A stretch of DNA of 64,000 nt from Haloferax litoreum (GTDB taxonomy: Archaea > Halobacteriota > Halobacteria > Halobacteriales > Haloferacaceae), in the NCBI RefSeq assembly GCF_009674605.1, contig NZ_WKJO01000001.1:868001-932000 (forward strand), given 5' to 3'. The first letter of the stretch is position 1. The number at the start of each line of letters is the position of its first letter. The notes beneath the pieces were generated by a model. It searched no databases and was not told the DNA's origin. It saw only the letters and a program-made list of their open reading frames with translations. Below, piece by piece: positions 1 through 64,000 of this stretch. The position numbers and the translations under genes are program-made.

Positions 1-925
1 CGATTTCGTGGAGACGTGCGAGTTCGCCGTCGGCGAAGCGTTCCGGGGTGGCGTCGGCGACGCGGAGGATGTCGCGAAGGAGTTCCTGTCCCTCGTAGCC
101 CTCGTCGTCGAGGAGCGTCGTAATCGTCTTGCGGGCGTCTTTGATGTCGCCGTCGCGGGCGTTGATGAGGAGCGTCTTCAGTTCGTCGTCGAAGCCGACG
201 TCGCCGAGGGCGGCGTGGACCGTAGACATGGTGACTTCGTCCGCCTCGATGGCCGTCCGCTGGGCGGAGAGGATTGCCTTCCGGATGTTTCCGGCGGACG
301 CGTCGGCGAGGAACTGGAGGCCGCCGGCGTCGTAGTCGACGCCCTCAGCGTCGAGGATGTCCGCGACGAGTGCTTCGAGGGCGTCGTCGTCCGGCGCGGG
401 CATCGGAACGGGGAAACACCGCGAGCGAATCGGTGGGATGAGTTTCGAGGGTTGTCGCGTGGTGATGACGAACTGCGTCGTCCGGTGGTGTTGTTCCATC
501 ACGCGGCGAAGCGCCTGCTGGAAGTCTTCGCGGATGGCCTCGGCGTTGTCGAGGACGATGGTCTTGTACTCGCCCGACATGGGGGCGTAACTGGCCGACT
601 CCTTGAGCACGCGGTTTATCATGTCGCGTTTGGCCATGCGACTCCGTCCGTCGAGGAACTGTTCGAAGCGCGGGTCTTGCCGAATCTGCTTTTTCGTCCG
701 GTTGAAGAAGTCCGCGACGTTGAGTTCGATGAGGTCGTTCTCCGGGTCGGCGTGTGCTTCTTCGGCGAGGGCGCGGACCGCGGCAGTCTTGCCGACGCCC
801 GGGGGGCCCTGCACCACGAGGTTCATCGGTTCGTCAACGGCGCGGCGAAGGCGCTCGCGAACCTCCTGCTGTGGGAGGTCGTCGAGTGTCGGCGCGTGCG
901 TCTCGGTCCACAGCGGCGCGTCCAT
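1..925 (-). CDS. rfcC: Replication factor C small subunit, RfcC type (3' end outside window)
   Basis: AAA+ clamp-loader subunit that helps open the PCNA ring and load it on primed DNA. I translated it from the ATG at 925 down to the left edge, 308 residues; the family is usually about 340, so only the C-terminal end is missing. Walker A (GPPGVGKT) is near residues 40-47. The Walker B region reads VLDNAEA near 124-130 instead of the usual DEAD-type box. The arginine-finger SRC motif is near 168-170. The N-terminus (MDAPLWTETHAPTLDDL) is divergent from the main small subunit, which fits the extra small subunit (RfcC) of Haloferax. It is divergent from rnz, as I recall for H. volcanii. Identity as RfcC rather than RfcA is inferred from these differences and the neighbour. 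Confidence 0.9.
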   Translation of the reverse strand, partial: MDAPLWTETHAPTLDDLPQQEVRERLRRAVDEPMNLVVQGPPGVGKTAAVRALAEEAHADPENDLIELNVADFFNRTKKQIRQDPRFEQFLDGRSRMAKRDMINRVLKESASYAPMSGEYKTIVLDNAEAIREDFQQALRRVMEQHHRTTQFVITTRQPSKLIPPIRSRCFPVPMPAPDDDALEALVADILDAEGVDYDAGGLQFLADASAGNIRKAILSAQRTAIEADEVTMSTVHAALGDVGFDDELKTLLINARDGDIKDARKTITTLLDDEGYEGQELLRDILRVADATPERFADGELARLHEI

Positions 926-1090
926 TGGACTGCGGTAACAGTCGGTCGGGTAAGAATCGGTCGGTCCGTCGCGTCACTCACTCGTCGGTCGTCGCGTCAG
1001 CCACGGACCGCCGTCGTGACGGCGAGAGTGGGTGTGAGTAGAGCGAGACGATTCGACGCACGTTTAGCCCCGCCGCTATCAGTATGTGGC

Positions 1091-2023
1091 ATGTCCATGC
1101 GTGCGACCTTCCTCGGGACCGGCGGGGCCGTTCCCACCACGGCGCGAGCGCCGAGCGCGTTTCTCGTGAACCGCGACGGCGAGCGCCTACTGTTCGATTG
1201 CGGGGAGGGGACCCAACGACAGATGATGCGATTCGGTACCGGGTTCGGCATCGGCCACCTGTTCGTCACGCACCTCCACGGTGACCACATCCTCGGCATC
1301 CCCGGCCTGATTCAGACGCTCGACTTCAACGAACGCGAGGGGCCCCTCGCAATCCACGGCCCGCCGGGGAGTAAGCGTCACCTCGAAAAACTCGTCCACG
1401 CCGGGGGCTACCAACCCGGGTTCCACGTCTCGGTCCACGAAGTCCAACCGGGGAACGTCGCCTACAGCGCCGACGAGTACGACGTCCGCGCCTTCGAGAC
1501 CGAACACCGGACCTCCTCGGTCGGGTACGTCCTCGTCGAAGACGACCGACCCGGCCGATTCGACCGGGAGAAAGCCGAGGAACTGGGCGTCCCCGTCGGC
1601 CCCGCGTTCGGCCGCCTCCACAGCGGCGAAGACGTGGAACTCGAAGACGGGACCGTCGTCCGCTCCGAACAGGTCGTCGGCGACCCCCGACCCGGTCGAA
1701 AAGTCGTCTACACGGGTGACACGCGCCCGCTCGATACGACCGTCGAAGTCGCCGAAGACGCCGACTTGCTCGTCCACGACGCGACGTTCACCGACGAGGA
1801 ATCCGACCGCGCGAAGTCCACCGCACACTCAACTGCCCGCGAAGCGGCACGCGTCGCCCGCGACGCCAACGTCCGTCGGTTCGCACTGACCCACATCTCG
1901 GCACGCTACGCCGCGAACCCGAACCCGCTCCTCGAACAGGCCCGAGAGGTCTACCACGGCGACGTGTTCGTCGCCGAAGACGGACAGAAAGTGGACGTTC
2001 CGTTCCCAGACAGTGAAGTCTGA
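1091..2023 (+). CDS. rnz: Ribonuclease Z (tRNA 3' endonuclease)
   Basis: Metallo-beta-lactamase-fold endonuclease that removes 3' trailers from pre-tRNAs. 310 residues, the normal length for the short form. The zinc-binding HLHGDH motif is at residues 61-66, preceded by the conserved FDCGEGTQRQ stretch; a TGDTR motif, HDATF and LTHIS supply further ligands. The reading frame is open upstream to position 8, but homology begins at MSMRATFLGTGG, and a weak TATA-like TTTAG run near 1064-1068 is about 25 nt upstream of the ATG at 1091. That supports a leaderless start here. An internal ATG two codons later (1097) is the only serious alternative. It runs divergently from rfcC. Confidence 0.93.
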   Translation: MSMRATFLGTGGAVPTTARAPSAFLVNRDGERLLFDCGEGTQRQMMRFGTGFGIGHLFVTHLHGDHILGIPGLIQTLDFNEREGPLAIHGPPGSKRHLEKLVHAGGYQPGFHVSVHEVQPGNVAYSADEYDVRAFETEHRTSSVGYVLVEDDRPGRFDREKAEELGVPVGPAFGRLHSGEDVELEDGTVVRSEQVVGDPRPGRKVVYTGDTRPLDTTVEVAEDADLLVHDATFTDEESDRAKSTAHSTAREAARVARDANVRRFALTHISARYAANPNPLLEQAREVYHGDVFVAEDGQKVDVPFPDSEV

Positions 2024-2061
2024 CTGAAAATTAGAGTACGGTCGTTGCCGAAATCCACGGC

Positions 2062-2454
2062 TCAGACCATTCGAACGCGCTCGACGTGGAGCTGAACGAC
2101 CGGTGAACAGTGGTCGGACATCTCGGTCGCGAATTTGTGGCCGTTCTCACAGAACGTGTTTGGTTTTCGACCCGTCGGCCCACAACATCCAAAGAAGGAG
2201 GCGTACTCCTTGGGAGGGGCGGCCTCTAGCCGGTCCATCATGATGATGTCGTCAGGGTTCAACAGGTAATCTCCCTCGACGTCGTAAAATATGTGGTCCG
2301 GCGAACCGACCACGTATCTCCCCTCAGGCACGTACCCTTGCTGCTTCTCGCGGTGAACCGACCACCCGTCTTCGCAGAGTTGGCTCTCGTCCCGAAGAAG
2401 AGCTACGTCGTTCGAGACTCGAACACCACACTCCTCGCAGACGAAATGGACCAT
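2062..2454 (-). CDS. Hypothetical Cys-rich protein
   Basis: 130 residues, not recognised. It opens with a CEEC pair (residues 6-9) followed by a further cysteine at about 27, and later has FFGCCGPTGRKP, a CENGH and a DHC, so two zinc-binding knuckles are plausible. The middle is acidic and aromatic (PDHIFYDVEGDYLLNPDD). No membrane segment or signal is visible. It is a single gene convergent with rnz and divergent from the PhzF-like gene. The clean acidic haloarchaeal composition over the whole length suggests a real gene. Its function cannot be read from the sequence; the zinc role is inferred only from Cys/His spacing. Confidence 0.7.
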   Translation of the reverse strand: MVHFVCEECGVRVSNDVALLRDESQLCEDGWSVHREKQQGYVPEGRYVVGSPDHIFYDVEGDYLLNPDDIIMMDRLEAAPPKEYASFFGCCGPTGRKPNTFCENGHKFATEMSDHCSPVVQLHVERVRMV

Positions 2455-2584
2455 TTGTTGTGGAGTTGAGATAATCGTGCAAATATGTTTTGCTGGGTTC
2501 GGCCAGCGCGTTCACCGCAGTGCCGTTGGGACGTTCACCCACGGAGCAGGCACGCTTTTCTCGTCGCCACACGCATCGCCCGAC

Positions 2585-3460
2585 GTGCCAACCAACGCCT
2601 TCCACATCGTGGACGTGTTCGCGACGGCGACGTACGCTGGGAACCAGCTCGCCGTCTTCGAAGACGCCCATTCGCTCACAGACGACCAGATGGCCGCGCT
2701 CGCAAAGGAGATGAACTACTCCGAGACGACGTTCATCGAAGGCGGCAACCCGGACGACGGCTTCGACGTTCGCATCTTCACACCCGGCGGAGAGATTCCG
2801 TTCGCCGGCCACCCGACGCTGGGAACCGCCGCGGTCCTGCGTGAACACTTCGACGCCGGGGACGAGGTGACGCTGAACCTCGGCGTCGGTCCGATACCGG
2901 TCGAAGTCCGCCACGAGAACGACGACGACGTGTACTGGATGACGCAGAACACCCCCGAATTCGGCGACGAACTCGACCACGAGACGCTCGCTGAGGTCCT
3001 CTCACTCGACGCGTCCGACCTCGACACCGACTGGCCGGTGCAGGTCGTCTCGACTGGCCTGCCCGCGGTGATGATTCCGGTCCGCAACCGCGACGCACTC
3101 GCTCGAATCGAAGTCGGCCTGCCCGCGTACAGAGCGTTCTACGACGACGTGGGCGTGGAGAACCTCTTTCCCTTCTGCCCGGACCCGCGCGACGAGGCTA
3201 ACGACTTCGCGGCGCGGATGTTCGCTCCGGGACACGGCGTCCCCGAGGACCCTGCGACGGGGAGCGCGAATGGGTGTTTCGCGGGGTACCTCGCTCGGCA
3301 TCAGTACTTCGGTGACCGAGAAATCGAGGTGACCGTCGAACAGGGGTACGAGATGGGTCGTCCCTCGCACCTCTCCCTCGAAGCGGAAGACGAGGGCGAC
3401 AAGATAGCCGTCCGTGTCGGTGGATGCGTCGAGTTCGTCGCGGAAGGGAATCTCGTCTGA
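2585..3460 (+). CDS. PhzF family isomerase-like protein
   Basis: 291 residues from a GTG start that begins PTNAFHIVDVFATATYAGNQLAVF, the typical N-terminus of the PhzF/YddE family (diaminopimelate-epimerase fold). The glutamate of the MNYSETTFI motif near residue 45 corresponds to the general acid/base, and EIPFAGHPTLGTAAVL near 75-90 and GVPEDPATGSANGCFAGYL near 220-240 are the two signature loops. The frame is open farther upstream, but that extension lacks homology. Members often act as isomerases in secondary metabolism or metabolite repair; the substrate here is unknown. It is single and not in an obvious operon. Confidence 0.87.
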   Translation: MPTNAFHIVDVFATATYAGNQLAVFEDAHSLTDDQMAALAKEMNYSETTFIEGGNPDDGFDVRIFTPGGEIPFAGHPTLGTAAVLREHFDAGDEVTLNLGVGPIPVEVRHENDDDVYWMTQNTPEFGDELDHETLAEVLSLDASDLDTDWPVQVVSTGLPAVMIPVRNRDALARIEVGLPAYRAFYDDVGVENLFPFCPDPRDEANDFAARMFAPGHGVPEDPATGSANGCFAGYLARHQYFGDREIEVTVEQGYEMGRPSHLSLEAEDEGDKIAVRVGGCVEFVAEGNLV

Positions 3461-3482
3461 ACAGGGTGGCAAAAGGAGATGG

Positions 3483-3827
3483 TCAGTCTCGATGGTCGTC
3501 GCAAACCGGGTTGAACCCATCGTCAAGGAGGACGACGGGTACGCCGAGGACGACCCACTCGCGGACGTAATGGCGGACTGTCGTCGCGGGCGCGTCGCAC
3601 TCGACGCAGGTCACATCGGGTTCGGCCGCGTCCGATTCGAGTATCCGTGTCCGCGGCCCGAACGTCGTCCGCGAGTACGCCGGTCGTTTGCGGAGCAGGA
3701 GGCCCATCCCCACGACGACGACGAGGGCGACCAGCGGGAAGACGAACCGGCCCGCACTCGTCCGTGCGAGTGCGCCGACGAAGGCCAAGAGAACGACCAC
3801 GACGACGAGTTCGCGTCGGAGTCGCAT
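3483..3827 (-). CDS. Small membrane protein downstream of SPFH gene
   Basis: 114 residues with two predicted membrane segments near residues 5-23 and 27-45 (VVVVVLLAFVGAL and FPLVALVVVVGMGLLL). A soluble C-terminal part follows, containing a CVEC pair near 74-77 and a terminal CDDH, so a small zinc site is possible. Its ATG overlaps the TGA of the upstream SPFH gene by one base, so the two are translationally coupled. SPFH proteins are often encoded with a membrane partner (NfeD-type in other organisms), but this one does not look like NfeD. No family was recognised; a partner role is inferred only from the overlap. Confidence 0.75.
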   Translation of the reverse strand: MRLRRELVVVVVLLAFVGALARTSAGRFVFPLVALVVVVGMGLLLRKRPAYSRTTFGPRTRILESDAAEPDVTCVECDAPATTVRHYVREWVVLGVPVVLLDDGFNPVCDDHRD

Positions 3828-4801
3828 CAGGCCGAACTGGTGGTCGTCTGCGACCTGTTCGCCGACTCGGTGGAAGACGAGGACGAAGAGGACGAAGACG
3901 ATGTCGAGGCCGACCCGTCACTGTCGAGCGACCGCACGAACTGCGGGTAGCCGTCCCCACCGACCGGGATGTACACCGTGTCAGTCTCGTCTAACTTCTC
4001 GATGTACTTCTGGGCGAGCACCTCGTCGGACAGCGACTCCGAGACGATGCGATTCGCGTCCGCTTCACCCTGCGCCTCGATTCGTTTGCGCTCTGCTTCG
4101 AGTTCTTCGACGGCCAGTTCGTCTTGCTTCTGTTGGCGACGCTGTTCCGTGATTTCCTTCTGTTCGACGGCCTGCGCGTACTCGGCGGGGAGTTCGACGT
4201 TACGAATCTGGACCGCTTCGAGGATGAGGCCGGCCTCTTCGAACTCCGCACCGAGTTCTCGTTCGGCGGCGGCCTTCAGTTGTGTCTGGCCCTCGCCAGT
4301 GTAGATGACGGTGACCGGGAGACGGCCTGCTTCAGTGCGGAGGACAGACCGAATCGACGGCCGGATGAGACGCTCTTCGGCAGATTCGACCGTCCGGTAG
4401 TTCTGGTAGAACTTGACCGCTTGCGCGGCGTCGACACGGTAGCGGACCGTCACGTCGATGTCGGTTCGAAGGCCGTCCTGTGTGAGGACGGTGATGGCGT
4501 CGTCACCCTGTCGTTCACCTTCGCTGGTGGACGAGGACATGGTGTACGACTGCGGGCGAACCGAGAGGGAGACGGTGGACTGCGAGACGGGGTTGACGAG
4601 GTGCGCGCCGGGGTCGAACACGGTTCCGGTCGTCGCCCCCCACTTCTTGACTACCTTCACGTTCCCCTCTTCGACGGGTTCCCACGCGAGGAGGCCCGCA
4701 ACGGGGGCAGCGACGAGGAGGAGGGCAATGCCAGCAATGAGGACGATTCGCGTCAGCGACCGGGGGGTCACCGACGGCGGGTCGGGGATATCAGCACTCA
4801 C
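3827..4801 (-). CDS. SPFH/band-7 (prohibitin-like) membrane protein
   Basis: 324 residues. One membrane helix at about residues 17-41 anchors the protein, followed by a band-7/SPFH domain (GNVKVVKKWGATTGTVFDPGAHLVNP through the RTEAGRLPV and LPAEYAQAVEQKEITEQ segments). Then comes a charged coiled-coil rich in E, Q and R at about 205-250 that usually drives oligomer rings. The C-terminal 25-30 residues are a low-complexity run dominated by serine. The family organises membrane microdomains and binds membrane proteases; the partner here is unknown. The following small membrane gene overlaps it by one base and is probably its partner. Confidence 0.88.
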   Translation of the reverse strand: MSADIPDPPSVTPRSLTRIVLIAGIALLLVAAPVAGLLAWEPVEEGNVKVVKKWGATTGTVFDPGAHLVNPVSQSTVSLSVRPQSYTMSSSTSEGERQGDDAITVLTQDGLRTDIDVTVRYRVDAAQAVKFYQNYRTVESAEERLIRPSIRSVLRTEAGRLPVTVIYTGEGQTQLKAAAERELGAEFEEAGLILEAVQIRNVELPAEYAQAVEQKEITEQRRQQKQDELAVEELEAERKRIEAQGEADANRIVSESLSDEVLAQKYIEKLDETDTVYIPVGGDGYPQFVRSLDSDGSASTSSSSSSSSSSTESANRSQTTTSSA

Positions 4802-4911
4802 GTGTCGATATTATGCTCACTTGATTTGTTACTTTCGTGTCAACCCCGGTCACAATCGACAGCCGAGGTCACGAATCGGTGGTGTCCAGCGCGAGACACC
4901 CCGGCGTGGAG

Positions 4912-4918
4912 TATATAT
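4912..4918 (+). promoter_or_regulatory. TATA box for the DUF460 gene
   Basis: The run TATATAT has its centre about 27 nt before the GTG at 4942. In haloarchaea transcription starts about 25-27 nt after the box centre, so the mRNA would begin at or next to that GTG. This decides the start of the DUF460 gene and makes the in-frame GTG at 4837, upstream of the box, unlikely. Confidence 0.7.
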
Positions 4919-4941
4919 TCGGTGCGTCCCTAGTCGCCGTC

Positions 4942-6936
4942 GTGAACGACCGGACGAGTGCGCTCGACTCGGTCGTCTTCGGCGTTGACATCCAGAGCGG
5001 TGACGTGCGCGGCGACGCCCCGTCGTACGCCCTCGTCGTGTTGGATACCCGAGACACCGAGTCAGACGAGGTCCGAATCGAACGAGACGTCGTCTCCTTC
5101 CGCAAGTTACGTCGCCTCATCGAGCGCGACGAACCAGCCATCGTCGCGACGGACAACATGTACGAACTCGCGACGGACAAAGACGATCTCGTTCGCTTCC
5201 TGCGATGGCTCCCCCACGAGACCAGACTCGTACAGGTCACGGGGGCCGAACGGCCCGAGCCACTCTCCCGAGTGGCGTCGCGGCACGGCGTCCCCTACGG
5301 GAAAGAGCCGATGAAAGAAGCCGAAGCGGCGGCCAGACTCGCCCTCGCGAACGTGGGCTACGAAGTCGCCGCCTTCGAGAACACGACCACAGTGAAGGTC
5401 TCCCGCGGTCGGTCGACTGGCAAAGGTGGCTGGAGCCAAGACCGCTACACGCGACGGATTCACGGGTCTGTCAAACAACAGTCTCGCGAAGTCGAGGCGG
5501 CACTCAAGGAGGCGAACCTCGACTTCGAACACGACGTGACCGAGAAGTACGGCGGGTACTCACAGGCATTGTTCACGGTCGAAGGCCGGCCACAGGATAT
5601 CCCCGTCTCCTCGCGTCGCTCCGGTGACACCCGCATCGAAATCGAACGTGAGCGTCGCGACGGTATCGAGTTCGAACCACTCGTCAAACGGCGTGACCGC
5701 GTCATCGTCGGCATCGACCCCGGAACGACCACCGCCGTCGCCGTCGTCGGACTGAGTGGCCGCGTCCTCGACGTCCATTCCACCCGAACCGCCGACACCG
5801 CCGCCATCATCGAATGGCTCATCGAACGCGGCCGACCGAGTCTCGTCGCGGCCGACGTGAATCCGATGCCCGAAACCGTAGAAAAATTCCGCCGGAGTTT
5901 CGACGCCGCCGGGTGGGCCCCACCGAGCGACATCCCGGTGGACGAAAAACTCCACCGCACCCGTGAGGCGAACTACGAGAACGACCACGAACGCGACGCC
6001 CTCGCGGCCGCACTGTTCGCCTTCGACGCCCACGAAGACCAGTTCGAACGCATCTCGCGGAAGGTGCCTGCCGATGTGGACCGCGAAGAGGTCATCTCGC
6101 GCGTCCTCACGAGCGAGGAGTCCGTCGAGGCCGTCCTCCGCGGGATGAACGACGACGGGGGAGACACGGGCACCGACGACACCGACGACACCCCCGAACA
6201 ACCTGAAATATCCCCCGAAGAACGGCAGATTCGCGACCTGAAGTCGCGCGTGAATCGTCTCGAATCTCACGTCGAAGACCTCAATGAGACCATCGACGAG
6301 AAGAACGAAATCATCGAGGAGTACAAGAAAGAACTCTCAGACGCCCGCCGCGAAGAGCGCCGTGAGGCCCGCGAACGCCGTGAGGTGAACCGCCTCGAAC
6401 GCGAAAACGGGAGACTCGAACGAGAAATCGACTCGCTCGAAGCCGAGAACGAAGAACTCGCAGAGAAACTCGACCGCCTCAAATCGCTGTGGAAACTCGA
6501 CCACTCGAACTTCGCGGACGTGAACACCGATGGTAACCTCGTGCCGGTGAAAATCGTCGAACAGTTCACCAACGGGGCGCTGGACCACACCGTCGAAGAG
6601 TACGGTATCGCCAGCGGCGACGTGGTCTACCTCCGCGACGCCAGCGGGGCGGGCCGGACGACGGCCGAACGACTCGCCGAGTTCGACCCTCGCGTCGTCC
6701 TCCGGTCTGGAAACCTCTCGGACGCCGCAGACAAAGTGCTCTACGAGGCAGAGATTCCGGTCGCACCCGCCGACGGCACGACGATTCAAGAGATAGACGA
6801 ACTCGCCGTCGCCCGCGAGTCAGAGATACAGGCGGCTATCGACGACTGGGAGACCCGCGTCGAAGAACGCCGGAAGGAAGACAGAAAGTCGATGGTAGAC
6901 CAGATTATCTCCGAACACCGGGCAGAAAAGCGGTGA
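4942..6936 (+). CDS. DUF460/COG2433 protein with two RNase H-like parts and a coiled coil
   Basis: 664 residues from the GTG placed by the TATA box. The N-terminal part (VVFGVDIQSGDVRGDAPSYA near residues 9-28) looks like one RNase H-fold strand set. A second, clearer RuvC/YqgF-like part begins at VIVGIDPGTTTAVAVVG (about 254-270), with a candidate catalytic Asp near 259. It continues with an AADVNP near 303 and an acidic NDHERDALAAALFAF near 346-360. A strongly charged coiled coil follows at about 430-513, then a C-terminal domain of about 150 residues. The family is archaeal and annotated as a predicted RNase H-like nuclease; substrate and activity are unknown to me. It stands alone between the SPFH gene and the AT-rich island. 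Confidence 0.85.
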   Translation: MNDRTSALDSVVFGVDIQSGDVRGDAPSYALVVLDTRDTESDEVRIERDVVSFRKLRRLIERDEPAIVATDNMYELATDKDDLVRFLRWLPHETRLVQVTGAERPEPLSRVASRHGVPYGKEPMKEAEAAARLALANVGYEVAAFENTTTVKVSRGRSTGKGGWSQDRYTRRIHGSVKQQSREVEAALKEANLDFEHDVTEKYGGYSQALFTVEGRPQDIPVSSRRSGDTRIEIERERRDGIEFEPLVKRRDRVIVGIDPGTTTAVAVVGLSGRVLDVHSTRTADTAAIIEWLIERGRPSLVAADVNPMPETVEKFRRSFDAAGWAPPSDIPVDEKLHRTREANYENDHERDALAAALFAFDAHEDQFERISRKVPADVDREEVISRVLTSEESVEAVLRGMNDDGGDTGTDDTDDTPEQPEISPEERQIRDLKSRVNRLESHVEDLNETIDEKNEIIEEYKKELSDARREERREARERREVNRLERENGRLEREIDSLEAENEELAEKLDRLKSLWKLDHSNFADVNTDGNLVPVKIVEQFTNGALDHTVEEYGIASGDVVYLRDASGAGRTTAERLAEFDPRVVLRSGNLSDAADKVLYEAEIPVAPADGTTIQEIDELAVARESEIQAAIDDWETRVEERRKEDRKSMVDQIISEHRAEKR

Positions 6937-6991
6937 GACGCGTCGAATCCGGTTTCGATTGAATCGGGTGGTGCTGTTGAAGTTACAAGTA

Positions 6992-7028
6992 GCTAATAGT
7001 TTGGTGAGGCTGTGCTGAATAGAGAGAG
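6992..7028 (+). repeat. Palindromic repeat, partial copy F
   Basis: The 37-bp segment GCTAATAGTTTGGTGAGGCT followed by GTGCTGAATAGAGAGAG aligns base for base with 20259-20295, with only scattered mismatches. It carries only the right-hand part of the repeat family (GTGCTGAATA then AGGG-like). It lies 55 nt after the stop of the DUF460 gene, at the point where the sequence turns AT-rich, and so marks the left edge of the sulfation island. Confidence 0.7.
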
Positions 7029-7169
7029 TATCTTTTGCACCTTCCTATTTCTATCTTCAGTAAACGCTGTACTATGGGGTTTGAGCTAATCTTGAAAGCG
7101 TGCAACGGGCTACCGTAATTCTTACTTACCCACGATGTGGTTGTTGACCCGAATTAGAGAAGACCAATA

Positions 7170-8057
7170 ATGACAGACGATAGACTCCCCAACTTTCTCC
7201 ATATCGGGGCACAGAAGGCTGGATCAACCTGGATACATTTTGCTCTGAAAGAACATCCAGAGATCTTCATGCCAGATAATGATAATGTTGGCTTCTTCGA
7301 TACCTATTACCACCGGGGTGACAATTGGTATCAAAAACAGTTCGATGAGTACGACGGAGAAAAAGTAATAGGAGAGGAATCACCGGGATATATCAAGCAC
7401 CCTTTGGCTCCTCAACGAGCTGCAGATTTGATTCCAGACGCCAAGATCGTATTATGTGTTCGGAATCCAATGGATCGTGCGTACTCTCAATGGTGGCACG
7501 CGCAGAAAAATTGGACAAACACTCCTTTTGAATATACCATGAATTATCATGCGGCAAATAGTGCAATCATAGTACCTGGGTTTTATGATTATCACATTTC
7601 TCGATGGGAAGAATACTATCCATCTGATCAGATAAAAATCGTTTTCTTCGACGATTTTACCTCAGATAACAAATCATTTATTCAGGATATTTACGGATTC
7701 CTTGACGTAGACGACAAGTATTCTCCCTCTATCGTTGGGAAAAGAATCAAAGCGGGTGAAGACCTCAACGAGCCAGGTGCCTTGTATCGTTCTCGTAGGC
7801 GTATCCGTAACAGCATTTCTGAACATAGCCCAGACATAATCAGGGACAACATTTTACGCCCAATGTATAACAGATTTGCCGGTACTGTGTTTGATGGCTA
7901 TCAAAAACTAATCACCCCGATCGGTAGATCAGGTTACCAAGAGGGAATGGATCCTGAAACACGTCAGGAGTTAGAAAAGATATATTACGAATCTATAAAG
8001 AATCTAGAAGAACGGACGGGGAGAAACCTCGACCACTGGTTTGAATATGCGGTATAG
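7170..8057 (+). CDS. PAPS-dependent sulfotransferase
   Basis: 295 residues of the sulfotransferase fold (PF00685/PF13469 type). The 5'-phosphosulfate-binding loop reads GAQKAGSTW near residues 13-21, and the 3'-phosphate-binding motif reads VRNPMDRAYSQWW near 97-109 with Arg98 and Ser106. No signal peptide is visible, so it should act in the cytoplasm or at the inner membrane face, moving sulfate from PAPS to a sugar, lipid or protein acceptor that cannot be read from sequence. The downstream genes make PAPS. Base composition is unlike the surroundings: 21 of 60 bases at 7501-7560 are G or C, against 38 of 60 at 18961-19020 in the thermosome gene. This suggests horizontal transfer. Confidence 0.9.
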   Translation: MTDDRLPNFLHIGAQKAGSTWIHFALKEHPEIFMPDNDNVGFFDTYYHRGDNWYQKQFDEYDGEKVIGEESPGYIKHPLAPQRAADLIPDAKIVLCVRNPMDRAYSQWWHAQKNWTNTPFEYTMNYHAANSAIIVPGFYDYHISRWEEYYPSDQIKIVFFDDFTSDNKSFIQDIYGFLDVDDKYSPSIVGKRIKAGEDLNEPGALYRSRRRIRNSISEHSPDIIRDNILRPMYNRFAGTVFDGYQKLITPIGRSGYQEGMDPETRQELEKIYYESIKNLEERTGRNLDHWFEYAV

Positions 8058-8163
8058 GCACACCGTGGGTCATGCCAGAGATGCATAGTTATTAAGTGGC
8101 ACTGGTGGCTGTCGTCCTCTTTCAAACCAATTAACTGGATCGGCCAAAGCTAATCTAGTCAGA

Positions 8164-9315
8164 ATGATTCGACCACATGGAAATGGCCTCGTCGATAGAA
8201 CCGTTGAGCAGGATCGGGGGGAGGATCTCTGGGATGATATTGACGGATCTACTACGGTAACGCTCGACAAAAATCTCCTTTTCGACTTCGTCAATATCGC
8301 CCACGGCGTGTACAGCCCCCTACGTGGTTTTATGTCGCACAATGATTTCTTGAAGGTCGTAAACGATCTGACGCTCGAAAGTGGTGTGGTATGGCCACTA
8401 CCTGTGGTTCTCGATATTGGAACTGACTTAGCCAATGAGATAAAGCCGGGTGACAGGATAGGTATCCGCCGTCCAGATGGTACGCCACTGGGTGTGATGG
8501 ATACTGACAGCGTCTACAGGTACGACAAGACGTCTGTCTGTGAAAGTCTGTTCGGCACAACCGACCAAGAACACCCGGGCGTGCGCACGATTCAGAATAA
8601 AGATCCGTTCTTTGTAGGTGGCCCTATCAAGGCATTCTCAGACGCTATCCCACGGAACGGTACGCATGACATCACCCCGAAAGAAGCTCGTGTCCTTTTC
8701 AATAAACGTGGGTTTGATACTGTCGTCGGGTTCCAAACCAGAAACGCCCCTCATCGTGCACATGAATACCTGCAAAAATCCGCACTCGAACATGTTGATG
8801 GGTTATTTATCCAACCGAAAATAGGTGAAAAGAAACCGGGCGACTACACTAACGAAGTGATTATTCAAGGGTATGAATCACTGATCGAGAACTACTATCC
8901 TACAGAATCTGTCGTCCTCTCAATGTTCAAATCCAGAATGATGTATGCTGGTCCACGCGAGGCGATCTTTGACTCTATCGTGCGGAAAAACTACGGATGT
9001 ACCCATTTCATCATTGGACGTGATCATGCCGGAGTCGGTAACTACTATGATGATTTTGCAGCCCAGGAATTATTCGATGCAATAGGTAACATCGGAATCA
9101 AACCCCTCTATTACCACTACGCGTTCTACTGTACGAAATGTGACGGTATCGTTTCTGAGAAGGTTTGTCCTCATGACAGTGACCATCACATGGAGCCTAG
9201 TGGGACAAAACTGCGAGAAATGCTTTCAGAAGGGACCCAGCCTCCATCGGAGCTTATGCGTCCAGAAGTTGCCGAAAAGGTATTGAGCCTCAACAAAATA
9301 CTAGTTGAAGAATAA
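8164..9315 (+). CDS. sat: Sulfate adenylyltransferase (ATP sulfurylase)
   Basis: 383 residues; ATP + sulfate gives APS + pyrophosphate, the first step of PAPS synthesis. The catalytic QTRNAPHRAHE motif is at residues 191-201 and GRDHAGVG at 285-292. The HGVYSPLRGFM segment near 47-57 belongs to the N-terminal PUA-like part. There is a C-terminal zinc-type cluster (CTKCDGIV ... CPHDSDHH) as in many archaeal and bacterial Sat proteins. It follows the sulfotransferase by 106 nt and its stop lies just before the APS kinase ATG. The AT-rich composition is shared with its neighbours. A role in PAPS supply, rather than dissimilatory sulfur metabolism, is inferred from the kinase next to it. Confidence 0.95.
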   Translation: MIRPHGNGLVDRTVEQDRGEDLWDDIDGSTTVTLDKNLLFDFVNIAHGVYSPLRGFMSHNDFLKVVNDLTLESGVVWPLPVVLDIGTDLANEIKPGDRIGIRRPDGTPLGVMDTDSVYRYDKTSVCESLFGTTDQEHPGVRTIQNKDPFFVGGPIKAFSDAIPRNGTHDITPKEARVLFNKRGFDTVVGFQTRNAPHRAHEYLQKSALEHVDGLFIQPKIGEKKPGDYTNEVIIQGYESLIENYYPTESVVLSMFKSRMMYAGPREAIFDSIVRKNYGCTHFIIGRDHAGVGNYYDDFAAQELFDAIGNIGIKPLYYHYAFYCTKCDGIVSEKVCPHDSDHHMEPSGTKLREMLSEGTQPPSELMRPEVAEKVLSLNKILVEE

Positions 9316-9316
9316 T

Positions 9317-9937
9317 ATGTTCACGCTCTGGTTTATGGGCCGGCCGGCCTCCGGGAAGTCCACACTCGCAAGTCGCATAGAGGACAGGCTAATTGAGAGA
9401 GGTCTCTCAATAGAGAACTTAGACGGTGACGATATCCGTAAGAACCTTCATCCTGATCTCGGATTCTCCCGTGAGGATCGGCGGACGAACAACCGTCGTA
9501 CTGCATACATTGCGAAGTTACTCAACCGAAGCGGGATTCCTGTTAGTGTTGGTATGATTACACCCTTCCGAGACTCCCAAGAACAAGCTAGAGACATTGT
9601 CGAAGATGAAGGCGAATTCATCCTCATTTATGTCAAATGCTCAGTGGATGCTGCTGAAGAACGGGATCCGAAAGGGCTCTACGAAAAAGCTCGGGAGGGT
9701 AAAATTGAAAAGTTCACTGGCATCAACCATCCCTTCCAAGAGCCGCTGAATCCAGAAATTGTGGTTGACACTGAAGAACACTCCACCGACGAAGCAGTTG
9801 AACACATCATGACTCAACTGGAGGAGATGGGTATATTGGATGAGCGCCTCGATGACGAATATAGTTTCCCGATCACTCACAAAGAAGAACAAAGAGTAAT
9901 TGAACGTCTCAACAAGCTCGGATATTTGGACGAATAA
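9317..9937 (+). CDS. cysC: Adenylylsulfate (APS) kinase
   Basis: 206 residues; phosphorylates APS at the 3' position to form PAPS. The P-loop GRPASGKST is at residues 8-16, followed by NLDGDDIRKNLHPDLGFSREDRRTNNRR (quoted in part: LDGDDIR and FSREDR), the hallmark APS-binding region, and by the KGLYEKAREG lid-type motif. The ATG at 9317 follows the Sat stop by one base, so the two are one transcription unit; a TTG at 9305 inside sat is a weaker alternative start. Together with Sat and the sulfotransferase it makes a complete sulfate-activation and transfer set. Confidence 0.94.
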   Translation: MFTLWFMGRPASGKSTLASRIEDRLIERGLSIENLDGDDIRKNLHPDLGFSREDRRTNNRRTAYIAKLLNRSGIPVSVGMITPFRDSQEQARDIVEDEGEFILIYVKCSVDAAEERDPKGLYEKAREGKIEKFTGINHPFQEPLNPEIVVDTEEHSTDEAVEHIMTQLEEMGILDERLDDEYSFPITHKEEQRVIERLNKLGYLDE

Positions 9938-9954
9938 CAGTTTAGATACAGCAG

Positions 9955-10824
9955 TTATAATTGGCGATGTTCGTTGGCACGCTTTCGGAGTGCTTCTAAT
10001 TGCGTGGACGTAATCCGCACTTCCCCGATTCGATACTTACCCGAGTTAGGCCCGTGACAATCCGATCCGCCAGTCGTCAGTAGATTATATTTCTCTGCAA
10101 ATTCAGAAGCATCTTCTGAGGTGACGTCGGCATAGCCCTCACTTGGCGCCTCATCATATGGGTATGGTACCTCGATAGCATCGAGTCCGTCGGCGACGAG
10201 TTCTTCGAGAATCGTCTCGATACTATCAGTTCGAACCCGTCCGGGGTGAGCAAAGGAGACGACACCGCCAGCATCCTGTATAGTCTCAATAACCTCTTCT
10301 GCAGGGACTCGTTTCATTGGTACAAAAGCTTCCCCATCACTTCCGAGATAGATTTCAAACGCCATACCGACGGAATCAACAATACCTGCGTCGATCAAAA
10401 CGTTCGCGATATGCGGTCGGCCGAGGATGCCTTTGACATTAGTTCGAACCTCGTCATACGAGCGGTCAAGATTAGATACCATTTGGAGTTGGTCTATTAT
10501 CTTGCGATTGCGATCACGGCGGTATGAGCGAACTTTTTCAAGAAGGTTGAGAAGATTTTCATCTAAAGGATCAACGTAGTACCCTAAAAGTTCGACTTTT
10601 GTATCTAGAACGTCAGCTCGAACTTCGACGCCTGTAATGAGTTCAAGATTATTTTGGTTGGATACTCGCTGACTAAAATAGTCTGCTATTGTATCGTGGT
10701 CAGTGATCGCAATCGCTTCGAGAGCAAGTTCTTGAGACTGTCGGATACGCTCCTCAACAGAGCATGTCCCATCTGAGGCTGTCGTATGTAAGTGTAAATC
10801 AGCCACACCTTCGCTGGTGTTCAT
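9955..10824 (-). CDS. PHP-domain phosphoesterase, TrpH/YciV type (candidate PAP phosphatase)
   Basis: 289 residues of the PHP family. Metal-binding motifs are HLHTTASDG at 11-19, ITDHDT near 40-45, a GRPHIAN segment, SFAHPGR near 190 and a C-terminal GGSDCHG. TrpH/YciV-type PHP enzymes include characterised 3',5'-bisphosphate nucleotidases acting on pAp and 5'-3' oligonucleotide exonucleases. PAP is exactly the by-product of the sulfotransferase next door, so PAP removal is a reasonable inference. The gene is convergent with cysC, 17 nt apart, and shares the island's AT-rich composition. A TATA-like box at 10852-10857 places the transcript start close to the ATG at 10824. A paralogue is at 59161-59955. 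Confidence 0.85.
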   Translation of the reverse strand: MNTSEGVADLHLHTTASDGTCSVEERIRQSQELALEAIAITDHDTIADYFSQRVSNQNNLELITGVEVRADVLDTKVELLGYYVDPLDENLLNLLEKVRSYRRDRNRKIIDQLQMVSNLDRSYDEVRTNVKGILGRPHIANVLIDAGIVDSVGMAFEIYLGSDGEAFVPMKRVPAEEVIETIQDAGGVVSFAHPGRVRTDSIETILEELVADGLDAIEVPYPYDEAPSEGYADVTSEDASEFAEKYNLLTTGGSDCHGPNSGKYRIGEVRITSTQLEALRKRANEHRQL

Positions 10825-10851
10825 AACTACATCACCATACTATCTCTTTTC

Positions 10852-10857
10852 ATTATA
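10852..10857 (-). promoter_or_regulatory. TATA box for the PHP gene
   Basis: On the minus strand the bases read GATATAATG, centred about 30 nt before the ATG at 10824. This predicts a leaderless or nearly leaderless transcript for the island PHP gene. Confidence 0.5.
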
Positions 10858-10983
10858 TCGTTTTGATGTACAGATTTCCACCGATAGACGGGTTCAACAA
10901 GACTCTCAAAACGAATGCGAGAGATCCATAGCCCGGGTGTAAAACAAACGCACGGACTTCTTTGGTCGTACCAAGGAAGTGGT

Positions 10984-11318
10984 TCATTTCGACGCGGCTT
11001 CGTCGGCCTTCATGACGGTCCCACCCTTATTCGTACGAACGATATCAGTATCACCATGCTCGTCTGTGGGTTGCGGAATTCCCACGTATAGATGCGACAC
11101 ATCTACAAGGTATTTCTCAGTCAAAGTCTCGCAGGTTCTGGCTTGACTTCGCCGTGGTCATTCACTCGGGGGAGTCCAGTATCACGCCAGGTGAACCCAC
11201 GCCCCTCGTGGCAGGCCTCGAGGTAGACGCACTCTTGGAGTATGTAGAGGTTCACGCACTTGTCGTTTGATGACAGAAACCGACGGGCGACCTCATCCGT
11301 GTAGCCAATTTTTCCTAA
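10984..11318 (-). pseudogene. Frameshifted, 5'-truncated gene remnant
   Basis: Two adjoining minus-strand reading frames look coding. The first (11318-11121) reads LGKIGYTDEVARRFLSSNDK, then CVNLYILQECVYLEACHEGR, then GFTWRDTGLPRVNDHGEVKP, and stops at TGA 11123-11121. The second, shifted frame runs from about 11135 to TGA 10986-10984 and reads TEKYLVDVSHLYVGIPQPTD, then EHGDTDIVRTNKGGTVMKAD. Together they would give one protein of about 110 residues, broken by a frameshift near 11125-11150. No start codon is present because a TAG (11321-11319) and then repeat copy C cut off the upstream end. I do not recognise the family. The rest of 10825-11430 holds nothing else that I can see. Confidence 0.5.
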
Positions 11319-11336
11319 CTAGAACTCACCGCGTGT

Positions 11337-11400
11337 CCTGAACGCACCCTCTGTCTGTGTCACGCGAATTCTGTCGAATCCTGATGAGTTCAACAGAGCG
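11337..11400 (+). repeat. Palindromic repeat, short copy C
   Basis: It starts CCTGAACGCACCCTCTG, continues with the family core TCTGTGTCACGC, and ends AACAGAGCG. The ends pair: CTCTGT at 11349-11354 with ACAGAG at 11393-11398. It is nearest to copy D (21203-21263), which has the same end stems. It lies at the right edge of the AT-rich island, directly upstream of the truncated remnant, with normal GC-rich sequence beginning just after it. Confidence 0.7.
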
Positions 11401-11430
11401 AATCAGGTCTCCTCCAGTCGGACCTCGTCG

Positions 11431-11745
11431 TTAACTCGCCACGTCGTCGTCGCTCCCAGTCAATCCGCCGACCACGAAGTAAAGTGCCGCTCCGAGCAGT
11501 GGTGCGAAGAAGGCGAAGGCCGCCCAGAACGTCGCGTTCCGCCCTTTGAACGTCGCGTCCTTGTGGACCCGATAGGGAAGGTAGACGTGGAAGACGAGGA
11601 AGTAGACGGCGAAGCCGAAGATGTACGGGAGTAAGTCGCCGCCGCTGACCGACGCCCACATCACCGCCAACAGGCCGAAGACGGCGAGCATGAGCGCGAT
11701 GAAGATGAAAATCGGCGCTCGCGTGCGAGTTCCAGAGTCGGACAT
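11431..11745 (-). CDS. Small four-helix membrane protein
   Basis: 104 residues from the ATG at 11745 (a GTG one codon earlier is possible). Four hydrophobic segments are visible: IFIFIALMLAVFGLLAV (about 11-30), LLPYIFGFAVYFLVFHVYL (about 37-56), a short loop with HKDATFKGRNATFWAAF, and FAPLLGAALYFVVGGL near the end. An acidic DDDVAS tail follows. The family is not recognised and function is unknown. It is divergent from tyrS and close to the right end of the repeat-bounded island. Confidence 0.75.
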   Translation of the reverse strand: MSDSGTRTRAPIFIFIALMLAVFGLLAVMWASVSGGDLLPYIFGFAVYFLVFHVYLPYRVHKDATFKGRNATFWAAFAFFAPLLGAALYFVVGGLTGSDDDVAS

Positions 11746-11934
11746 CACCCGGAGTTAGGACCGGGACGTGTTGTCCGTTTCGCCCGCGAGCGGGTTTCAT
11801 AGGGAGTATCGTAGCCAGCCGGAAGATTTGCGAACCCGGACTGGCGAGGAGAACCGATTCGCCCGGAGAGATGACGAACTTCTACGATAATCCCTATCAG
11901 AAGTCATATCCCACATCCCCGTCACCGAACACGT

Positions 11935-12921
11935 ATGGACGCATACGACCTGATCACTCGGAACGCCTCCGAAGTGGTCACGGAGGACGAAGTACGCGCG
12001 CTGGCCGACGACTCAGAGGGCAAGCGAGCGTACGTGGGCTACGAGCCCTCCGGTGTCCTCCACATCGGTCACATGCTCACCGCCAACAAGCTCATCGACC
12101 TCCAAGAGGCGGGCTTCGAGGTAGTCGTGCTGCTGGCCGACGTACACGCTTACCTCAACGGCAAGGGCACCTTCGAGGAGATTCGACAGACGGCCGAGCG
12201 AATGAAAGCGCAGTTCATCGCCTACGGCTTAGACGAGAGCCAGACCGAGTTCGTCCTCGGGTCGGAGTTCCAACTCGACGAGAGCTACGTCCTCGACCTG
12301 CACGCGCTCGAACTCGAGACGACGCTCTCGCGGGCCGAACGCGCCATGGCCGAAATCAAGAGCGGCGAGAGCGTGACAGTCGCACAGGCAGTCTACCCCA
12401 TCATGCAAGCGTTGGACATCGTCTACCTCGACGTGGACCTCGCCATCGGCGGGATGGAACAGCGCAAGGTCCACATGCTCGCCCGCGACACGCTCCCGAG
12501 CATCAACGAGGACGCGCCGACCTGTCTCCACACCCCGCTCATCGCGGACCTCGCGACGGGTATCGGGAAGATGTCCTCCTCGAAGGGCGTCACCATCTCG
12601 ATGGAAGACACCACCGAGGACATCGAAGAGAAGGTCAACGACGCCTTCTGCCCGCCCACGGCCGACCCCGACCCGACGGACGACGGCGACGCGCGCGACA
12701 ACCCCGTCCTCCAAATCTTCGAGTACCACGTCTTCCCGCGCTTCGAACGCGTCGTCGTCGAACGCCCCGACAAGTACGGTGGCAACCTCGAATACGACGA
12801 CTACGAGTCGCTCGAAGCGGACCTCGAATCCGGCGAACTCCACCCCCTCGACGCGAAAGGTGCCCTCGCTGGCTACCTCGACGAACTCATCGCACCGGGC
12901 CGCGAGAAGATAGACGCGTAA
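11935..12921 (+). CDS. tyrS: Tyrosyl-tRNA synthetase
   Basis: 328 residues; class I synthetase charging tRNA-Tyr in the cytoplasm. The HIGH motif is at residues 43-46 and the KMSSS loop at 212-216; YVGYEPSGVLHIGH and QALDIVYLDVDLAIGGMEQ are characteristic of the archaeal/eukaryal TyrRS type. An insert rich in Asp (PTADPDPTDDGDARD, about 240-255) is a haloarchaeal adaptation. The ATG at 11935 lies about 27 nt after a weak TATA-like CATATC (11905-11910), which favours a leaderless start. The long overlapping arginine-rich frame beginning at 11871 is a shadow. Confidence 0.97.
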   Translation: MDAYDLITRNASEVVTEDEVRALADDSEGKRAYVGYEPSGVLHIGHMLTANKLIDLQEAGFEVVVLLADVHAYLNGKGTFEEIRQTAERMKAQFIAYGLDESQTEFVLGSEFQLDESYVLDLHALELETTLSRAERAMAEIKSGESVTVAQAVYPIMQALDIVYLDVDLAIGGMEQRKVHMLARDTLPSINEDAPTCLHTPLIADLATGIGKMSSSKGVTISMEDTTEDIEEKVNDAFCPPTADPDPTDDGDARDNPVLQIFEYHVFPRFERVVVERPDKYGGNLEYDDYESLEADLESGELHPLDAKGALAGYLDELIAPGREKIDA

Positions 12922-12957
12922 GCAGACGTTTCGTCGGGAATCGACAGGACAGCCGAC

Positions 12958-13137
12958 TCAGGCCATCCCGAACATCTTCATCACGTTCTCTGCCAGCCCC
13001 CCAGCGACGAGTCCCATCCCGGCGACGACGAGTGCGATACCGGCCGCGACGATGGGTGCTTGGACGGCGACGAGGACGATTCCAGCGAGGAGACAGACGA
13101 CGCCAGCGATACCTTTCGTTCCGAGTTTGTCGAGCAT
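12958..13137 (-). CDS. Small two-helix membrane protein (possibly DUF7470)
   Basis: 59 residues from the ATG at 13137 (MLDKLGTKGIAGVV). Two hydrophobic segments occupy most of the protein (IAGVVCLLAGIVLVAVQ and IVAAGIALVVAGMGLVAGGL), with a short C-terminal NVMKMFGMA. The pattern resembles a haloarchaeal small-protein family I recall as DUF7470. The reading frame is open upstream for 21 more codons, but that part is arginine-rich and unlike haloarchaeal protein. Convergent with tyrS; function unknown. Confidence 0.75.
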   Translation of the reverse strand: MLDKLGTKGIAGVVCLLAGIVLVAVQAPIVAAGIALVVAGMGLVAGGLAENVMKMFGMA

Positions 13138-13241
13138 ACCACGACGGCGGGCCGGGAGTCCCCTAAACTCGTCGTTCCGTAGGACAGTCCGCTCGGGCAA
13201 ACGTCGGCGGGTTTAAACATGACGACGTAGAAGCGTCGCTC

Positions 13242-13532
13242 ATGAGCGACGACGAGAACGAGCGCCGCCGAGACCTCCGAATGCCGAACGACGACGAAGT
13301 GTTCGCCGTCGTGACCAACATGCTCGGTGCCAATCGTGTCCGCGTCCGCTGTGCCGACGGCGTGGAGCGGACCGCTCGCATCCCCGGCCGAATGCAGAAG
13401 CGTATCTGGATTCGAGAAGACGACGTAGTCCTCGTCGAACCGTGGGACTGGCAGGACGAGAAAGGCGACATCACGTGGCGCTACGAGAAGTCCGAAGCGG
13501 ACCAACTCCGCCGCGAAGGACACATCCAGTAA
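13242..13532 (+). CDS. eif1A: Translation initiation factor aIF1A
   Basis: 96 residues; an S1/OB-fold factor that binds the A site of the 30S subunit during initiation. The OB fold is plain from [32 protein letters not shown] (cited in part: [12 protein letters not shown]) through [17 protein letters not shown]. The acidic N-terminus and the C-terminal helix ([15 protein letters not shown]) match archaeal members. A TATA-like GTTTAAAC at 13211-13218 is centred about 28 nt before the ATG, so the transcript should be leaderless. In archaea this gene commonly heads the aIF1A-RIO1-KH group, as here. Confidence 0.96.
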
Positions 13533-13621
13533 CCTGATCCGCCTGCGTCCTCGGTCGTGACCGAACTACACGAAGACAGAGCCTGTGGCCTTTTCATCTC
13601 GCCTCTCGTAGCCCTAGTCCA

Positions 13622-14488
13622 ATGAGTGACGAGTTCGGCATGGTCGAACCCCAGGAGGGCGAGGCGTTCGGCGACGAGTGGGAAGAGATAGACCTCTCTG
13701 AGGACGAAGCAGACCGCATCGCCAAGCGGCGTGACCGCGACTTCGACGAGTTCAGGATTCGGATGAAAGACGCCGACCAGTTCAAAGTCGAGCAGTCGGT
13801 GTTCGACGACGCCACCTTCGCGGCGATATACAAACTCGTCCAAGACGGGTACATCGACGCGTTCGGAGGACCCATCTCGACGGGAAAGGAAGCGAACGTC
13901 TACGAGGCGCTCGGTGACGACAGCGAAGTCGCCGTCAAGATATACCGCATCAACGCCTCCGACTTCCGTCACATGCGCGACTACCTCGAAGGCGACCCGC
14001 GATTCGAGGGCATCGGCCACGACAAAGGGCAAGTCGTCCGCGCGTGGGTGCGAAAGGAGTTCGCCAACCTCGAACGCGCCCAGCGTGCCGGGGTTCGCGT
14101 TCCGGACCCAATCGCCGTCCAGCGAAACGTTCTCGTGATGGAACTCGTCGGACTCGCCGAAGACCGGGCACGTCGCCTCTCGGAAGTCAACGTCGAAAAC
14201 CCACAGACTGCCTACAAAGTCGTCCGCGAGTACATGCGTCGCCTCCACCGCGCCGGCCTCGTCCACGGCGACCTCTCGGAGTACAACCTCATCATCCACG
14301 GGGGCGAACTCGTCGTCATCGACCTCGGACAGGCGGTGACGATTCACCACCCGAACGCCGTAGATTTCCTCCGCCGAGACTGTCGTAACGTCGCCAACTT
14401 CTTCCAGCGACAGGGTGCCGACGCCGACGCCGACTCTCTCTATGAGTTCGTCACCGCCGACGAAGACGACGAGAACGCCGAGGAGTAG
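13622..14488 (+). CDS. rio1: RIO1-type atypical protein kinase
   Basis: 288 residues; a RIO-family ATPase/kinase needed for late maturation of the small ribosomal subunit. Visible elements are the flexible-loop/P-loop region GGPISTGKEANVYEAL (about 80-95), VAVKIYRI with the ATP-binding Lys, the signature EGDPRF, the catalytic loop VHGDLSEYN near 213-221, and the metal-binding IDLGQAV near 235. The acidic N-terminal about 60 residues vary in the family. It lies between aIF1A and a KH protein, the usual archaeal context, except that two unrelated genes intervene before the KH gene. Confidence 0.96.
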   Translation: MSDEFGMVEPQEGEAFGDEWEEIDLSEDEADRIAKRRDRDFDEFRIRMKDADQFKVEQSVFDDATFAAIYKLVQDGYIDAFGGPISTGKEANVYEALGDDSEVAVKIYRINASDFRHMRDYLEGDPRFEGIGHDKGQVVRAWVRKEFANLERAQRAGVRVPDPIAVQRNVLVMELVGLAEDRARRLSEVNVENPQTAYKVVREYMRRLHRAGLVHGDLSEYNLIIHGGELVVIDLGQAVTIHHPNAVDFLRRDCRNVANFFQRQGADADADSLYEFVTADEDDENAEE

Positions 14489-14491
14489 GCG

Positions 14492-15295
14492 GTGTCGGAA
14501 AGTGTCTCCCGCCAGTTCGCCGTATTCACTGGCCTCGCCGCCGCGTGGGCGTGGCCACTCTGGATTCTTACGACTGTCCTCCCCGATGCAGTCGATATCG
14601 TCGCCATCCTCGCCGGCGCGTGGGGCCCGACAGTCGCCGCCGTCGTCCTGACGTGGCGTTCGTCGGGGCGCGACGGCGTACGTTCGCTCCTGAAACGATA
14701 CCTCGCGTGGCGAACAGGGCTGTTTCCCGCTATCGGGGTCGTCGTCTCTGTACTCGCCACGACTGTCGCCGCCGTCTGGGTCACGTCGCTCGGGGGCGTG
14801 CCCCCCGGTTTTCCGGGACAGGCCCCACCACTTCCGTTCCTCCCACTCGTCATCCTCGTGAACGTCTTTCTCGGCGGCCCACTCGCAGAGGAGGCGGGGT
14901 GGCGTGGATTCGCCCACCCGCTTCTCCGCGAACGAGTCGGCACGGGAACCGCTGGTGTCGCAGTTGGACTCGTCTGGGGACTGTGGCACGCCCCATTATT
15001 CTTCCTGCCCGGACAGGCGTTCGTCGTCGGCGGAACCGACCCACTCGCGTTCGCCGCACTGACCATCTCGTGGTCGGTGCTATTCGGCGTCGTCACCGAA
15101 CGGGCCGACTGGAGTCTCCTTCCGGCAGTGTTCGGACACGCAACGGTCAACACGGCACTCGGGACGTACGGCGTCCTCTCGGCGGCGTTCTACCGCCCAG
15201 CGGTTGTCGTCGGATTTGCCGTCGTCGCTACCGGGGTTCTCGCCGTCCATCTCGTCGGCACTCGCCTGTCCGACTCCACGACCCCTACCGTGTGA
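14492..15295 (+). CDS. CPBP-family intramembrane glutamic protease
   Basis: 267 residues from a GTG three bases after the RIO1 stop. Multi-pass membrane protein with about eight hydrophobic segments. The CPBP (Abi/CAAX protease) motifs are EEAGWRG near residues 132-138, GLVWGLWHAPLF near 155-168 and HATVN near 215. The two glutamates, the histidines and the asparagine are the catalytic set of the Rce1/CPBP family. Members cleave membrane substrates and can process bacteriocins or prenylated proteins; the substrate here is unknown. It directly follows rio1 and may be cotranscribed, but it is not part of the conserved ribosome-assembly set. Confidence 0.9.
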   Translation: MSESVSRQFAVFTGLAAAWAWPLWILTTVLPDAVDIVAILAGAWGPTVAAVVLTWRSSGRDGVRSLLKRYLAWRTGLFPAIGVVVSVLATTVAAVWVTSLGGVPPGFPGQAPPLPFLPLVILVNVFLGGPLAEEAGWRGFAHPLLRERVGTGTAGVAVGLVWGLWHAPLFFLPGQAFVVGGTDPLAFAALTISWSVLFGVVTERADWSLLPAVFGHATVNTALGTYGVLSAAFYRPAVVVGFAVVATGVLAVHLVGTRLSDSTTPTV

Positions 15296-15375
15296 CAGAA
15301 GCGCGCTTCTGTTTCGACTTCGACAGAACAGTCATTCTGGAGACATTTATCATGAACTCGGGCGACTGACCGAGT

Positions 15376-16692
15376 GTGAACTTCGACGTACGCGACTCGC
15401 TGTTGGTCCGCAACGCGAACGTTCGGCGGTTGATTCTCGGCCGCCTCGTCACGAACGCCGGCGACAGCGTCTACGCTATCGCAGCGATGTGGTTAGTGTA
15501 CGACCTCACCGGGTCGTCGGCGTACACCGGTCTCGCCGGATTCCTCACGATGGCCCCGCAAGCGATGCAGGTGCTGGCAGGACCACTCGTGGACCGCTGG
15601 TCGATACGCCGTATCCTCGTCGGCACGCAACTCACGCAGGCAGTGCTGGTTCTCGTGATTCCCCTCGCTGACTTCCTCGGCCACCTCTCCGTCTGGGTCG
15701 TGCTCACCGTGATGCCACTCGTCTCGCTTCTGAACCAACTCGTCTACCCGGCGCAGTCGGCAGTGGTCCCTCGTCTCGTGGACGACGACGACCTCGTGGC
15801 GGCGAACTCCCTCCTCTCGTTGTCGTATCAGGGCGTCGATTTAGCCTTCAACGCGGTCGCCGGCGTACTCATCGCCGCGACGAGTGCGGTGACGCTCTAC
15901 CTCGTCGATTCGGTGTCGTTCGCCATCGCGGCGGGCTTGTTCGTTCGACTCTCGATTCCGTCCACTGCCGACGGCACGGTCGGTGAAAACCGAAACGAGG
16001 CTGAGGCCGCAGTCGATGCCGTCTCCGATGGGGGAACAGACGAATCCGCTGGCGACGACGAAGCGGTGCAGACGGGATACGTGTCCGACCTTCAGGCCGG
16101 ACTTGGATTCGTCCGCGGAAGCATCCTTCTCCCACTGCTCGTGAGCGGACTCGTCGTCAACGGAGTCCTCGGTGGTGTCTGGGCGACGATGCCCGCGTTC
16201 GCCGACGCACGAGGTGGCCCAGAAGCGTACGGATTCCTCATGGCGGCCATCGCAGGCGGGATGCTCGTTGGCGCGGTGGGTGCCTCGACGTTCGACCACC
16301 TCCCGTTCGGGTCGCTCACGATTGGACTGTTCGTCTTCAGCGGCGTGGGATGGCTCGTGGCTATCGCTGTGCCCTCGCTCGCCGGAACCGTCGCCTTCCT
16401 CGCACTCGCGACGGTCCCTCTCGGTATCTCGAACGTCCTCTCGGTCGCGATGATTCAATCACTCGTCCCCGAATCACTCCTCGGACGGGTGATGGCCACC
16501 GTCGGGAGTCTCTCGACGCTGATGATGCCCGTCGGGTCAGCACTGGGTGGGTTCCTCGGCGACTACGTGGGTTCCACGAGTGTCGTCGCCGCGGGTGGTG
16601 TCGGACTCCTGTTCGTCGCCGTCTACGTCGTCGCTCTCCCGACGCTCAGACGACTCCCACCAATCGGAGATATCGAGACGCTCTCGGCGTGA
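15376..16692 (+). CDS. MFS transporter (MFS_3 type)
   Basis: 438 residues with about twelve membrane segments in two halves, separated by a hydrophilic acidic loop near residues 195-235. The N-terminal GRLVTNAGDSVYAIAAMWLVYDLTG and the loop LVDRWSIRRILVGTQ between helices 2 and 3 are typical of MFS exporters of the MacA/enterobactin-exporter type. Substrate unknown; efflux is likely. The start is one of two overlapping GTG codons (15374 or 15376); the second is in frame. A TATA-like CATTTATC near 15342 may drive it separately from the CPBP gene. Confidence 0.9.
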   Translation: MNFDVRDSLLVRNANVRRLILGRLVTNAGDSVYAIAAMWLVYDLTGSSAYTGLAGFLTMAPQAMQVLAGPLVDRWSIRRILVGTQLTQAVLVLVIPLADFLGHLSVWVVLTVMPLVSLLNQLVYPAQSAVVPRLVDDDDLVAANSLLSLSYQGVDLAFNAVAGVLIAATSAVTLYLVDSVSFAIAAGLFVRLSIPSTADGTVGENRNEAEAAVDAVSDGGTDESAGDDEAVQTGYVSDLQAGLGFVRGSILLPLLVSGLVVNGVLGGVWATMPAFADARGGPEAYGFLMAAIAGGMLVGAVGASTFDHLPFGSLTIGLFVFSGVGWLVAIAVPSLAGTVAFLALATVPLGISNVLSVAMIQSLVPESLLGRVMATVGSLSTLMMPVGSALGGFLGDYVGSTSVVAAGGVGLLFVAVYVVALPTLRRLPPIGDIETLSA

Positions 16693-16784
16693 CGACCGGG
16701 TGCAGGTACGTCGGCGCGTGCGACTGAGGCACGTAGCGCCCCTGCGAGCGAACGCTTAAACCGCTCCACCGGGTATCCACCCCT

Positions 16785-17327
16785 ATGCAGCACGTCAAGG
16801 TGCCGCAGGACCGTATTGGTGTTCTCATCGGCGAAGGTGGCTCGACGCTCCGAGAAATCGAGAGTCGAGCGGAGGTTCGACTCGACGTCGACTCCGAAAA
16901 CGGCAGCGTCGCAATCGACAGCGTCGGCGACCCCGTCCTCGGGATGGTCGCCCCCGACGTCGTCCGCGCCGTGGGCCGTGGCTTCGCCCCCGAGGATGCC
17001 ATGTCGCTCCTCGACGACGAGATGATGATGTTCGAACTCATCGAAATCGACCGGCACACCCGAAACAAGAACGACATGCGTCGCCAGAAGGGCCGACTCA
17101 TCGGCGAGAACGGTCGCACCCGCGAACTCATGGAAGAACTGACTGGCGCGGACGTAGTCATCTACGGGTCGACGCTCGGCATCATCGGCCAACCCGAGGA
17201 AGTCGAAGTCGTCCGCCGCGCCGTCGAGATGATTCTCGACGGTGCGCCACACGGCGCCGTCTACTCGTACCTCGAACGCAAGCACAACGAACTGACCCGC
17301 GACTTCAGCGTTCGCCAGAACAACTGA
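16785..17327 (+). CDS. KH-domain RNA-binding protein, Dim2/Pno1 type
   Basis: 180 residues with two KH domains. The first has VPQDRIGVLIGEGGS (residues 5-19), the second KGRLIGENGRTRELME (about 102-117), both with the GxxG RNA-binding loop. Eukaryotic Pno1/Dim2 and the archaeal homologue act in 3'-end maturation of small-subunit rRNA, and the archaeal gene usually follows RIO1. A TATA-like CTTAAACC at about 16755-16762 is centred 27 nt before the ATG, so it has its own leaderless promoter, which fits its separation from rio1 by two inserted genes. Confidence 0.93.
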   Translation: MQHVKVPQDRIGVLIGEGGSTLREIESRAEVRLDVDSENGSVAIDSVGDPVLGMVAPDVVRAVGRGFAPEDAMSLLDDEMMMFELIEIDRHTRNKNDMRRQKGRLIGENGRTRELMEELTGADVVIYGSTLGIIGQPEEVEVVRRAVEMILDGAPHGAVYSYLERKHNELTRDFSVRQNN

Positions 17328-17636
17328 GACGCCACCGCTGTGGGGCCATTCGGCCACCGCAATATCACCCGAGGGCACCGCTCCCGCGGTCCTGACCCAC
17401 CGTATCGTCTTTTCCAAGACTTCGTACCGAGAACCACGTCTCCACAGTTCGAGACGAGAGACGTGGGACCTACCGTCGACATCGACGGCGGACCCGTCAT
17501 CGACGACGCCGACCCCCTTCGCTGGCACACGCCGAGGCTGACTTCGTATTCGTTGATAAACCCACGTAATCGACCGGCGTCGGAGGGGAGTGACTGCGCC
17601 ACCGTGTTGCGTTTTGACATACCACTAAACACAACC

Positions 17637-17643
17637 TTTTTAT
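17637..17643 (+). promoter_or_regulatory. Thermosome promoter (BRE + TATA)
   Basis: The run TTTTTATA is preceded by an AACACAACC BRE-like sequence. Its centre is about 26 nt before 17667, next to the ATG candidates at 17665 and 17671, so the transcript is essentially leaderless. Thermosome genes of Haloferax are known to be heat-inducible from such short promoters. The rest of the 343-nt gap 17328-17670 shows no supportable gene. Confidence 0.75.
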
Positions 17644-17670
17644 AGAATCACAAACAATCAGGCGATGACT

Positions 17671-19350
17671 ATGAGCCAGCGAATGCAGCAGGGTCAGCCC
17701 ATGATCATTCTGGGCGAGGACTCGCAGCGCACATCCGGTCAGGATGCGCAGTCGATGAACATCACGGCCGGAAAGGCCGTTGCCGAGGCCGTACGCACCA
17801 CGCTCGGCCCCAAGGGGATGGACAAGATGCTCGTCGATTCGTCGGGCCAGGTCGTCGTCACGAACGACGGCGTCACCATCCTCAAGGAGATGGACATCGA
17901 CCACCCCGCGGCCAACATGATCGTCGAAGTCTCCGAGACGCAGGAGACGGAAGTCGGAGACGGCACGACGACGGCCGTCATCATCGCGGGTGAACTCCTC
18001 GACCAGGCCGAGGACCTCCTCGAGTCTGACGTTCACGCGACCACCATCGCACAGGGGTACCGTCAGGCCGCCGAGAAGGCCAAGGAAGTCCTCGAATCGA
18101 ACGCTATCGAGGTCACCGAGGACGACCGCGAGACCCTCACGAAGATTGCCGCCACGGCGATGACGGGCAAGGGCGCAGAGTCCGCGAAGGACCTGCTCGC
18201 CGAACTCGTCGTCGACGCCGTCCTCGCAGTGCAGGACGACGACGGCATCGACACGGACAACGTCTCCGTGGAGAAAGTCGTCGGCGGTTCCATCAACAAC
18301 TCCGAACTCGTCGAAGGCGTCATCGTCGACAAGACGCGCGTCGACGAGAACATGCCGTACGCAGTCGAAGACGCGAACGTCGCTATCCTCGACGACGCAC
18401 TCGAAGTCCGCGAGACCGAAATCGACGCCGAAGTCAACGTCACGGACCCCGACCAACTTCAGCAGTTCCTCGATCAGGAAGAAAAACAGCTGAAAGAGAT
18501 GGTCGACAAACTCGTCGAGGTCGGCGCAGACGCCGTCTTCGTCGGTGACGGCATCGACGACATGGCGCAGCACTACCTCGCCAAGGAGGGCATCCTCGCG
18601 GTCCGCCGCGCCAAGTCCTCCGACCTCAAGCGTCTCGCCCGCGCCACGGGCGGCCGCGTCGTCAGCAACCTCGACGACATCGAGGAAGACGACCTCGGCT
18701 TCGCCGGGTCCGTCGCACAGAAGGACGTCGGTGGCGACGAGCGCATCTTCGTCGAAGACGTCGAAGACGCCAAGTCCGTCACGCTCATCCTCCGCGGCGG
18801 CACGGAACACGTCGTCGACGAACTCGAACGCGCTATCGAGGACTCCCTCGGCGTCGTCCGCACGACGCTCGAAGACGGCAAGGTCCTGCCCGGTGGCGGT
18901 GCCCCCGAGACGGAACTCTCGCTCGTCCTGCGCGAATTCGCTGACTCCGTCGGTGGCCGCGAACAACTCGCCATCGAAGCCTTCGCCGAAGCGCTCGACA
19001 TCATCCCACGCACGCTCGCCGAGAACGCTGGTCTCGACCCCATCGACTCCCTCGTCGACCTTCGCTCCCGCCACGACGGCGGCGAGTTCCCTGCCGGCCT
19101 CGACGCCTACACGGGCGACATCATCGACATGGAAGCAGAGGGCGTCGTCGAACCCCTCCGCGTGAAGACGCAGGCCATCGAGTCCGCAACCGAAGCCGCC
19201 GTCATGATTCTCCGCATCGACGACGTCATCGCTGCTGGCGACCTCTCCGGTGGCCAGACCGGCGACGACGACGACGAAGGCGGCGCACCCGGCGGTATGG
19301 GTGGCATGGGCGGCATGGGCGGTATGGGCGGCATGGGCGGTGCGATGTGA
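17671..19350 (+). CDS. cct1: Thermosome subunit (group II chaperonin, Cct1 type)
   Basis: 559 residues. ATP-driven cytosolic chaperonin subunit that builds the double-ring thermosome. The GDGTTT phosphate-binding motif is near residues 90-95, the N-terminal [13 protein letters not shown] is canonical, and [10 protein letters not shown] near 410 belongs to the second equatorial part. The C-terminus is a GGM-repeat tail projecting into the cavity. The N-terminus ([20 protein letters not shown]) matches what I recall of Haloferax volcanii Cct1, which decides the ATG at 17671 over 17665. It is monocistronic, with its own promoter and a poly-T terminator. Confidence 0.97.
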
Positions 19351-19426
19351 GCACCCCCGGATAGGCCTACACCACTCACCCCCTGACCCACGCATCGACT
19401 CGAAACGTCGGCCCGATTTCGCACCG

Positions 19427-19432
19427 TTTTTT
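19427..19432 (+). terminator. Poly-T terminator after thermosome
   Basis: A run of six T residues about 75 nt after the stop codon, preceded by GC-rich sequence, is the typical archaeal oligo-T termination signal. The remaining gap to 19657 holds only a TATA-like sequence near 19620-19632 ahead of the next gene. Confidence 0.5.
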
Positions 19433-19657
19433 CTGGCTTCACGTCCGAGAGCGACGCCCACACCGTGAGAATCGCGGTTTGCGTGGCGTTAATCGAGTGC
19501 CGACGCCGAGATATCGGATTCAGTGCGCCAGAGTGTTGTATTTCTCCAGAGATTCCGAATAAAAGTGTACAAAACATTCTAAAACCGCGGTTATGGTGTT
19601 CGAAACGTCGGTGGGAGAATCTATACTTATACCCCGTGGCAACCACTGACAACGTGT

Positions 19658-20071
19658 ATGTCCCAAACCGAGACAACGGAGTCCTCCGCCGTCTCGGACG
19701 CCACCGACCCACCGAGACGACCCCAATTCCTCGCTGTCGTCGGTTCCCGCGTCTCCGAGGCGGCCTCCGTCGCCGCCACCGTAGCCCCTCACGTGTCTCC
19801 GCTCGTCTGCGCTCCGCACAGCACGTCGCCGTCACGTCTCCGCGCGACGTTCGCCGCGATGCGCCAGCCAGATACCCCCTTCGTCGTCGCAACAGACAGC
19901 GCCGCCGCCGTCCGCGACGCCGACAAAGTCCTCGTTACCGACGGCGGAATCGTCGTCGAAGACGGGACCCCCGCTGACCTCCTCGCCGTACCCGGACTCT
20001 TCGCCCAGCGGTACGGCGACGAAATCGGCGCGAACTTCTCCGACCCGGGGAAGGACGTCGCCGACGAGTGA
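19658..20071 (+). CDS. Hypothetical protein resembling the end of an ABC ATPase, without Walker motifs
   Basis: 137 residues. The C-terminal half (about 75-125) reads FVVATDSAAAVRDADKVLVT, then DGGIVVEDGTPADLL, then FAQRYGDEI. This follows the order of an ABC nucleotide-binding domain after its Walker B: H-loop region, 'RDADRI', 'DDGRIVEEGTHEELL' and 'YARLY'. No Walker A, signature or Walker B motif is present, and Thr/Asp replaces the H-loop histidine. The first 35 residues are Ser/Thr/Glu-rich, and the next part (QFLAVVGSRVSEAASVAATVAPH) is unclear. It may be a domesticated fragment; no ATPase activity is expected. It lies between the thermosome and the small-gene array. Confidence 0.7.
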   Translation: MSQTETTESSAVSDATDPPRRPQFLAVVGSRVSEAASVAATVAPHVSPLVCAPHSTSPSRLRATFAAMRQPDTPFVVATDSAAAVRDADKVLVTDGGIVVEDGTPADLLAVPGLFAQRYGDEIGANFSDPGKDVADE

Positions 20072-20120
20072 CGAACCGGCCCTCCAAACATTCTCGGTGT
20101 TTCGCGTGGTAGCCACTGGC

Positions 20121-20228
20121 ATGGGTGACAGAGCGTGTTACCGCGAGTTCTGTCCGGACTGCGACGCGCAGGTGACCATCGTGGACGAGGTGTGCCCAGA
20201 GTGCGGACGAGAGTTGGAACTGAAGTAG
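20121..20228 (+). CDS. 35-residue zinc-ribbon microprotein
   Basis: ATG at 20121 to TAG at 20226-20228. The product begins MGDRACYREFCPDC and ends with VCPECGRELELK. The two knuckles CPDC and CPEC, about 16 residues apart, form a complete four-cysteine zinc ribbon. Small zinc-finger proteins of this size are common in haloarchaea and several are expressed. Repeat copy E begins about four bases after the stop codon. No separate promoter is obvious, so it could be read from the gene upstream. Function unknown. Confidence 0.75.
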   Translation: MGDRACYREFCPDCDAQVTIVDEVCPECGRELELK

Positions 20229-20231
20229 GAT

Positions 20232-20295
20232 TTCACGACTCTGTCGAAACCCTCAGTCGCTGATAGTTTATCGAGGCCGTGCTGAACTCAGGGCG
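20232..20295 (+). repeat. Palindromic repeat, copy E (left end missing)
   Basis: It aligns with the inner and right-hand part of copies A and B: TCACG, then CTGTCGA-like, then a GATAGTTT segment, then GTGCTGAACTCAGGGCG. The left CACCCTCT-TGTG end is absent because the coding region of the zinc-ribbon gene stops just before it. Same orientation as copies A, B and D. Confidence 0.65.
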
Positions 20296-20397
20296 CTAGT
20301 CGGTCACTCGACGTTGCTGGTCTTGATGTTCGGTATGGGGATTATTATTATAACTCCCACAAGGGCTATCACTCCATAGAAGTCATATAACTAACAC

Positions 20398-20544
20398 ATG
20401 AAGTTCATCTACATCGCTATCGCCGGTGCGGTTTTTGCACTAATATCGCTCCCACTCGGCCTCATGCTAATCATTGTGGGACTGTCATTGCATTTCTTTC
20501 AAAAGTACAACTCTCGCCGCCTTGATGAAGCGGGTGAACGATAG
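20398..20544 (+). CDS. 48-residue hydrophobic membrane protein
   Basis: ATG at 20398, TAG at 20542-20544. The product has a membrane-spanning region of about 30 residues (MKFIYIAIAGAVFALISLPL then GLMLIIVGLSLHFF), possibly two short helices around a Leu-Pro turn, and a charged tail (QKYNSRRLDEAGER). Codon use is less GC-rich than in the core genes. A TATA-like CATATAAC lies just before the start. It is the first of three small hydrophobic genes, on the same strand and separated by copies of one repeat. Too short for a family assignment; size and hydrophobicity allow a toxin or small regulator, but nothing shows it. Confidence 0.6.
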   Translation: MKFIYIAIAGAVFALISLPLGLMLIIVGLSLHFFQKYNSRRLDEAGER

Positions 20545-20622
20545 AAAACCACGGGGGTAACTATGCACACCTATCTAGCGGCTGTTTCGTCACTGGTCGC
20601 GTGAAACGAACATCGAAGTCTT

Positions 20623-20703
20623 GCTGAACTCACCCTCTGAATGTGTCACGCCACTTCTGACAGCATCCGGTGAGGTTTCAGCGGGCGTGCTGAATACAGG
20701 GCG
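20623..20703 (+). repeat. Palindromic repeat, full copy A
   Basis: It runs from GCTGAACTCACCCTCTG to GTGCTGAATACAGGGCG, about 81 bp. Inner arms pair perfectly: CACGCC at 20647-20652 with GGCGTG at 20684-20689; the outer CCCT and AGGG ends also face each other. It aligns with copy B along its length with scattered changes. In B the inner stem has changed sequence but is still paired. Confidence 0.8.
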
Positions 20704-20753
20704 TGAATAGATCAATGAATTGCCTTTTTGTAAGGTGCGTCTAAGTATCGGAC

Positions 20754-20900
20754 ATGTCCCAGCCACACCCAATTGAAGTCTTCATTCCCGTGGTATTCTT
20801 CGGTGGTATCGGCTATCTGGTGGCGGGTCCCTTTGCAGCAGGTGCGGGAGTAGTCGTGGGTGCTGCAATGGGAACTGCATTTGGAAAATCAGAGTCGTAG
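20754..20900 (+). CDS. 48-residue Gly/Ala-rich membrane protein
   Basis: ATG at 20754, TAG at 20898-20900. After a short polar start (MSQPHPIEVF) come two hydrophobic stretches, IPVVFFGGIGYLVAG and AAGAGVVVGAAMGTAFG, joined by a Pro-Phe turn, and the end is GKSESD-like (GKSES). The glycine-rich second helix resembles helices of pore- or membrane-inserting peptides, but no family was recognised. Repeat copy A is upstream and copy B begins three to four bases after the stop. Same strand as its neighbours in the array. Confidence 0.6.
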   Translation: MSQPHPIEVFIPVVFFGGIGYLVAGPFAAGAGVVVGAAMGTAFGKSES

Positions 20901-20903
20901 CCC

Positions 20904-20986
20904 GTACTGAATACACCCTCTCTCTGTGTCACGCCGCATCTGACAGAACTTGGTGATTTTTCTGCGGTCGTGTTGAATAGAGGGAG
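20904..20986 (+). repeat. Palindromic repeat, full copy B
   Basis: About 83 bp from GTACTGAATACACCCTCT to GTTGAATAGAGGGAG. Three arms face each other: CCCTCT at 20916-20921 with AGAGGG at 20979-20984, CACG at 20930-20933 with CGTG at 20969-20972, and CCGCA at 20934-20938 with TGCGG at 20963-20967. The TATA-like CTTATAAA immediately after it could serve the next small gene. Confidence 0.8.
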
Positions 20987-21030
20987 CTTATAAATCATAG
21001 GAGAGTGACAGAAAAACAGGTCCTCGCATC

Positions 21031-21198
21031 ATGGATAATCGAAAAATCCGAGGCGCGGTATTCCTTATTATTGGCCTCGGCCTGCTAATTAGTGCTATCA
21101 CCCAATTGTTAGGTTGGGTTGTGATTACGCTACCTCCAATCGTCTATCTCGTACTGGGGATTGGCATGTTCATTTACGGGCTGTTGCAAGCCACGTAA
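21031..21198 (+). CDS. 55-residue two-helix membrane protein
   Basis: ATG at 21031, TAA at 21196-21198. A basic start (MDNRKIRGAV) precedes two hydrophobic helices, FLIIGLGLLISAITQLLGWV and IVYLVLGIGMFIYGLLQ, separated by ITLPP. By the positive-inside rule, both ends are probably cytoplasmic. A TATA-like box (about 20987-20994) lies 40 nt upstream, at the end of repeat copy B. Repeat copy D begins within five bases of the stop. Unrelated in sequence to the two other small membrane proteins of the array as far as I can see. Function unknown. Confidence 0.6.
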   Translation: MDNRKIRGAVFLIIGLGLLISAITQLLGWVVITLPPIVYLVLGIGMFIYGLLQAT

Positions 21199-21202
21199 CT
21201 GC

Positions 21203-21263
21203 AAGACGAATCCTCTGTCTGTGTCACGGTAATCCTGTCAATTTCTGAGTATTTCAACAGAGC
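21203..21263 (+). repeat. Palindromic repeat, short copy D
   Basis: It contains the family core TCTGTGTCACG and ends TTTCAACAGAGCC. The end arms pair: CTCTGT at 21213-21218 with ACAGAG at 21257-21262. Closest to copy C at 11337-11400. It closes the array on the side of the tRNA gene. The rest of 21264-21523 contains tRNA 3'-end copies and GAGCGAAGCGAG-type simple sequence but no gene. Confidence 0.75.
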
Positions 21264-21342
21264 CGATTCCCCGAAGAGTTCGAATCCCGCGCGAGTGCGT
21301 TCCAACACGACTCGCGTCCGCTCAGCGGTCTTCACAACAACA

Positions 21343-21355
21343 GAGCGCGACGGGA
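21343..21355 (-). repeat. Partial copy of the tRNA-Arg 3' end
   Basis: GAGCGCGACGGGA repeats the first 13 bases of 21525-21545, the acceptor and T-arm end of the tRNA gene read on the plus strand, before it diverges. Possible remnant of an integration site. Confidence 0.45.
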
Positions 21356-21417
21356 CTCTCGTGAACGAAGTGAACGAGAGTCAGGAGCGCTCGCTGAACG
21401 AGCGAAGCGAGAGAAGC

Positions 21418-21438
21418 GAGCGCGACGGGATTCGAACC
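21418..21438 (-). repeat. 21-bp exact copy of the tRNA-Arg 3' end (att-like)
   Basis: These 21 bases are identical to 21525-21545, covering the 3' acceptor strand and T-arm of tRNA-Arg. Integrases of archaeal proviruses and plasmids recombine at such tRNA 3' ends and leave a direct repeat; the spacing here is only 107 nt, so an integrated element would have been lost or is very short. Confidence 0.55.
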
Positions 21439-21523
21439 GGACCGAGACTCGCGTCGCTCGTCTCGTAGGATTCGAATCCCGCCGGTGCCGTTATCACTGC
21501 TCGCTGTCGCTCGCAGAGAATAA

Positions 21524-21597
21524 CGAGCGCGACGGGATTCGAACCCGCGGCCGTCGGATTAGAAGTCCGACGCTCTGTCCAACTGAGCTACGCGCCC
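21524..21597 (-). tRNA. tRNA-Arg (anticodon UCU)
   Basis: The minus strand folds as a complete cloverleaf. The acceptor GGGCGCG pairs with CGCGCTC (one G-U), D-stem GCTC/GAGC, anticodon stem TCGGA/TCCGA with loop CTTCTAA giving anticodon TCT, and T-stem GCGGG/CCCGT around TTCGAAT (one G-U). No intron is present in the anticodon loop and CCA is not encoded. Discriminator G at 21524. It reads AGA codons, rare in GC-rich haloarchaeal genes. Its 3' side faces the small-gene array, where copies of its end occur. Confidence 0.95.
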
Positions 21598-21640
21598 TCG
21601 TATCTCAAAAACAGGTGCCAAATGAAAAACGAATCGGCTT

Positions 21641-22018
21641 CTACCCGTCGAATCGGTACAGCGACGTGACCGCAGGAAGCCGATTGAACATCCAGTAGGC
21701 GATGGGGAGGCCGACGATAGTGACCGCGAAGAACGCCGCCACGTTCGCCCAGAACCAACTGAGCCACCACCCGACGAACAGGAAGTAGACGCCGCGGACG
21801 AGGAGCGACCGCTGGCCCGTTGCAGCATCGGGATTCCCGAGCGAACGCGGTTCTTTCAGCGAGAGTACCGTCGGCACGAGATTGATGAGTTTGATTCCCA
21901 GTGGCAGACCGATGATGGTCGCGTTGAGGAACCACGCGATGTTGACGACGGCGGGCGTGGCCCACCACCCGATGAACAGGAACCAGAGGATACGAACGAG
22001 GAGGGACCGCTGTTTCAT
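21641..22018 (-). CDS. YccF-domain membrane protein (two repeats)
   Basis: 125 residues from the ATG at 22018. Two tandem copies of the YccF unit: RSLLVRILWFLFIGWWATP ... IIGLPLGIKLINLVP in the first half, and RSLLVRGVYFLFVGWWLSW ... IVGLPIAYWMFNRLP in the second. Each has two hydrophobic segments, so four in total. The frame is open upstream to 22846, but that part is the shadow of the kinase-like gene opposite. The YccF family is of unknown function and is common in bacteria and haloarchaea. Divergent from the UPF0200 gene. Confidence 0.88.
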   Translation of the reverse strand: MKQRSLLVRILWFLFIGWWATPAVVNIAWFLNATIIGLPLGIKLINLVPTVLSLKEPRSLGNPDAATGQRSLLVRGVYFLFVGWWLSWFWANVAAFFAVTIVGLPIAYWMFNRLPAVTSLYRFDG

Positions 22019-22139
22019 ACCCGACACATCGTGGCGAGGGAGGAAAAGATGGGTGGGTCGGCGGAGCGTCTTCGACACATCGCGCGCCCGGAGCGACGTG
22101 AAGGGAGGGTTTAACAGCGCGAACGCGGTAACACCGCCT

Positions 22140-22709
22140 ATGAGAGTCATCGGGACGGTCGGCTTGCCCGGAAGCGGAAAGGGCGAACTCGCCGAGGTAG
22201 CCCGCGAAGCAGGCATCCCCGTCGTGACGATGGGCGACATCATCCGCGAGGAGTGTCGTGCCCGCGGCCTCGACCCCGCGACGGACCACGGGAAGATAGC
22301 GAAGGCACTCCGCGAAGAGGAAGGCGACGACGCCATCGCCGCGCGCTCGCTGCCCGTCATCGAAGACCACCTCGACGCGAACGACGTGGTGGTCGTCGAC
22401 GGCCTCCGGTCGGACGTCGAACTCGACCGCTTCCGCGACGCCTTCGGCGACGAATTCATCCTCGTGAGCGTCGAAGCACCGTTCGAAACCCGCGCCGAGC
22501 GACTCGGTGACCGCGGCCGCGACGAGAGCGACACCGACGTCGAGTCACTGAAGAAACGCGAAGCACGCGAACTCGACTTCGGGATGGGCGAGGCGATGGA
22601 CCGCGCCGACGTGGTCATCCAGAACACCGGAACCCTCGACGAATACCGCGAGACCATCACCCGATTGTTCGAAGAAGGGCCAGACGCCCTGGCTGAGGCC
22701 AACCCATGA
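22140..22709 (+). CDS. UPF0200 P-loop kinase-like protein
   Basis: 189 residues. The N-terminal VIGTVGLPGSGKGELAEVAR (Walker A GLPGSGKGE near residues 8-16) and VVTMGDIIREE resemble nucleoside-monophosphate and dephospho-CoA kinases. The arginine-containing REEEGDDAIAARSLP and VVVDGLRSDVELDRFR segments complete a kinase-like core. Archaeal dephospho-CoA kinase is a different, GTP-dependent protein, so that function should not be assumed. A TATA-like GTTTAACA at 22109-22116 is centred 27 nt before the ATG. Its TGA overlaps the start of the next gene (ATGA), so they form one operon. Confidence 0.9.
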   Translation: MRVIGTVGLPGSGKGELAEVAREAGIPVVTMGDIIREECRARGLDPATDHGKIAKALREEEGDDAIAARSLPVIEDHLDANDVVVVDGLRSDVELDRFRDAFGDEFILVSVEAPFETRAERLGDRGRDESDTDVESLKKREARELDFGMGEAMDRADVVIQNTGTLDEYRETITRLFEEGPDALAEANP

Positions 22710-23122
22710 TTTACAGCGTCGACGTTCGCATCGAAGTTCCAGTCCGCGACACCGAGGTCACAGACCGCGTCGCCGACGCCGTCGAGAACCTCTTTCCGGG
22801 GGTCGAACTCACGCACGAACCCGGGAAACTCGTCGGCGAGACCCACGAGTTAGAGCGCTTCTCGGAGCGTCTGCACGAACAAACCATCCTCGACACCGCC
22901 CGGCGAGAGTTCGACAAACGCCGCGACGAGGAAGGGTTCTCGTTCGCGCTGAAGAAACAGGCCGCGTTCAAGGGTGTCGTCAACTTCTCCGTCGGCAACC
23001 CCGACGAACTCGGCGACATCGAGGTACACGTGACCGTCCGCGACCCGTCTGTCGAAGAACTCATCGACTACATCGCGCCGCCGACCGAAGACGGTCGGCC
23101 AATCGACCCCGCCGACCGCTGA
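22706..23122 (+). CDS. UPF0201 family RNA-binding-like protein
   Basis: 138 residues, the usual length of the archaeal UPF0201/COG1325 family, which has a fold related to RNA-binding domains of the L5/L11 type. It begins MIYSVDVRIEVPVRDTEVTD, has the conserved FPGVELTHEPGKLVGETHELERF (cited in part: FPGVEL), and the C-terminal VHVTVRDPSVEELIDYIAPPT. The ATG overlaps the stop of the UPF0200 gene. This gene pair is common in archaea, and an RNA-related role has been suggested only from the fold. Confidence 0.9.
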   Translation: MIYSVDVRIEVPVRDTEVTDRVADAVENLFPGVELTHEPGKLVGETHELERFSERLHEQTILDTARREFDKRRDEEGFSFALKKQAAFKGVVNFSVGNPDELGDIEVHVTVRDPSVEELIDYIAPPTEDGRPIDPADR

Positions 23123-23146
23123 GTGGCACGCCGCCCGAACGCGGTG

Positions 23147-24130
23147 TTAGGCGACCAACAGCGCCACCGCGATGGCGATGAAGACGACTTTCAAACTCGT
23201 GTTGACGGCGATGACCTTCGACCCGAACTCTGGCCCCCAGATGCCGTACTGAAACGGAATCGACCGCTTGAACGTCGAGACGGCGAAGGAGATGATACCC
23301 CCGATGAGCATCGTCGCCACCGCCTGTTTCGGCGTGAACGTCTCGCCGATGGCGGGCGCGATAGTCGCCGCACCGGTCGTCGTGTCGAACGCGAAGGCGA
23401 CGACGACGGGGACGGCGGCACCCGGCAGGCCGACGAGGTTCGTCAGCGGACTGGCGAGGTTGGTGAAGGATTCGAGGTCCGTCGTTCGCAAGAGGAGCGT
23501 GACGAGCACGTAGACCACCGCGAGTCGCGGGACGATTCGACGAACCGTCTTCCACGTCTTTCGTGCGGCGTCTTCAGCCATCGACCGGACCGAGTCGTCG
23601 TTGACACCGTGTTCGCCATCCGTGTCGCCTGCGCCGTCCGTCTCGGCGATGGCCGTGGGGGTGACGTTCTGTTTCGAGAGGAGCACCGCACCGGCAGCGA
23701 CGCCAGTGAGCGTAATCGCCAGTGCGATTGCGGCGCGGGCACCGACGTACATGAATCCGACTTCTCGCCCGAGGATAGGGATGAGGACCGGCCAGTAAAA
23801 CGTGAAGATGTGTTGGACGAACCCGAAGAACGTGTTGATGGTGACGGCGACGAGCGTCGCTCTATCGTCTAGGACGCCAGATTCGCGGAACTCGGCGAGC
23901 ATCCCGTATCCCGCCGTCGTCGACGCGGCGGTGGTGACGATAGCCGTCCCAACTTCGTCGGGGAGGTTCGCGGGACTCGTCAAGTACCGAGAGAGACCGG
24001 CGATGCGTTCGACGAGGCCGAAGGCGACGACGAGGTTCGCCGCGAAGACGCCGATGGCGATGTAGACGGCGATGCGCAGGACTCTGGGGAGCACCTCGAC
24101 CAGCACCGGGAGAACGGTCGACGACTGCAC
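23147..24130 (-). CDS. Membrane protein with nucleoside-recognition (Gate) domains
   Basis: 327 residues with about nine membrane segments. Two Gate-like modules are visible, the first near residues 20-130 (IGVFAANLVVAFGLVERI, then TTAASTTAGYGMLAEFRESG), the second near 205-320 (PLTNLVGLPGAAVPVVVAFA, then GAATIAPAIG). An acidic cytoplasmic loop (about 160-185) separates them. Gate-domain proteins include nucleoside transporters and sporulation proteins, and the substrate is not predictable. Convergent with the UPF0201 gene and followed by the split MgtE pair on the same strand. Confidence 0.82.
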   Translation of the reverse strand: MQSSTVLPVLVEVLPRVLRIAVYIAIGVFAANLVVAFGLVERIAGLSRYLTSPANLPDEVGTAIVTTAASTTAGYGMLAEFRESGVLDDRATLVAVTINTFFGFVQHIFTFYWPVLIPILGREVGFMYVGARAAIALAITLTGVAAGAVLLSKQNVTPTAIAETDGAGDTDGEHGVNDDSVRSMAEDAARKTWKTVRRIVPRLAVVYVLVTLLLRTTDLESFTNLASPLTNLVGLPGAAVPVVVAFAFDTTTGAATIAPAIGETFTPKQAVATMLIGGIISFAVSTFKRSIPFQYGIWGPEFGSKVIAVNTSLKVVFIAIAVALLVA

Positions 24131-24183
24131 AGGGAGTGGTCGGGTGGCGAGGAACTAATCGCCGTCGGTCGGTGTCGTGCCGA

Positions 24184-24744
24184 TTAGACCAACAGTTGTG
24201 CGACCGCAAAGAGGACGACCACCCCGAGTACGTCGCAGACGTTGGTGACGACGGGGATGACCACGTCGTCGGGGTCGAGACCGAACCGATAGGCGACGTA
24301 CGTGGCGGTGAACGTCACGAAGACGGCCAAGACGGCGAGCGTGATACCGCTCGATAACGCGACCAAAACGACAGTCGAGAAGGGGAGTGCGGGACCGCCA
24401 GTGACGATGAACGTCGCGGCCCACGCCCCAACGCCGATGACCGGAAAGATGGTCACTGCGAGGACGACCGTCGCAAGCGCGTTCCCCGCGAGTTCGTCGT
24501 CCGCCGGCGAGAACGTGAGGGTCCCGAGGTGGAACGACGTCGAAAGTCGTGCCGCGAGGATGCTCCCGAGATTTCCTGCCGTTCCGATGGTGACGGGCAC
24601 GAGGACGAGCAGGGACGGATACCTGAGTAACTGCGCTTCGAAGCTTCCGAGGACGAGACCACTGCCGAGTTCGACGAGCGTGAGGACGAACAAGACGGGG
24701 AGCATCGCCCGCGAGATGGCACGGACGGTCCACTCAGTCGGCAC
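24184..24744 (-). CDS. MgtE-like divalent cation transporter, second half
   Basis: 186 residues from a GTG at 24744 placed one base after the stop of the upstream half. About five membrane helices of the MgtE integral-membrane domain (PF01769), with the conserved loop LVPVTIGTAGNLGSILAARLS near residue 45-65 and the acidic DPDDVVIPVVTNVCDVLGVV near the C-terminus, where Asp residues line the ion path. The usual cytoplasmic N and CBS domains of bacterial MgtE are absent, as in SLC41-type proteins. It should work as a heteromer with the neighbour (24746-25327). Mg2+ is inferred from the family. Confidence 0.88.
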   Translation of the reverse strand: MPTEWTVRAISRAMLPVLFVLTLVELGSGLVLGSFEAQLLRYPSLLVLVPVTIGTAGNLGSILAARLSTSFHLGTLTFSPADDELAGNALATVVLAVTIFPVIGVGAWAATFIVTGGPALPFSTVVLVALSSGITLAVLAVFVTFTATYVAYRFGLDPDDVVIPVVTNVCDVLGVVVLFAVAQLLV

Positions 24745-24745
24745 G

Positions 24746-25327
24746 TCAGAACACCCCAGCGATGGCGAGGACGGTTCGGACCGCGATGAGCAAGAACAGG
24801 ATTCCGAACACGTCACCGGTGGTCGTCACCAGTGGGCCGACGATGGTGTCGGGGTTCCGTCCCCGTCTGTACCCCGCGAAGACGACGGTCACGACGACGA
24901 CGGTGAGGACGATACCCGACAAGAGACCGGCGACGATAGCGATGCCGACGAGAATCGGGAGCGGTGCCACCCGCTGGCCGAGGAACGTGAGCAAGAAGAA
25001 CGCCATGATGGACGCGAAGGTGCTCGTCAGCACACCGTTGGCGAGTGCCGCCGTCGCGGCGGCCCGAAGTCGCTCGTCAGCACCGGTGACGTAGGGTTCG
25101 ATGAGACCCTGATGCAGTGCCGTGGCGATACGAGCACCCAGCGACCCGTAGACGTTCCCGCGGGTCGCGAGCAGTGCAGGCACGAGGACGAGGAGACCCG
25201 GAACCGCACGGAGTTCGGCGCGCATCCCGCCGAGGACGACGCCGGCGATGAGGCCACCGACGAGACTCGCCGCGAGTGCAGGGAGGGCTTCTTTGTAGGC
25301 CTCGACTGCCACGTCTCGCACCGTCAT
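24746..25327 (-). CDS. MgtE-like divalent cation transporter, first half
   Basis: 193 residues, about five membrane helices of the MgtE domain. It starts MTVRDVAVEAYKEALPALAA. The loop LVPALLATRGNVYGSLGARIA near residues 47-68 matches the TAGNLGS loop of its partner, and GRNPDTIVGPLVTTTGDVFG near the C-terminus matches the partner's DPDD...TNVCD segment. The two proteins are therefore homologous halves. They abut with only one base between stop and the next GTG, so translation is coupled. In SLC41-like transporters the two halves are fused in one chain. Confidence 0.88.
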   Translation of the reverse strand: MTVRDVAVEAYKEALPALAASLVGGLIAGVVLGGMRAELRAVPGLLVLVPALLATRGNVYGSLGARIATALHQGLIEPYVTGADERLRAAATAALANGVLTSTFASIMAFFLLTFLGQRVAPLPILVGIAIVAGLLSGIVLTVVVVTVVFAGYRRGRNPDTIVGPLVTTTGDVFGILFLLIAVRTVLAIAGVF

Positions 25328-25437
25328 TGTCGGGTCCGACGGCCCCGAGCGTTAAAAGTCGGCGGTATGTCGAATTCGTGGTGCGAAGAAGACAGAAGAG
25401 AAGATACGTCAAACGGAGAGGAGTCAGAAGGTAGCGG

Positions 25438-26841
<1,404 letters not shown>

Positions 26842-26922
26842 CTACGCCGCCGCGTCGGTAAAGGCTTTATCCGTCGCGTCCGCGGGCGAAGAGCTATCGG
26901 TCGACGTAGTGACACACCAACG

Positions 26923-27909
26923 ATGACGCGAATCCTCGTCCTCGACCAACCCGCACACGACATCCCCGCCGAGGAGTACGCCGACGCCCTCCGCGAGCGA
27001 CTTCCCGACGCGACAGTCGTCCACCCGAAGACGACGGCCGAAACGCTCGAAGCCGCGGCCACAGTGGATGTCATCACCGGGACGTACCTCCAGCGCGACG
27101 TACTCACCGCCGCCGACGAACTCCGACTGTTCGCCGGCGCTGCCGCAGGGTACGACCACCTCCCGATGGAGATGCTACGCGAGCGAGATGTCACGGTCAC
27201 GAACGCGTCCGGTGTCCACGGACCCAACATCGCCGAGCACGTTGTCGGATGGCTCTTGACGATTACCCGCCGCCTCGACGAGGGAATCCGCCGACAGGAG
27301 CGCCGCGAGTGGCGGTCGTTTCAGGCCTACGGCGAACTCAAGGGGTCGACAGTCACCGTCGTTGGGTTGGGCGCAATCGGGCAGGCCGTGGTCGAGCGTC
27401 TCGACCCCTTCGGTGTCGAGACCATCGGCGCTCGCTACACACCCGAAAAAGGCGGACCGACGGACCGAGTCCTCGGCTTCGACGACCTCGAATCAGCCCT
27501 CGTCGAAACGGACTACCTCGTCCTCGCGTGTCCGCTGACCGACGAGACGGAGCACCTCATCGACCAGCAGGCGTTCTTTGCCCTGCCGAACCACGCCGTC
27601 CTCGTGAACGTCGCTCGGGGTGGTGTCGTCGACACCGACGCACTCGTCTCCTCGATTCAGCGTGGGTACCTTCGGGCCGCCGCACTCGACGTGACTGACC
27701 CGGAACCGCTCCCTGAGAACCATCCCCTGTGGTCCTTCGAGAACGTCTTCATCACCCCCCACGTCGCGGGCTACACACCGCAATACTTCACTCGACTGGC
27801 GGACATCCTCGCTGAGAACGTCGAACGGTTGGAGTCGGGAGACGGAGACACCACTCTTCGCAACCAAGTGCTTCCCGAAACCCCACGTACTTCACCCGAC
27901 GAGTCGTAG
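26923..27909 (+). CDS. D-isomer-specific 2-hydroxyacid dehydrogenase family protein
   Basis: 328 residues. Rossmann NAD-binding motif VVGLGAIGQAVVERL near residues 146-160. Catalytic triad signatures: Arg in NVARGGVVDTDAL near 227-239, Glu in DVTDPEPLPENHPLW near 255-270, His in ITPHVAGYTP near 278. The substrate-binding domain ends with AAGYDHLPMEML near 78. Such enzymes reduce or oxidise alpha-keto/hydroxy acids; glyoxylate/hydroxypyruvate reductase or phosphoglycerate dehydrogenase-like activity is possible. The ATG at 26923 is chosen by homology; the frame is open upstream only as a shadow of srp54. Confidence 0.9.
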   Translation: MTRILVLDQPAHDIPAEEYADALRERLPDATVVHPKTTAETLEAAATVDVITGTYLQRDVLTAADELRLFAGAAAGYDHLPMEMLRERDVTVTNASGVHGPNIAEHVVGWLLTITRRLDEGIRRQERREWRSFQAYGELKGSTVTVVGLGAIGQAVVERLDPFGVETIGARYTPEKGGPTDRVLGFDDLESALVETDYLVLACPLTDETEHLIDQQAFFALPNHAVLVNVARGGVVDTDALVSSIQRGYLRAAALDVTDPEPLPENHPLWSFENVFITPHVAGYTPQYFTRLADILAENVERLESGDGDTTLRNQVLPETPRTSPDES

Positions 27910-27918
27910 GCGGCGGCG

Positions 27919-28536
27919 ATGAGCAGTATCGCATTCGGACTGCAACCAACCACGATTCTCGCCTTCTCTGGGGCGGCAATCGCGCTCATTCTCACACCCG
28001 GTCCGGACACGATGTACGTCCTCGCCCGCGGCCTCGACGGGCGCGAATCGGGTGTCCGCTCGGCGTTCGGTATCGCAACCGGCGTCCTCTTTCACACGAT
28101 GCTCGCCACGCTCGGTGTCGCCGCGCTGCTCCAGACAGTGCCCGAAGCGGCCGCGGTAGTCCAGTACGTCGGGGCGGCGTATCTCGTCTACCTCGGCGTG
28201 GTTGCCCTCCGTGACGACGAGTTCGACCCGGCCGTCGAGACGGACGCCTCGGGAAGTTTCCGGCGCGGCGTCCTCGTCAACGCCCTGAACCCGAAAGTCG
28301 CACTGTTCTTTCTCGCGTTTCTCCCCGGGTTCGCCGGGCGTGGCCCCGGCGCAGGTGAACGAATGGCCTTCTTGGGCGCACTGTACGCGGTACTCACCGC
28401 TATCTACCTCTCCGCCGTCGCACTCGGAGCCGACAGACTCGGCGACACCCTCGCCGAGACGCGGGTGAGTCGCGTCCTCAACTACGTTGGTGCGGGGACG
28501 ATGCTGTTGCTCGGTGTCGTACTCGCGCTGGAGTGA
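27919..28536 (+). CDS. LysE/RhtB family amino-acid exporter
   Basis: 205 residues and six membrane segments, the size of the LysE/RhtB family. The signature ALILTPGPDTMYVLARGL near residues 23-40 is the conserved N-terminal helix-loop, and RRGVLVNALNPKVALFFLAFLPG near 115-137 is the central motif. It exports amino acids or derivatives such as lysine, threonine or homoserine in known members; the substrate here is not readable. It follows the hydroxyacid dehydrogenase by nine bases, so the two are likely cotranscribed. Confidence 0.9.
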   Translation: MSSIAFGLQPTTILAFSGAAIALILTPGPDTMYVLARGLDGRESGVRSAFGIATGVLFHTMLATLGVAALLQTVPEAAAVVQYVGAAYLVYLGVVALRDDEFDPAVETDASGSFRRGVLVNALNPKVALFFLAFLPGFAGRGPGAGERMAFLGALYAVLTAIYLSAVALGADRLGDTLAETRVSRVLNYVGAGTMLLLGVVLALE

Positions 28537-28578
28537 GAAAACGACGGACCGGACGATGAGGAAGCCTGTTGTTGGCGC

Positions 28579-29835
28579 TTACTCGTCGTGTCCGAGGAGA
28601 CGGTCGACCATCGCTTCGGGGTCGAACCGCTCGATGTGGTCGTATCCCTGCCCCACGCCGAGGAACAAGATTGGCTTGCCCGTGACGTAGGCGATTGAGA
28701 TTGCCGCACCACCGTTGGAGTCGGCGTCGGCCTTCGTGAGAATCGCGCCGTCGATGGCCGCCGCGTCGTTGAACTTGCGGGCGCGTTCGACTGCGTCCTG
28801 TCCGGCGACTGCCTCGTCCACGAAGATGGTGAGGTCAGGGCCGACGACGCGGTCTATCTTCTCTAACTGCGCCATGAGGTCGTTCGACGTGTGCAGGCGA
28901 CCGGCCGTGTCGCCGAGGACGATGTCGATGTCGTGCGCGTCGGCATATTCGACGGCGTCGTAGATGACGGCCGCCGGGTCGCCACCCTGTTCGTGGGTGA
29001 TGAGTTTCTTGTCGAGTGCCTCCGCGTGCTCTCGAATCTGCTCGTTCGCGCCGGCGCGGTAGGTGTCACCGTTTGCGAGGACCGTCGAGTAGCCCTGCGT
29101 TTCGAAGTAGCGGGCGAGTTTGGCGATAGTCGTCGTCTTCCCGACGCCGTTGATGCCGGTGAAGATGAGGGTGACAGGCTTGTCCGCCTCGGCGATGCGC
29201 TGGTCGAAGTCGAACTGGCCGACGCTGATGACTTCGTAGAGCGCGTCGTGGAGTGCCTCTTCGACGAGTTGGCCCGTGCTCTGGACCTGCTTTCGCGTCT
29301 CGCCGATGAGTTTCTCGCGGATGGTCTCGAGAATCTCCTCTGCGACCTGCATCTCGACGTCGCTCTGGAGGAGCGCCATCTCGAGTTCCCACAGTGGGTC
29401 TTCGAGGTCTTCTTCCTCGATGACGACTTTCCCGGTTGCGAACGCGGCGGCGCGCTTCAGGCGACTCTTGCTGGACGACGAGTCGCTCTCGTCTCTCGTG
29501 GACAGTGCTTCCTTCGCCGCGTCCGATGCGAGCGACTCGGGAGTCTCGCCGTCGACGTCCGCGGCGTCTTCGGTCTCCGCGTCGCGAGCGGGTGTGTCCG
29601 CGGGTGCAACGTCGTCCTGCGAGTCGTCGACTGTCTCGGTGGTCGAAGTGACTGCTTCGTCGGGGTCGGCGGACACACCGTCCGTCTCCGCCGCTGTCTC
29701 GTCGACTTCCGCGTCAGCGTCTGCGCTTGCGTCTGCCGCTTCAGCCTCGGCTTCTGCCGCTTCAGCCTTCTCTTCGGCGGTGTCTTCGACGTCTTCCCGG
29801 AAGCGGTTGAGTTTCTTCTTCAGTCCGTCGAACAT
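28579..29835 (-). CDS. ftsY: Signal recognition particle receptor FtsY
   Basis: 418 residues. After the first 14 residues (MFDGLKKKLNRFRE) comes a very acidic, Ala/Asp/Glu-rich A domain of about 110 residues. The NG domain follows, with G1 FTGINGVGKTTTIAKLA near 225-240, GDTYRAGANEQ, VLGDTAGRLHT and LTKADADSNGG. It docks the SRP-ribosome complex at the membrane and forms a GTPase pair with SRP54. Last gene of the operon rpl39e-rpl31e-tif6-rpl18a-pfdA-ftsY, 18 bases after pfdA. Confidence 0.97.
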   Translation of the reverse strand: MFDGLKKKLNRFREDVEDTAEEKAEAAEAEAEAADASADADAEVDETAAETDGVSADPDEAVTSTTETVDDSQDDVAPADTPARDAETEDAADVDGETPESLASDAAKEALSTRDESDSSSSKSRLKRAAAFATGKVVIEEEDLEDPLWELEMALLQSDVEMQVAEEILETIREKLIGETRKQVQSTGQLVEEALHDALYEVISVGQFDFDQRIAEADKPVTLIFTGINGVGKTTTIAKLARYFETQGYSTVLANGDTYRAGANEQIREHAEALDKKLITHEQGGDPAAVIYDAVEYADAHDIDIVLGDTAGRLHTSNDLMAQLEKIDRVVGPDLTIFVDEAVAGQDAVERARKFNDAAAIDGAILTKADADSNGGAAISIAYVTGKPILFLGVGQGYDHIERFDPEAMVDRLLGHDE

Positions 29836-29853
29836 CTGAATAGGGGGTGAGGA

Positions 29854-30330
29854 TTACTCGTCGTCGCCGTCTTCGCCTTCGCCCTGCATCTGCTGTTGCA
29901 TCTGCTGCATCTGCTGCTGCTGCATCTGCTGTTGGGCCTGCATCGCCTGCTGTTCTATCTGTTCGCTCTCTTCTTCGAGTTCGTCGATTTGACCGCGGAT
30001 GCTCGCGATTTCCTCGTCGAGCATGTCCTGCTTGCGGCGCAGTGCTTCGACGGCGTCAGACTGGTTCTGCTCGGCCGCGTAGTTGGCACCGAGCGAGACG
30101 ATGACCTCGTCGATGTCCTGCACTTCGGCGCGGAGGTACGCGTCGCCACCCAGCGGGACCTGCACGGTCGAACCCGTCTCGAGCGTCTCGATTGCTTCGA
30201 CGGCCTCGTCGATTTCGGCCTTCTCGTCGTTGAGGTCGGAGACCTCACCTTCGAGCGATTCGATTTCCTCGTCGAGTGCCTGCAGTTCCTGCGAGAGCTG
30301 CTGGAGTTGCTGCTGACCGCCGCCCATCAT
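29854..30330 (-). CDS. pfdA: Prefoldin alpha subunit (GimC)
   Basis: 158 residues. Hexameric holdase that hands unfolded proteins to the thermosome encoded 10 kb away. The chain is coiled coil (about 5-55), beta hairpins (about 58-90; [21 protein letters not shown]) and coiled coil (about 95-135), the alpha-subunit plan. A haloarchaeal tail of Gln/Met repeats and acidic residues follows. The ATG overlaps the TGA of rpl18a (ATGA), so translation is coupled. Beta prefoldin lies elsewhere. Confidence 0.96.
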
Positions 30331-30503
30331 GCTGCGGACACCTCCGTGAGGTCGACCTTCGTACGTTTGATGCCGTGCTCACTTCCGATGAGAGAAAAGG
30401 CACGTTCTCGTGCGACGTTCTCGTTGGGTGCGTCCACAGTTTTCGTGAACTCGTGGGTCACTCCACGGCTCGTGAAGCGTCCAGAGATAGTGAACTGGCT
30501 CAT
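30327..30503 (-). CDS. rpl18a: Ribosomal protein L18a (LX)
   Basis: 58 residues, ATG at 30503, TGA at 30329-30327. The product begins [19 protein letters not shown] and includes [19 protein letters not shown], which is the archaeal 50S protein LX/L18Ae. It binds the large subunit between tif6 and pfdA in a conserved archaeal order. The start of pfdA lies inside its stop codon. About 80 bases separate it from tif6 upstream; a further promoter there was not seen. Confidence 0.95.
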
Positions 30504-30584
30504 GCACGTCGGTCGGGTGGCGAGCGGGAAGAGTCTTCCTACTCACGGTGAGAATGAGCCGCGAAAAGGGTGGACGAGAGGCCC

Positions 30585-31250
30585 TCAGTCGATGTAGTCG
30601 AGGGCGTCTTCGATGCGACCCAGTTCCGGACCGGTCGTCTCTTCGCCGACGATGTACGACTCGTCGTTGGCGACGAGGCCAGACCCGACGAGCGGTCCAC
30701 CGTAGTTGATGGTTCCGAGGTCCGCGCGAACGTCGAGGAGCGCTTCGAGCGCTTCGAGTTCGGGTTCGCGAGACTTCGGGTGGCAGAGGACGCCACGGTT
30801 GGTGGCGACGGCCGCCATCCCGACGGTTCGAACGTCGGCGAGGTCACCGCGTTCGACGGGAACTTCCAGTGCCTCTTCGACGGCCGAGACGGCCTCGCCG
30901 GAGAGGTCTGCGTGGACGTACGCGCCGTAGTCGTTCGCGAGAACGACGTTCCCAGCGGCGTTGATGCGACCGGGGAGTTCGTAGACGGGGAGGTCTACGA
31001 CCTCGGCGAGTGCCTCCTTTTCGCGGGTCGTCGCACGGCTCGAGACGAGCAGTCCGTTCTCGTTACCCGTGGCTAACGCACCGACAGTTCCTGACCCGCC
31101 GACGGTCGTCTTGACCACCGGCACGTCGAGTTCCTCGGCCATCCGTTCGGCGAGTGAATCGTCGGCATCGGGGCGAACGAGGAGGACGTCGTCGGTCGCC
31201 CGAGCGAAGACGCCGATGTAGGATGAACCGGCGAAGGAGGCGCGGAGCAC
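30585..31250 (-). CDS. tif6: Translation initiation factor aIF6
   Basis: 221 residues from a GTG at 31250. Anti-association factor that binds the 50S subunit through L14/L24e and keeps it from joining the 30S early. Five quasi-identical subdomains are visible: each begins like [16 protein letters not shown] or [19 protein letters not shown] and [44 protein letters not shown]. Length and pentein fold pattern match archaeal aIF6. The GTG follows the rpl31e stop by three bases, so it is part of the ribosomal operon. Confidence 0.96.
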
Positions 31251-31253
31251 CGT

Positions 31254-31532
31254 TTACTCGGCCGGTTCGGCTTCGACGACCGACTCGCCGTCCTCGTCGA
31301 AGCGTGCGGCGCGGACGCGGAACTTGCTCGGTGGGTCCTGACGACCGCTTGCCCAGATGGTCTCGTTGATCTGGGTGTCGAGACGCACGTCGTCGGCGTC
31401 GACCTTGAAGTGCTTCGCGAGGTGCTCGCGGATGAGCTTCATCGCGCGGCCTGCACGCTCGTAGGACGGGACTGCCTTCACGTCGCGGAGCGGGACGGTG
31501 ACGACGCGCTCCTCGAAGTCGTTTGCGCTCAT
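31254..31532 (-). CDS. rpl31e: Ribosomal protein L31e
   Basis: 92 residues. Large-subunit protein near the exit tunnel. Conserved segments ERVVTVPLRDVKAVPSYERA near residues 8-27, KLIREHLAKHFKVDADDVRLD near 32-52, and the motif NETIWASGRQDPPSKFRVRA near 56-75 are archaeal/eukaryal L31e. The acidic C-terminus is a haloarchaeal feature. It starts three bases after the rpl39e stop and is followed by tif6. Confidence 0.97.
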   Translation of the reverse strand: MSANDFEERVVTVPLRDVKAVPSYERAGRAMKLIREHLAKHFKVDADDVRLDTQINETIWASGRQDPPSKFRVRAARFDEDGESVVEAEPAE

Positions 31533-31535
31533 TGC

Positions 31536-31688
31536 TTACTCGTCCGTGTTGCTTCGCCGCCAGTTGCGACGCTTGGGGTTTCGCGTGACTTCCATGTCGG
31601 TCTTGAGCATGACCCACGCTGGGACACGACTGTTCTGACGTTCGAGCTTCGCCAGACGCTTCTTCTTAGCCTTCGACTTCTTACCCAT
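31536..31688 (-). CDS. rpl39e: Ribosomal protein L39e
   Basis: 50 residues, ATG at 31688, TAA at 31538-31536. The product is very basic ([20 protein letters not shown], then [20 protein letters not shown]) and matches L39e, which lines the exit tunnel. It is the first gene of the operon. A TATA box at 31714-31720 is 26 nt upstream of the expected transcription start, three bases before the ATG. It was found by direct reading because it is short. Confidence 0.96.
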
Positions 31689-31713
31689 AGTGGCCTACAG
31701 TTTCCATCCTCCG

Positions 31714-31720
31714 CATAAAA
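31714..31720 (-). promoter_or_regulatory. TATA box of the rpl39e-ftsY operon
   Basis: The minus strand reads TTTTATG, centred about 29 nt before the ATG of rpl39e at 31688. This predicts a nearly leaderless mRNA covering rpl39e, rpl31e, tif6, rpl18a, pfdA and ftsY. Confidence 0.65.
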
Positions 31721-31848
31721 TCTTGTTCCTTCGCGTTTGAGAGGTGTGAGAGGCGTCCACAGGGTGGAATCCGTCGAATTCACCCGCGGGTCGGTGGGTA
31801 CCGGGCGAATCGACTCATTCAGTATCGTCGGCGCAAAAGTCCGGGTGA

Positions 31849-32790
31849 ATGAGTCGGGCCCGCACACTCGTCGGCTTTCTCACCCTCTCTGCCGTCTGGG
31901 GCAGTGCCTTCCTCGCGACAGAACTCGCCCTCGAAACGGTCCCGCCGGCGTTCCTCGCCGCCATTCGGTTCGACGTCGCGGCGTTACTCCTGTTCGCACT
32001 CACTATCGCCCGCGGCGACCGATTCCTACCAGCAGTACGAAGCGAGTGGCGACCGATTCTCGCCGGCGGCGTGTTCAGCATCGGCGCCCACCACGCGCTC
32101 TTGTTCTCGGGGCAGGTGTACGTTCCCGGGTCCGTCGCCTCTGTCCTCCTCGGCATCATCCCACTGGCGACGCCGACACTGACCCGTCTGACCGCCACGC
32201 GAGAGCGACTCTCGCCTCTCAAGGTGGCCGGTCTGGTCCTCGGCTTCCTCGGCCTCGTCGTCATCGCCAATCCGAACCCCGGGAACCTCCTGTCGTCGAA
32301 CCTCGTCGGTGCGGTACTGGTGTTCGGTTCGGCCATCGCGTTCGGTCTCGGGGCCGTCCTCACGCACGACAGCGAGACGGGCATGTCGCTCCTCGCGGTG
32401 CAGGCGTGGATGATGCTCATCGGGGCAGTGACGCTCCACGTAACGAGCATCGCGCTCCCGTGGGAGTCTGCCGCCGACGCGGTGTGGGTACCGACGACGC
32501 TCGTCGCAACCGGCTACCTCGCCATCGTCGCCGGCGCGGGCGGGTTCCTGCTCTACTTCTGGCTTCTCGACCGAGTCGGACCCATCGAGGTCAGCCTCTT
32601 GGAGTACGTGATTCCGCTGTTCGCCGCCCTCGCGGAGTGGGTCGTCCTCGACCGCGTCCCGACGCTGACGACGGTTTCCGGGTTCGTCCTCATCTTCCTC
32701 GGCTTCCTCCTGTTCAAGCGTGATGCCCTTCGCGGCGAACTTCAGCGGGCAGTCGACCGGCGACAGCGACGTAGACCGGCCGACGACTGA
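31849..32790 (+). CDS. EamA-type (DMT superfamily) transporter
   Basis: 313 residues, ten membrane segments in two EamA repeats (about 5-140 and 150-290). The first begins LVGFLTLSAVWGSAFLATEL; the second contains GAVLVFGSAIAFGLGAVLTH, and VSLLEYVIPLFAALAEWVVL is the typical last part. The C-terminus is basic and arginine-rich, which agrees with a cytoplasmic tail. Members export amino acids or other small metabolites; no substrate can be stated. It is divergent from the ribosomal operon and 28 bases from the next, convergent gene. Confidence 0.9.
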   Translation: MSRARTLVGFLTLSAVWGSAFLATELALETVPPAFLAAIRFDVAALLLFALTIARGDRFLPAVRSEWRPILAGGVFSIGAHHALLFSGQVYVPGSVASVLLGIIPLATPTLTRLTATRERLSPLKVAGLVLGFLGLVVIANPNPGNLLSSNLVGAVLVFGSAIAFGLGAVLTHDSETGMSLLAVQAWMMLIGAVTLHVTSIALPWESAADAVWVPTTLVATGYLAIVAGAGGFLLYFWLLDRVGPIEVSLLEYVIPLFAALAEWVVLDRVPTLTTVSGFVLIFLGFLLFKRDALRGELQRAVDRRQRRRPADD

Positions 32791-32818
32791 CAGAACTCGA
32801 TGGGTTCGGAGGACGAGG

Positions 32819-33373
32819 CTACAGCGAGAATCGAGACACCGTCTCGTACTCGGGGCCGTCGGGGCCGAGTTCGCTCTTCTTCAATCGCACCTCGCGCACG
32901 CGAAACGACCCAATGTTCGGGTCTTCGTGTTCGACCACGCGCCTAACGAGGGCCTTTCCGCGGGCGTCGTTCATGCGGGCGAGCGTGACGTGCGGGGAAA
33001 AGTCGTGGTTCTCGGGGTCGAATCCGATGGTCGTCGTCTTGCGTTCGAATGCGTCGTGGAGGCGCGTCATCTCCACGGCCCCGTCGTCGATACCAGTCCA
33101 GACGACGCGAATGTAGTCCAGTGAGGGGAAGACACCCAATCCGCCGACTGAGGCGTCGAACTGCTCGACACCCGCGGCGTCGATGGCCGATTCGACCGCA
33201 TCTTCGACTACAGAAACACGGTCTGGAGGCGTCTCGCCGAGGAACTTCAGCGTGACGTGGGCCTGTTCCGGGTCGGTGAATCTGAGTCCACCCGCGTCTT
33301 CGAAGAGCGCCTGCACCGCCGCGACACCCTCCGAGAGCGACGACGGCAGGTCGATGGCGAGGAAGAGGCGCAT
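32819..33373 (-). CDS. thpR: RNA 2',3'-cyclic phosphodiesterase (ThpR/LigT)
   Basis: 184 residues from the ATG at 33373 (MRLFLAIDLP). A 2H phosphoesterase; the two catalytic HxT motifs are HVTLKFLGETPP near residues 38-49 and HVTLARMNDARG near 127-138. The enzyme opens 2',3'-cyclic phosphate ends of RNA and can ligate tRNA halves in vitro. The frame is open 29 codons upstream, but that part lacks family features. Convergent with the EamA gene. Confidence 0.93.
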   Translation of the reverse strand: MRLFLAIDLPSSLSEGVAAVQALFEDAGGLRFTDPEQAHVTLKFLGETPPDRVSVVEDAVESAIDAAGVEQFDASVGGLGVFPSLDYIRVVWTGIDDGAVEMTRLHDAFERKTTTIGFDPENHDFSPHVTLARMNDARGKALVRRVVEHEDPNIGSFRVREVRLKKSELGPDGPEYETVSRFSL

Positions 33374-33414
33374 GGCAGATAGATGACTGGAAACAGACGT
33401 TAAGCTTCCGCCGC

Positions 33415-34017
33415 TCAGTCGCTTCCGGCACCTGCCGCCGTCTCGCTCGGTGGTACCCACGTCCGCACGATTCCAGCGAGTTCGCCGCCGAAGAACGTCG
33501 CTTCGTACACGTCGGGCATCGAGAGCGTGTTCCAGAACTCGTAGCCGTAGCGCGGGTCGTACGCGTTGAACACGAGTGCCATGAGCGTCCCGTGGGTGCC
33601 GACGACGACGTGGCGGTTCGGGTACGCTTCGACGAGTCGCTCGACGGCGGCGACACCGCGTGCCTGTGCCTCGGCGTGTGACTCGCCGCCGGGGTGCGAC
33701 GCCGCCGGGTTCCCCCAGAGGTATTCGACGGCCGATTCGAAGTCCTCGACGTGTTCGCCGGCGAGTTCACGCTCTCTGAGGTCTTCGTCCACGACGAGTG
33801 GAACGTCAGCGGCGTCGGCAACTCCTTCGACGGTGGCGCGAGCGCGCTCGAACGGACTCGTGACGACGACGTCCGCAACGTCCGCGAGGTGGGCCGTGAC
33901 GGCAGCAGCATCGCGGCGTCCCCGGGTCGAAAGCCCGCGACTCCGCTCGGCGTTGGGGACGTACGGCGAGTGGGCGTGTCGGACGAACGAGACCACAGTC
34001 GTCGAGGGGGCCTGCAT
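33415..34017 (-). CDS. Histidine phosphatase family protein
   Basis: 200 residues of the phosphoglycerate-mutase-like superfamily. The phosphohistidine motif is FVRHAHS near residues 11-17 (RHA rather than RHG), the second Arg is in SPFERARATVEG near 54-65, the acid Glu is in RERELAGEH near 82-90, and the second His is in VVVGTHGTLMALV near 137-149. Cytosolic phosphatase of an unknown phosphomonoester; PhoE/CobC-like. It is 41 bases upstream of thpR in the same direction, so they may be cotranscribed. The tail is short and Ala/Gly-rich. Confidence 0.9.
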   Translation of the reverse strand: MQAPSTTVVSFVRHAHSPYVPNAERSRGLSTRGRRDAAAVTAHLADVADVVVTSPFERARATVEGVADAADVPLVVDEDLRERELAGEHVEDFESAVEYLWGNPAASHPGGESHAEAQARGVAAVERLVEAYPNRHVVVGTHGTLMALVFNAYDPRYGYEFWNTLSMPDVYEATFFGGELAGIVRTWVPPSETAAGAGSD

Positions 34018-34108
34018 TCTCCCGTGGTACGCCGACTGCCGCTAAAAAGCGGTCGGTGTCGCGCCTCTGACGTAGCGTTTAACCGCCGTGACTCCCAATC
34101 GCGCTTAT

Positions 34109-34849
34109 ATGACCGACGACGGCAAGCGACCCCACCGTTTCTCCGAAGGGCAGGGGTTCGACGAGGACTACTCCGATTTCTCGCTCGACCCGCCCGAACT
34201 CTCGGTGGACCCGACGAAGGTCGACCCGGTCGACTCGCGCGTCCTGACCGACATCCTCGACAAACGAAACATCGACCCGGAAGACGTCGACGTGGAGAAA
34301 CTGCTCGACGTCGGCCTCTCGTACATGCAAATCAACCGGTTCGAGGAGGCAACCGAGGCGTTCGAGCGGACTGCACGCTTCGCAGGTGAGGAGTCCCCCA
34401 TCGCACAGGAGGCGTGGGTGAACAAGGGCGCTGCGCACGCCCAACTCGAAGAGTGGGACGAGGCAGTCGGTGCCTATCAGGAAGCACTCCGCGTCGACGA
34501 CGACAGCGAACACGCCGCGACGGCACACACCAACCTCGCGTACGCGCTGTGGGAGTCGGGCCAGACCGCCGACGCCCTCGACCACGCTGAGCGTGCCGTC
34601 GAACTCGACCCGCGCTTCCCGCAGGCGTGGTACAACCGTGGCTTCTTCCTCCACGAACGTGGCCTGAACGAAGACGCTGTCAACGCCTTCGACAACGCCA
34701 TCCGCCTCGGCATGCGGACGCCCGCCGTCCACGAGGAGAAGGCGCGCGCCCTCGAAGAACTCGGTCGCGAAGAAGAAGCAGAACAGGCCCAACAACAGGC
34801 TGACGACATTCGCGAGCAGGCCGAAGCGGAACTCGTCGAGGACTACTGA
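34109..34849 (+). CDS. TPR-repeat protein
   Basis: 246 residues. After an acidic, disordered start of about 60 residues come at least four TPR units from about 70 to 215 (LLDVGLSYMQINRFEEATEA; AWVNKGAAHAQLEEWDEAVG; AHTNLAYALWESGQTADALD; AWYNRGFFLHERGLNEDAVN), then a charged EEAEQAQQQ coiled tail. TPR proteins are scaffolds for protein-protein contacts. The ATG at 34109 lies 28 nt after a TATA-like GTTTAACC (34077-34083). The stop overlaps the next ATG by one base, so it is coupled to the DUF424 gene. Confidence 0.9.
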   Translation: MTDDGKRPHRFSEGQGFDEDYSDFSLDPPELSVDPTKVDPVDSRVLTDILDKRNIDPEDVDVEKLLDVGLSYMQINRFEEATEAFERTARFAGEESPIAQEAWVNKGAAHAQLEEWDEAVGAYQEALRVDDDSEHAATAHTNLAYALWESGQTADALDHAERAVELDPRFPQAWYNRGFFLHERGLNEDAVNAFDNAIRLGMRTPAVHEEKARALEELGREEEAEQAQQQADDIREQAEAELVEDY

Positions 34850-35151
34850 TGCTCCTGCGTGAACGCGAGACCCCGGAAGGACTGCTCGTCTCGGTCTGTG
34901 ATGCCGACTGCATCGGCGAGACGTACACCGACGGCGGTGTCTCGCTCGACGTGACCGAGGACTTCTACGGCGGTGAAGAGGCCGAGACAGTCGACCAGGA
35001 CGCCGTCGTCGAGAGTCTCACTCGCGCTACCGTCGCCAACATCGTCGGCGAAGAGTCGGTGAACGTCGCTATCGACGCTGGCCTCGTCGACGAAGAGACA
35101 GTTCTCGAAGTCGGCGGCACGCTCCACGCACAACTCCTCTGGCTTCGGTAA
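34849..35151 (+). CDS. DUF424 family protein
   Basis: 100 residues, the standard length of the archaeal DUF424 family. Conserved pieces are VSVCDADCIGETYTDGGVSL near residues 14-33, VTEDFYGGEEA near 35-45, the ATVANIVGEESVNVAIDAGL segment near 60-80 and a C-terminal GGTLHAQLLWL. The family is restricted to archaea and has no established reaction that I can state. Its ATG overlaps the TGA of the TPR gene, suggesting that the two act together. Confidence 0.9.
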   Translation: MLLRERETPEGLLVSVCDADCIGETYTDGGVSLDVTEDFYGGEEAETVDQDAVVESLTRATVANIVGEESVNVAIDAGLVDEETVLEVGGTLHAQLLWLR

Positions 35152-35209
35152 GTCGTCGTTCTCGCCGTCCGATTCCGCGTTTTCTCCTGCCGTCGAGCGA
35201 CTGCGAAAC

Positions 35210-36256
35210 CTACGCGTCCAGTTCGACGCCCGTGAGTTCGAATCGTGCGCCACCCGATTCGGACTCGGTCAGTTCGAGACACCACCCGTGGGCCTCGACC
35301 GCTTGGGCGACGATAGAGAGCCCGAGGCCGGTTCCTTCGGTCGCCGACGAGTACCCATCCTCGAACACGTCGTCCCGTTCGTCGGCGGGGATGCCGACAC
35401 CATCGTCTTCGACGTAGAACCCGGTCCGGCCGTCGTCGGTGGTGAGCGTTCCGACCGTCACGGTCAGCGGTGGGTCGTCGTCTCCGCGTCCGTGTTCGAT
35501 TGCATTTCGAAACAGGTTCTCGAAGACGTGGGCGAGGAGATTCGAGTCCGCCTCGAACGTCGCGGAGTCGGCGACGACCAGCGACGAACCACCCGTCTCG
35601 ACGTGTTCCCACGCGTTTTCGGCTTGCGTGCCGAGGTCCACCGTCACCCGCTGTTCGACAGAATCGTGCCTCGCCAGCACCAGCGCGTTCGAGACGATTT
35701 CGTCCATCCGTTCGAGCGAGTCGACGACGCGGCCGAGACGGTCCGTCGCGATACCCTCTTCGATGAGCGTCTGAGCATAGCCGAGGGCGACAGCGAGCGG
35801 ATTGCGCAGGTCGTGCGACAGGATGCTGGCGACGTTCTGGAGTCTGTTCGCTTTCTCGTCGGCCTCGATTTCGGCGAGTTTTCGCTCGGTGATGTCCAAG
35901 TGGACGACCTGAATGTACGTCTCCGCTTCGTCGGTGAACCGGGTCGCTCGCATCGTGAACCACCGGCGCTCGCCGGGCGAGTGACACGGGTATTCGTAGG
36001 AGAACTCGTCCCGGTCACCGTCGATGACCGACCGAATCCCACTGGCGGCGTTTCCACCGTTGTCACCCCCACCAACCTCACAGACGCCGAGGTAGTTCAT
36101 TCCGATAGAACTGGAGTCTCCGGCGTAGTCGTTCTCGTCGCCGAATTCGCGCCACGCCTCGTTGGTGTAGAGAATCTCACCGTCCGTGTTCAGAACCGCG
36201 AGTTGCATCGGGAGTGCGTCCAGACTGGACGTGGCGAGAGGAGGCGACGGAGACAT
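35210..36256 (-). CDS. PAS-domain sensor histidine kinase
   Basis: 348 residues, soluble. A PAS domain at about 18-125 (LAVLNTDGEILYTNEAWREF; RRWFTMRATRF; HLDITERKLAE) is followed by the dimerisation helix with the phospho-acceptor His in ILSHDLRNPLAVALGYAQ near 144-161. The ATPase domain has VFENLFRNAIEHG near 240, DDGVGIPADERDDVFEDGYS near 283-302 and GTGLGLSIVAQAV near 307-319. Such orphan kinases are numerous in haloarchaea. No response regulator or transmembrane sensor is next to it, so the signal is sensed in the cytoplasm, perhaps by a cofactor in the PAS pocket. Confidence 0.93.
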   Translation of the reverse strand: MSPSPPLATSSLDALPMQLAVLNTDGEILYTNEAWREFGDENDYAGDSSSIGMNYLGVCEVGGGDNGGNAASGIRSVIDGDRDEFSYEYPCHSPGERRWFTMRATRFTDEAETYIQVVHLDITERKLAEIEADEKANRLQNVASILSHDLRNPLAVALGYAQTLIEEGIATDRLGRVVDSLERMDEIVSNALVLARHDSVEQRVTVDLGTQAENAWEHVETGGSSLVVADSATFEADSNLLAHVFENLFRNAIEHGRGDDDPPLTVTVGTLTTDDGRTGFYVEDDGVGIPADERDDVFEDGYSSATEGTGLGLSIVAQAVEAHGWCLELTESESGGARFELTGVELDA

Positions 36257-36349
36257 ACACCTCTAGAGACGCGTCCACTACTTTATTGACACGCTCGGGA
36301 CATTCGTCCTCGCTAACAGCTATAGCCCCACGCAGCGAAGACGCAGACT

Positions 36350-36556
36350 GTGTCCTCGAAACCGACCACACACCCCGCCGTCCTCGTGAAACTCGACGCG
36401 ATAATCGGGTTACTCCTCGTCGTCAGCCTCCTCCTCGCACTCGTCGCGATTACACTCTCGGGCGTCCTCGGAGTGCTCGGTGTCCTCGTCATCGCCGTGT
36501 TCGGCGTGGTCGGGTGGTACAGTTACCTCAAAAATCTCGACCGGTACGCATCGTAG
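36350..36556 (+). CDS. Small two-helix membrane protein
   Basis: 68 residues from a GTG. Two long hydrophobic stretches, AIIGLLLVVSLLLALVAI (about 17-35) and GVLGVLGVLVIAVFGVVGW (about 38-57), follow a short polar start and precede a YLKNLDRYAS tail. No family was recognised. A TAGCCCC/TATAG-like region lies 20-30 nt upstream (36317-36323), which is weak support. Function unknown. Confidence 0.6.
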   Translation: MSSKPTTHPAVLVKLDAIIGLLLVVSLLLALVAITLSGVLGVLGVLVIAVFGVVGWYSYLKNLDRYAS

Positions 36557-36710
36557 GACACCGTCCCGCCGAAACGACGGCCGATTTCTCGTGCAGGCCC
36601 GCAGTCGTCACCGGTCCCGGCAACAGGTGCCAGTTCGCGTAACGGGTTTCAGTTACACAGAAACGCGAGGACCGAAGACGTGTTGTGCCTCGGGTGGTAA
36701 CTCACTCCCA

Positions 36711-37991
36711 ATGGGAGTGCAGGAATCGTACCCTGTCGACGTCGACGCCATCCGCGAGGACTTCCCAATCCTCCAGCGGAAGGTCGGCGGCGACATCTCG
36801 ACGCCCGGCGAACACGACGACGACACCGTCCCCCTCGTCTATCTCGACAACGCGGCCACGAGTCACACCCCGAAGCACGTCGTCGACGCCATCGTCGACT
36901 ACTACTACGGGTACAACTCGAACGTCCACCGCGGCATCCACAGTCTGAGCCAAGAGGCCTCCGTCGCCTACGAAAACGCCCACGACAGGGTCGCCGAGTT
37001 CATCGGTGCCTCCGGCGGCCGCGAGGAAGTCGTCTTCACCAAGAACACCACCGAGGCGATGAACCTCGTCGCCTACGCGTGGGGCCTGAACGAACTCGGC
37101 CCCGGCGACTCGGTGGTCCTCACCGAGATGGAACACCACGCCTCGCTGGTCACGTGGCAGCAAATCGCCAAGAAGACCGGTGCCGAGGCCCGGTTCATCC
37201 GCGTCACCGACGACGGCCGACTCGACATGGAGCACGCGAAGGAACTCATCGACGACTCCACGAAGATGGTCTCCGTCGTCCACGTCTCGAACACGCTGGG
37301 CACCATCAACCCCGTCTCGGAACTCGCCGACATGGCCCACGACGTTGGTGCCTACATCTTCGTCGACGGCGCGCAGTCGGTTCCGACCCGACCGGTCGAC
37401 GTGGAAGCCATCGACGCCGACTTCTTCGCCTTCTCGGGCCACAAGATGTGCGGCCCGACGGGTATCGGCGCGCTCTACGGCAAGCGCGACATCCTCGAGG
37501 AGATGGACCCCTACCTCTACGGCGGCGAGATGATTCGGCGCGTCACCTTCGAGGAGTCGACGTGGGAAGACCTGCCGTGGAAGTTCGAAGCGGGTACCCC
37601 CCCTATCGCGCAGGGTATCGGGTTCGCCGCCGCCGTCGACTACCTCGACGACATCGGCATGGAGAACGTGCAGGCCCACGAGGAACTCCTCGCCGAGTAC
37701 GCCTACGACCGTCTGAGCGAGTTCGACGACATCGAAATCTACGGTCCACCGGGCGACGACCGCGGCGGTCTCGTCGCGTTCAACCTCGACGGCGTCCACG
37801 CCCACGACCTCTCTAGCATCCTTAACGAGCAGGGCGTCGCCATCCGCGCCGGCGACCACTGTACGCAACCACTCCACGACGTTCTGGGTGCTGCGGCCTC
37901 CACGCGGGCGTCGTTCTACATCTACAACACGAAAGAGGAAGTCGACAAACTGGTCGAGGGACTGGAAGTCGCACGCGACCTGTTCGCTTGA
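36711..37991 (+). CDS. sufS: Cysteine desulfurase SufS
   Basis: 426 residues. PLP enzyme that takes sulfur from cysteine for Fe-S cluster assembly and thio-compounds. Motifs: YLDNAATSHTPKHVVDA near residues 44-60, the PLP region EHHASLVTWQQIAK near 140-153, DGAQSVPTRPVDV near 221-233, and the PLP lysine in FFAFSGHKMCGPTGIGALYG near 238-257 (Lys about 246). The catalytic Cys is absent from an RSGxHCA-type loop only in sequence detail: here it reads IRAGDHCTQPLHDVLG near 380-395, with the Cys next to DH. It is 3.8 kb from SufU. Start chosen at the ATG after the run of upstream non-homologous frame. Confidence 0.95.
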   Translation: MGVQESYPVDVDAIREDFPILQRKVGGDISTPGEHDDDTVPLVYLDNAATSHTPKHVVDAIVDYYYGYNSNVHRGIHSLSQEASVAYENAHDRVAEFIGASGGREEVVFTKNTTEAMNLVAYAWGLNELGPGDSVVLTEMEHHASLVTWQQIAKKTGAEARFIRVTDDGRLDMEHAKELIDDSTKMVSVVHVSNTLGTINPVSELADMAHDVGAYIFVDGAQSVPTRPVDVEAIDADFFAFSGHKMCGPTGIGALYGKRDILEEMDPYLYGGEMIRRVTFEESTWEDLPWKFEAGTPPIAQGIGFAAAVDYLDDIGMENVQAHEELLAEYAYDRLSEFDDIEIYGPPGDDRGGLVAFNLDGVHAHDLSSILNEQGVAIRAGDHCTQPLHDVLGAAASTRASFYIYNTKEEVDKLVEGLEVARDLFA

Positions 37992-38071
37992 GTACTGCCT
38001 GCACTGTTCCGCGAACGAAGTGAGCGGGGGTGAGGAACCCGCGAAGCGGGTGACGAATCCTTTTGGTCCAG

Positions 38072-38107
38072 CTTTTACGAGCGAGCAGCGCGAGCGCAGC
38101 GTAAAAG
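38072..38107. terminator. Bidirectional stem-loop between sufS and the G8 gene
   Basis: CTTTTACG at 38072-38079 pairs with CGTAAAAG at 38100-38107, and the inner bases are GC-rich. The arms end in T/A runs on both strands, which suits a terminator for the two convergent genes. The seven nearby GCGAAGCGGG-type bases are ordinary haloarchaeal simple sequence. Confidence 0.6.
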
Positions 38108-38112
38108 GTGGG

Positions 38113-40929
38113 CTACTGTTCTCGAACGAACACCGTGTACATCCTGTGTGAGTCCGGGTTCCCGCCGAGTCGCACCGTTCCCGAGTCGAACGTCTGTTCG
38201 TAGACGCGTCGCGTTCCGTCCGAGGTGCCGATAGTGTCGCCAGTGTCGTTCCACCCCGAGAGCCATCCGGGAGACGAGTCGGTGTCGACGGCGACGTAGA
38301 CTGTCGCGGGTGACGAGAGTGTGAGCGTCAGGTGCGACTGGCGCGACGAATCACCATCGTCGTGTTCCGGTCGGACGTACGGCAGCCCCGCGTACCGCCC
38401 GGGGACGGTCAAGAACGTTGCGTCGTCGTAGACGTAGAGTGGTTCGTCGGACCGGAGACGCCCGAGTTCGTACATCGACCCATCCGCAGAGTGGACGTGT
38501 TCGAGTGGCCCGAGCGAAGGAGCAGTCGACTCGTCGTCGCCATCGACGACGAACCCGTTTTCCACGCCCGCGAGACTGACGGCGTCTGGCGGGCGAACCG
38601 CCCCTTCGACGGCGAGGCCGAACGCGTCGAACAACTCGGCGTTCGACTTCCCCACGAGCGCCTTCGGCGACACGTCACTCAGGTCTGCGAACGGGTCGTC
38701 GCCGGGGTCTGCGGCCTGTACGTCGGCTTTCGTCGGGAACGGAACGAACTCCGGCGCTTGCTCGGCGAAGTACACCTTGTCGCCGTCGCGCCGGACGTGC
38801 CCCTCCGGGGTGAAGAGGCCGTAGAGGTGGTCGTCGAGTTCGGCGCTGAGGAACATGTCGGCACGGCCGCCGTCGACGAAATCGACGTTCTCGACGTCCA
38901 CCTGTTGCTTCTTCGACCAGCGACGGTCCGTCGTCCCGCCGATGACGTGCACGTCCACGTGGTTGTCGAGTCGGCCGCCGCGAATCGGGGCCGACCCCCG
39001 AGGTGGTGCGCGAATGCCGACGAACCATCCCTCGATGTCGGGGTTCTCGACGTGGACGTTCGCCGGCGCGTGATTGCGGTTGATTCCGACGCCGCGGCGG
39101 CCTCCCGTACCCGAGACAAGGGTCGGGTTCCGAACGACGACGTTGGCGCTGTACCGAATCGAGATGCCATTTTCGCCGCCCTGCGCGCCGCGTCCGTTCG
39201 GAGGCCTGAGTCGGTCCCACTGACTCACGTGCGACCCGATGTTGAACGCCGTGAAGTCCTCGACGACGCTGTAGGCCTCGACCCGGTCGTGCGCGAAGGT
39301 GAACATGTGTCGCGAGATATCGAGGCCGCCGCCGGAGGCGAAGACGGTGTTGCGGGCGAACGACGCGAGGCGGACGAAACTCGACGGAACCATCCCGTCT
39401 TCGACGCGGTCAGAGCGAGCGAGTTCGGGTTGGCCGTCGAGCGCTTCGACGGGGACGTTGGGAACCGTTCCGACGAGACTACCGAGTGCGTCGGGCGGAA
39501 CCTCGGCGTCTGGTTTCGCGCGATTCCAGTAGACGAATCCGTAGTGTCTGTGGCCGGCGGCGACGTTGTCTTCGACGGCGACAGTCGGTCCCTGAAACCA
39601 GAATCCATAGCCGCCGTGGCCGAAGTCGTCGATGTTCCCCGGCGACTCGGCTTTGAACTGCCTGCCGTCGGGGACCGACCCGGACCCATGCGAGCGCAGG
39701 GCGAGGTTTCGACGGAACGTCCCTCGTTCGGCCCCCGTCTCGGCGACGAATCCCGCGCCGAAGACACGGAACGAGACGTTGTCCTCGAATCGGACGTAAC
39801 TCGCGTGGTTGACGTAGCCCCACCCGGGACTCCCATCGACGACGCACCCTTCGACGACTCGTGGGGGGTTCTCAGTACCGGTGCCAGTCCGGTGGAAGTG
39901 ACAGGCGTAGCGGGCCTGTGGGTTCGGGTCGGCGTCTTCGGGAGGGACGCCGTTCGTCGGGTCGGTGAAGGGTCGCGACTTGTCGGTCCGACCGAGTGCG
40001 GAGAACGCGGCGTGACTGACGTGCACGTCGTCGCTCATGAACATCACGTGCCCGCGGCGCTTCGTTCGCGTGGACTCCGATTCGAGCGTCACCGCTCGGT
40101 CCATCGCGGCGACGACACCCGAGAGCGACTCACGGGGTGGGTCGTGGTCGAATTCGAGCGGTGATTCGAGGCGAATCCGCGACTCGTCGACACCAGCTAT
40201 CGTCACGACTTCGTCTTCGTCTCGGTCCGGGTGCATGCCGGCGACGACGAGCGTCTCTCCAGCCTCCCACCCGGTCGGTGAATCGGTAACGAGCAGTTCG
40301 GTCTCTCCCGCGTGAGGCGGGCGTTCGAGGTGAAGCCACGGGGTTACGGGCTCACCCACGATGCGAACCGTCGCGCCGGCGAGCGTGAGCAACCCACGGC
40401 CGATGCGTTCGGGGTCTGCCGACTCGTCGAGTGGTCCCTCGTCGAGGAAGGTGATTCGCGCACCGGCGTCTCGCTGGACTGGGTTCTCGGGCGTCCCGAG
40501 TTCGAGCGTCCCCGTCTCTGTGACCGCGAGCGTCCCGAGTTGGAGTCGCGTCGTCGTCGTCGGGTCGACGCGAAGCGTCCCGTCGACGCGGACTGTCCGA
40601 AGTCGGGACGTCGCCTCGTGGTCGAGTGTCACCGTCACGTCCGCCGGGATGTGAACGCGAGCACCGTCACCGGGGGCTGACCCTTCCCACGTATCAGAGA
40701 CGCGCCACAGACCCCCTGTCGCCCGGTTCGTCGCGTCGTCCTCGGCGACGAGTGTGCGGACGTGGTGGGCGTCGGAGTGGTCGCTTTCGCCCCCGAGTCC
40801 GGGCATGTCTGGCACGCCAGCGAGCGCACCTGCTGTCCCGGCAGCGCCGACACTGAGTCCGGCGAGAAACGCGCGTCGAGTCGTGAGGAGTGCACGGTCA
40901 GTCGAGTCGAAGGGAGGGTCGTCGCTCAT
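38113..40929 (-). CDS. Tat-exported G8-domain / parallel beta-helix protein
   Basis: 938 residues from the ATG at 40929. A twin-arginine signal (LTTRRAFLAGLSVGAAGTAG near residues 15-34) predicts folded export. A G8-like domain follows at about 70-160 (DTWEGSAPGDGARVHIPADV, then VTVTLDHEA, RVDGTLRVDPTTTTRLQLGT). A right-handed parallel beta-helix with repeated xNxV/xxVxx rungs covers roughly 290-650 (VVEGCVVDGSPGWGYVNHAS, FEDNVSFRVFGAG, ENGISIRYSANVVVRNPTLV). The C-terminal 200 residues are beta-rich. The same plan occurs in animal CEMIP/TMEM2 hyaluronan-binding or degrading proteins. A polysaccharide-acting role is inferred; catalytic residues cannot be assigned. The upstream in-frame ATG at 40980 lies before the likely transcription start and is rejected. 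Confidence 0.85.
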   Translation of the reverse strand: MSDDPPFDSTDRALLTTRRAFLAGLSVGAAGTAGALAGVPDMPGLGGESDHSDAHHVRTLVAEDDATNRATGGLWRVSDTWEGSAPGDGARVHIPADVTVTLDHEATSRLRTVRVDGTLRVDPTTTTRLQLGTLAVTETGTLELGTPENPVQRDAGARITFLDEGPLDESADPERIGRGLLTLAGATVRIVGEPVTPWLHLERPPHAGETELLVTDSPTGWEAGETLVVAGMHPDRDEDEVVTIAGVDESRIRLESPLEFDHDPPRESLSGVVAAMDRAVTLESESTRTKRRGHVMFMSDDVHVSHAAFSALGRTDKSRPFTDPTNGVPPEDADPNPQARYACHFHRTGTGTENPPRVVEGCVVDGSPGWGYVNHASYVRFEDNVSFRVFGAGFVAETGAERGTFRRNLALRSHGSGSVPDGRQFKAESPGNIDDFGHGGYGFWFQGPTVAVEDNVAAGHRHYGFVYWNRAKPDAEVPPDALGSLVGTVPNVPVEALDGQPELARSDRVEDGMVPSSFVRLASFARNTVFASGGGLDISRHMFTFAHDRVEAYSVVEDFTAFNIGSHVSQWDRLRPPNGRGAQGGENGISIRYSANVVVRNPTLVSGTGGRRGVGINRNHAPANVHVENPDIEGWFVGIRAPPRGSAPIRGGRLDNHVDVHVIGGTTDRRWSKKQQVDVENVDFVDGGRADMFLSAELDDHLYGLFTPEGHVRRDGDKVYFAEQAPEFVPFPTKADVQAADPGDDPFADLSDVSPKALVGKSNAELFDAFGLAVEGAVRPPDAVSLAGVENGFVVDGDDESTAPSLGPLEHVHSADGSMYELGRLRSDEPLYVYDDATFLTVPGRYAGLPYVRPEHDDGDSSRQSHLTLTLSSPATVYVAVDTDSSPGWLSGWNDTGDTIGTSDGTRRVYEQTFDSGTVRLGGNPDSHRMYTVFVREQ

Positions 40930-41095
40930 GGGTCGTGTGACGTTCAGTCTCGTATGAACGTCTGTACCCAGCGAATACACCTAAATAAGTCTGAAGGCCG
41001 ATTCGCTGAACCCGCTGAGACGCCCCGCAATCCGGGAGACGTCGGCCGTCGACTGGGGACAATGCCTTTGGTCCACTGAGACGACAACCGACCGT

Positions 41096-41671
41096 ATGCT
41101 CCAATCGGTGACCGGGTTCGTCTTCGATATCCTCGAAAGCACACTCGTCGAGTTCGGCAACGCGATTCGCGACGCGGCACCGAAGGTTCTCGCTGGTATC
41201 GTCTTCGTCGGTCTCGCGTACGTCGGCATCAGAGTCATCCTGTACCTCCTTCGTGGCGCACTGGACGGCCTCTATCCTGAAGAGCAAGACCTCATCGTGG
41301 ACCTCGGCGTCGCCATCGCTGGCGTCTTCCTCTGGTTCGGAGCGGCGTTGGCGCTTTTGAACATCGTCGGCATGGAAGAGATTGCGGCGAGTCTCGGGAC
41401 GGCGACTGGGTTCATCGCGCTGGGCGTCTCGTACGCGCTGTCGAACATGATTGCCGACACCGTCGCCGGCGTCTACCTCCTTCGAGACCCCGATTTCAAT
41501 CCCGGTGACCGTGTGAAGGCAGACCCGGTGACAGGGACCGTCTCGGCCATCGAACTCCGAAAGACACGGTTCGAGAGCGACGAGGGAGACACCGTCGTGG
41601 TCGCCAACCGCGACGTAGAGAAGAAGTGGACGAAGTACGACGGAGAGTCGTCACCAGCAGACACGGCGTAA
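41096..41671 (+). CDS. MscS-like small membrane protein
   Basis: 191 residues with three to four membrane segments. The last (LGTATGFIALGVSYALSNMIADTVAGVYLL, about 100-129) resembles the pore-lining TM3 of MscS, and the following beta-domain start (DFNPGDRVKADPVTGTVSAIELRKTRFESDE) is the MscS middle domain in shortened form, without the full alpha/beta C-terminus. It may be a mechanosensitive channel or a relative. It lies between the G8 gene (divergent) and sufU (same strand). Confidence 0.85.
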   Translation: MLQSVTGFVFDILESTLVEFGNAIRDAAPKVLAGIVFVGLAYVGIRVILYLLRGALDGLYPEEQDLIVDLGVAIAGVFLWFGAALALLNIVGMEEIAASLGTATGFIALGVSYALSNMIADTVAGVYLLRDPDFNPGDRVKADPVTGTVSAIELRKTRFESDEGDTVVVANRDVEKKWTKYDGESSPADTA

Positions 41672-41743
41672 GCAGCGAAATCGGCCGCTTCGCCGGCCCC
41701 GGAACCCTTTTACGGCGCTCGGGCGTAGCCCCGACGAACACCA

Positions 41744-42169
41744 ATGGGCATTGGCTCAGACATGTATCGTCAGCAGATTTTGGACCACTACAAGAACCCC
41801 CGCAACCACGGTCGGCTGGAGTCGCCGACGTTCACCCACACGGGGGAGAACCCCTCCTGCGGCGATACGATTACGATGGACGTGCAGCTCGCCGACGACG
41901 GCGAGACGATAGAGCGCGTCGCGTTCTCCGGCGATGGCTGTGCCATCAGTCAGGCGTCCGCGAGCATGCTCACGCAACGACTCCCGGGCACCACGCTCTC
42001 GGAACTCGACGCGATGGACACCGACGACATCACCGAGATGCTCGGTGTAGACATCTCACCGATGCGAATCAAGTGTGCCGTCCTCGCGCGACAGGTCGCA
42101 CAGGATGGCGCGAAGATTCACGACGGCGAGATAGAAATCGAGAAGACGAAGACCGAAGACGACGCGTAG
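41744..42169 (+). CDS. sufU: Fe-S cluster assembly scaffold SufU/IscU type
   Basis: 141 residues. Scaffold or sulfur-transfer partner of SufS. All three cysteine signatures are present: NPSCGDTITM near residues 36-45, GDGCAISQASASML near 62-75 and MRIKCAVLA near 107-115. The Asp of GD next to the first Cys is conserved. The start MGIGSDMYRQQILDHYKNPR is typical; the ATG at 41744 was chosen over the internal ATG at 41762. It shares no operon with SufS but is the second Suf gene in this window. Confidence 0.94.
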   Translation: MGIGSDMYRQQILDHYKNPRNHGRLESPTFTHTGENPSCGDTITMDVQLADDGETIERVAFSGDGCAISQASASMLTQRLPGTTLSELDAMDTDDITEMLGVDISPMRIKCAVLARQVAQDGAKIHDGEIEIEKTKTEDDA

Positions 42170-42190
42170 ACCGACCGGACTCGTCGACGC

Positions 42191-42607
42191 TTACTTCTCG
42201 TCGTCTGCTTGCGCGCCGAGCGCTGCGGCCAGCGCGATGAGGTACCCGAGGCCGGACTTCACGTTCGGGTCGCGGGTGGCACGGATGAGACCCATCGCAC
42301 CGACGGGTTTGGCGTCTGCTTCTTCCGCGTCGCCGACGGCGTTGAGCAGGCGTTTGATGCCTGCCACAGTCTCCGGTTCGGCCGCTTCGTCCGCGACTTC
42401 GGCGAGCGTGCTCCCGGTCCGCGCGAGGGAGTGAACCATCTCGTCGTCGACGGCACCGACGCCGAGTTCGACCACGTCGATGAGGTCGTTGATGAGGCCA
42501 AGTCGCTCGATGAGCACGGCGACTTCTTCGGGGTTGTTCTCGATGGCCGCCACGAGTTCTTCGGGGACCTGCTGTGCTGTCGTCTGTGTGTTTTCTTGTT
42601 CCTGCAT
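42191..42607 (-). CDS. DUF1641 family protein
   Basis: 138 residues. Helical, acidic protein with the conserved GLINDLIDVVELGVGAVDDEMV near residues 40-62, and GAMGLIRATRDPNVKSGLGYLIALAAALG near the end. DUF1641 proteins are encoded next to sulfide:quinone reductase-like or formate-dehydrogenase-associated flavoproteins and may be an accessory subunit. The ATG at 42607 has a GAGGTGAGG ribosome-binding site overlapping the stop of the upstream SQR gene, so the two are translated together. Confidence 0.9.
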   Translation of the reverse strand: MQEQENTQTTAQQVPEELVAAIENNPEEVAVLIERLGLINDLIDVVELGVGAVDDEMVHSLARTGSTLAEVADEAAEPETVAGIKRLLNAVGDAEEADAKPVGAMGLIRATRDPNVKSGLGYLIALAAALGAQADDEK

Positions 42608-42617
42608 CGTCCTCACC

Positions 42618-43763
42618 TCAGAGCATTCCTCTGGCAGTCAGCCAGTACGATTCGTTGTACGCGTGTTTCGCCCAGTGGATGGTCTTCGACGGGCGTCGCA
42701 TCGTCGCGGGCGTCTCGTAGTCGAACGAGACGAACGACGCCTCGTCGAGACCGGTCTCGACGAAACAGACGGTCTTCCCGTTGTACTTCTTCGTGGGCGT
42801 TCGGTCCCGCACCTGCGACGCGAGTCGTTCTGCGACGGTGAACGCCTGGAAGTGCGCCGCACTGCCGGCTTTCGGAATCGGGAGCGACGCCGTGTCGCCG
42901 ATGGCGTACACGTCGGGGTCGGCGCTCGCCTGCAAGGTTCGCTGGTCGACGTCGACCCAACCGTTGTCGCCGAGGCCGGACTCGATAATCATCTCGTCAC
43001 CGCGGTGCGGCGGGATGCCCACGAGGAAGTCGTAGGCGAGTTCTTCGCCGTTCTTCGCGGAGATGACCCGGTCGTCGGGGTCGATAGACTCGACGACGAA
43101 CTCCGTCTCGACGCGAACGTCGCGTTCGGCGAGGAGTGGGTCGGCCCATTCGGCGACTTCGGGCTTGCCGTGACTTCGGTCGATTGGGTACGTGTAGACG
43201 AGTTCGGTGTCCGCACGAATTCCCTGGTCACGGAGCCAATCGTCCACGATGAGCGTGAACTCCAGCGGTGCGGCCGGGCACATGTGGGGCGTCCCGACGA
43301 CGCTGAGCACGAGACGGCCACCCTCGAAGTCGGCGAGTGCCTCGCGGAGTTCTTCTGCACCGCGGGCACTGTAGAAGTGGTGCGCGGCCTGTTTGAATCC
43401 GGGGACTGCGTCGGGGTCGAGTTTCGCGCCGGTCGCGAGGACGAGTTTGTCGTACTCGATGACCTCGTCACCGTCCTGGCAGTAGAGACGCTTCTCGTCG
43501 GTGTCGACGCGGCGAACCCGGTTGGTGACGATGTTCACTCGGTCGTCGACGAGTTCGCGGAGGTCACGAACGCCGTCTTCGGGTTCCGCGAGACCGAACG
43601 GAACGTAGAGGAACACCGGCTTGTAGACGTGCTTCGTGTCGTCGGTCACCAGCGTAACTTCGACGTTGCCGCGGTCTATCTCCTCTGCGAGTTCTTCGGC
43701 GAGGCGGTTCGAGACCACCGTGCCGCCTGTACCACCACCAACGACTGCGATTCGTTGTGTCAT
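42618..43763 (-). CDS. SQR-like FAD/NAD(P) oxidoreductase
   Basis: 381 residues from the ATG at 43763. FAD-binding Rossmann motif RIAVVGGGTGGTVVSNRLAEEL near residues 4-25, second dinucleotide-binding region near 145-185, and DVYAIGDTASLP near 285-296, the standard FAD-binding aspartate motif. A Cys in VVGTPHMCPAAPLEF near 170-184 and others are in the positions of sulfide:quinone reductases. The Asp/Glu-rich surface is haloarchaeal. Oxidises sulfide or a related compound with quinone in its better-known relatives; substrate not proved. Paired with DUF1641. Confidence 0.88.
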   Translation of the reverse strand: MTQRIAVVGGGTGGTVVSNRLAEELAEEIDRGNVEVTLVTDDTKHVYKPVFLYVPFGLAEPEDGVRDLRELVDDRVNIVTNRVRRVDTDEKRLYCQDGDEVIEYDKLVLATGAKLDPDAVPGFKQAAHHFYSARGAEELREALADFEGGRLVLSVVGTPHMCPAAPLEFTLIVDDWLRDQGIRADTELVYTYPIDRSHGKPEVAEWADPLLAERDVRVETEFVVESIDPDDRVISAKNGEELAYDFLVGIPPHRGDEMIIESGLGDNGWVDVDQRTLQASADPDVYAIGDTASLPIPKAGSAAHFQAFTVAERLASQVRDRTPTKKYNGKTVCFVETGLDEASFVSFDYETPATMRRPSKTIHWAKHAYNESYWLTARGML

Positions 43764-44068
43764 CGTGTTCACCTTAGTTGAGAAGTCGCTCCGTGAAGGG
43801 TTAGTATTGCCCTCTGTTTCCAATATTATGAGAACTAAGATAAAGGCACACACGTGAGACAAGATAGCACGGGAGAGCCCAGTGACAGCGGGTTCGTCTC
43901 CCGATTTATACGGTCCGGTGGCATCGGCGAGCCGACGTCGCTCGGTTCACGGTGGAACTCGTCGGCCAGCGTGTGTTCGAGAGTGGTACGAGAGACCGAC
44001 AGGTCACGTCGATAGCGGTCGCTCGCCGACACGGAAAGGGGGAAAGAGGGAGCGTCGTCTGACGTCGC
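43764..44068. other. Gene-free gap between the SQR and radA genes
   Basis: No supportable gene. The part near 43815-43850 is AT-rich (CCAATATTATGAG) and contains TATA-like CTTTATCT on the minus strand, the likely promoter of the SQR-DUF1641 operon. The rest is GC-rich 3' region after radA; open frames of 60-75 codons there are arginine-rich shadows. Confidence 0.5.
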
Positions 44069-45100
44069 TTACTCGGGCTTCAGGCCGCCGTCCTGCACGC
44101 GCATGACGGCTTCGCCGTCGGCGAGGTTCGGCGCGTCCACGAGACGGACGATACGCTTGTCGCCCTTGGACTTGCGGAGGTAGATACGGAACGTCGAGGT
44201 GTGGCCGAGGATGTTACCACCGATAGGCTGGGTCGGGTCACCGAAGTAGGAGTCGGGGTTCGACGCGACCTGGTTCGTGACGAGGATACCCGTGTTGAAC
44301 AGGTCGCCGATTCGCATCAGGTCGTGGAGGTGCTTGTTGAGTTTCTGCTGGCGTTCGGCGAGTTCGCCACGGCCGACGTACTCGGCGCGGAAGTGGGCGG
44401 TGAGCGAGTCGACACAGAGCAGGCGGACCGGCCAGTCGGTGTCTTCGTGCTCGCCGGCGAGTTCCTTGGCCTTCTCTGCGAGGAGAATCTGGTGGTTGGA
44501 GTTGAACGCCTTCGCCACGTGAATCTTGTCGAGGACGTCGTCGACGAGTTCCTGCATCGTCTCTTCGTCGTCGACGGAGCCTTCGATTTCGCGGTCTGCG
44601 AGCGTCGCTTCGAGCACGTCGTCTTCGAGGCCACGGACCATGTCGTCGATACGCTCCGGGCGGAACGTGTCTTCGGAGTCGATGAAGATACACCCGCCGC
44701 CAAGGCCGCCCTGTTCGGGCGGGAGCTGGACGTTGACGGCCAGTTGGTGCGTAATCTGGGACTTCCCGGCACCGAACTCACCGTAGACTTCGGTGATGGA
44801 CTGGGTTTCGAGGCCGCCACCGAGGAGTTCGTCGACTTCGTCGATTTGCCAGCTGAGTTTGCCGATTTGCTTGCGTCGTTCGAGGACCATCGAACCCGTC
44901 TCGAAGCCACCGACGTCGGCGGCGTCGCGGGCGGCGTTGATGATGTCCGAGGCCGTGCTGGAGCCGATATCGGCCTTGTTCGAGAGTTCGCCGGGGCTGG
45001 CGACTGCGATGGACTGATAGCTGTCGTAGCCGCTCTCTACGAGTTTGTCGGCGGTCGCCGGGCCGACACCGGGGAGACTTTCGAGGTCGTCTTCTGCCAT
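44069..45100 (-). CDS. radA: DNA repair and recombination protein RadA
   Basis: 343 residues. Archaeal Rad51/RecA homologue that forms filaments on ssDNA and drives strand exchange. A helix-hairpin-helix N domain ([20 protein letters not shown], residues 6-25) is followed by the polymerisation linker and the ATPase with Walker [10 protein letters not shown] near 107-115, Walker [12 protein letters not shown] near 228-238, and L2 region. No intein is present. A TATA-like TTTATGT at 45122-45131 (minus strand) is centred 26 nt before the ATG, so the mRNA is leaderless. Confidence 0.98.
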
Positions 45101-45267
45101 ACACCGTCGTTCCGCCTATACCCACATAAACCCTCGTTAACAGCAAGGTGAAAGTGAAATCAGGAGACTGCGGCGACCCGATGACGAGCGTCTGACGGAG
45201 GTTGAAGTCGGATGTCGCTGGAGTCGGCGCGAAGACGCGTGGAAAAACAGCACTCAGACGCCGCGCG

Positions 45268-45873
45268 TCACTCCCACGGGTGGCCGGACGGCGTCGAAGG
45301 CCACAGCGGGTACCAGTACCCCTCGTCGTCTTCGATTTCGAGTTCGCCGTCGAGGACAGATTCGAGTTTGAACTCCAGTTTCTGGTTCCGCTTGGAGGTT
45401 CCCTGCGGGGCGAATGGGTAGTACGCGCCGCGGCGGAACGAGTAAATCCAGTAGACTCGGTCGTCGCCCTTCCGGAATCCGAAGAGCGCCGCGAGGAGGC
45501 GCGACCCGTAGCCACGCTCGATGAACTCGTCGGCGGCGAAGTGGACGCTCGTCACGAGGTCCTCGGGGTCGTCGTCTCCGAGGACGACCCAGTTGTACCC
45601 GTGGCCGTCGGTGTGGCGGTCGAACGTCGTGCCGGTCTCTTCACTGCCGGCGCTGAGAATGGTCTCGACGGAATCGACAGTGTTGGCGAAGTCAGTGCTG
45701 TCTACGGAGGAGAAACAGAGGGCCGCCTCGTCGGCGGAGTCGAACCCGAGGTCTGCTTCCATCGTCAGATAGGCCGTACTCATGCCAAAGAGGTCGTCGG
45801 GGTCGGCCCGACTGGTCGCGTCCGACTCGGCGCTGATTCCGAGGGCGGCGCGAAGCGAATCGAAGAGTCCCAT
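45268..45873 (-). CDS. pspAB: PspA-associated protein PspAB
   Basis: 201 residues from the ATG at 45873. The pieces DDLFGMSTAYLTMEADLGFD near residues 27-46, EAALCFSSVDSTDFANTVDS near 50-69, and NWVVLGDDDPEDLVTSVHFA near 95-114 agree with the PspA-associated family often encoded with htpX. The C-terminus has a compact aromatic region (GYWYPLWPSTPSGHPWE). The protein probably works in envelope-stress response with PspA/HtpX. As recalled, H. volcanii has radA-pspAB-htpX in a row; here a kinase gene separates pspAB and htpX. Confidence 0.85.
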   Translation of the reverse strand: MGLFDSLRAALGISAESDATSRADPDDLFGMSTAYLTMEADLGFDSADEAALCFSSVDSTDFANTVDSVETILSAGSEETGTTFDRHTDGHGYNWVVLGDDDPEDLVTSVHFAADEFIERGYGSRLLAALFGFRKGDDRVYWIYSFRRGAYYPFAPQGTSKRNQKLEFKLESVLDGELEIEDDEGYWYPLWPSTPSGHPWE

Positions 45874-45927
45874 GCCCACCGCTAGGTGTGGTGGTAACTT
45901 AGCGTCGTGGGGCGAATCCCGAGAGAG

Positions 45928-47022
45928 TCAGCGTCGGAACTCGCCGCGAACGATGGCGTCCGCAACTATCGACATATAGTCGATGAGTGCGCCTCTGGTC
46001 GCTTCTGACCCCATTTGGACATCGTGTCGGTCGAGGTCAGCCCACACTACTCCGAGCATGAACGCAGAGTACGCCCGGTAGAACCGTTGATGCTCGAACT
46101 CGATGCCCGTCTGTCTCTCGTAGCGAGCGAGTAGTTCTCGTCGTGTCGGACTGCCGGGTTCCAACGAAAACGGTGTGAACCCGTGTTCGTCGAGGTCCCT
46201 AACGTGTTGGATGCCACCCGCATCGGCGTACTTCGATTCGAGTTCAGAAAGTGGGAGTGTCGGGTCTGCTTCGTCTCGCCAGTAGAGACAGAAGTAGCCG
46301 AGTTCGGTCAAGGGGTCGCCGAGTTGGGCGGTTTCCCAGTCGATGACGCCCGCGAACACTGGGTGATTCTCGCTCCCGAAGACGATGTTACTCGGTCTGA
46401 AGTCGCCGTGAACGAGCGTCGTCTTCGACTCCGACGGGGCGTTCTCCCGAAGCCACGAAGCGATGGTCATGAGCGACGAGAGGTCGTGGTCCGTCACACG
46501 CGCGCTCTCGTCGAGTCGGTCCGTCGCACGAGCGACTTGTTCCAACGGCGAGCGGCGTTCACAGACCCCTTCGAAGGGTTCGATATCAAGCGAGTGAATC
46601 TCGGCGAGTAAATCGATAAAGCCGGTCGCGACGCGCTTGCGTGCAGTCGGATTTTGAAACCGCTCAGGGAGGGCGGCACCGACCGGAATCGTTTCGCCTT
46701 CGAGGTGTGTCGTGACAAAAAACGGTTCTCCGAGTACCGACTCGTCGTCGCAGAAATGGACGGGCGACTGTGTCGGTATCGACGTCTCTTCGAGACGTTG
46801 CAGTAGTTCGTATTCGCCTTCCAACTCACCGAACAGACTGGTGTCTCGCAGCCTGTTCGGCCGGCGGAGAATGAAGGCATCCTCGTCGTCCGTCGTCGAG
46901 ACCGCGAGCATCACGTTGAGTTTGTCGTTGAGGAGGCGGGTCTCGGTCACCTCGACGCCGAGTTCCGTGGAAAAGTACGACGTCAACTCGTCTTCATCGA
47001 TACTTGGAGGGAGAGTATCCAT
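45928..47022 (-). CDS. APH-fold phosphotransferase
   Basis: 364 residues of the aminoglycoside-phosphotransferase/choline-kinase fold, closest to the ACAD10/YbhS-like branch. The catalytic loop TTLVHGDFRPSNIVFGSEN near residues 213-231 and the metal-binding VIDWETAQLGDPLTELGYF near 240-258 are intact; the N-lobe ATP-binding region is near 55-105 (NVMLAVS, FILRRP). It phosphorylates a small hydroxylated or amino substrate; no resistance role is implied. Overlap of sequence style with the neighbours is normal, but it interrupts the pspAB-htpX pair. Start chosen at ATG 47022; the seven upstream codons are a possible extension. Confidence 0.88.
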   Translation of the reverse strand: MDTLPPSIDEDELTSYFSTELGVEVTETRLLNDKLNVMLAVSTTDDEDAFILRRPNRLRDTSLFGELEGEYELLQRLEETSIPTQSPVHFCDDESVLGEPFFVTTHLEGETIPVGAALPERFQNPTARKRVATGFIDLLAEIHSLDIEPFEGVCERRSPLEQVARATDRLDESARVTDHDLSSLMTIASWLRENAPSESKTTLVHGDFRPSNIVFGSENHPVFAGVIDWETAQLGDPLTELGYFCLYWRDEADPTLPLSELESKYADAGGIQHVRDLDEHGFTPFSLEPGSPTRRELLARYERQTGIEFEHQRFYRAYSAFMLGVVWADLDRHDVQMGSEATRGALIDYMSIVADAIVRGEFRR

Positions 47023-47118
47023 GGTTTGGCAACTAATCGACATCTCATAAAGACTCGGAAGTGACCCGACTCAAACGAGGGACACCCGCGAAAGCGGTCG
47101 AAAAGTGTAGGAGCCGGG

Positions 47119-48000
47119 TTAGACTGTCTCCATCTCGCGTTCCATGTCGCGGAGACGCTCGACGCGCTTGTCCGTCGAGGGATGGGTGCTGAACAGGCGA
47201 CCGATGAAGTCGGACTTGATGGGGATGATGAAGAACGCGTTCATCTCCGAGGTGTCGCGCATGTCGCGCTTCGGGACGTTCTCCATCCGGCCCGAAATCT
47301 TGAGCAGGGCGGACGCCAGCGCCGACGGGCGACCCGTGATGATGGCGGCCCCGCGGTCTGCCGAATACTCGCGGTAGCGCGAGAGCGCCCGGATGAGCAG
47401 GTACGAGATAATCCAGACGACCAGCGACGCGACGATTGCGACGATGACCGGCATGTTCTGGCGGTTGTCGTCGCCACCGAAGAACCAGCCCCAGCGGACG
47501 ATGAGGAACGCGATGCTGGAGAGGAACGACGCGATGGTCATCACCATCACGTCGCGGTTCTTCACGTGCGCGAGTTCGTGTGCGAGCACGCCTTCCAACT
47601 CGTCGTCGTCGAGCGTGCGCAGGAGTCCGGTGGTGACGCAGACGGCCGAGCTCTTCTGCGACCGACCCGTCGCGAAGGCGTTCGGAACGGACGTATCCGA
47701 GATTGCGACTTTCGGCTTGGGCAGGTCGGCCTGCTGCGAGAGGCGGCCAATCATCGCGTGGAGTTTCGCGGCCTGTGGCCCGTCGTCTTCGTCGACGACG
47801 TGCGCGCCCATGCTGTAGAGCGCTATCTTGTCGCTGAAGAAGAACTGGACGAAGAGGAAGATACTCATGAACCCTACGACGACGAGCAGGTCCCCGAAGT
47901 AGACCGCCAACAACGTCGCGAAGACGATGTAGAGAGCGAACAGGAGGAACATCGTGAACGCCATGCGCCCGCGAAGTCCCCAGTCCGGTTTCCATTCCAT
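47119..48000 (-). CDS. htpX: Membrane zinc metalloprotease HtpX
   Basis: 293 residues. M48 protease that degrades misfolded membrane proteins. Two membrane helices at about 13-33 and 37-55, the zinc site HELAHVKNRD at 141-150, the Glu ligand in YREYSADRGAA near 211-221, and two more hydrophobic segments near 155-175 and 183-205. The ATG at 48000 lies 26 nt after a TATA-like TTTATTA centred at 48026 (minus strand), so transcription is leaderless. Linked with pspAB as a stress-response module. Confidence 0.95.
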   Translation of the reverse strand: MEWKPDWGLRGRMAFTMFLLFALYIVFATLLAVYFGDLLVVVGFMSIFLFVQFFFSDKIALYSMGAHVVDEDDGPQAAKLHAMIGRLSQQADLPKPKVAISDTSVPNAFATGRSQKSSAVCVTTGLLRTLDDDELEGVLAHELAHVKNRDVMVMTIASFLSSIAFLIVRWGWFFGGDDNRQNMPVIVAIVASLVVWIISYLLIRALSRYREYSADRGAAIITGRPSALASALLKISGRMENVPKRDMRDTSEMNAFFIIPIKSDFIGRLFSTHPSTDKRVERLRDMEREMETV

Positions 48001-48118
48001 ACCCCGTGATTAGTAATCCGGCTAATAAACGCTGTTGGAGTGCGATAGATTCGCACACTGGCGACGAAATCACACCACAATGCGTGGATTTAGCACGACT
48101 GCGGGTCATCGACCACGT

Positions 48119-49009
48119 ATGGAGACTGTCATCGTCACCGGTGCCCTCGGACGCTCCGGTCGCTGGATTACCGACCGACTCGCCGACGACTACGACGTGG
48201 TTGCCGTCGATTTGGACCACCCCGGGTTCGAAGTCGACGCTCGCGAGAATCTCGACTTCCGCGCCGCCGACCTGACGAACATGGGCGAAGTGGCCGACCT
48301 CGTCGCCGACATCGACCCCGATGCAGTCGTCCACTGGGCGGCCATCCCATCACCGACGCGGCACGCCGGCGGGCGCGTCTTCGAGACGAACGTGCAATCG
48401 ACGTACAACGTCCTCGTCGCCGCCGCGCGCGCCGATGCACGAATCGTCTGGGCCTCGTCTGAGAGCGCCTACGGGTTCGCCTTCGCCGAGGAAAAGCCAC
48501 TCCCAGACTTCCTCCCGATTACGGAAGACCACCCGCTCCGGCCCGAAGACCCCTACGGGACCGCCAAAGTCGCCGGCGAGGAGATATCCAAGATGGTCGC
48601 CCGAAAGTACGACGCCTCAGTGTGCGCCATCCGTCCGTCGTGGATTCAGATGCCCGGCGAGTACAACTGCCGTGGTATCGCGGAGGCAGGAGACCTCGCT
48701 GGCGGTGCAGGGAACTGTTGGTCGTACGTGGACGTGCGCGACGTTGCGGGACTCGTCGCCGCCGCCCTCGAAACGCCTGTCGAAGGCCACGAAGCGGTCC
48801 ACGCGGCGGCCGCAGAGAACTACCTCGGGCGGCCCACCGCCGACGCCGTCGAAGAGTTCTGGGGCGAACTGCCCGGCGAATGTACCCTCGACGGCGAGGA
48901 ATCGGCCCTCGCGACGGTGAAAGCGGAACTGCTGTTCGACTGGGAACCCACCCACTCGTGGCGTGAGGCGGCCGACGAGGAGGTTCCGGAACCGACGCTC
49001 TGGGAGTGA
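48119..49009 (+). CDS. NAD-dependent epimerase/dehydratase family protein
   Basis: 296 residues of the extended SDR family. The Rossmann motif VIVTGALGRSGRWI near residues 4-17 is followed by AADLTNMGEVADLVADIDPD and the VHWAAIPSPT segment near 72-81. The catalytic S-Y-K set is WASSESAYGF near 110-119, with Tyr-Lys in PEDPYGTAKVAGEEI near 141-155. NAD rather than NADP is likely from the acidic residue after the second strand (VAVDLDHPG). The substrate is probably a nucleotide sugar or sugar acid. Divergent from htpX. Confidence 0.87.
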   Translation: METVIVTGALGRSGRWITDRLADDYDVVAVDLDHPGFEVDARENLDFRAADLTNMGEVADLVADIDPDAVVHWAAIPSPTRHAGGRVFETNVQSTYNVLVAAARADARIVWASSESAYGFAFAEEKPLPDFLPITEDHPLRPEDPYGTAKVAGEEISKMVARKYDASVCAIRPSWIQMPGEYNCRGIAEAGDLAGGAGNCWSYVDVRDVAGLVAAALETPVEGHEAVHAAAAENYLGRPTADAVEEFWGELPGECTLDGEESALATVKAELLFDWEPTHSWREAADEEVPEPTLWE

Positions 49010-49061
49010 GGGCGAACCGGTAATACGGAGATTTTTGTCACCACTCCGTCAGACAGTAGAC

Positions 49062-49496
49062 ATGAATCGGCGTCACTTTCTGGCCTCGACCGGAACCATC
49101 GCCACCACGGCGATAGCCGGGTGTTCTGCGCTCTCGAACTTCGCAAAGAAACTCAACGTGACCATCATCAATCGGGACGAAGAACGTCGTTTCGTCTGGG
49201 TCGAAATCCTGCGGTTGAACGCCGACGAACTAGACGACGCAACCGTTTTCGACGGAGAAATACAGGTCCCAGCAGCGTCCGACACCGACGCGTCGGTCGT
49301 GAAGCGAGACGACATCGCCGAAAGTCGTCCATACATCGTCCGAGTCGACATCCACAACGTTCGAAGACGAATCGCACCCTACCACTTCTATCCGGACTGT
49401 GTCGGCGAAGACGGACCAGAAGAACGGCTCTACATCGATATTTCGACAGTTGACGACGGGCGTACACACGTCGAATTTAACCAGAACGGCTGTTGA
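49062..49496 (+). CDS. Putative Tat lipoprotein
   Basis: 144 residues. It begins MNRRHFLASTGTIATTAIAGC, a twin-arginine signal (RRHFLAS) with a lipobox (TAIAGC), so the mature protein should be lipid-anchored at Cys21 outside the cell. The mature part is a small all-beta-looking domain (FVWVEILRLNADELDDATVF; RPYIVRVDIHNVRRRIAPYHF) and has a conserved-looking pair FYPDC ... NQNGC near the C-terminus that could form a disulfide. No family was recognised. The TATA-like ATTTTTGTC about 30 nt upstream supports expression from its own promoter. Confidence 0.8.
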   Translation: MNRRHFLASTGTIATTAIAGCSALSNFAKKLNVTIINRDEERRFVWVEILRLNADELDDATVFDGEIQVPAASDTDASVVKRDDIAESRPYIVRVDIHNVRRRIAPYHFYPDCVGEDGPEERLYIDISTVDDGRTHVEFNQNGC

Positions 49497-49565
49497 GTAG
49501 CGGTTCGCAATCGACAGAAACCGGGACACACTGTTTTCCCGGCCGGGCACCTATCTCTAGAAAAC

Positions 49566-50204
49566 ATGTTCGCCGATAGAAAAGACGCGGGTCGACGGCT
49601 GGCCGACCTGCTCGACGAACGGAGCGAAGAGGCGGACGTCGTCCTCGCCATCCCACGGGGAGGACTTCCGGTCGGCCGCGAGGTTGCCGACCGACTCAGA
49701 GTACCGCTCGACGTGGTCGTCGCGGCGAAAGTGGGCGCACCGGGGAATCCGGAGTTAGCGCTCGGGGCAGTCGCCGGCGACGGAAGCGCGTGGTGGAACG
49801 AAGACTTGCTATCGTACTTCGACGTGACCGACGAGTACCTCGACAGGGAGCGCGAACGCGAGGCTGAGGTCGCACGGGAGAAAGTCTCGTTGTACCGCGG
49901 CGGCGACCCACTTCCCGACGTGGAAGGAAAGCGCGTCGTCGTCGTCGACGACGGTATCGCCACGGGTGCGACCGCTCGCGCGTGTCTTCGGCAGGTCGTC
50001 GCCGCCGGCGCCGAACGTGTCGTGCTCGCGGTTCCCGTCGCGCCGCCGAACACCGTCAGAGAACTCGAAGACGAGTGCGACGAAGTCGTCACCGTCGAAG
50101 CGCCCGAAGCATTCGGTGCCGTCGGCGTGTTCTACCGCGACTTCTCGCAAGTGTCCGACGAGGAAGCCGCCGAATACCTCGAACTAGAAGAGGTCGAAGA
50201 GTAG
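49566..50204 (+). CDS. Phosphoribosyltransferase family protein
   Basis: 212 residues with a type I PRTase fold. The PRPP-binding motif VVVVDDGIATGATARACLRQV near residues 122-142 is clear, and AIPRGGLPVGREVADRLRVP near 28-47 is the N-terminal part. Members of this subgroup (COG1926) act on nucleobases or may be regulators without known substrate; the ELALGAVAGDGSAWWNEDL segment is typical. An acidic C-terminal tail follows. Single gene with its own promoter region (CTATCTCTAG). Confidence 0.88.
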   Translation: MFADRKDAGRRLADLLDERSEEADVVLAIPRGGLPVGREVADRLRVPLDVVVAAKVGAPGNPELALGAVAGDGSAWWNEDLLSYFDVTDEYLDREREREAEVAREKVSLYRGGDPLPDVEGKRVVVVDDGIATGATARACLRQVVAAGAERVVLAVPVAPPNTVRELEDECDEVVTVEAPEAFGAVGVFYRDFSQVSDEEAAEYLELEEVEE

Positions 50205-50261
50205 ACCCGACCGTCGAAGCGTGGCGCGGAACTTAAGCGGTCGAACGGACTAGACCCGCCA

Positions 50262-51389
50262 ATGAGCGAATCTCGCGACTTCTGTCCCCGATGTGGGGAC
50301 CCCATCCCGGAGCGGGACGACCCACTTCCCGGGATGCCTCGTGAACGAGACGACGTCGTCTGCGACTCGTGTTACTTCGAGGACTTCGACCTGGTCGACG
50401 CCCCCGACGAGGTACAGGTCCACGTCTGTGCGCAGTGCGGTGCAATCGAGCGCGGTAACCGATGGGTCGACGTCGGTGCCCGCGACTACACCGACATCGC
50501 CATCGAAGAGGTATCGAACTCCCTCGGCGTCCACCTCAACGCCCAAGAGGTCAGTTGGGGCGTCGAACCCGAGCAGGTCGACGAGAACAACATCCGGATG
50601 CACTGTCACTTCTCGGGCATCGTCCGCGGCACGCCAGTCGACGAGTCGATAGTCGTCCCGGTGAGCATCTCGCGAGAGACGTGCAAGCGCTGTGGCCGCA
50701 TCGCCGGTGGGTACTTCGCCAGTCTCGTGCAGGTCCGCGCCGACGACCGGACACCGACGAAAGAAGAGGCCGAAGAGGCTATCGAAATCGCCGAGTCGTA
50801 CATCGCAGAACGCGAGGAGAAAGGCGACCGAGACGCGTTCATCTCGAGTATCAAGCGGACACCAAACGGCCCGAACATCAAGATTTCGACCAATCAGATG
50901 GGAAGCGGCGTCGCCAAGCAAATCCGCGAACGTTTCGGCGGGACCATCGAGGAACACCCGACGCTCGTCACCGAAGACGGCGACGGGAACGAAGTCTATC
51001 GCGTCACGTTCGTCGCGCGACTCCCCCGCTACACCGCCGGCGACGTCATCGACCCGGAAGACGGCGACGGCCCCGTCCTCGTCAGGAGCAACCGTGGCCG
51101 CCTCAAAGGGGTTCGTCTCGCCTCCGGAGAAGACTACGAATCTGCCTTCGAAGACGGTGAACGACCGGACGCCGAGCACCTCGGGTCGGCAGAAGACGCC
51201 GAAGAGACCACCGTCGTCACCGTCGAAGACGAGTACGCGGTACAGGTCCTAGACCCCGTGACGTTCGAGTCGAAGACCATCCCACGACCGGACTACTTCG
51301 ACCCAGACGCGGCGATGGTGCCGGTCTTGAAGAGTCAGTCGGGACTCCACATCCTCCCAGACGAAGCAGTCGAAGACGCAGACGAGTAA
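50262..51389 (+). CDS. nmd3: NMD3-like ribosome export/maturation protein
   Basis: 375 residues. Archaeal homologue of eukaryotic Nmd3, which binds the late 60S subunit. Four CxxC knuckles of the N-terminal zinc domain are visible: CPRC near residues 8-11, CDSC near 34-37, CAQC near 55-58 and CKRC near 140-143. The middle holds the eIF5A-like and L22e-like parts. The acidic C-terminus lacks the nuclear-export extension. A TATA-like ACTTAAG at 50232-50238 is 27 nt before the ATG, so it is leaderless. Pairs functionally with aIF6, encoded 20 kb away. Confidence 0.95.
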   Translation: MSESRDFCPRCGDPIPERDDPLPGMPRERDDVVCDSCYFEDFDLVDAPDEVQVHVCAQCGAIERGNRWVDVGARDYTDIAIEEVSNSLGVHLNAQEVSWGVEPEQVDENNIRMHCHFSGIVRGTPVDESIVVPVSISRETCKRCGRIAGGYFASLVQVRADDRTPTKEEAEEAIEIAESYIAEREEKGDRDAFISSIKRTPNGPNIKISTNQMGSGVAKQIRERFGGTIEEHPTLVTEDGDGNEVYRVTFVARLPRYTAGDVIDPEDGDGPVLVRSNRGRLKGVRLASGEDYESAFEDGERPDAEHLGSAEDAEETTVVTVEDEYAVQVLDPVTFESKTIPRPDYFDPDAAMVPVLKSQSGLHILPDEAVEDADE

Positions 51390-51495
51390 GCACCGACTGC
51401 TCGGGCGGACGAAACGCGGAGATTGTTCTAGAACAGTCGCTATCGAGTGTCAGCGCCGCGAGAACCAAGAGAACGGGGTCGAAGGGAGGGCCGAA

Positions 51496-51690
51496 TCAGT
51501 CTGCACTCGCCGAGTGGTCGGTAGACGTTGCCGTAACGGGTGCATCGTCCTCGCGCACCGAGACGCCGTGGCGCTGGAGGGCGACGCGGAGTTCGTCCTC
51601 TGAGTACCCAGACCGGGTCGCCGCCTGTGAGAGCGTCAGTGTTCCACTACGATACAGTGTGATCGCCGTGGCGAGTGCGTTAGAGTGCAT
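51496..51690 (-). CDS. Small HTH protein
   Basis: 64 residues. The N-terminal two-thirds reads TAITLYRSGTLTLSQAATRSGY then SEDELRVALQRHGV, a helix-turn-helix of the UPF0175/antitoxin type also listed for haloarchaeal DUF7317, followed by a polar Ser/Thr/Asp tail. It probably binds DNA or a partner protein. No toxin gene is next to it. It faces the AT-rich region 51691-52098, which may hold its promoter and operator. Confidence 0.8.
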   Translation of the reverse strand: MHSNALATAITLYRSGTLTLSQAATRSGYSEDELRVALQRHGVSVREDDAPVTATSTDHSASAD

Positions 51691-52098
51691 GACCGATATC
51701 CTCTCTTCAATCGCATTTGTGTTAACTATTTCGTGAGAAACCGTGTCAAAGACATAATTAAGGACAGTATAGATTTACGATTGTGGATCAAACATCGTTA
51801 TCACACTCAATCTGACCAAGACCATTAACAATCATTGAAGATTTGTGTCGTAGCGACGGGAACCCTTGGACGGAGAGAGTATTTTAGTTGTTTTACGATA
51901 TACTATCACATATTAATACGTTCCCGCCGGCGGCGGTTCGACCCGAACGTCACCGAGGGGGTTCCCGACAGGGTCGCTCACCGACGAACGCCCGTTCGTT
52001 CACTGGACATCGTCCGCACCGTAGCACCCGCTCACGCCGTTATCAGTCGCGCGAACCGGTGCAAAAGCGTTAATTACCGCATTCCCGAGGCAACGAAC
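51691..52098. other. AT-rich gene-free region
   Basis: No supportable ORF on either strand; frames of 60-116 codons across it are not coding in style. The left part to about 51920 is AT-rich with several TATA-like runs (for example CATAATTAAG, CATATTAATAC). The right part is GC-rich and ends with GCGTTAATTACC, the promoter of the 28-residue gene. It may contain the HTH gene's regulatory region. Confidence 0.5.
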
Positions 52099-52185
52099 AT
52101 GGACCGACAGCAATTCATCGCGCTGACGCTCGTGGCACTGATGATGGGGTCGACGCTGTTCTACGGGGTCAGTTTCATCCTGTAA
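52099..52185 (+). CDS. 28-residue single-helix membrane microprotein
   Basis: ATG at 52099, TAA at 52183-52185. The product MDRQQFIALTLVALMMGSTL then FYGVSFIL is one membrane helix with a short charged N-terminus. A TATA-like GTTAATTA at 52068-52075 is centred 27 nt before the ATG, as expected for a leaderless gene. The stop abuts the stop of the helicase gene opposite, with no bases between. Coding nature is supported by promoter position and the clean hydrophobic sequence; function unknown. Confidence 0.65.
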   Translation: MDRQQFIALTLVALMMGSTLFYGVSFIL

Positions 52186-54063
52186 TCACTCGCCCCACAC
52201 GTCAGAGAGCGGGTGACTATCTCGACTCTCGTCGTCGGAACCACCCGACTCAGAGCGATTGCGCCGAGTCGACTGTCCTCCACCCGTCCGAGTGCTGTTC
52301 GACCCCGACCCTCCGCTCCGACCACCGGACCGGGACTGCGAACGCTGCGATGACTGCCCGCCGAGGTTCGCACTGCCGAGACTCGAATGGTCGCCGCGGG
52401 CGTTGCTTCCGCGCCCGCCGGCGGCGACGGGGTCGAACTCGGGGAGGTCCGGTTTCGTCATCCGGTCGACCTGTTCTGCGAACCAGTCGGGCATGTCGTG
52501 GCGCGTCTTCTCGAACAACTGGAGGAGACTGCTGTCGGCGATGTAGGTGTCGCCGTAGTCGTCGGGGGCGCGGACGACCCGGCCACACGCCTGAATCACG
52601 GTCCGAAGGGCCGCGCGGCGGTACCACGACCACTGCCCGTCTTCGAGGCGGCGGGCGACGCGCGAGTCGTTCGTGTTGAGGTACGGTGCCTTACACAGCA
52701 CCTGCCATCGACACAGGTCGCCCTTCAGGTCGAGTGCCTCTTCCATCTTGACCGAGAGGAACACCTCCGGGTCGTCGGTTGCTTTCCACGTCTCCAACTC
52801 GGCGTTACGGTTGTCCCTGTCGTGGCCGTGGATACGGTTTCCGAGGCCCATCTCGGCGAGACGGCGGCGTAGTTCCGCCTGAATCGCGTAGGAGTGGCAG
52901 TGAATCAGGCCCTTCTCGTCGGGATGTTTCGCCATCAGACGGACGACGAGTCGGGCGATTTTGGGGAGTGTCTCGTCGCGGTGCTCGTACGTCATCTTCC
53001 CCTGCGTCACGTCGTACAGCGGGCGGTTTTCGACCGGGAAGGTGTGTCCAACGTCCACGAGTGCGACGTTCGCGGGGTTCAATCCGACCGACCGACAGAA
53101 CGCGTCTTTGTTCAGAATCGTCGCCGACAGGAGGGCGAACTTGTTTCCGCGGTCCCAGACGGTGTGCTGGAGGTACTTCGCCGGGTCGAGCGGTTTGATA
53201 GCGATGGGTGACCCCTCACCGTCGTGCTGGTCGACGACCCACGTCGTCGGACTCTGGGGGTCGCGGTAGTCTTCGACGAACCACTTGAGTTCCGAGCGGA
53301 GTTCCTGTAACCGGTCGCGGCGGGCGGCCTCCTCTGGAGTCAACTCGGCCTTCGTCAGTAACTCGTCTTTCGCACGCTTGCAGACGCCGACGAGCGTCTC
53401 GGCGAAGCGCGCGGCGCGTTCCACCGGGTCACCCGCCTCGGAGAGGTCCGGCACGCCGATGTCGTCCCACACCGGCACTGTCCGAGGTTTGAGGTCGATA
53501 GTCGCGTACATCTCGGCCCACTCGGCCAGTCCGTGCGCCTCGTCGATGACGACCACGTCGCGTTTGCGGAACACGTCAGACCCGGCGGTCTGCATGAAGT
53601 ACGCGAGCGTCATCGCCGCAATCTGGCGGTTCGACGCGATGGCGCGGTCGGAGAAGTACGGACAGCGGTGTCGGACGGTGCAGTCGAATCCGCGCGTTCG
53701 GGCACACGGCGCACGGTCCACCGGCGTGTCCTCTTCACCCCGGATGATACAGTTGTAGTTCGACTTCCCGCGGATAATCTTGAGGTCCGAGAGCAAGTCG
53801 TCTTCGGCGACGTCGTCGAGTTGCGACACCTGTGGCGTGGTGTAGTACGCGTCCGTCGCCTCCGCGGGTGACGACTCTTCGACGGTCTGGGCCGTGCCCG
53901 CGATGGAGCGTGCGAGGAGGGACTTTCCGCTCCCGGTCGGAGCGCGAACCAGCACCACGTCCTTGCCGTCTTCGAAGGCGGCGCGAATGTCACGCAGGGC
54001 TTGCTCCTGATTGCCGCGGAAACTGGGGGCTGGGAACGAGTCGACGATGCGTGACGGGTCCAC
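52186..54063 (-). CDS. XPD/DinG-like superfamily 2 DNA helicase
   Basis: 625 residues. Walker A APTGSGKS near residues 41-48, DEAH at 174-177, and motifs III to VI in the C-terminal half (LLSATILNKDAF, LIHCHSYAIQ, VKMEEALDLKGD, QACGRVVRAPDD). Four cysteines at about 105, 120, 128 and 134 are arranged as the 4Fe-4S domain of XPD/FancJ/DinG helicases. After residue 555 the tail is low-complexity, rich in Ser, Gly, Gln and Arg. It unwinds DNA 5'-3' in known relatives for repair or R-loop/replication problems. Divergent from the small Zn protein; its stop abuts the microprotein's stop. Confidence 0.93.
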   Translation of the reverse strand: MDPSRIVDSFPAPSFRGNQEQALRDIRAAFEDGKDVVLVRAPTGSGKSLLARSIAGTAQTVEESSPAEATDAYYTTPQVSQLDDVAEDDLLSDLKIIRGKSNYNCIIRGEEDTPVDRAPCARTRGFDCTVRHRCPYFSDRAIASNRQIAAMTLAYFMQTAGSDVFRKRDVVVIDEAHGLAEWAEMYATIDLKPRTVPVWDDIGVPDLSEAGDPVERAARFAETLVGVCKRAKDELLTKAELTPEEAARRDRLQELRSELKWFVEDYRDPQSPTTWVVDQHDGEGSPIAIKPLDPAKYLQHTVWDRGNKFALLSATILNKDAFCRSVGLNPANVALVDVGHTFPVENRPLYDVTQGKMTYEHRDETLPKIARLVVRLMAKHPDEKGLIHCHSYAIQAELRRRLAEMGLGNRIHGHDRDNRNAELETWKATDDPEVFLSVKMEEALDLKGDLCRWQVLCKAPYLNTNDSRVARRLEDGQWSWYRRAALRTVIQACGRVVRAPDDYGDTYIADSSLLQLFEKTRHDMPDWFAEQVDRMTKPDLPEFDPVAAGGRGSNARGDHSSLGSANLGGQSSQRSQSRSGGRSGGSGSNSTRTGGGQSTRRNRSESGGSDDESRDSHPLSDVWGE

Positions 54064-54133
54064 GATGGTTTCTGTCGGTGGGGAGGCCTAAATCCACCGC
54101 TCCCGGTCGAAAACGGCGAGGAGAGTCCGGGTC

Positions 54134-54337
54134 TTAGAGCGCGGCAACGTCTTCTGCGGTCGGTTCGCGGTCACCGGGCAACTGCTCCATGCACTCGAAA
54201 CAGAGGAAGTGTTCCGACCCATCGACGAGTTCGAGCGTCATCCCGCCCGACGAGGAGGTTGGGAAGTTCCACAGGTCGCCGATGCCGCCGGCGATACGGA
54301 CGCCCTTCCCACAGGCGTCGCACGGTTCAGAGGTCAT
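54134..54337 (-). CDS. Small zinc-ribbon protein
   Basis: 67 residues from the ATG at 54337 (MTSEPCDACGKGVRIAGG). The two knuckles CDAC near residues 6-9 and CFEC near 48-51 frame a compact domain (LWNFPTSSSGGMTLELVDGS). It resembles a haloarchaeal family I recall as DUF7561. The open frame extends 19 codons upstream, but that part is unlike haloarchaeal protein. Function unknown. It lies just upstream of the helicase gene on the same strand, possibly in one transcript. Confidence 0.82.
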   Translation of the reverse strand: MTSEPCDACGKGVRIAGGIGDLWNFPTSSSGGMTLELVDGSEHFLCFECMEQLPGDREPTAEDVAAL

Positions 54338-54448
54338 ACGACGAGTGAGGTGACGAAGCGCCAAAAGCACCCCGCCCAGCGCGACGTGTGCCACACAGAC
54401 GACAGCGCGCCGGGAAGTTCATGTCGATAGGCGTATAACTTCTATGGC

Positions 54449-55345
54449 ATGCGTGTCGACTGCGAAGGGTGTGCAGGATGTTGCGTCGACTGGCGACCAG
54501 TCTCGCCGCTCCCACTCGACCACGAGCGACGGGGACCACGTGCCCCACTCGACGACACGTACAACCTCGTCCCACTGACTCGCGACGAGATTCGGAACTT
54601 CGTCGACGCCGGCCTCGGCGACGTGCTCACGCCCCGTCTGTGGGAAGTCCCGTCCGGTGAGGGCGTCGAAATCGACGGGACCGAAGTGGCGACGATTGGC
54701 GGCAACCCGGCGTTCTTCGTCGGCATGCGCAAGCCGCCGAAACCCGTCGCCCCGTTCGACCTCGACAGGACGTGGCTCCGTGCCTGCACCTTCCTCGACC
54801 CCGAGACCCTCCAGTGTCGCATCCACGACACCGACCTCTACCCTGCCGAGTGTTCGGAGTACCCCGGACACAACCTCACGCTCGACCAAGAGACGGAGTG
54901 CGAACGAGTCGAGGAGTCCTACGGTGGCGAGCGTCTGCTCGACGAGACGCCGCCAGACGACCAGCACGGGTTGCTCCTCGGTCCACACGCACTCGGCGCG
55001 AAGGTGTTCGTCCACCCTGACCCGGCACGACTCGACGGCGTGATAGACCGACTCCAGCGTCGGTCGTTGACCCCGGAAGACAGGGCCGAGTTCGTCGGCG
55101 TCGCAGTCGGGTCGCATCCGGGGTCGGTAGAAGTAGACCAGACGCGCGCCCGAGACGCGCGTGAGCGCACGCTGAAGTCGGCGTCGTGGGGCGGCGAACT
55201 CGTCGACGAGTGGGAGGCAGTCGCCGCCACACTGGGGTCGGCGGCCGCAGATGCCCCACACCCTGACGACGTCGAAGTTGCTCGCGGTGCACCCGAGACA
55301 CCGGGATGGGATACCATCCGGGCAGAGACAGGGCCCGAGGACTGA
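54449..55345 (+). CDS. YkgJ-type cysteine-cluster protein
   Basis: 298 residues. The N-terminus CEGCAGCC (residues 5-12) is the CxxCxxCC motif of the YkgJ family; further cysteines occur in LRACTFLDPETLQCRIHDTDL and YPAECSEYPGH near 110-145. The cysteines could hold zinc or an Fe-S centre; the family is of unknown function, and relatives act in Fe-S or oxalate chemistry. The acidic C-terminal half has no known domain. Divergent from the zinc-ribbon gene. The ATG overlaps no other gene. Confidence 0.85.
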   Translation: MRVDCEGCAGCCVDWRPVSPLPLDHERRGPRAPLDDTYNLVPLTRDEIRNFVDAGLGDVLTPRLWEVPSGEGVEIDGTEVATIGGNPAFFVGMRKPPKPVAPFDLDRTWLRACTFLDPETLQCRIHDTDLYPAECSEYPGHNLTLDQETECERVEESYGGERLLDETPPDDQHGLLLGPHALGAKVFVHPDPARLDGVIDRLQRRSLTPEDRAEFVGVAVGSHPGSVEVDQTRARDARERTLKSASWGGELVDEWEAVAATLGSAAADAPHPDDVEVARGAPETPGWDTIRAETGPED

Positions 55346-55393
55346 GAGAGACGCGACGAGAGTTTAACACCTTGCGCAGCGTCACCACACACC

Positions 55394-56338
55394 ATGAGAG
55401 TTCTCGTGACCGGTGCGACCGGATTCGTCGGCCACTGTCTCGTTCCCGCCCTCCTCGACGCGGGTCACGACGTCGTCGCCTTCGTCCGCGACGCGAGTCG
55501 CTACACCGGGCCAACGGGGGCCGAGGTCGTCGAAGGCGACTTGCTCGACGCGGCGACGCTCGCGCCCGCCATGGAGGGCGTCGACGCGGCCTACTATCTC
55601 GTCCACTCGATGCGGTCCGGTGGCGACTTCGAAGAACGTGACCGACTCGCGGCCCGCAACTTCGTGGACGCGGCGGACGCAGCAGGCGTCGAACGTGTCG
55701 TCTACCTCGGTGGTCTGGGGGAAGAGCGAGACAGACTCTCGCCACACCTCCGGTCGCGACGCGAAGTCGAACATCTCCTCTCGTCGGGGTCGTTCGACCT
55801 CACCACACTCCGGGCGGCAATCATCGTCGGTGCCGGCAGCGCGAGTTTCGACATGGTTCGCCAACTCGCGAAGCGTCTCCCGGTGATGGTGACGCCGCAG
55901 TGGGTCGAGACGAAGTGCCAACCAATCGCCATCGACGACGTGGTCGCCTACCTCGTCGGCGTCCTCGACCATCCCGAGACGGCGGGCGAGACGTACGAAA
56001 TCGGCGGCCCAGACGTGCTCACGTACCGTGACATGCTCCAGCGCGTCGGGACCCACCTCGGCCAAGCGCCGCGAATCGTCCCGGTTCCGGTGTTGTCGCC
56101 GCGCCTGTCGTCGTACTGGATTGGTCTCGTGACCGACGTGGACACGGACGTCGCGCGTCCCCTCATCGAGGGGCTAAAGAATCCGGTCGTCGTCACCGAC
56201 GACCGCATCCGAGACATCGTCACGGTCGATTTGACACCGTTCGACGTTGCTGTCGAACAGGCCTTACACGAAGAGAGCGAGGAGGAACCGATTCGTATCG
56301 AACCCGCGACCGAAATGCCGTCACAGGCCGACGAGTGA
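55394..56338 (+). CDS. NAD(P)-binding SDR-like protein (NmrA type)
   Basis: 314 residues. Rossmann motif VLVTGATGFVGHCLVPALL near residues 3-21, VVEGDLLDAATL near 44-55, a YYLVHSM segment and RVVYLGGLGEE near 98-108. The catalytic Tyr-Lys of classical SDRs is missing, as in atypical SDRs that bind cofactor for quinone or nucleoside-diphosphate-sugar chemistry. The second half includes TYEIGGPDVLTYRDMLQRVG. Function not predictable. It follows the YkgJ gene by 48 bases. Confidence 0.85.
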   Translation: MRVLVTGATGFVGHCLVPALLDAGHDVVAFVRDASRYTGPTGAEVVEGDLLDAATLAPAMEGVDAAYYLVHSMRSGGDFEERDRLAARNFVDAADAAGVERVVYLGGLGEERDRLSPHLRSRREVEHLLSSGSFDLTTLRAAIIVGAGSASFDMVRQLAKRLPVMVTPQWVETKCQPIAIDDVVAYLVGVLDHPETAGETYEIGGPDVLTYRDMLQRVGTHLGQAPRIVPVPVLSPRLSSYWIGLVTDVDTDVARPLIEGLKNPVVVTDDRIRDIVTVDLTPFDVAVEQALHEESEEEPIRIEPATEMPSQADE

Positions 56339-56405
56339 GAAGCGGCGACACGTCACCCGTCGTGACAGTGTCGATTGATAAGCCACGGGTCCCTACGACG
56401 TGGAT

Positions 56406-57101
56406 ATGAACGACGCCCCGGAGTACGGTGAGACGTGGGTGTACGAGAGCATCGTCGGTGCGCTTCCGGGCGTCGATATCGGTGACGCGGGAGCCATCGC
56501 CCTCCAAATCGCCGTGTTCGAAGCCGCAGTCCTCGTCTTGGCGTGGGTGTACGACCTCTGGGCGGCGGCTATCGCAGGGACGGCGGCCATCGTCGTCGCC
56601 GCCGTGGGAAGTGTCGTGATGCTCCGCATGGGCGAGCGAACCCGCGCGGCCATGGTTCCCGCCCCGTATCGACGCCTCCTCTTCGGGTCGAGCATCGAAG
56701 TCGTCCTCGGCATCCTCGCGTTCGTCGCCCTCGTGACACACCTGTTCGTGTTCGACCCCCGGCAAGCGGGGACACCGCTCTTGACCGTGCTCTTCGGGCC
56801 GGAACCACCCGTCGTCGTCGTCTACCTGATGCTCCTCGTCCTCTGGGACCTCTGTTATCGCATCGGTACCTCGTGGTGGGCCGCCGTCGTCGGTCTCTGG
56901 GGTGCGGTCCGCTACCGCTTCGACGAACCAACTGCGCGAACGGTCCGGCGCGTGAATCTCCTCAACGTCGGGTTCGGCGTCGCGCAGGTGCTCGTGATTC
57001 CGTTTATTCTGGACCAACCGGTCTTGCTGGTCGCCGTCGGTGGGCACGTCGTCGCCGTGACTGTCGTCTCGGTGACGGCAGCGGCGCTCGTGCGAACGTG
57101 A
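56406..57101 (+). CDS. Multi-pass membrane protein (unknown)
   Basis: 231 residues from the ATG at 56406 (a GTG two codons earlier is possible). About six hydrophobic segments, including LQIAVFEAAVLVLAWVYDLW, AIAGTAAIVVAAVGSVVML, VVLGILAFVALVTHLFVF, VVVVYLMLLVLWDLCYRIG and VLVIPFILDQPVLLVAVG. No motif of a known transporter was seen. It may belong to a haloarchaeal family, but I cannot name it. Upstream TATA-like GATTGATAAG occurs about 30 nt before. Confidence 0.8.
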   Translation: MNDAPEYGETWVYESIVGALPGVDIGDAGAIALQIAVFEAAVLVLAWVYDLWAAAIAGTAAIVVAAVGSVVMLRMGERTRAAMVPAPYRRLLFGSSIEVVLGILAFVALVTHLFVFDPRQAGTPLLTVLFGPEPPVVVVYLMLLVLWDLCYRIGTSWWAAVVGLWGAVRYRFDEPTARTVRRVNLLNVGFGVAQVLVIPFILDQPVLLVAVGGHVVAVTVVSVTAAALVRT

Positions 57102-57125
57102 GGCGCAGACAGGAAAGTGGTCGGC

Positions 57126-57302
57126 CTAATCGTCCGACTTCATCTGCTTGAACTGTTCGAGAAGCGCCTCCGTCGAATCTCCGGAGTCGTACTCGATAGA
57201 GCCGTGGTAGGTCGTCCGGTCGTCGTCGGTGCCGGGTTCGACCTGGCTCGTCATGCGTTCACGGCGTTCGTGTTCGGCTTCGTCGTAGGCACCCATTGAC
57301 AT
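57126..57302 (-). CDS. Small haloarchaeal protein, DUF5786-like
   Basis: 58 residues from the ATG at 57302 (MSMGAYDEAEHERRERMTS); the second ATG at 57296 is possible. Strongly charged, no membrane segment or cysteines, ending DSTEALLEQFKQMKSDD. The motif SMGAYDExExERR and the C-terminal LLEQFK motif are those of a haloarchaeal small-protein family I recall as DUF5786. It may be a partner or regulator in stress. Function unknown. Confidence 0.8.
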   Translation of the reverse strand: MSMGAYDEAEHERRERMTSQVEPGTDDDRTTYHGSIEYDSGDSTEALLEQFKQMKSDD

Positions 57303-57449
57303 GATACACCATACCGTGCGGAGGTGTACCACATATATCTATCGGAGATGTTCAGAGTATTGATACATATCCCCCGGACGTAACGATAGCGACGACAGAG
57401 ACGAGCGCCGGCGGGAAAGGATAAAAACACCTGACGGACTACACCGTGT

Positions 57450-58454
57450 GTGGCACGCCCCCTTCGATTTCGCTATGCTCCCGGCCGGTGGGATATGTCG
57501 CGCGTCAACCGCGACGTCTACCAGCCGCTCGACGCCAACCTCGGTGCGACGATGAGCGCCCCGTGGTACGACCCACCCGACGGCTACGAGGCCCGTCGGT
57601 TCGACGTGGACAACGGTGATACGGCCCTCCTCGCGTGGACCGACGACCACGCGTACTGGCTCGGTAACACCGAGACACCGAGTTCGCTCTGGCGTACCGA
57701 CAAAGAATCGTTCGACGAAGCACCCTTCGAGATATCTCGCTGGGCCCAGCGCGAATTCATCGCCGAACTGTTCGAGGAGTCACCGTGGCTGAAGCCCTAC
57801 CCACACCTCTCGTGGTTCTTCCTGCCGGTGTTCCTCTCGAAAGACGGCCGCGAGACCACGCGCTCGTTCTTCTACGAACACGCGGCGGGGTTCCCCGACG
57901 CGACCCGCGACGAGGCACTCGAATTCTACGAGGACTTCTTCGCGACGGGCGTCCTCGACGAGTACCGCGAACTCATGGCCGGTAAACTCGGAACCTCTGA
58001 ATACTTCGACCCGACGCGGATGGCCGCCGCGATGGGCGAGTTCGACGTGGCATACCTCCTGACGGAAGCGGGCTACGACATCACGCCTGAAATCGAAGTC
58101 GCGACGGGGCACTCTATCGACTTCCGCGCAGAGAACACCCGCGCCGGCGGTGCACTCATCGAAGTGACGCGCCCCCTCCCTCCGAATCGGCGCTCGGTCA
58201 GCAACCCAATCGCCGCGATTCGTGACACGGCACAGACGAAGACGAACGGAGAGGGCCAACTCGCCGAGCACGGCGGCGGTGTGACCCTCTTCGTCGACTG
58301 TTCGTCGTACCCCGACGACGATTGGTCCGCTATCATGGGCGAACAACCAGACGTTCGACACCGCCCAGCCGTCGTGTTCAGACTCCGTCCGTCGGGACAC
58401 GTCGAGGGCTACTCGAAAGGGTCCGTTCCCGTGGACCTGCCGTGGCTTTCGTAG
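57450..58454 (+). CDS. DUF5784 family haloarchaeal protein
   Basis: 334 residues from a GTG at 57450 (ARPLRFRYAPGRWD). A TATA-like GGATAAAAAC about 25-30 nt upstream supports this start. Conserved blocks include WYDPPDGYEARRFDVDNGD, YWLGNTETPSSLWRTDK near 68-84, WFFLPVFLSKDGRETTRSFF near 126-145 and AGKLGTSEYFD near 173-183. A block near 212-234 reads PEIEVATGHSIDFRA, then ALIEVTRPLP; an Asp followed by a Glu in a hydrophobic strand resembles the core of PD-(D/E)XK nucleases, but the catalytic Lys is replaced or absent. The family is known only by number to me. Confidence 0.85.
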   Translation: MARPLRFRYAPGRWDMSRVNRDVYQPLDANLGATMSAPWYDPPDGYEARRFDVDNGDTALLAWTDDHAYWLGNTETPSSLWRTDKESFDEAPFEISRWAQREFIAELFEESPWLKPYPHLSWFFLPVFLSKDGRETTRSFFYEHAAGFPDATRDEALEFYEDFFATGVLDEYRELMAGKLGTSEYFDPTRMAAAMGEFDVAYLLTEAGYDITPEIEVATGHSIDFRAENTRAGGALIEVTRPLPPNRRSVSNPIAAIRDTAQTKTNGEGQLAEHGGGVTLFVDCSSYPDDDWSAIMGEQPDVRHRPAVVFRLRPSGHVEGYSKGSVPVDLPWLS

Positions 58455-58576
58455 CGGGGTTGTCCCGTGACCGTTCCTCCCGGCGTTCGAACCGGACGTG
58501 ACTGCGGTCGTGTCCAGAGAGAAAGACGCAGCGTAGCGAGTGCATAGCTACATCCGACATCCCCAGATAGACGGGT

Positions 58577-58678
58577 ATGCAGTGTCACTACTGTGACCGG
58601 GAGGCCGCATACGCCCCCGAAAAAGACCACGTCAAGGTCGGCCTCTGCAAGCGGCACCTCCGCGAGCACTTCCAGTAG
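58577..58678 (+). CDS. 33-residue DUF6757-like zinc-finger microprotein (short copy)
   Basis: ATG at 58577, TAG at 58676-58678. The product MQCHYCDREAAYAPEKDHVK then VGLCKRHLREHFQ has a CHYC knuckle and a CKRH half, a treble-clef-like small zinc site. Its first 28 residues differ from the 54-residue paralogue at 60029-60193 at only a few positions, but it stops 21 residues earlier, without the coiled C-terminus. It could be a shortened duplicate. No clear promoter was seen. Confidence 0.7.
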   Translation: MQCHYCDREAAYAPEKDHVKVGLCKRHLREHFQ

Positions 58679-58743
58679 CGTGACGAGCCACTGGCTCAGG
58701 GGACTGAGTTACTGAGAAAATTATTCCACAGGGTTTCCGGTGC

Positions 58744-59028
58744 TTAGAAGGAGACCATTTCGGGGCCGTCCTCACCGAGCGGCGACGGGTCACGGTCGCT
58801 GTAGTACCGCCGACCGATTGCCTCGTGACCGACACCGGTGAAGAGGGCGTCGCGGACGTCCTGGGGGCACGTGTACGTCTCGTCACCGAGACGAGCGAGA
58901 ATCTCTGCGACGGTCTCCTCGCCGTTCTGAAGCTCGATTACTTCGTCCCCGTAGTGTTGGGCGAAGTCGGTCGAGCTAGTCGGGTATTCGTGGCGATCGA
59001 TGGCGTCGCCGAGTCCATTCAGGCGCAT
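58744..59028 (-). CDS. DUF5789 family small protein
   Basis: 94 residues from the ATG at 59028 (MRLNGLGDAIDRHEYPTSST). The conserved blocks NGEETVAEILARLGDETY near 36-53 and RRYYSDRDPSPLGEDGPEMVSF at the C-terminus identify the haloarchaeal DUF5789 family. Acidic, soluble, no cysteine cluster. A TATA-like CATTAAGG at 59054-59061 is 29 nt before the start on the minus strand, in a region that also has several GTCCTTA copies. Function unknown. Confidence 0.87.
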   Translation of the reverse strand: MRLNGLGDAIDRHEYPTSSTDFAQHYGDEVIELQNGEETVAEILARLGDETYTCPQDVRDALFTGVGHEAIGRRYYSDRDPSPLGEDGPEMVSF

Positions 59029-59053
59029 TACACCCAGACAAATCCGGACCACA

Positions 59054-59110
59054 TCCTTAATGATTTTCCATGATTGTCCTTAGAGAATTGGTAGTCCTTA
59101 ATCGTCCTTA
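59054..59110. promoter_or_regulatory. Cluster of GTCCTTA heptamers between divergent genes
   Basis: GTCCTTA occurs at 59076-59082, 59094-59100 and 59104-59110, and ATCCTTA at 59053-59059, in the 130-nt gap between the DUF5789 gene (minus) and the PHP gene (plus). Spacings of 10 and 18 bases place two copies on the same face of the helix. They could be a regulator's binding site; the leftmost overlaps the DUF5789 TATA box. Confidence 0.4.
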
Positions 59111-59160
59111 ATTATAGTTCGTGCGCAAGACTTGTTGCCTCCTCGGACCCACGACGACGC

Positions 59161-59955
59161 ATGCACGACGACCCGCCGGTAGCGGACCTCCACCTCCATA
59201 CGACCGCATCGGACGGTCGCCTCACCACCGACCGTCTCCCCGATGCGGCCCGCGCGGGCGGTGTCGACGTGGTGGCGGTGACGGACCACGACCGCTATCA
59301 CCCGGAACTGGACGCGCCAGTCGTCGAGCGTGACGGCGTGGCCATCGTCCACGGCATCGAACTCCGCGTCGACGCCGGTGAACGTCGGGTCGACCTCCTC
59401 GGATACGGTGTCGAACGGCGCGCCGGACTCACTGCCGAAGTCGAGCGACTTCAGCAAAACCGGGTCGAGCGCGCGCGCAAAATCGTCGAGTACGTCGAAG
59501 AGACGACCGGCGTCCACCTCGATATCGACCTCCACGACGGTATCGGCCGACCACACATCGCGCACGCAATCGACACCAGCGACGCCCCGTACGACTATCA
59601 GGGGGCGTTCGACGAACTCATCGGCGCGGACGGACCGTGTTACGTTCCCCGGGACCTCCCGTCGTTCGACCACGGCGTGGGCGTACTGAACGATGCGTGC
59701 GCAGTCGTCGGCCTCGCACACCCCTTCCGGTACCGTGACCCGGCGGGCGCACTCTCCCTGTGTGCGGACCTCGATGCTGTCGAACGGTACTACCCGTACG
59801 GATACGAGACGGACGAGTCACTCGTCGACGACGCAATCGAGAAGTTCGACCTGTTCGCGACCGGCGGAAGCGACGCGCACGACGAGACGTTGGGCCGTGC
59901 TGGACCGCCAGAGTCGGCGTACAGTCAGTTTGCCGGTGAAATTCCCGGTCTCTAA
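59161..59955 (+). CDS. PHP-domain phosphoesterase (second copy)
   Basis: 264 residues. PHP metal ligands are ADLHLHTTASDG near residues 8-19, VAVTDHDRYHPEL near 38-50, GIELRVDAGERRVDLLGYG near 66-84, GRPHIAHAI near 123-131, GLAHPFRYRD near 182-191 and GGSDAHDE near 236-243. It shares the TrpH/YciV plan with the island copy at 9955-10824, about 40% of motifs being identical by eye. It may be a nucleotidase or exonuclease. Its GC-rich composition is that of the core genome, so it is probably the older copy. Confidence 0.88.
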   Translation: MHDDPPVADLHLHTTASDGRLTTDRLPDAARAGGVDVVAVTDHDRYHPELDAPVVERDGVAIVHGIELRVDAGERRVDLLGYGVERRAGLTAEVERLQQNRVERARKIVEYVEETTGVHLDIDLHDGIGRPHIAHAIDTSDAPYDYQGAFDELIGADGPCYVPRDLPSFDHGVGVLNDACAVVGLAHPFRYRDPAGALSLCADLDAVERYYPYGYETDESLVDDAIEKFDLFATGGSDAHDETLGRAGPPESAYSQFAGEIPGL

Positions 59956-60028
59956 CTCGTTAGTCAGCTAATAACTCCGGATTACCCCGGGGCGTAGACT
60001 TAAATCCTGTGACGACTGATGGGCGGGT

Positions 60029-60193
60029 ATGCAGTGTCACTACTGCGACCGTGAGGCCGCATACGCCGCCGAGAAAGACCACATCAAGGTCGGCCTCTGC
60101 GAGCGACACTTCCGCAAGCGCGTCGAGCAACTCGCCGAGTCAGAAGAACTCGCAAATTTGAAAGAGAAACTCGACATTAACCGAACGAAGTGA
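60029..60193 (+). CDS. 54-residue DUF6757-like zinc-finger protein
   Basis: ATG at 60029, TGA at 60191-60193. It begins MQCHYCDREAAYAAEKDHIK then VGLCERHFRKRVEQL, and continues with a helical C-terminus ending EKLDINRTK. CHYC and CERH form the small zinc site. A TATA-like CTTAAATC at about 59999-60006 is 27 nt before the ATG, which predicts a leaderless gene. Paralogue of the shorter protein at 58577-58678. Function unknown. Confidence 0.85.
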   Translation: MQCHYCDREAAYAAEKDHIKVGLCERHFRKRVEQLAESEELANLKEKLDINRTK

Positions 60194-60252
60194 GTTCCTA
60201 CCCACGGACGCACCCCCGCTAAGGACTGCCTACCGTCCTCCAAACGGTCACT

Positions 60253-60765
60253 TTACCCGACGACTCGCCCACCGAACACGAAGAGCACCGCGAGTGCAGT
60301 CTCGAACACCAGTGTCCCCGCAGCGGATAGCACCAGGAAACGCCGTGACGACATCTCTGCGAACCCCGCCGGCACGGTGAGCATCCCGCGCGTGAACAGC
60401 ATCGCGTTGCTCGCGGGGACGACGAGTGGCCCCCATCGCTCGAACCACCCGTCGAATCGGTCGAGTTTGGACTCGTCGAGACGGAACCACGAACGAGAGA
60501 CGAGGTACTCGCGCCCACCGTGCTTGGCGACCAAAAACAGGCCGTACTGCCCGACAGTCGCGCCGGCGACGGCGGTTGCGAGGATGGGGAACAGGTACTC
60601 TTCACCAATCAGCACCAGCGCTCCTGGAACGAGCAACTCGCTGGGCGCGATGTAGAGCAACATCGCACCTTCGAGTACGAACACCACGAAGAGGACGACG
60701 AACGCGACGTCCGACGTGAGGAGTTCGCGGAGGAATTCGGGGAGTTGGGGGACCACTGCGCGCAT
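60253..60765 (-). CDS. DedA/VTT-domain membrane protein
   Basis: 170 residues with four to five hydrophobic stretches. The VTT motif region is visible: FVLEGAMLLYIAPSELLVPGALVLIG near residues 29-54 (the E and PSELL replace the usual PGE), followed by GATVGQYGLFLVAKHGGREYL near 68-88 and the C-terminal FTRGMLTVPAGFAEMSSRRFL near 122-142. Members take part in lipid scrambling and membrane homeostasis. Divergent from hemB; the ATG at 60765 is at the start of a hydrophilic tail. Confidence 0.88.
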   Translation of the reverse strand: MRAVVPQLPEFLRELLTSDVAFVVLFVVFVLEGAMLLYIAPSELLVPGALVLIGEEYLFPILATAVAGATVGQYGLFLVAKHGGREYLVSRSWFRLDESKLDRFDGWFERWGPLVVPASNAMLFTRGMLTVPAGFAEMSSRRFLVLSAAGTLVFETALAVLFVFGGRVVG

Positions 60766-60858
60766 CGGTGCGAAGTAGTTCGACGGCGAGCATCGTCACT
60801 GTGGTGGTCTTCAGAGCGAGAGCGACGGCATTTTGCCACCGCCATTCGAAGGCACGGT

Positions 60859-61851
60859 ATGGACCTCACCGACCGCCCGCGACGGCTTCGAACGGACGGG
60901 ATACGGCCACTCGTCTCGGAGACGACACTGGCGGCGACGGACCTCGTCGCGCCCGTGTTCGTCGACGCGACGACTGACGAACGACTCCCAATCGAGTCGA
61001 TGCCGGGCCACGAACGTGTCCCCGTCGACGAGGCGGCAGACCGTGTCGACGAGGTGCGCGAAACCGGCGTCGAGGCGGTCATCGTCTTCGGTATCCCGGA
61101 GACGAAAGACGCCGAAGGGTCGCGCGCGTACGCGAAAGACGGCGTCGTACAGGAGGCAGTTCGGCGCATCACCGCCGAGACGGACGCCTACGTCATCACC
61201 GACGTGTGTCTCTGTGAGTACACCGACCACGGGCACTGCGGGGTGCTGGAAGCACACGCAGAAGACGACCCAACGCTGACCGTCCAGAACGACCCCACGC
61301 TCGACTTGCTCGCGAAGACGGCCGTCTCGCACGCCGAGGCCGGTGCCGACATGGTCGCGCCGTCGTCGATGACCGACGGGATGGTCGGCGCAATCCGCGA
61401 GGGACTGGACGACGCAGGCTACGGTGACGTCCCAATCATGTCCTACGCCGCAAAGTACGAGAGCGCCTTCTACGGGCCGTTCCGCGACGCCGCAGACGGT
61501 GCGCCAGCCTTCGGTGACCGGCGACACTACCAGATGGACCCCGCCAACGCCCGCGAAGCGATGCGCGAAGTCGCCCTCGACGTCGAACAGGGCGCTGACG
61601 TGCTGATGGTCAAACCCGGATTGCCGTACCTCGACATCGTCCGCGCCATCCGCGAGAACTTCGACCACCCCGTCGCCGCGTACAACGTCTCGGGAGAGTA
61701 CGCGATGCTCCACGCCGCCGCCGAGAAGGGCTGGTTGGACCTCGACGAAACTGCGTACGAGTCGTTGTTGTCGATGAAACGGGCGGGAGCGGACCTCATC
61801 ATCACGTACTTCGCCGAACACGTCGCCGAGATGCTCTCTACGGACCGATAG
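60859..61851 (+). CDS. hemB: Delta-aminolevulinic acid dehydratase
   Basis: 330 residues. Condenses two 5-aminolevulinate molecules to porphobilinogen, the second common step of tetrapyrrole synthesis. The active lysine motifs are MSYAAKYESAFYGPFRDA near 193-210 and LMVKPGLPYLDI near 248-259; the zinc-cysteine region VCLCEYTDHGHCG near 115-127 is complete. The ATG at 60859 begins MDLTDRPRRLRTDGIRPLV; the frame is open upstream, but that part is a shadow of the DedA gene. Single gene. Confidence 0.97.
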   Translation: MDLTDRPRRLRTDGIRPLVSETTLAATDLVAPVFVDATTDERLPIESMPGHERVPVDEAADRVDEVRETGVEAVIVFGIPETKDAEGSRAYAKDGVVQEAVRRITAETDAYVITDVCLCEYTDHGHCGVLEAHAEDDPTLTVQNDPTLDLLAKTAVSHAEAGADMVAPSSMTDGMVGAIREGLDDAGYGDVPIMSYAAKYESAFYGPFRDAADGAPAFGDRRHYQMDPANAREAMREVALDVEQGADVLMVKPGLPYLDIVRAIRENFDHPVAAYNVSGEYAMLHAAAEKGWLDLDETAYESLLSMKRAGADLIITYFAEHVAEMLSTDR

Positions 61852-61939
61852 CGGACCCGGGAGAGATACCGGAGACGGCACGCGGTACCGAGCGCGCGAC
61901 GGCCAGAACGCCTATGCCCGGCAACATTTTCCTGAACGT

Positions 61940-61980
61940 TCGTCCACAGTTTGCCGAACAATCGTCTACAGAGTGGACGA
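61940..61980. promoter_or_regulatory. Inverted repeat upstream of amt (distal)
   Basis: TCGTCCAC at 61940-61947 and GTGGACGA at 61973-61980 form perfect 8-bp arms, 25 bp apart, just before an AT-rich stretch. Position upstream of the nitrogen genes suggests a binding site or a hairpin at the hemB 3' end; the arms are followed by TATAC, so a terminator is also possible. Confidence 0.45.
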
Positions 61981-62039
61981 TATACAACCTTATATGCGTA
62001 ATATTCTAGCCTATTTTGTTCGAGTGTCGTATTATGCCT

Positions 62040-62061
62040 GTTGAAAATTTACAACTTCAAC
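62040..62061 (+). promoter_or_regulatory. Inverted repeat next to the amt TATA box
   Basis: GTTGAA at 62040-62045 and TTCAAC at 62056-62061 are perfect arms with a 10-bp spacer, giving one turn of helix between centres. A TATA-like CTTTATGT follows at 62068-62076. The position just upstream of the box suits an activator or repressor of amt-glnK. The remainder of the 328-nt gap 61852-62179 is AT-rich leader with no gene I can support. Confidence 0.5.
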
Positions 62062-62179
62062 CCCACACTTTATGTATTACCTCACCATGAAGCCGAACCG
62101 TGATGAAGCACCACAATCCACACGGATACGGTAGAAAAGTAGCCGATTGTTCAGTAGACAATCTTGGAGGTGGGCACAC

Positions 62180-63574
62180 GTGACGCCACTGCAGGTCGAC
62201 CCCGCAGTCGTCGCACAGGGGGTCAACTACGTCTGGATTCTCGTCGTGTCGTTCCTCATCTTCTTCATGCAGCCGGGGTTCGCGCTGCTCGAAGCAGGGC
62301 AGGTTCGCGCGAAGAACGTCGGCAACGTCCTGATGAAGAACATGACCGACTGGGCGCTGGGCGTCTTGGTCTACTTCATCGTCGGTGCGGGCGTGGCGAC
62401 AATCGTCGGTGGCCTCACCTCGCCGGGTGGCTTCGACCCCGTCGCCGCGTTCTCCTACATCGGTGACTCCGGTGCGTGGATCGATTGGCTCTTCGGTGCC
62501 GTCTTCGCCATGACCGCCGCCACCATCGTCTCCGGTGCCGTCGCAGAACGCATGGACTTCCGCGCGTACATCGTCTTCGCGGCGACCATCACGGGCTTCA
62601 TCTACCCCGTCGTGCAGGGACTGACGTGGTCCGGTGGCCTCCTCTCCGGAAGCGGCTACCTCGGTGCCGTGCTCGGCGTCGGGTACCTCGACTTCGCTGG
62701 TGCGACTGTCGTCCACATGTGCGGTGGCGTCGCCGGCCTCGTCGGCGCGAAAATGGTCGGTCCACGTAAGGGTCGCTTCGACGCGAACGGGAACAGCCAG
62801 CCCATTCCGGGCCACTCGATGCTGCTCGCCGTCCTCGGCACGCTCATCCTCGCGTTCGGCTGGTACGGCTTCAACGTCGGCACGCAGGCGACCGTCCTCG
62901 CGACCACCGAAAGCGGTGGACTCGAATTCATGGGTGCCGCACTCGGCCGCGTCGCCCTCGTGACCACGCTCGGTATGGGTGCCGGCGCAGTTGCCGCGAT
63001 GCTCGTCTCGACCAGCTACCAGGGCAAGCCAGACCCACTTTGGATGGCAAACGGTCTGCTCGCTGGCCTCGTCGCCGTCACCGGCGCTGTCCCCCACGTC
63101 ACGTGGTGGGGCGGCCTCATCCTCGGCGCGCTCGGCGGCGCAATCGTCCTGCCCGCCTACCGCTGGACCGTCGACTCGCTGAAGATAGACGACGTGTGTG
63201 GCGTCTTCGCCGTCCACGGCGTCGCAGGTGCGGTCGGCACGGCCCTCATCCCGGTGTTCGCCGTCAGCGGATTCTCCGCGACGCAACTGGTCATGCAGGT
63301 CGCCGGTGTCGGCATCATCGCCCTCTGGACCATCGTCGCCTCGGCAGTCGTCTTCGCGATTGCCGACGCCATCTTCGGCCTCCGCGTCTCGGAAGAAGAA
63401 GAACTCGAAGGCCTCGACGTCGGCGAACACGGCGTCTCGGTCTACCCCGAGTTCGTCGGCGACTCAGGACCAGACCGTGGTCTGGGAACGCCGACCGCGA
63501 CGGACGGTGGAACCGACGTGCGCACTGACGGCGGCCACACCGAAGAAGCGGCCAACGGAGGTGACGACCAATGA
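62180..63574 (+). CDS. amt: Ammonium transporter Amt
   Basis: 464 residues from the GTG at 62180, which has a GGAGGTG ribosome-binding site eight bases upstream; an in-frame TTG at 62147 is less likely. Eleven membrane segments. The conserved pore histidines are in [13 protein letters not shown] near residues 178-190 and [15 protein letters not shown] near 338-352; VQGLTWSGG and [22 protein letters not shown] are typical. The C-terminal 60 residues are acidic and cytoplasmic, where PII docks. Its stop overlaps the glnK start (ATGA). Imports ammonium when nitrogen is limiting. Confidence 0.96.
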
Positions 63575-63927
63575 GCGAGGACGAGGGAATCAAGATGGTG
63601 ATGGCCATCATCCGCCCCGACAAACTCGCCAACGTGAAGACGGCACTCGCCGAAGTGGGTGCACCGTCGCTCACCGTCACGAACGTCTCCGGCCGCGGGT
63701 CCCAACCCGCGAAGAAAGGGCAGTGGCGCGGCGAAGAGTACACCGTCGACCTCCACCAGAAGGTCAAAGTCGAGTGCGTCGTCGCCGACATCCCGGCCGG
63801 AGACGTGGTCGACGCCATCGCCGACGCCGCCCACACGGGCGAGAAGGGTGACGGGAAGATATTCGTCATCCCCGTCGAAGAGGCAGTCCAAGTCCGCACC
63901 GGCAAGGAGGGGAAACCGGCAGTCTGA
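63571..63927 (+). CDS. glnK: PII nitrogen regulatory protein GlnK
   Basis: 118 residues. Trimeric PII protein that binds ATP/ADP and 2-oxoglutarate and blocks Amt when nitrogen is ample. Start [20 protein letters not shown] near residues 7-26, the T-loop region [20 protein letters not shown] near 41-60 with a Tyr at the position of the modified residue, and the C-terminal [25 protein letters not shown] (part cited: [14 protein letters not shown]) with the P-loop-like GDGKIF. The overlap with amt ensures coupled expression. Only 73 bases remain to the window edge. Confidence 0.97.
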
Positions 63928-64000
63928 GCGACTAACCAGCCGATAACGACACCTTTCGCCGCCGCACACGTGGGCTGTTTCCACCGCGCACGCGGCAGCA

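Follow-up and report, generated by a model that had tools for sequence, protein, structure and literature searches.

A low-GC island of Haloferax litoreum joins PAPS synthesis and a sulfotransferase to a PHP-family protein proposed as a PAP phosphatase

Assimilatory sulfate reduction begins with ATP sulfurylase (Sat), followed by APS kinase (CysC), and the rhizobial nodQ-cysQ locus is devoted to Nod factor sulfation. In archaea, PAP phosphatase activity has so far been assigned to DHH-type enzymes from sulfate-assimilating methanogens and Thermococcales (PMC8268124, PMC10322725), one of which, MtPAPP, is also found beside the genes for ATP sulfurylase and APS kinase (PMC10322725), while another, from T. 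onnurineus, breaks down PAPS as well as pAp according to the passage of PMC8268124 that cites it. Within the PHP family, Cv1693 hydrolyses pAp (PMC8268124). A preliminary description of the locus presented here suggested that a PHP enzyme would stand in for the usual CysQ-type PAP phosphatase; this has to be corrected, the known archaeal enzymes being DHH-type and not CysQ.

The locus lies in a stretch of 64,000 nucleotides of the H. litoreum genome, referred to as the window, where a low-GC inserted island (6937..11444, unstranded) holds only four genes and, towards the right-hand boundary, some 600 bp of non-coding sequence. The island genes have a GC content of 0.43-0.48 and a GC3 of 0.42-0.50, and the flanking genes values of 0.63 and 0.76-0.86, respectively. 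Insertion of 4.3-4.5 kb is demonstrated by the same site in 13 congeners, all without the island: one of them aligns up to 6936 and again from 11445, with 26 bp in between, and the nearest one has 889 bp of unrelated sequence in its place. That the island consists of just these genes, all of low GC3, at a site that is empty in congeners, points to co-acquisition of the four genes. No repeats or integrase were found at the island ends and no Rfam families within it, and bacterial promoter and terminator scans of the island gave nothing informative; scans of viral contigs for close relatives yielded none for the island PHP or CysC, and plasmids gave no match to the island PHP. Separate donors for sat and the PHP gene, as gene-order reassortment could imply, were also considered and set aside, as incongruence was not established: the Sat data reject a grouping of the window sequence with Halobellus (p 4e-7), and a grouping of the window sequence with locus L017 is compatible with the PHP data (p 0.155).

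Gene calls and family profile searches agree with the preliminary description in its coordinates, 7170-10824, and in all four gene identities. The first gene (7170..8057, + strand) encodes a PAPS-dependent sulfotransferase of 295 aa (PF00685, 63.3 bits, above the Pfam gathering score of 22), with the PSB loop GAQKAGSTW and the 3'-phosphate-binding motif RNPMDRAYSQW; it is the sole PF00685 gene found in the H. litoreum genome, and among PDB structures it is closest to 3rnl and to heparan-sulfate N- and 3-O-sulfotransferases. ATP sulfurylase (Sat, sopT; 383 aa; 8164..9315, + strand) scores 361.9 against TIGR00339, over the cut-off of 322.95, and shows the motifs QTRNAPHRAH and GRDHAG. It is followed by APS kinase (CysC; 206 aa; 9317..9937, + strand), with a score of 193 for TIGR00455 (cut-off 138.7); the TTG start listed at 9305 is over-extended, and orthologues begin with MFTLWFMGRP. 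Its C-terminal extension includes a tail, EEQRVIERLNKLGYLDE (9884..9934, + strand), that falls outside the alignments to every PDB APS kinase. The fourth gene (9955..10824, - strand), convergent with cysC and 17 bp from its stop, encodes a PHP-family metal phosphoesterase of 289 aa, proposed here as a PAP (3',5'-bisphosphate) phosphatase.

We read the island, with a probability of about 0.72, as a horizontally acquired sulfation cassette in which Sat and CysC make PAPS, the sulfotransferase uses it and the PHP protein, from a phosphatase family not earlier assigned to PAP clearance in archaea, clears the toxic by-product PAP. Sat would produce APS, which CysC would phosphorylate to PAPS; the PF00685 enzyme would then transfer the sulfuryl group of PAPS to a molecule of the cell surface, a glycan sugar being the most likely, and the PHP protein would strip the 3'-phosphate from the released PAP, yielding AMP and Pi. 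PAP would thus be kept from building up, and hence from inhibiting the sulfotransferase and RNases. This make-use-clear logic was already that of the preliminary description, and it is consistent with linkage in five other genomes, a conserved AMP site and no CysQ above cut-off; PAP as the PHP substrate, the role in vivo and the acceptor are what we infer. The term self-contained, also used there, suits the PAPS cycle but not the whole system, as the acceptor pathway and the pyrophosphatase are encoded elsewhere.

Concerning the PHP protein itself, the domain is clear (PF02811, 41.7 bits, cut-off 26.4), and the best specific model is NF041577, 3',5'-nucleoside bisphosphate phosphatase, whose score of 139 bits stays below the curated cut-off of 400, so that the protein is not filed as that equivalog; the second is RNase RNM (131 bits, cut-off 375). 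Its AlphaFold model (pLDDT 95.3) resembles BAD_1165, RNase AM and Cv1693, with matches at Z 24-33 that comprise 3e0f (32.8), 9etk (30.1), 2yb1 with bound AMP and Pi (29.9), 7ug9 (24.2) and also 3o0f, the next match scoring 16.4. A PHP barrel with an insertion domain, together with a full-length match far above other PHP proteins, places the modelled protein in the TrpH/RNase AM/Cv1693 group, in keeping with the TrpH/YciV assignment proposed earlier. Taking the active-site residues of RNase AM as reference (PMC9410882), H11, D18, H43, E67, H193, D255 and H257 are those of RNase AM and Cv1693, and the nucleotide site is conserved as well, with AMP-binding R102, R105, R136 and F156 equivalent to Arg107, Arg110, Arg141 and Phe161 of RNase AM, and phosphate-contacting R196 to its Arg201. 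The trinuclear metal ligands (HxH, D, H, E, H, H, DxH) are all present but one, His83 of RNase AM, which is Glu78 in the island protein. Glutamate can bind metal and might serve as a ligand here. The position is Asp in PHP2 and Glu in Bipolaricaulota relatives as well, which rules out the Glu ligand as a haloarchaeal novelty. Members linked to sat carry additional conserved charged residues, K76, R172, K263 and R265.

The substrate cannot be read from the family by itself, since the nearest characterised relatives include the RNA exonuclease RNase AM as well as the pAp phosphatase Cv1693. Of 391 Halobacteria genomes, 11 carry sat and 7 the island PHP clade; the six that have both always carry them linked, at most 4.3 kb apart (about 115 bp or less in 5/6), and span three families and six genera, with convergent, head-to-head and collinear layouts. 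The corresponding hypergeometric p of about 7e-10 is overstated, since genomes are counted as independent. With sat in six of the seven PHP-clade genomes, all six physically linked, the gene set is no chance neighbourhood. The preliminary description would not have outlived a PHP gene missing beside sat-cysC-sulfotransferase everywhere else, and this one recurs beside sat-cysC in five other genomes. The association it asked about is nevertheless not obligatory: six of seven clade members are linked, yet the three sat-cysC loci whose Sat is most similar (76-79%) have no island-type PHP, only a distant TrpH copy, and genome G198 has the PHP with neither sat nor cysC. The latter case, the AMP site and fold shared with RNase AM (PMC9410882), and the two equivalog models, both below cut-off and some 8 bits apart, would suit a 5'-3' exonuclease like RNase AM, acting on nucleic acid or nanoRNA, or else a nucleotide phosphatase of broad range; its proximity to sat-cysC would then be unrelated to PAP clearance. 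We consider this unlikely, because the clade is rare and patchy, not housekeeping, because its sat-cysC linkage persists through differing layouts, and because a second, more distantly related TrpH protein is encoded within the same window, one whose kind is also found in those three sat-cysC genomes without the island clade.

Outside the haloarchaea, and counting against the main reading, no sat or cysC was seen within the flanks examined of Bipolaricaulota, the closest bacterial PHP relatives. Among 78 listed non-haloarchaeal TrpH loci (about 1.1 Mb of flank), taken as a control, cysC occurs at only two. A Zixibacteria contig has a tailed cysC adjoining a TrpH protein, a pairing as in the island. 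No literature linking PHP proteins to PAPS genes was found among open-licence papers. As a separate observation, an LGY[LM] C-terminal tail is common to these APS kinases, AlkP-superfamily sulfotransferases and CysD-like proteins. One may speculate that archaeal glycan sulfation has a dedicated PAP phosphatase in this PHP protein, whose metal site is altered by the exchange of His for Glu, and that the tail holds the module together by docking these three kinds of protein for PAPS or APS hand-over, a combined proposal that we regard as rather doubtful.

As for the acceptor, AglB is present at three of the related loci, and most homologous modules have flippases, glycosyltransferases and other sulfotransferases in the locus. 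Such loci make a surface glycan the most likely acceptor, in line with the glycans named earlier among the candidates; the distance of about 1.6 Mb between the island and aglB in H. litoreum counts against it. That most linked PHP copies sit in glycan loci would also fit an action on some phosphorylated intermediate of the glycan, be it sugar or lipid, or on PAPS itself, dephosphorylated at the 3' position to APS as a brake; degradation of PAPS besides pAp by the archaeal DHH-type enzyme (T. onnurineus, as cited in PMC8268124) and the extra charged residues of the sat-linked members point the same way. The fully conserved AMP-binding residues, a better fit to a free adenine nucleotide product than to a sugar phosphate, render this improbable. 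More remote still is a role of sat-cysC in assimilatory sulfate reduction, whose first steps they are, with the sulfotransferase as incidental: sulfotransferases are found within or beside 9/9 sat-cysC loci, cysH is absent beside sat-cysC at all of them, a strong cysH adjoins sat in only two genomes, both without cysC and without an island-type PHP, and PF01507 matches in sat-cysC genomes are weak and distant from sat, being CysD-like in H. litoreum.

Other candidates for PAP removal were also considered. None of 15 genomes has a CysQ above the TIGR01331 cut-off of 228.8 (H. litoreum best, 96 bits), and the H. litoreum IMPase is nearer to inositol and histidinol phosphatases. The genome encodes five DHH proteins, which could hydrolyse pAp; the three compared with structures show weak matches to RecJ-like proteins, cyclic dinucleotide phosphodiesterases, Mn pyrophosphatases and NrnA. 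If PAP clearance by the PHP protein is true, another unrelated fold has been recruited for PAP dephosphorylation, and the job of the TrpH-type protein in these islands is explained. In that case the four genes would moreover form a mobile kit that could be transferred to a tractable haloarchaeon, turning on PAPS-dependent surface sulfation.

Compared with known systems, the island PHP is like Cv1693 (Chromobacterium violaceum 3',5'-nucleotide bisphosphate phosphatase, 2yb1) in its full-length fold (Z 29.9), AMP-binding Arg/Arg/Arg/Phe, phosphate-contact Arg and all metal ligands but one; it differs in being only 26% identical by structural alignment, in the Glu for His at one metal-beta ligand, in its score below the NCBIfam equivalog cut-off, and in being archaeal and part of a sulfation cassette. 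Fold and active-site residues are likewise those of RNase AM/RNase RNM (E. coli YciV/TrpH, 7ug9; V. cholerae, 9etk), which acts on RNA 5' ends, whereas the island protein stands beside PAPS genes and reaches 131 against a cut-off of 375. Sulfation of N-glycans in Halobacterium salinarum (VNG1056C, VNG1057C; PMC11980604) is similarly haloarchaeal, with AglB and AlkP-superfamily proteins encoded at related loci; its sulfotransferases, unlike the PF00685 enzyme, are of the AlkP superfamily, and the terms PAPS and PHP are absent from the main text of that paper. With the archaeal DHH enzymes MtPAPP (PMC10322725) and PyapApase (PMC8268124) the island PHP shares the proposed reaction, but these have a DHH/DHHA1 fold and belong to sulfate assimilation, whereas the island protein has an unrelated fold and would serve sulfation. 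Finally, as in rhizobial nodQ-cysQ, a PAPS-making gene adjoins a PAP phosphatase gene (annotated there, putative in the island), although the rhizobial phosphatase is CysQ, of the FIG superfamily, and the sulfurylase and kinase are CysN/C-type fusions.

The sulfotransferase of the PF00685 family (7170-8057, forward strand), the ATP sulfurylase Sat (8164-9315, forward), the APS kinase CysC (9317-9937, forward) and a convergent PHP protein (9955-10824, reverse) form an island (6937-11444) in the 3.56 Mb genome of this haloarchaeon, flanked by a DUF460 gene on one side and, on the other, by a gene that precedes tyrS and encodes a small membrane protein. The first three exceed the curated Pfam and NCBIfam cut-offs, and the island shows a GC of 0.43-0.48 and a GC3 of 0.42-0.50, against about 0.63 and 0.8 for the genome. 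In 13 congeners the flanks are kept and the island is absent, hence the four genes arrived together, without other notable content. The insertion site is variable: one congener has 26 bp in place of the island, and the nearest one a different 0.9 kb stretch (L123:3686-4573) that encodes a small membrane protein and a protein resembling transcription factor S, with no cassette.

The AlphaFold model of the PHP protein (pLDDT 95.3, pTM 0.92) matches BAD_1165, RNase AM and Cv1693 over its full length, with no other structure coming close, which bears out its earlier placement in the TrpH group. The protein is not assigned to a known equivalog, as the closest curated models score it well below their cut-offs. 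Mapping onto the RNase AM residues given in PMC9410882 shows the metal ligands conserved, save for His83, replaced by Glu78, and all residues holding AMP and the leaving phosphate kept. The predicted site thus points to a 5'-phosphorylated adenine nucleotide. Since RNase AM is an exoribonuclease and Cv1693 hydrolyses pAp, according to work cited in PMC8268124, the sequence is compatible with either RNA or PAP; it is the context of the genes that favors PAP.

That context was surveyed in 391 Halobacteria genomes, this PHP clade being defined by E below 1e-80. ATP sulfurylase of the island kind occurs in 11 genomes and the PHP clade in seven, six of which have both (hypergeometric p = 7e-10, assuming an independence that these genomes do not fully have). 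In all six, spanning three families, the PHP gene is physically linked to cysC or sat, at 17, about 47, 56, 95 and 113 bp, or 4.3 kb downstream within a glycan gene cluster. It is convergent with cysC in the window, collinear after cysC in L017, collinear but spaced in L018, and head-to-head with sat in L019, L020 and L021, the last from Halobellus inordinatus, of the same family as H. litoreum. The six linked copies group together in the tree (88/95), leaving outside the unlinked one of G198 (L033:9517-10365), an exception that has a flippase and AlkP-superfamily genes as neighbors, in a genome where the survey found neither sat nor cysC. The adjacency noticed in the preliminary description therefore extends to other genomes but not to all: G179, G219 and G301 carry sat-cysC 76-79% identical to the window's, yet only a distant TrpH copy. 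Their copies are relatives of a second TrpH-type protein of the window (59161-59952), far from the island PHP in the tree and with Asp at a metal-ligand position where RNase AM has His.

Regarding the use of PAPS, in two genomes (loci L022 and L023) sat adjoins a strong cysH, without cysC or a PHP of this kind, apparently for assimilatory sulfate reduction. A PF01507 search found no comparably strong cysH in the sat-cysC genomes; their matches are weak and distant from sat, and the H. litoreum ones resemble CysD. Each of the nine sat-cysC loci includes or adjoins a sulfotransferase gene; most also contain flippases and glycosyltransferases, and L017, L020 and L021 contain AglB oligosaccharyltransferase, identified from length and start sequence. 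Thus, of the two acceptors proposed earlier, a surface glycan is likely, and a sulfated glycolipid possible. In H. litoreum the island stands alone, with the only PF00685 gene found in the genome, 1.6 Mb from aglB (the sole AglB confirmed by TIGR04154).

A side observation of possible weight is a C-terminal RLxxLGY[LM] tail. As RLxxLGYL it ends eight of nine haloarchaeal APS kinases, beyond the reach of alignments to PDB APS kinases; in the window (9884-9934) it occurs in one of 60 called ORFs, the APS kinase itself. Other carriers are AlkP-superfamily sulfatase/sulfotransferase-like proteins, in these loci and the H. litoreum aglB locus, and CysD-like PF01507 proteins (carriers overall in L014-L016, L018-L021, L033, L049, L138, L141 and L147). 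The N-glycan sulfotransferases of Halobacterium belong to the AlkP superfamily (PMC11980604), and primer sequences there show that the demonstrated Hbt. salinarum sulfotransferases VNG1056C and VNG1057C end in LEDLGYL and, less exactly, LEELGYT. Two tandem CysD-like proteins of H. litoreum end in LGYM (L147:465-2507, C1:2914464-2916506), the first having CysD (1zun) as its only PDB relative. Most of the haloarchaeal genomes examined have similarly sized PF01507 matches, and such proteins could possibly activate sulfate for AlkP-type sulfotransferases in haloarchaea generally. In a Candidatus Zixiibacteriota locus (L049:9378-10855), which also has AlkP-superfamily-like genes close by, a tailed cysC immediately precedes a TrpH-type PHP gene; this suggests that the pairing exists in bacteria too.

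Concerning other candidates, profile scores place no CysQ above its cut-off in 15 genomes, and the H. litoreum homologue more closely resembles inositol and histidinol phosphatases. The genome also encodes five DHH proteins. The ones compared gave weak matches to other DHH enzymes, and one of the five may therefore serve as a back-up PAP phosphatase. The proposed arrangement has a parallel in the rhizobial nodQ-cysQ sulfation locus, where, by annotation, a PAPS-making gene lies beside a PAP phosphatase. A search of open-licence papers found no earlier description of a PHP enzyme linked to sat-cysC. The comparison with CysQ as the usual enzyme needs correcting, as the characterised archaeal PAP phosphatases are DHH enzymes (PMC10322725, PMC8268124), whereas the island candidate is a PHP enzyme.
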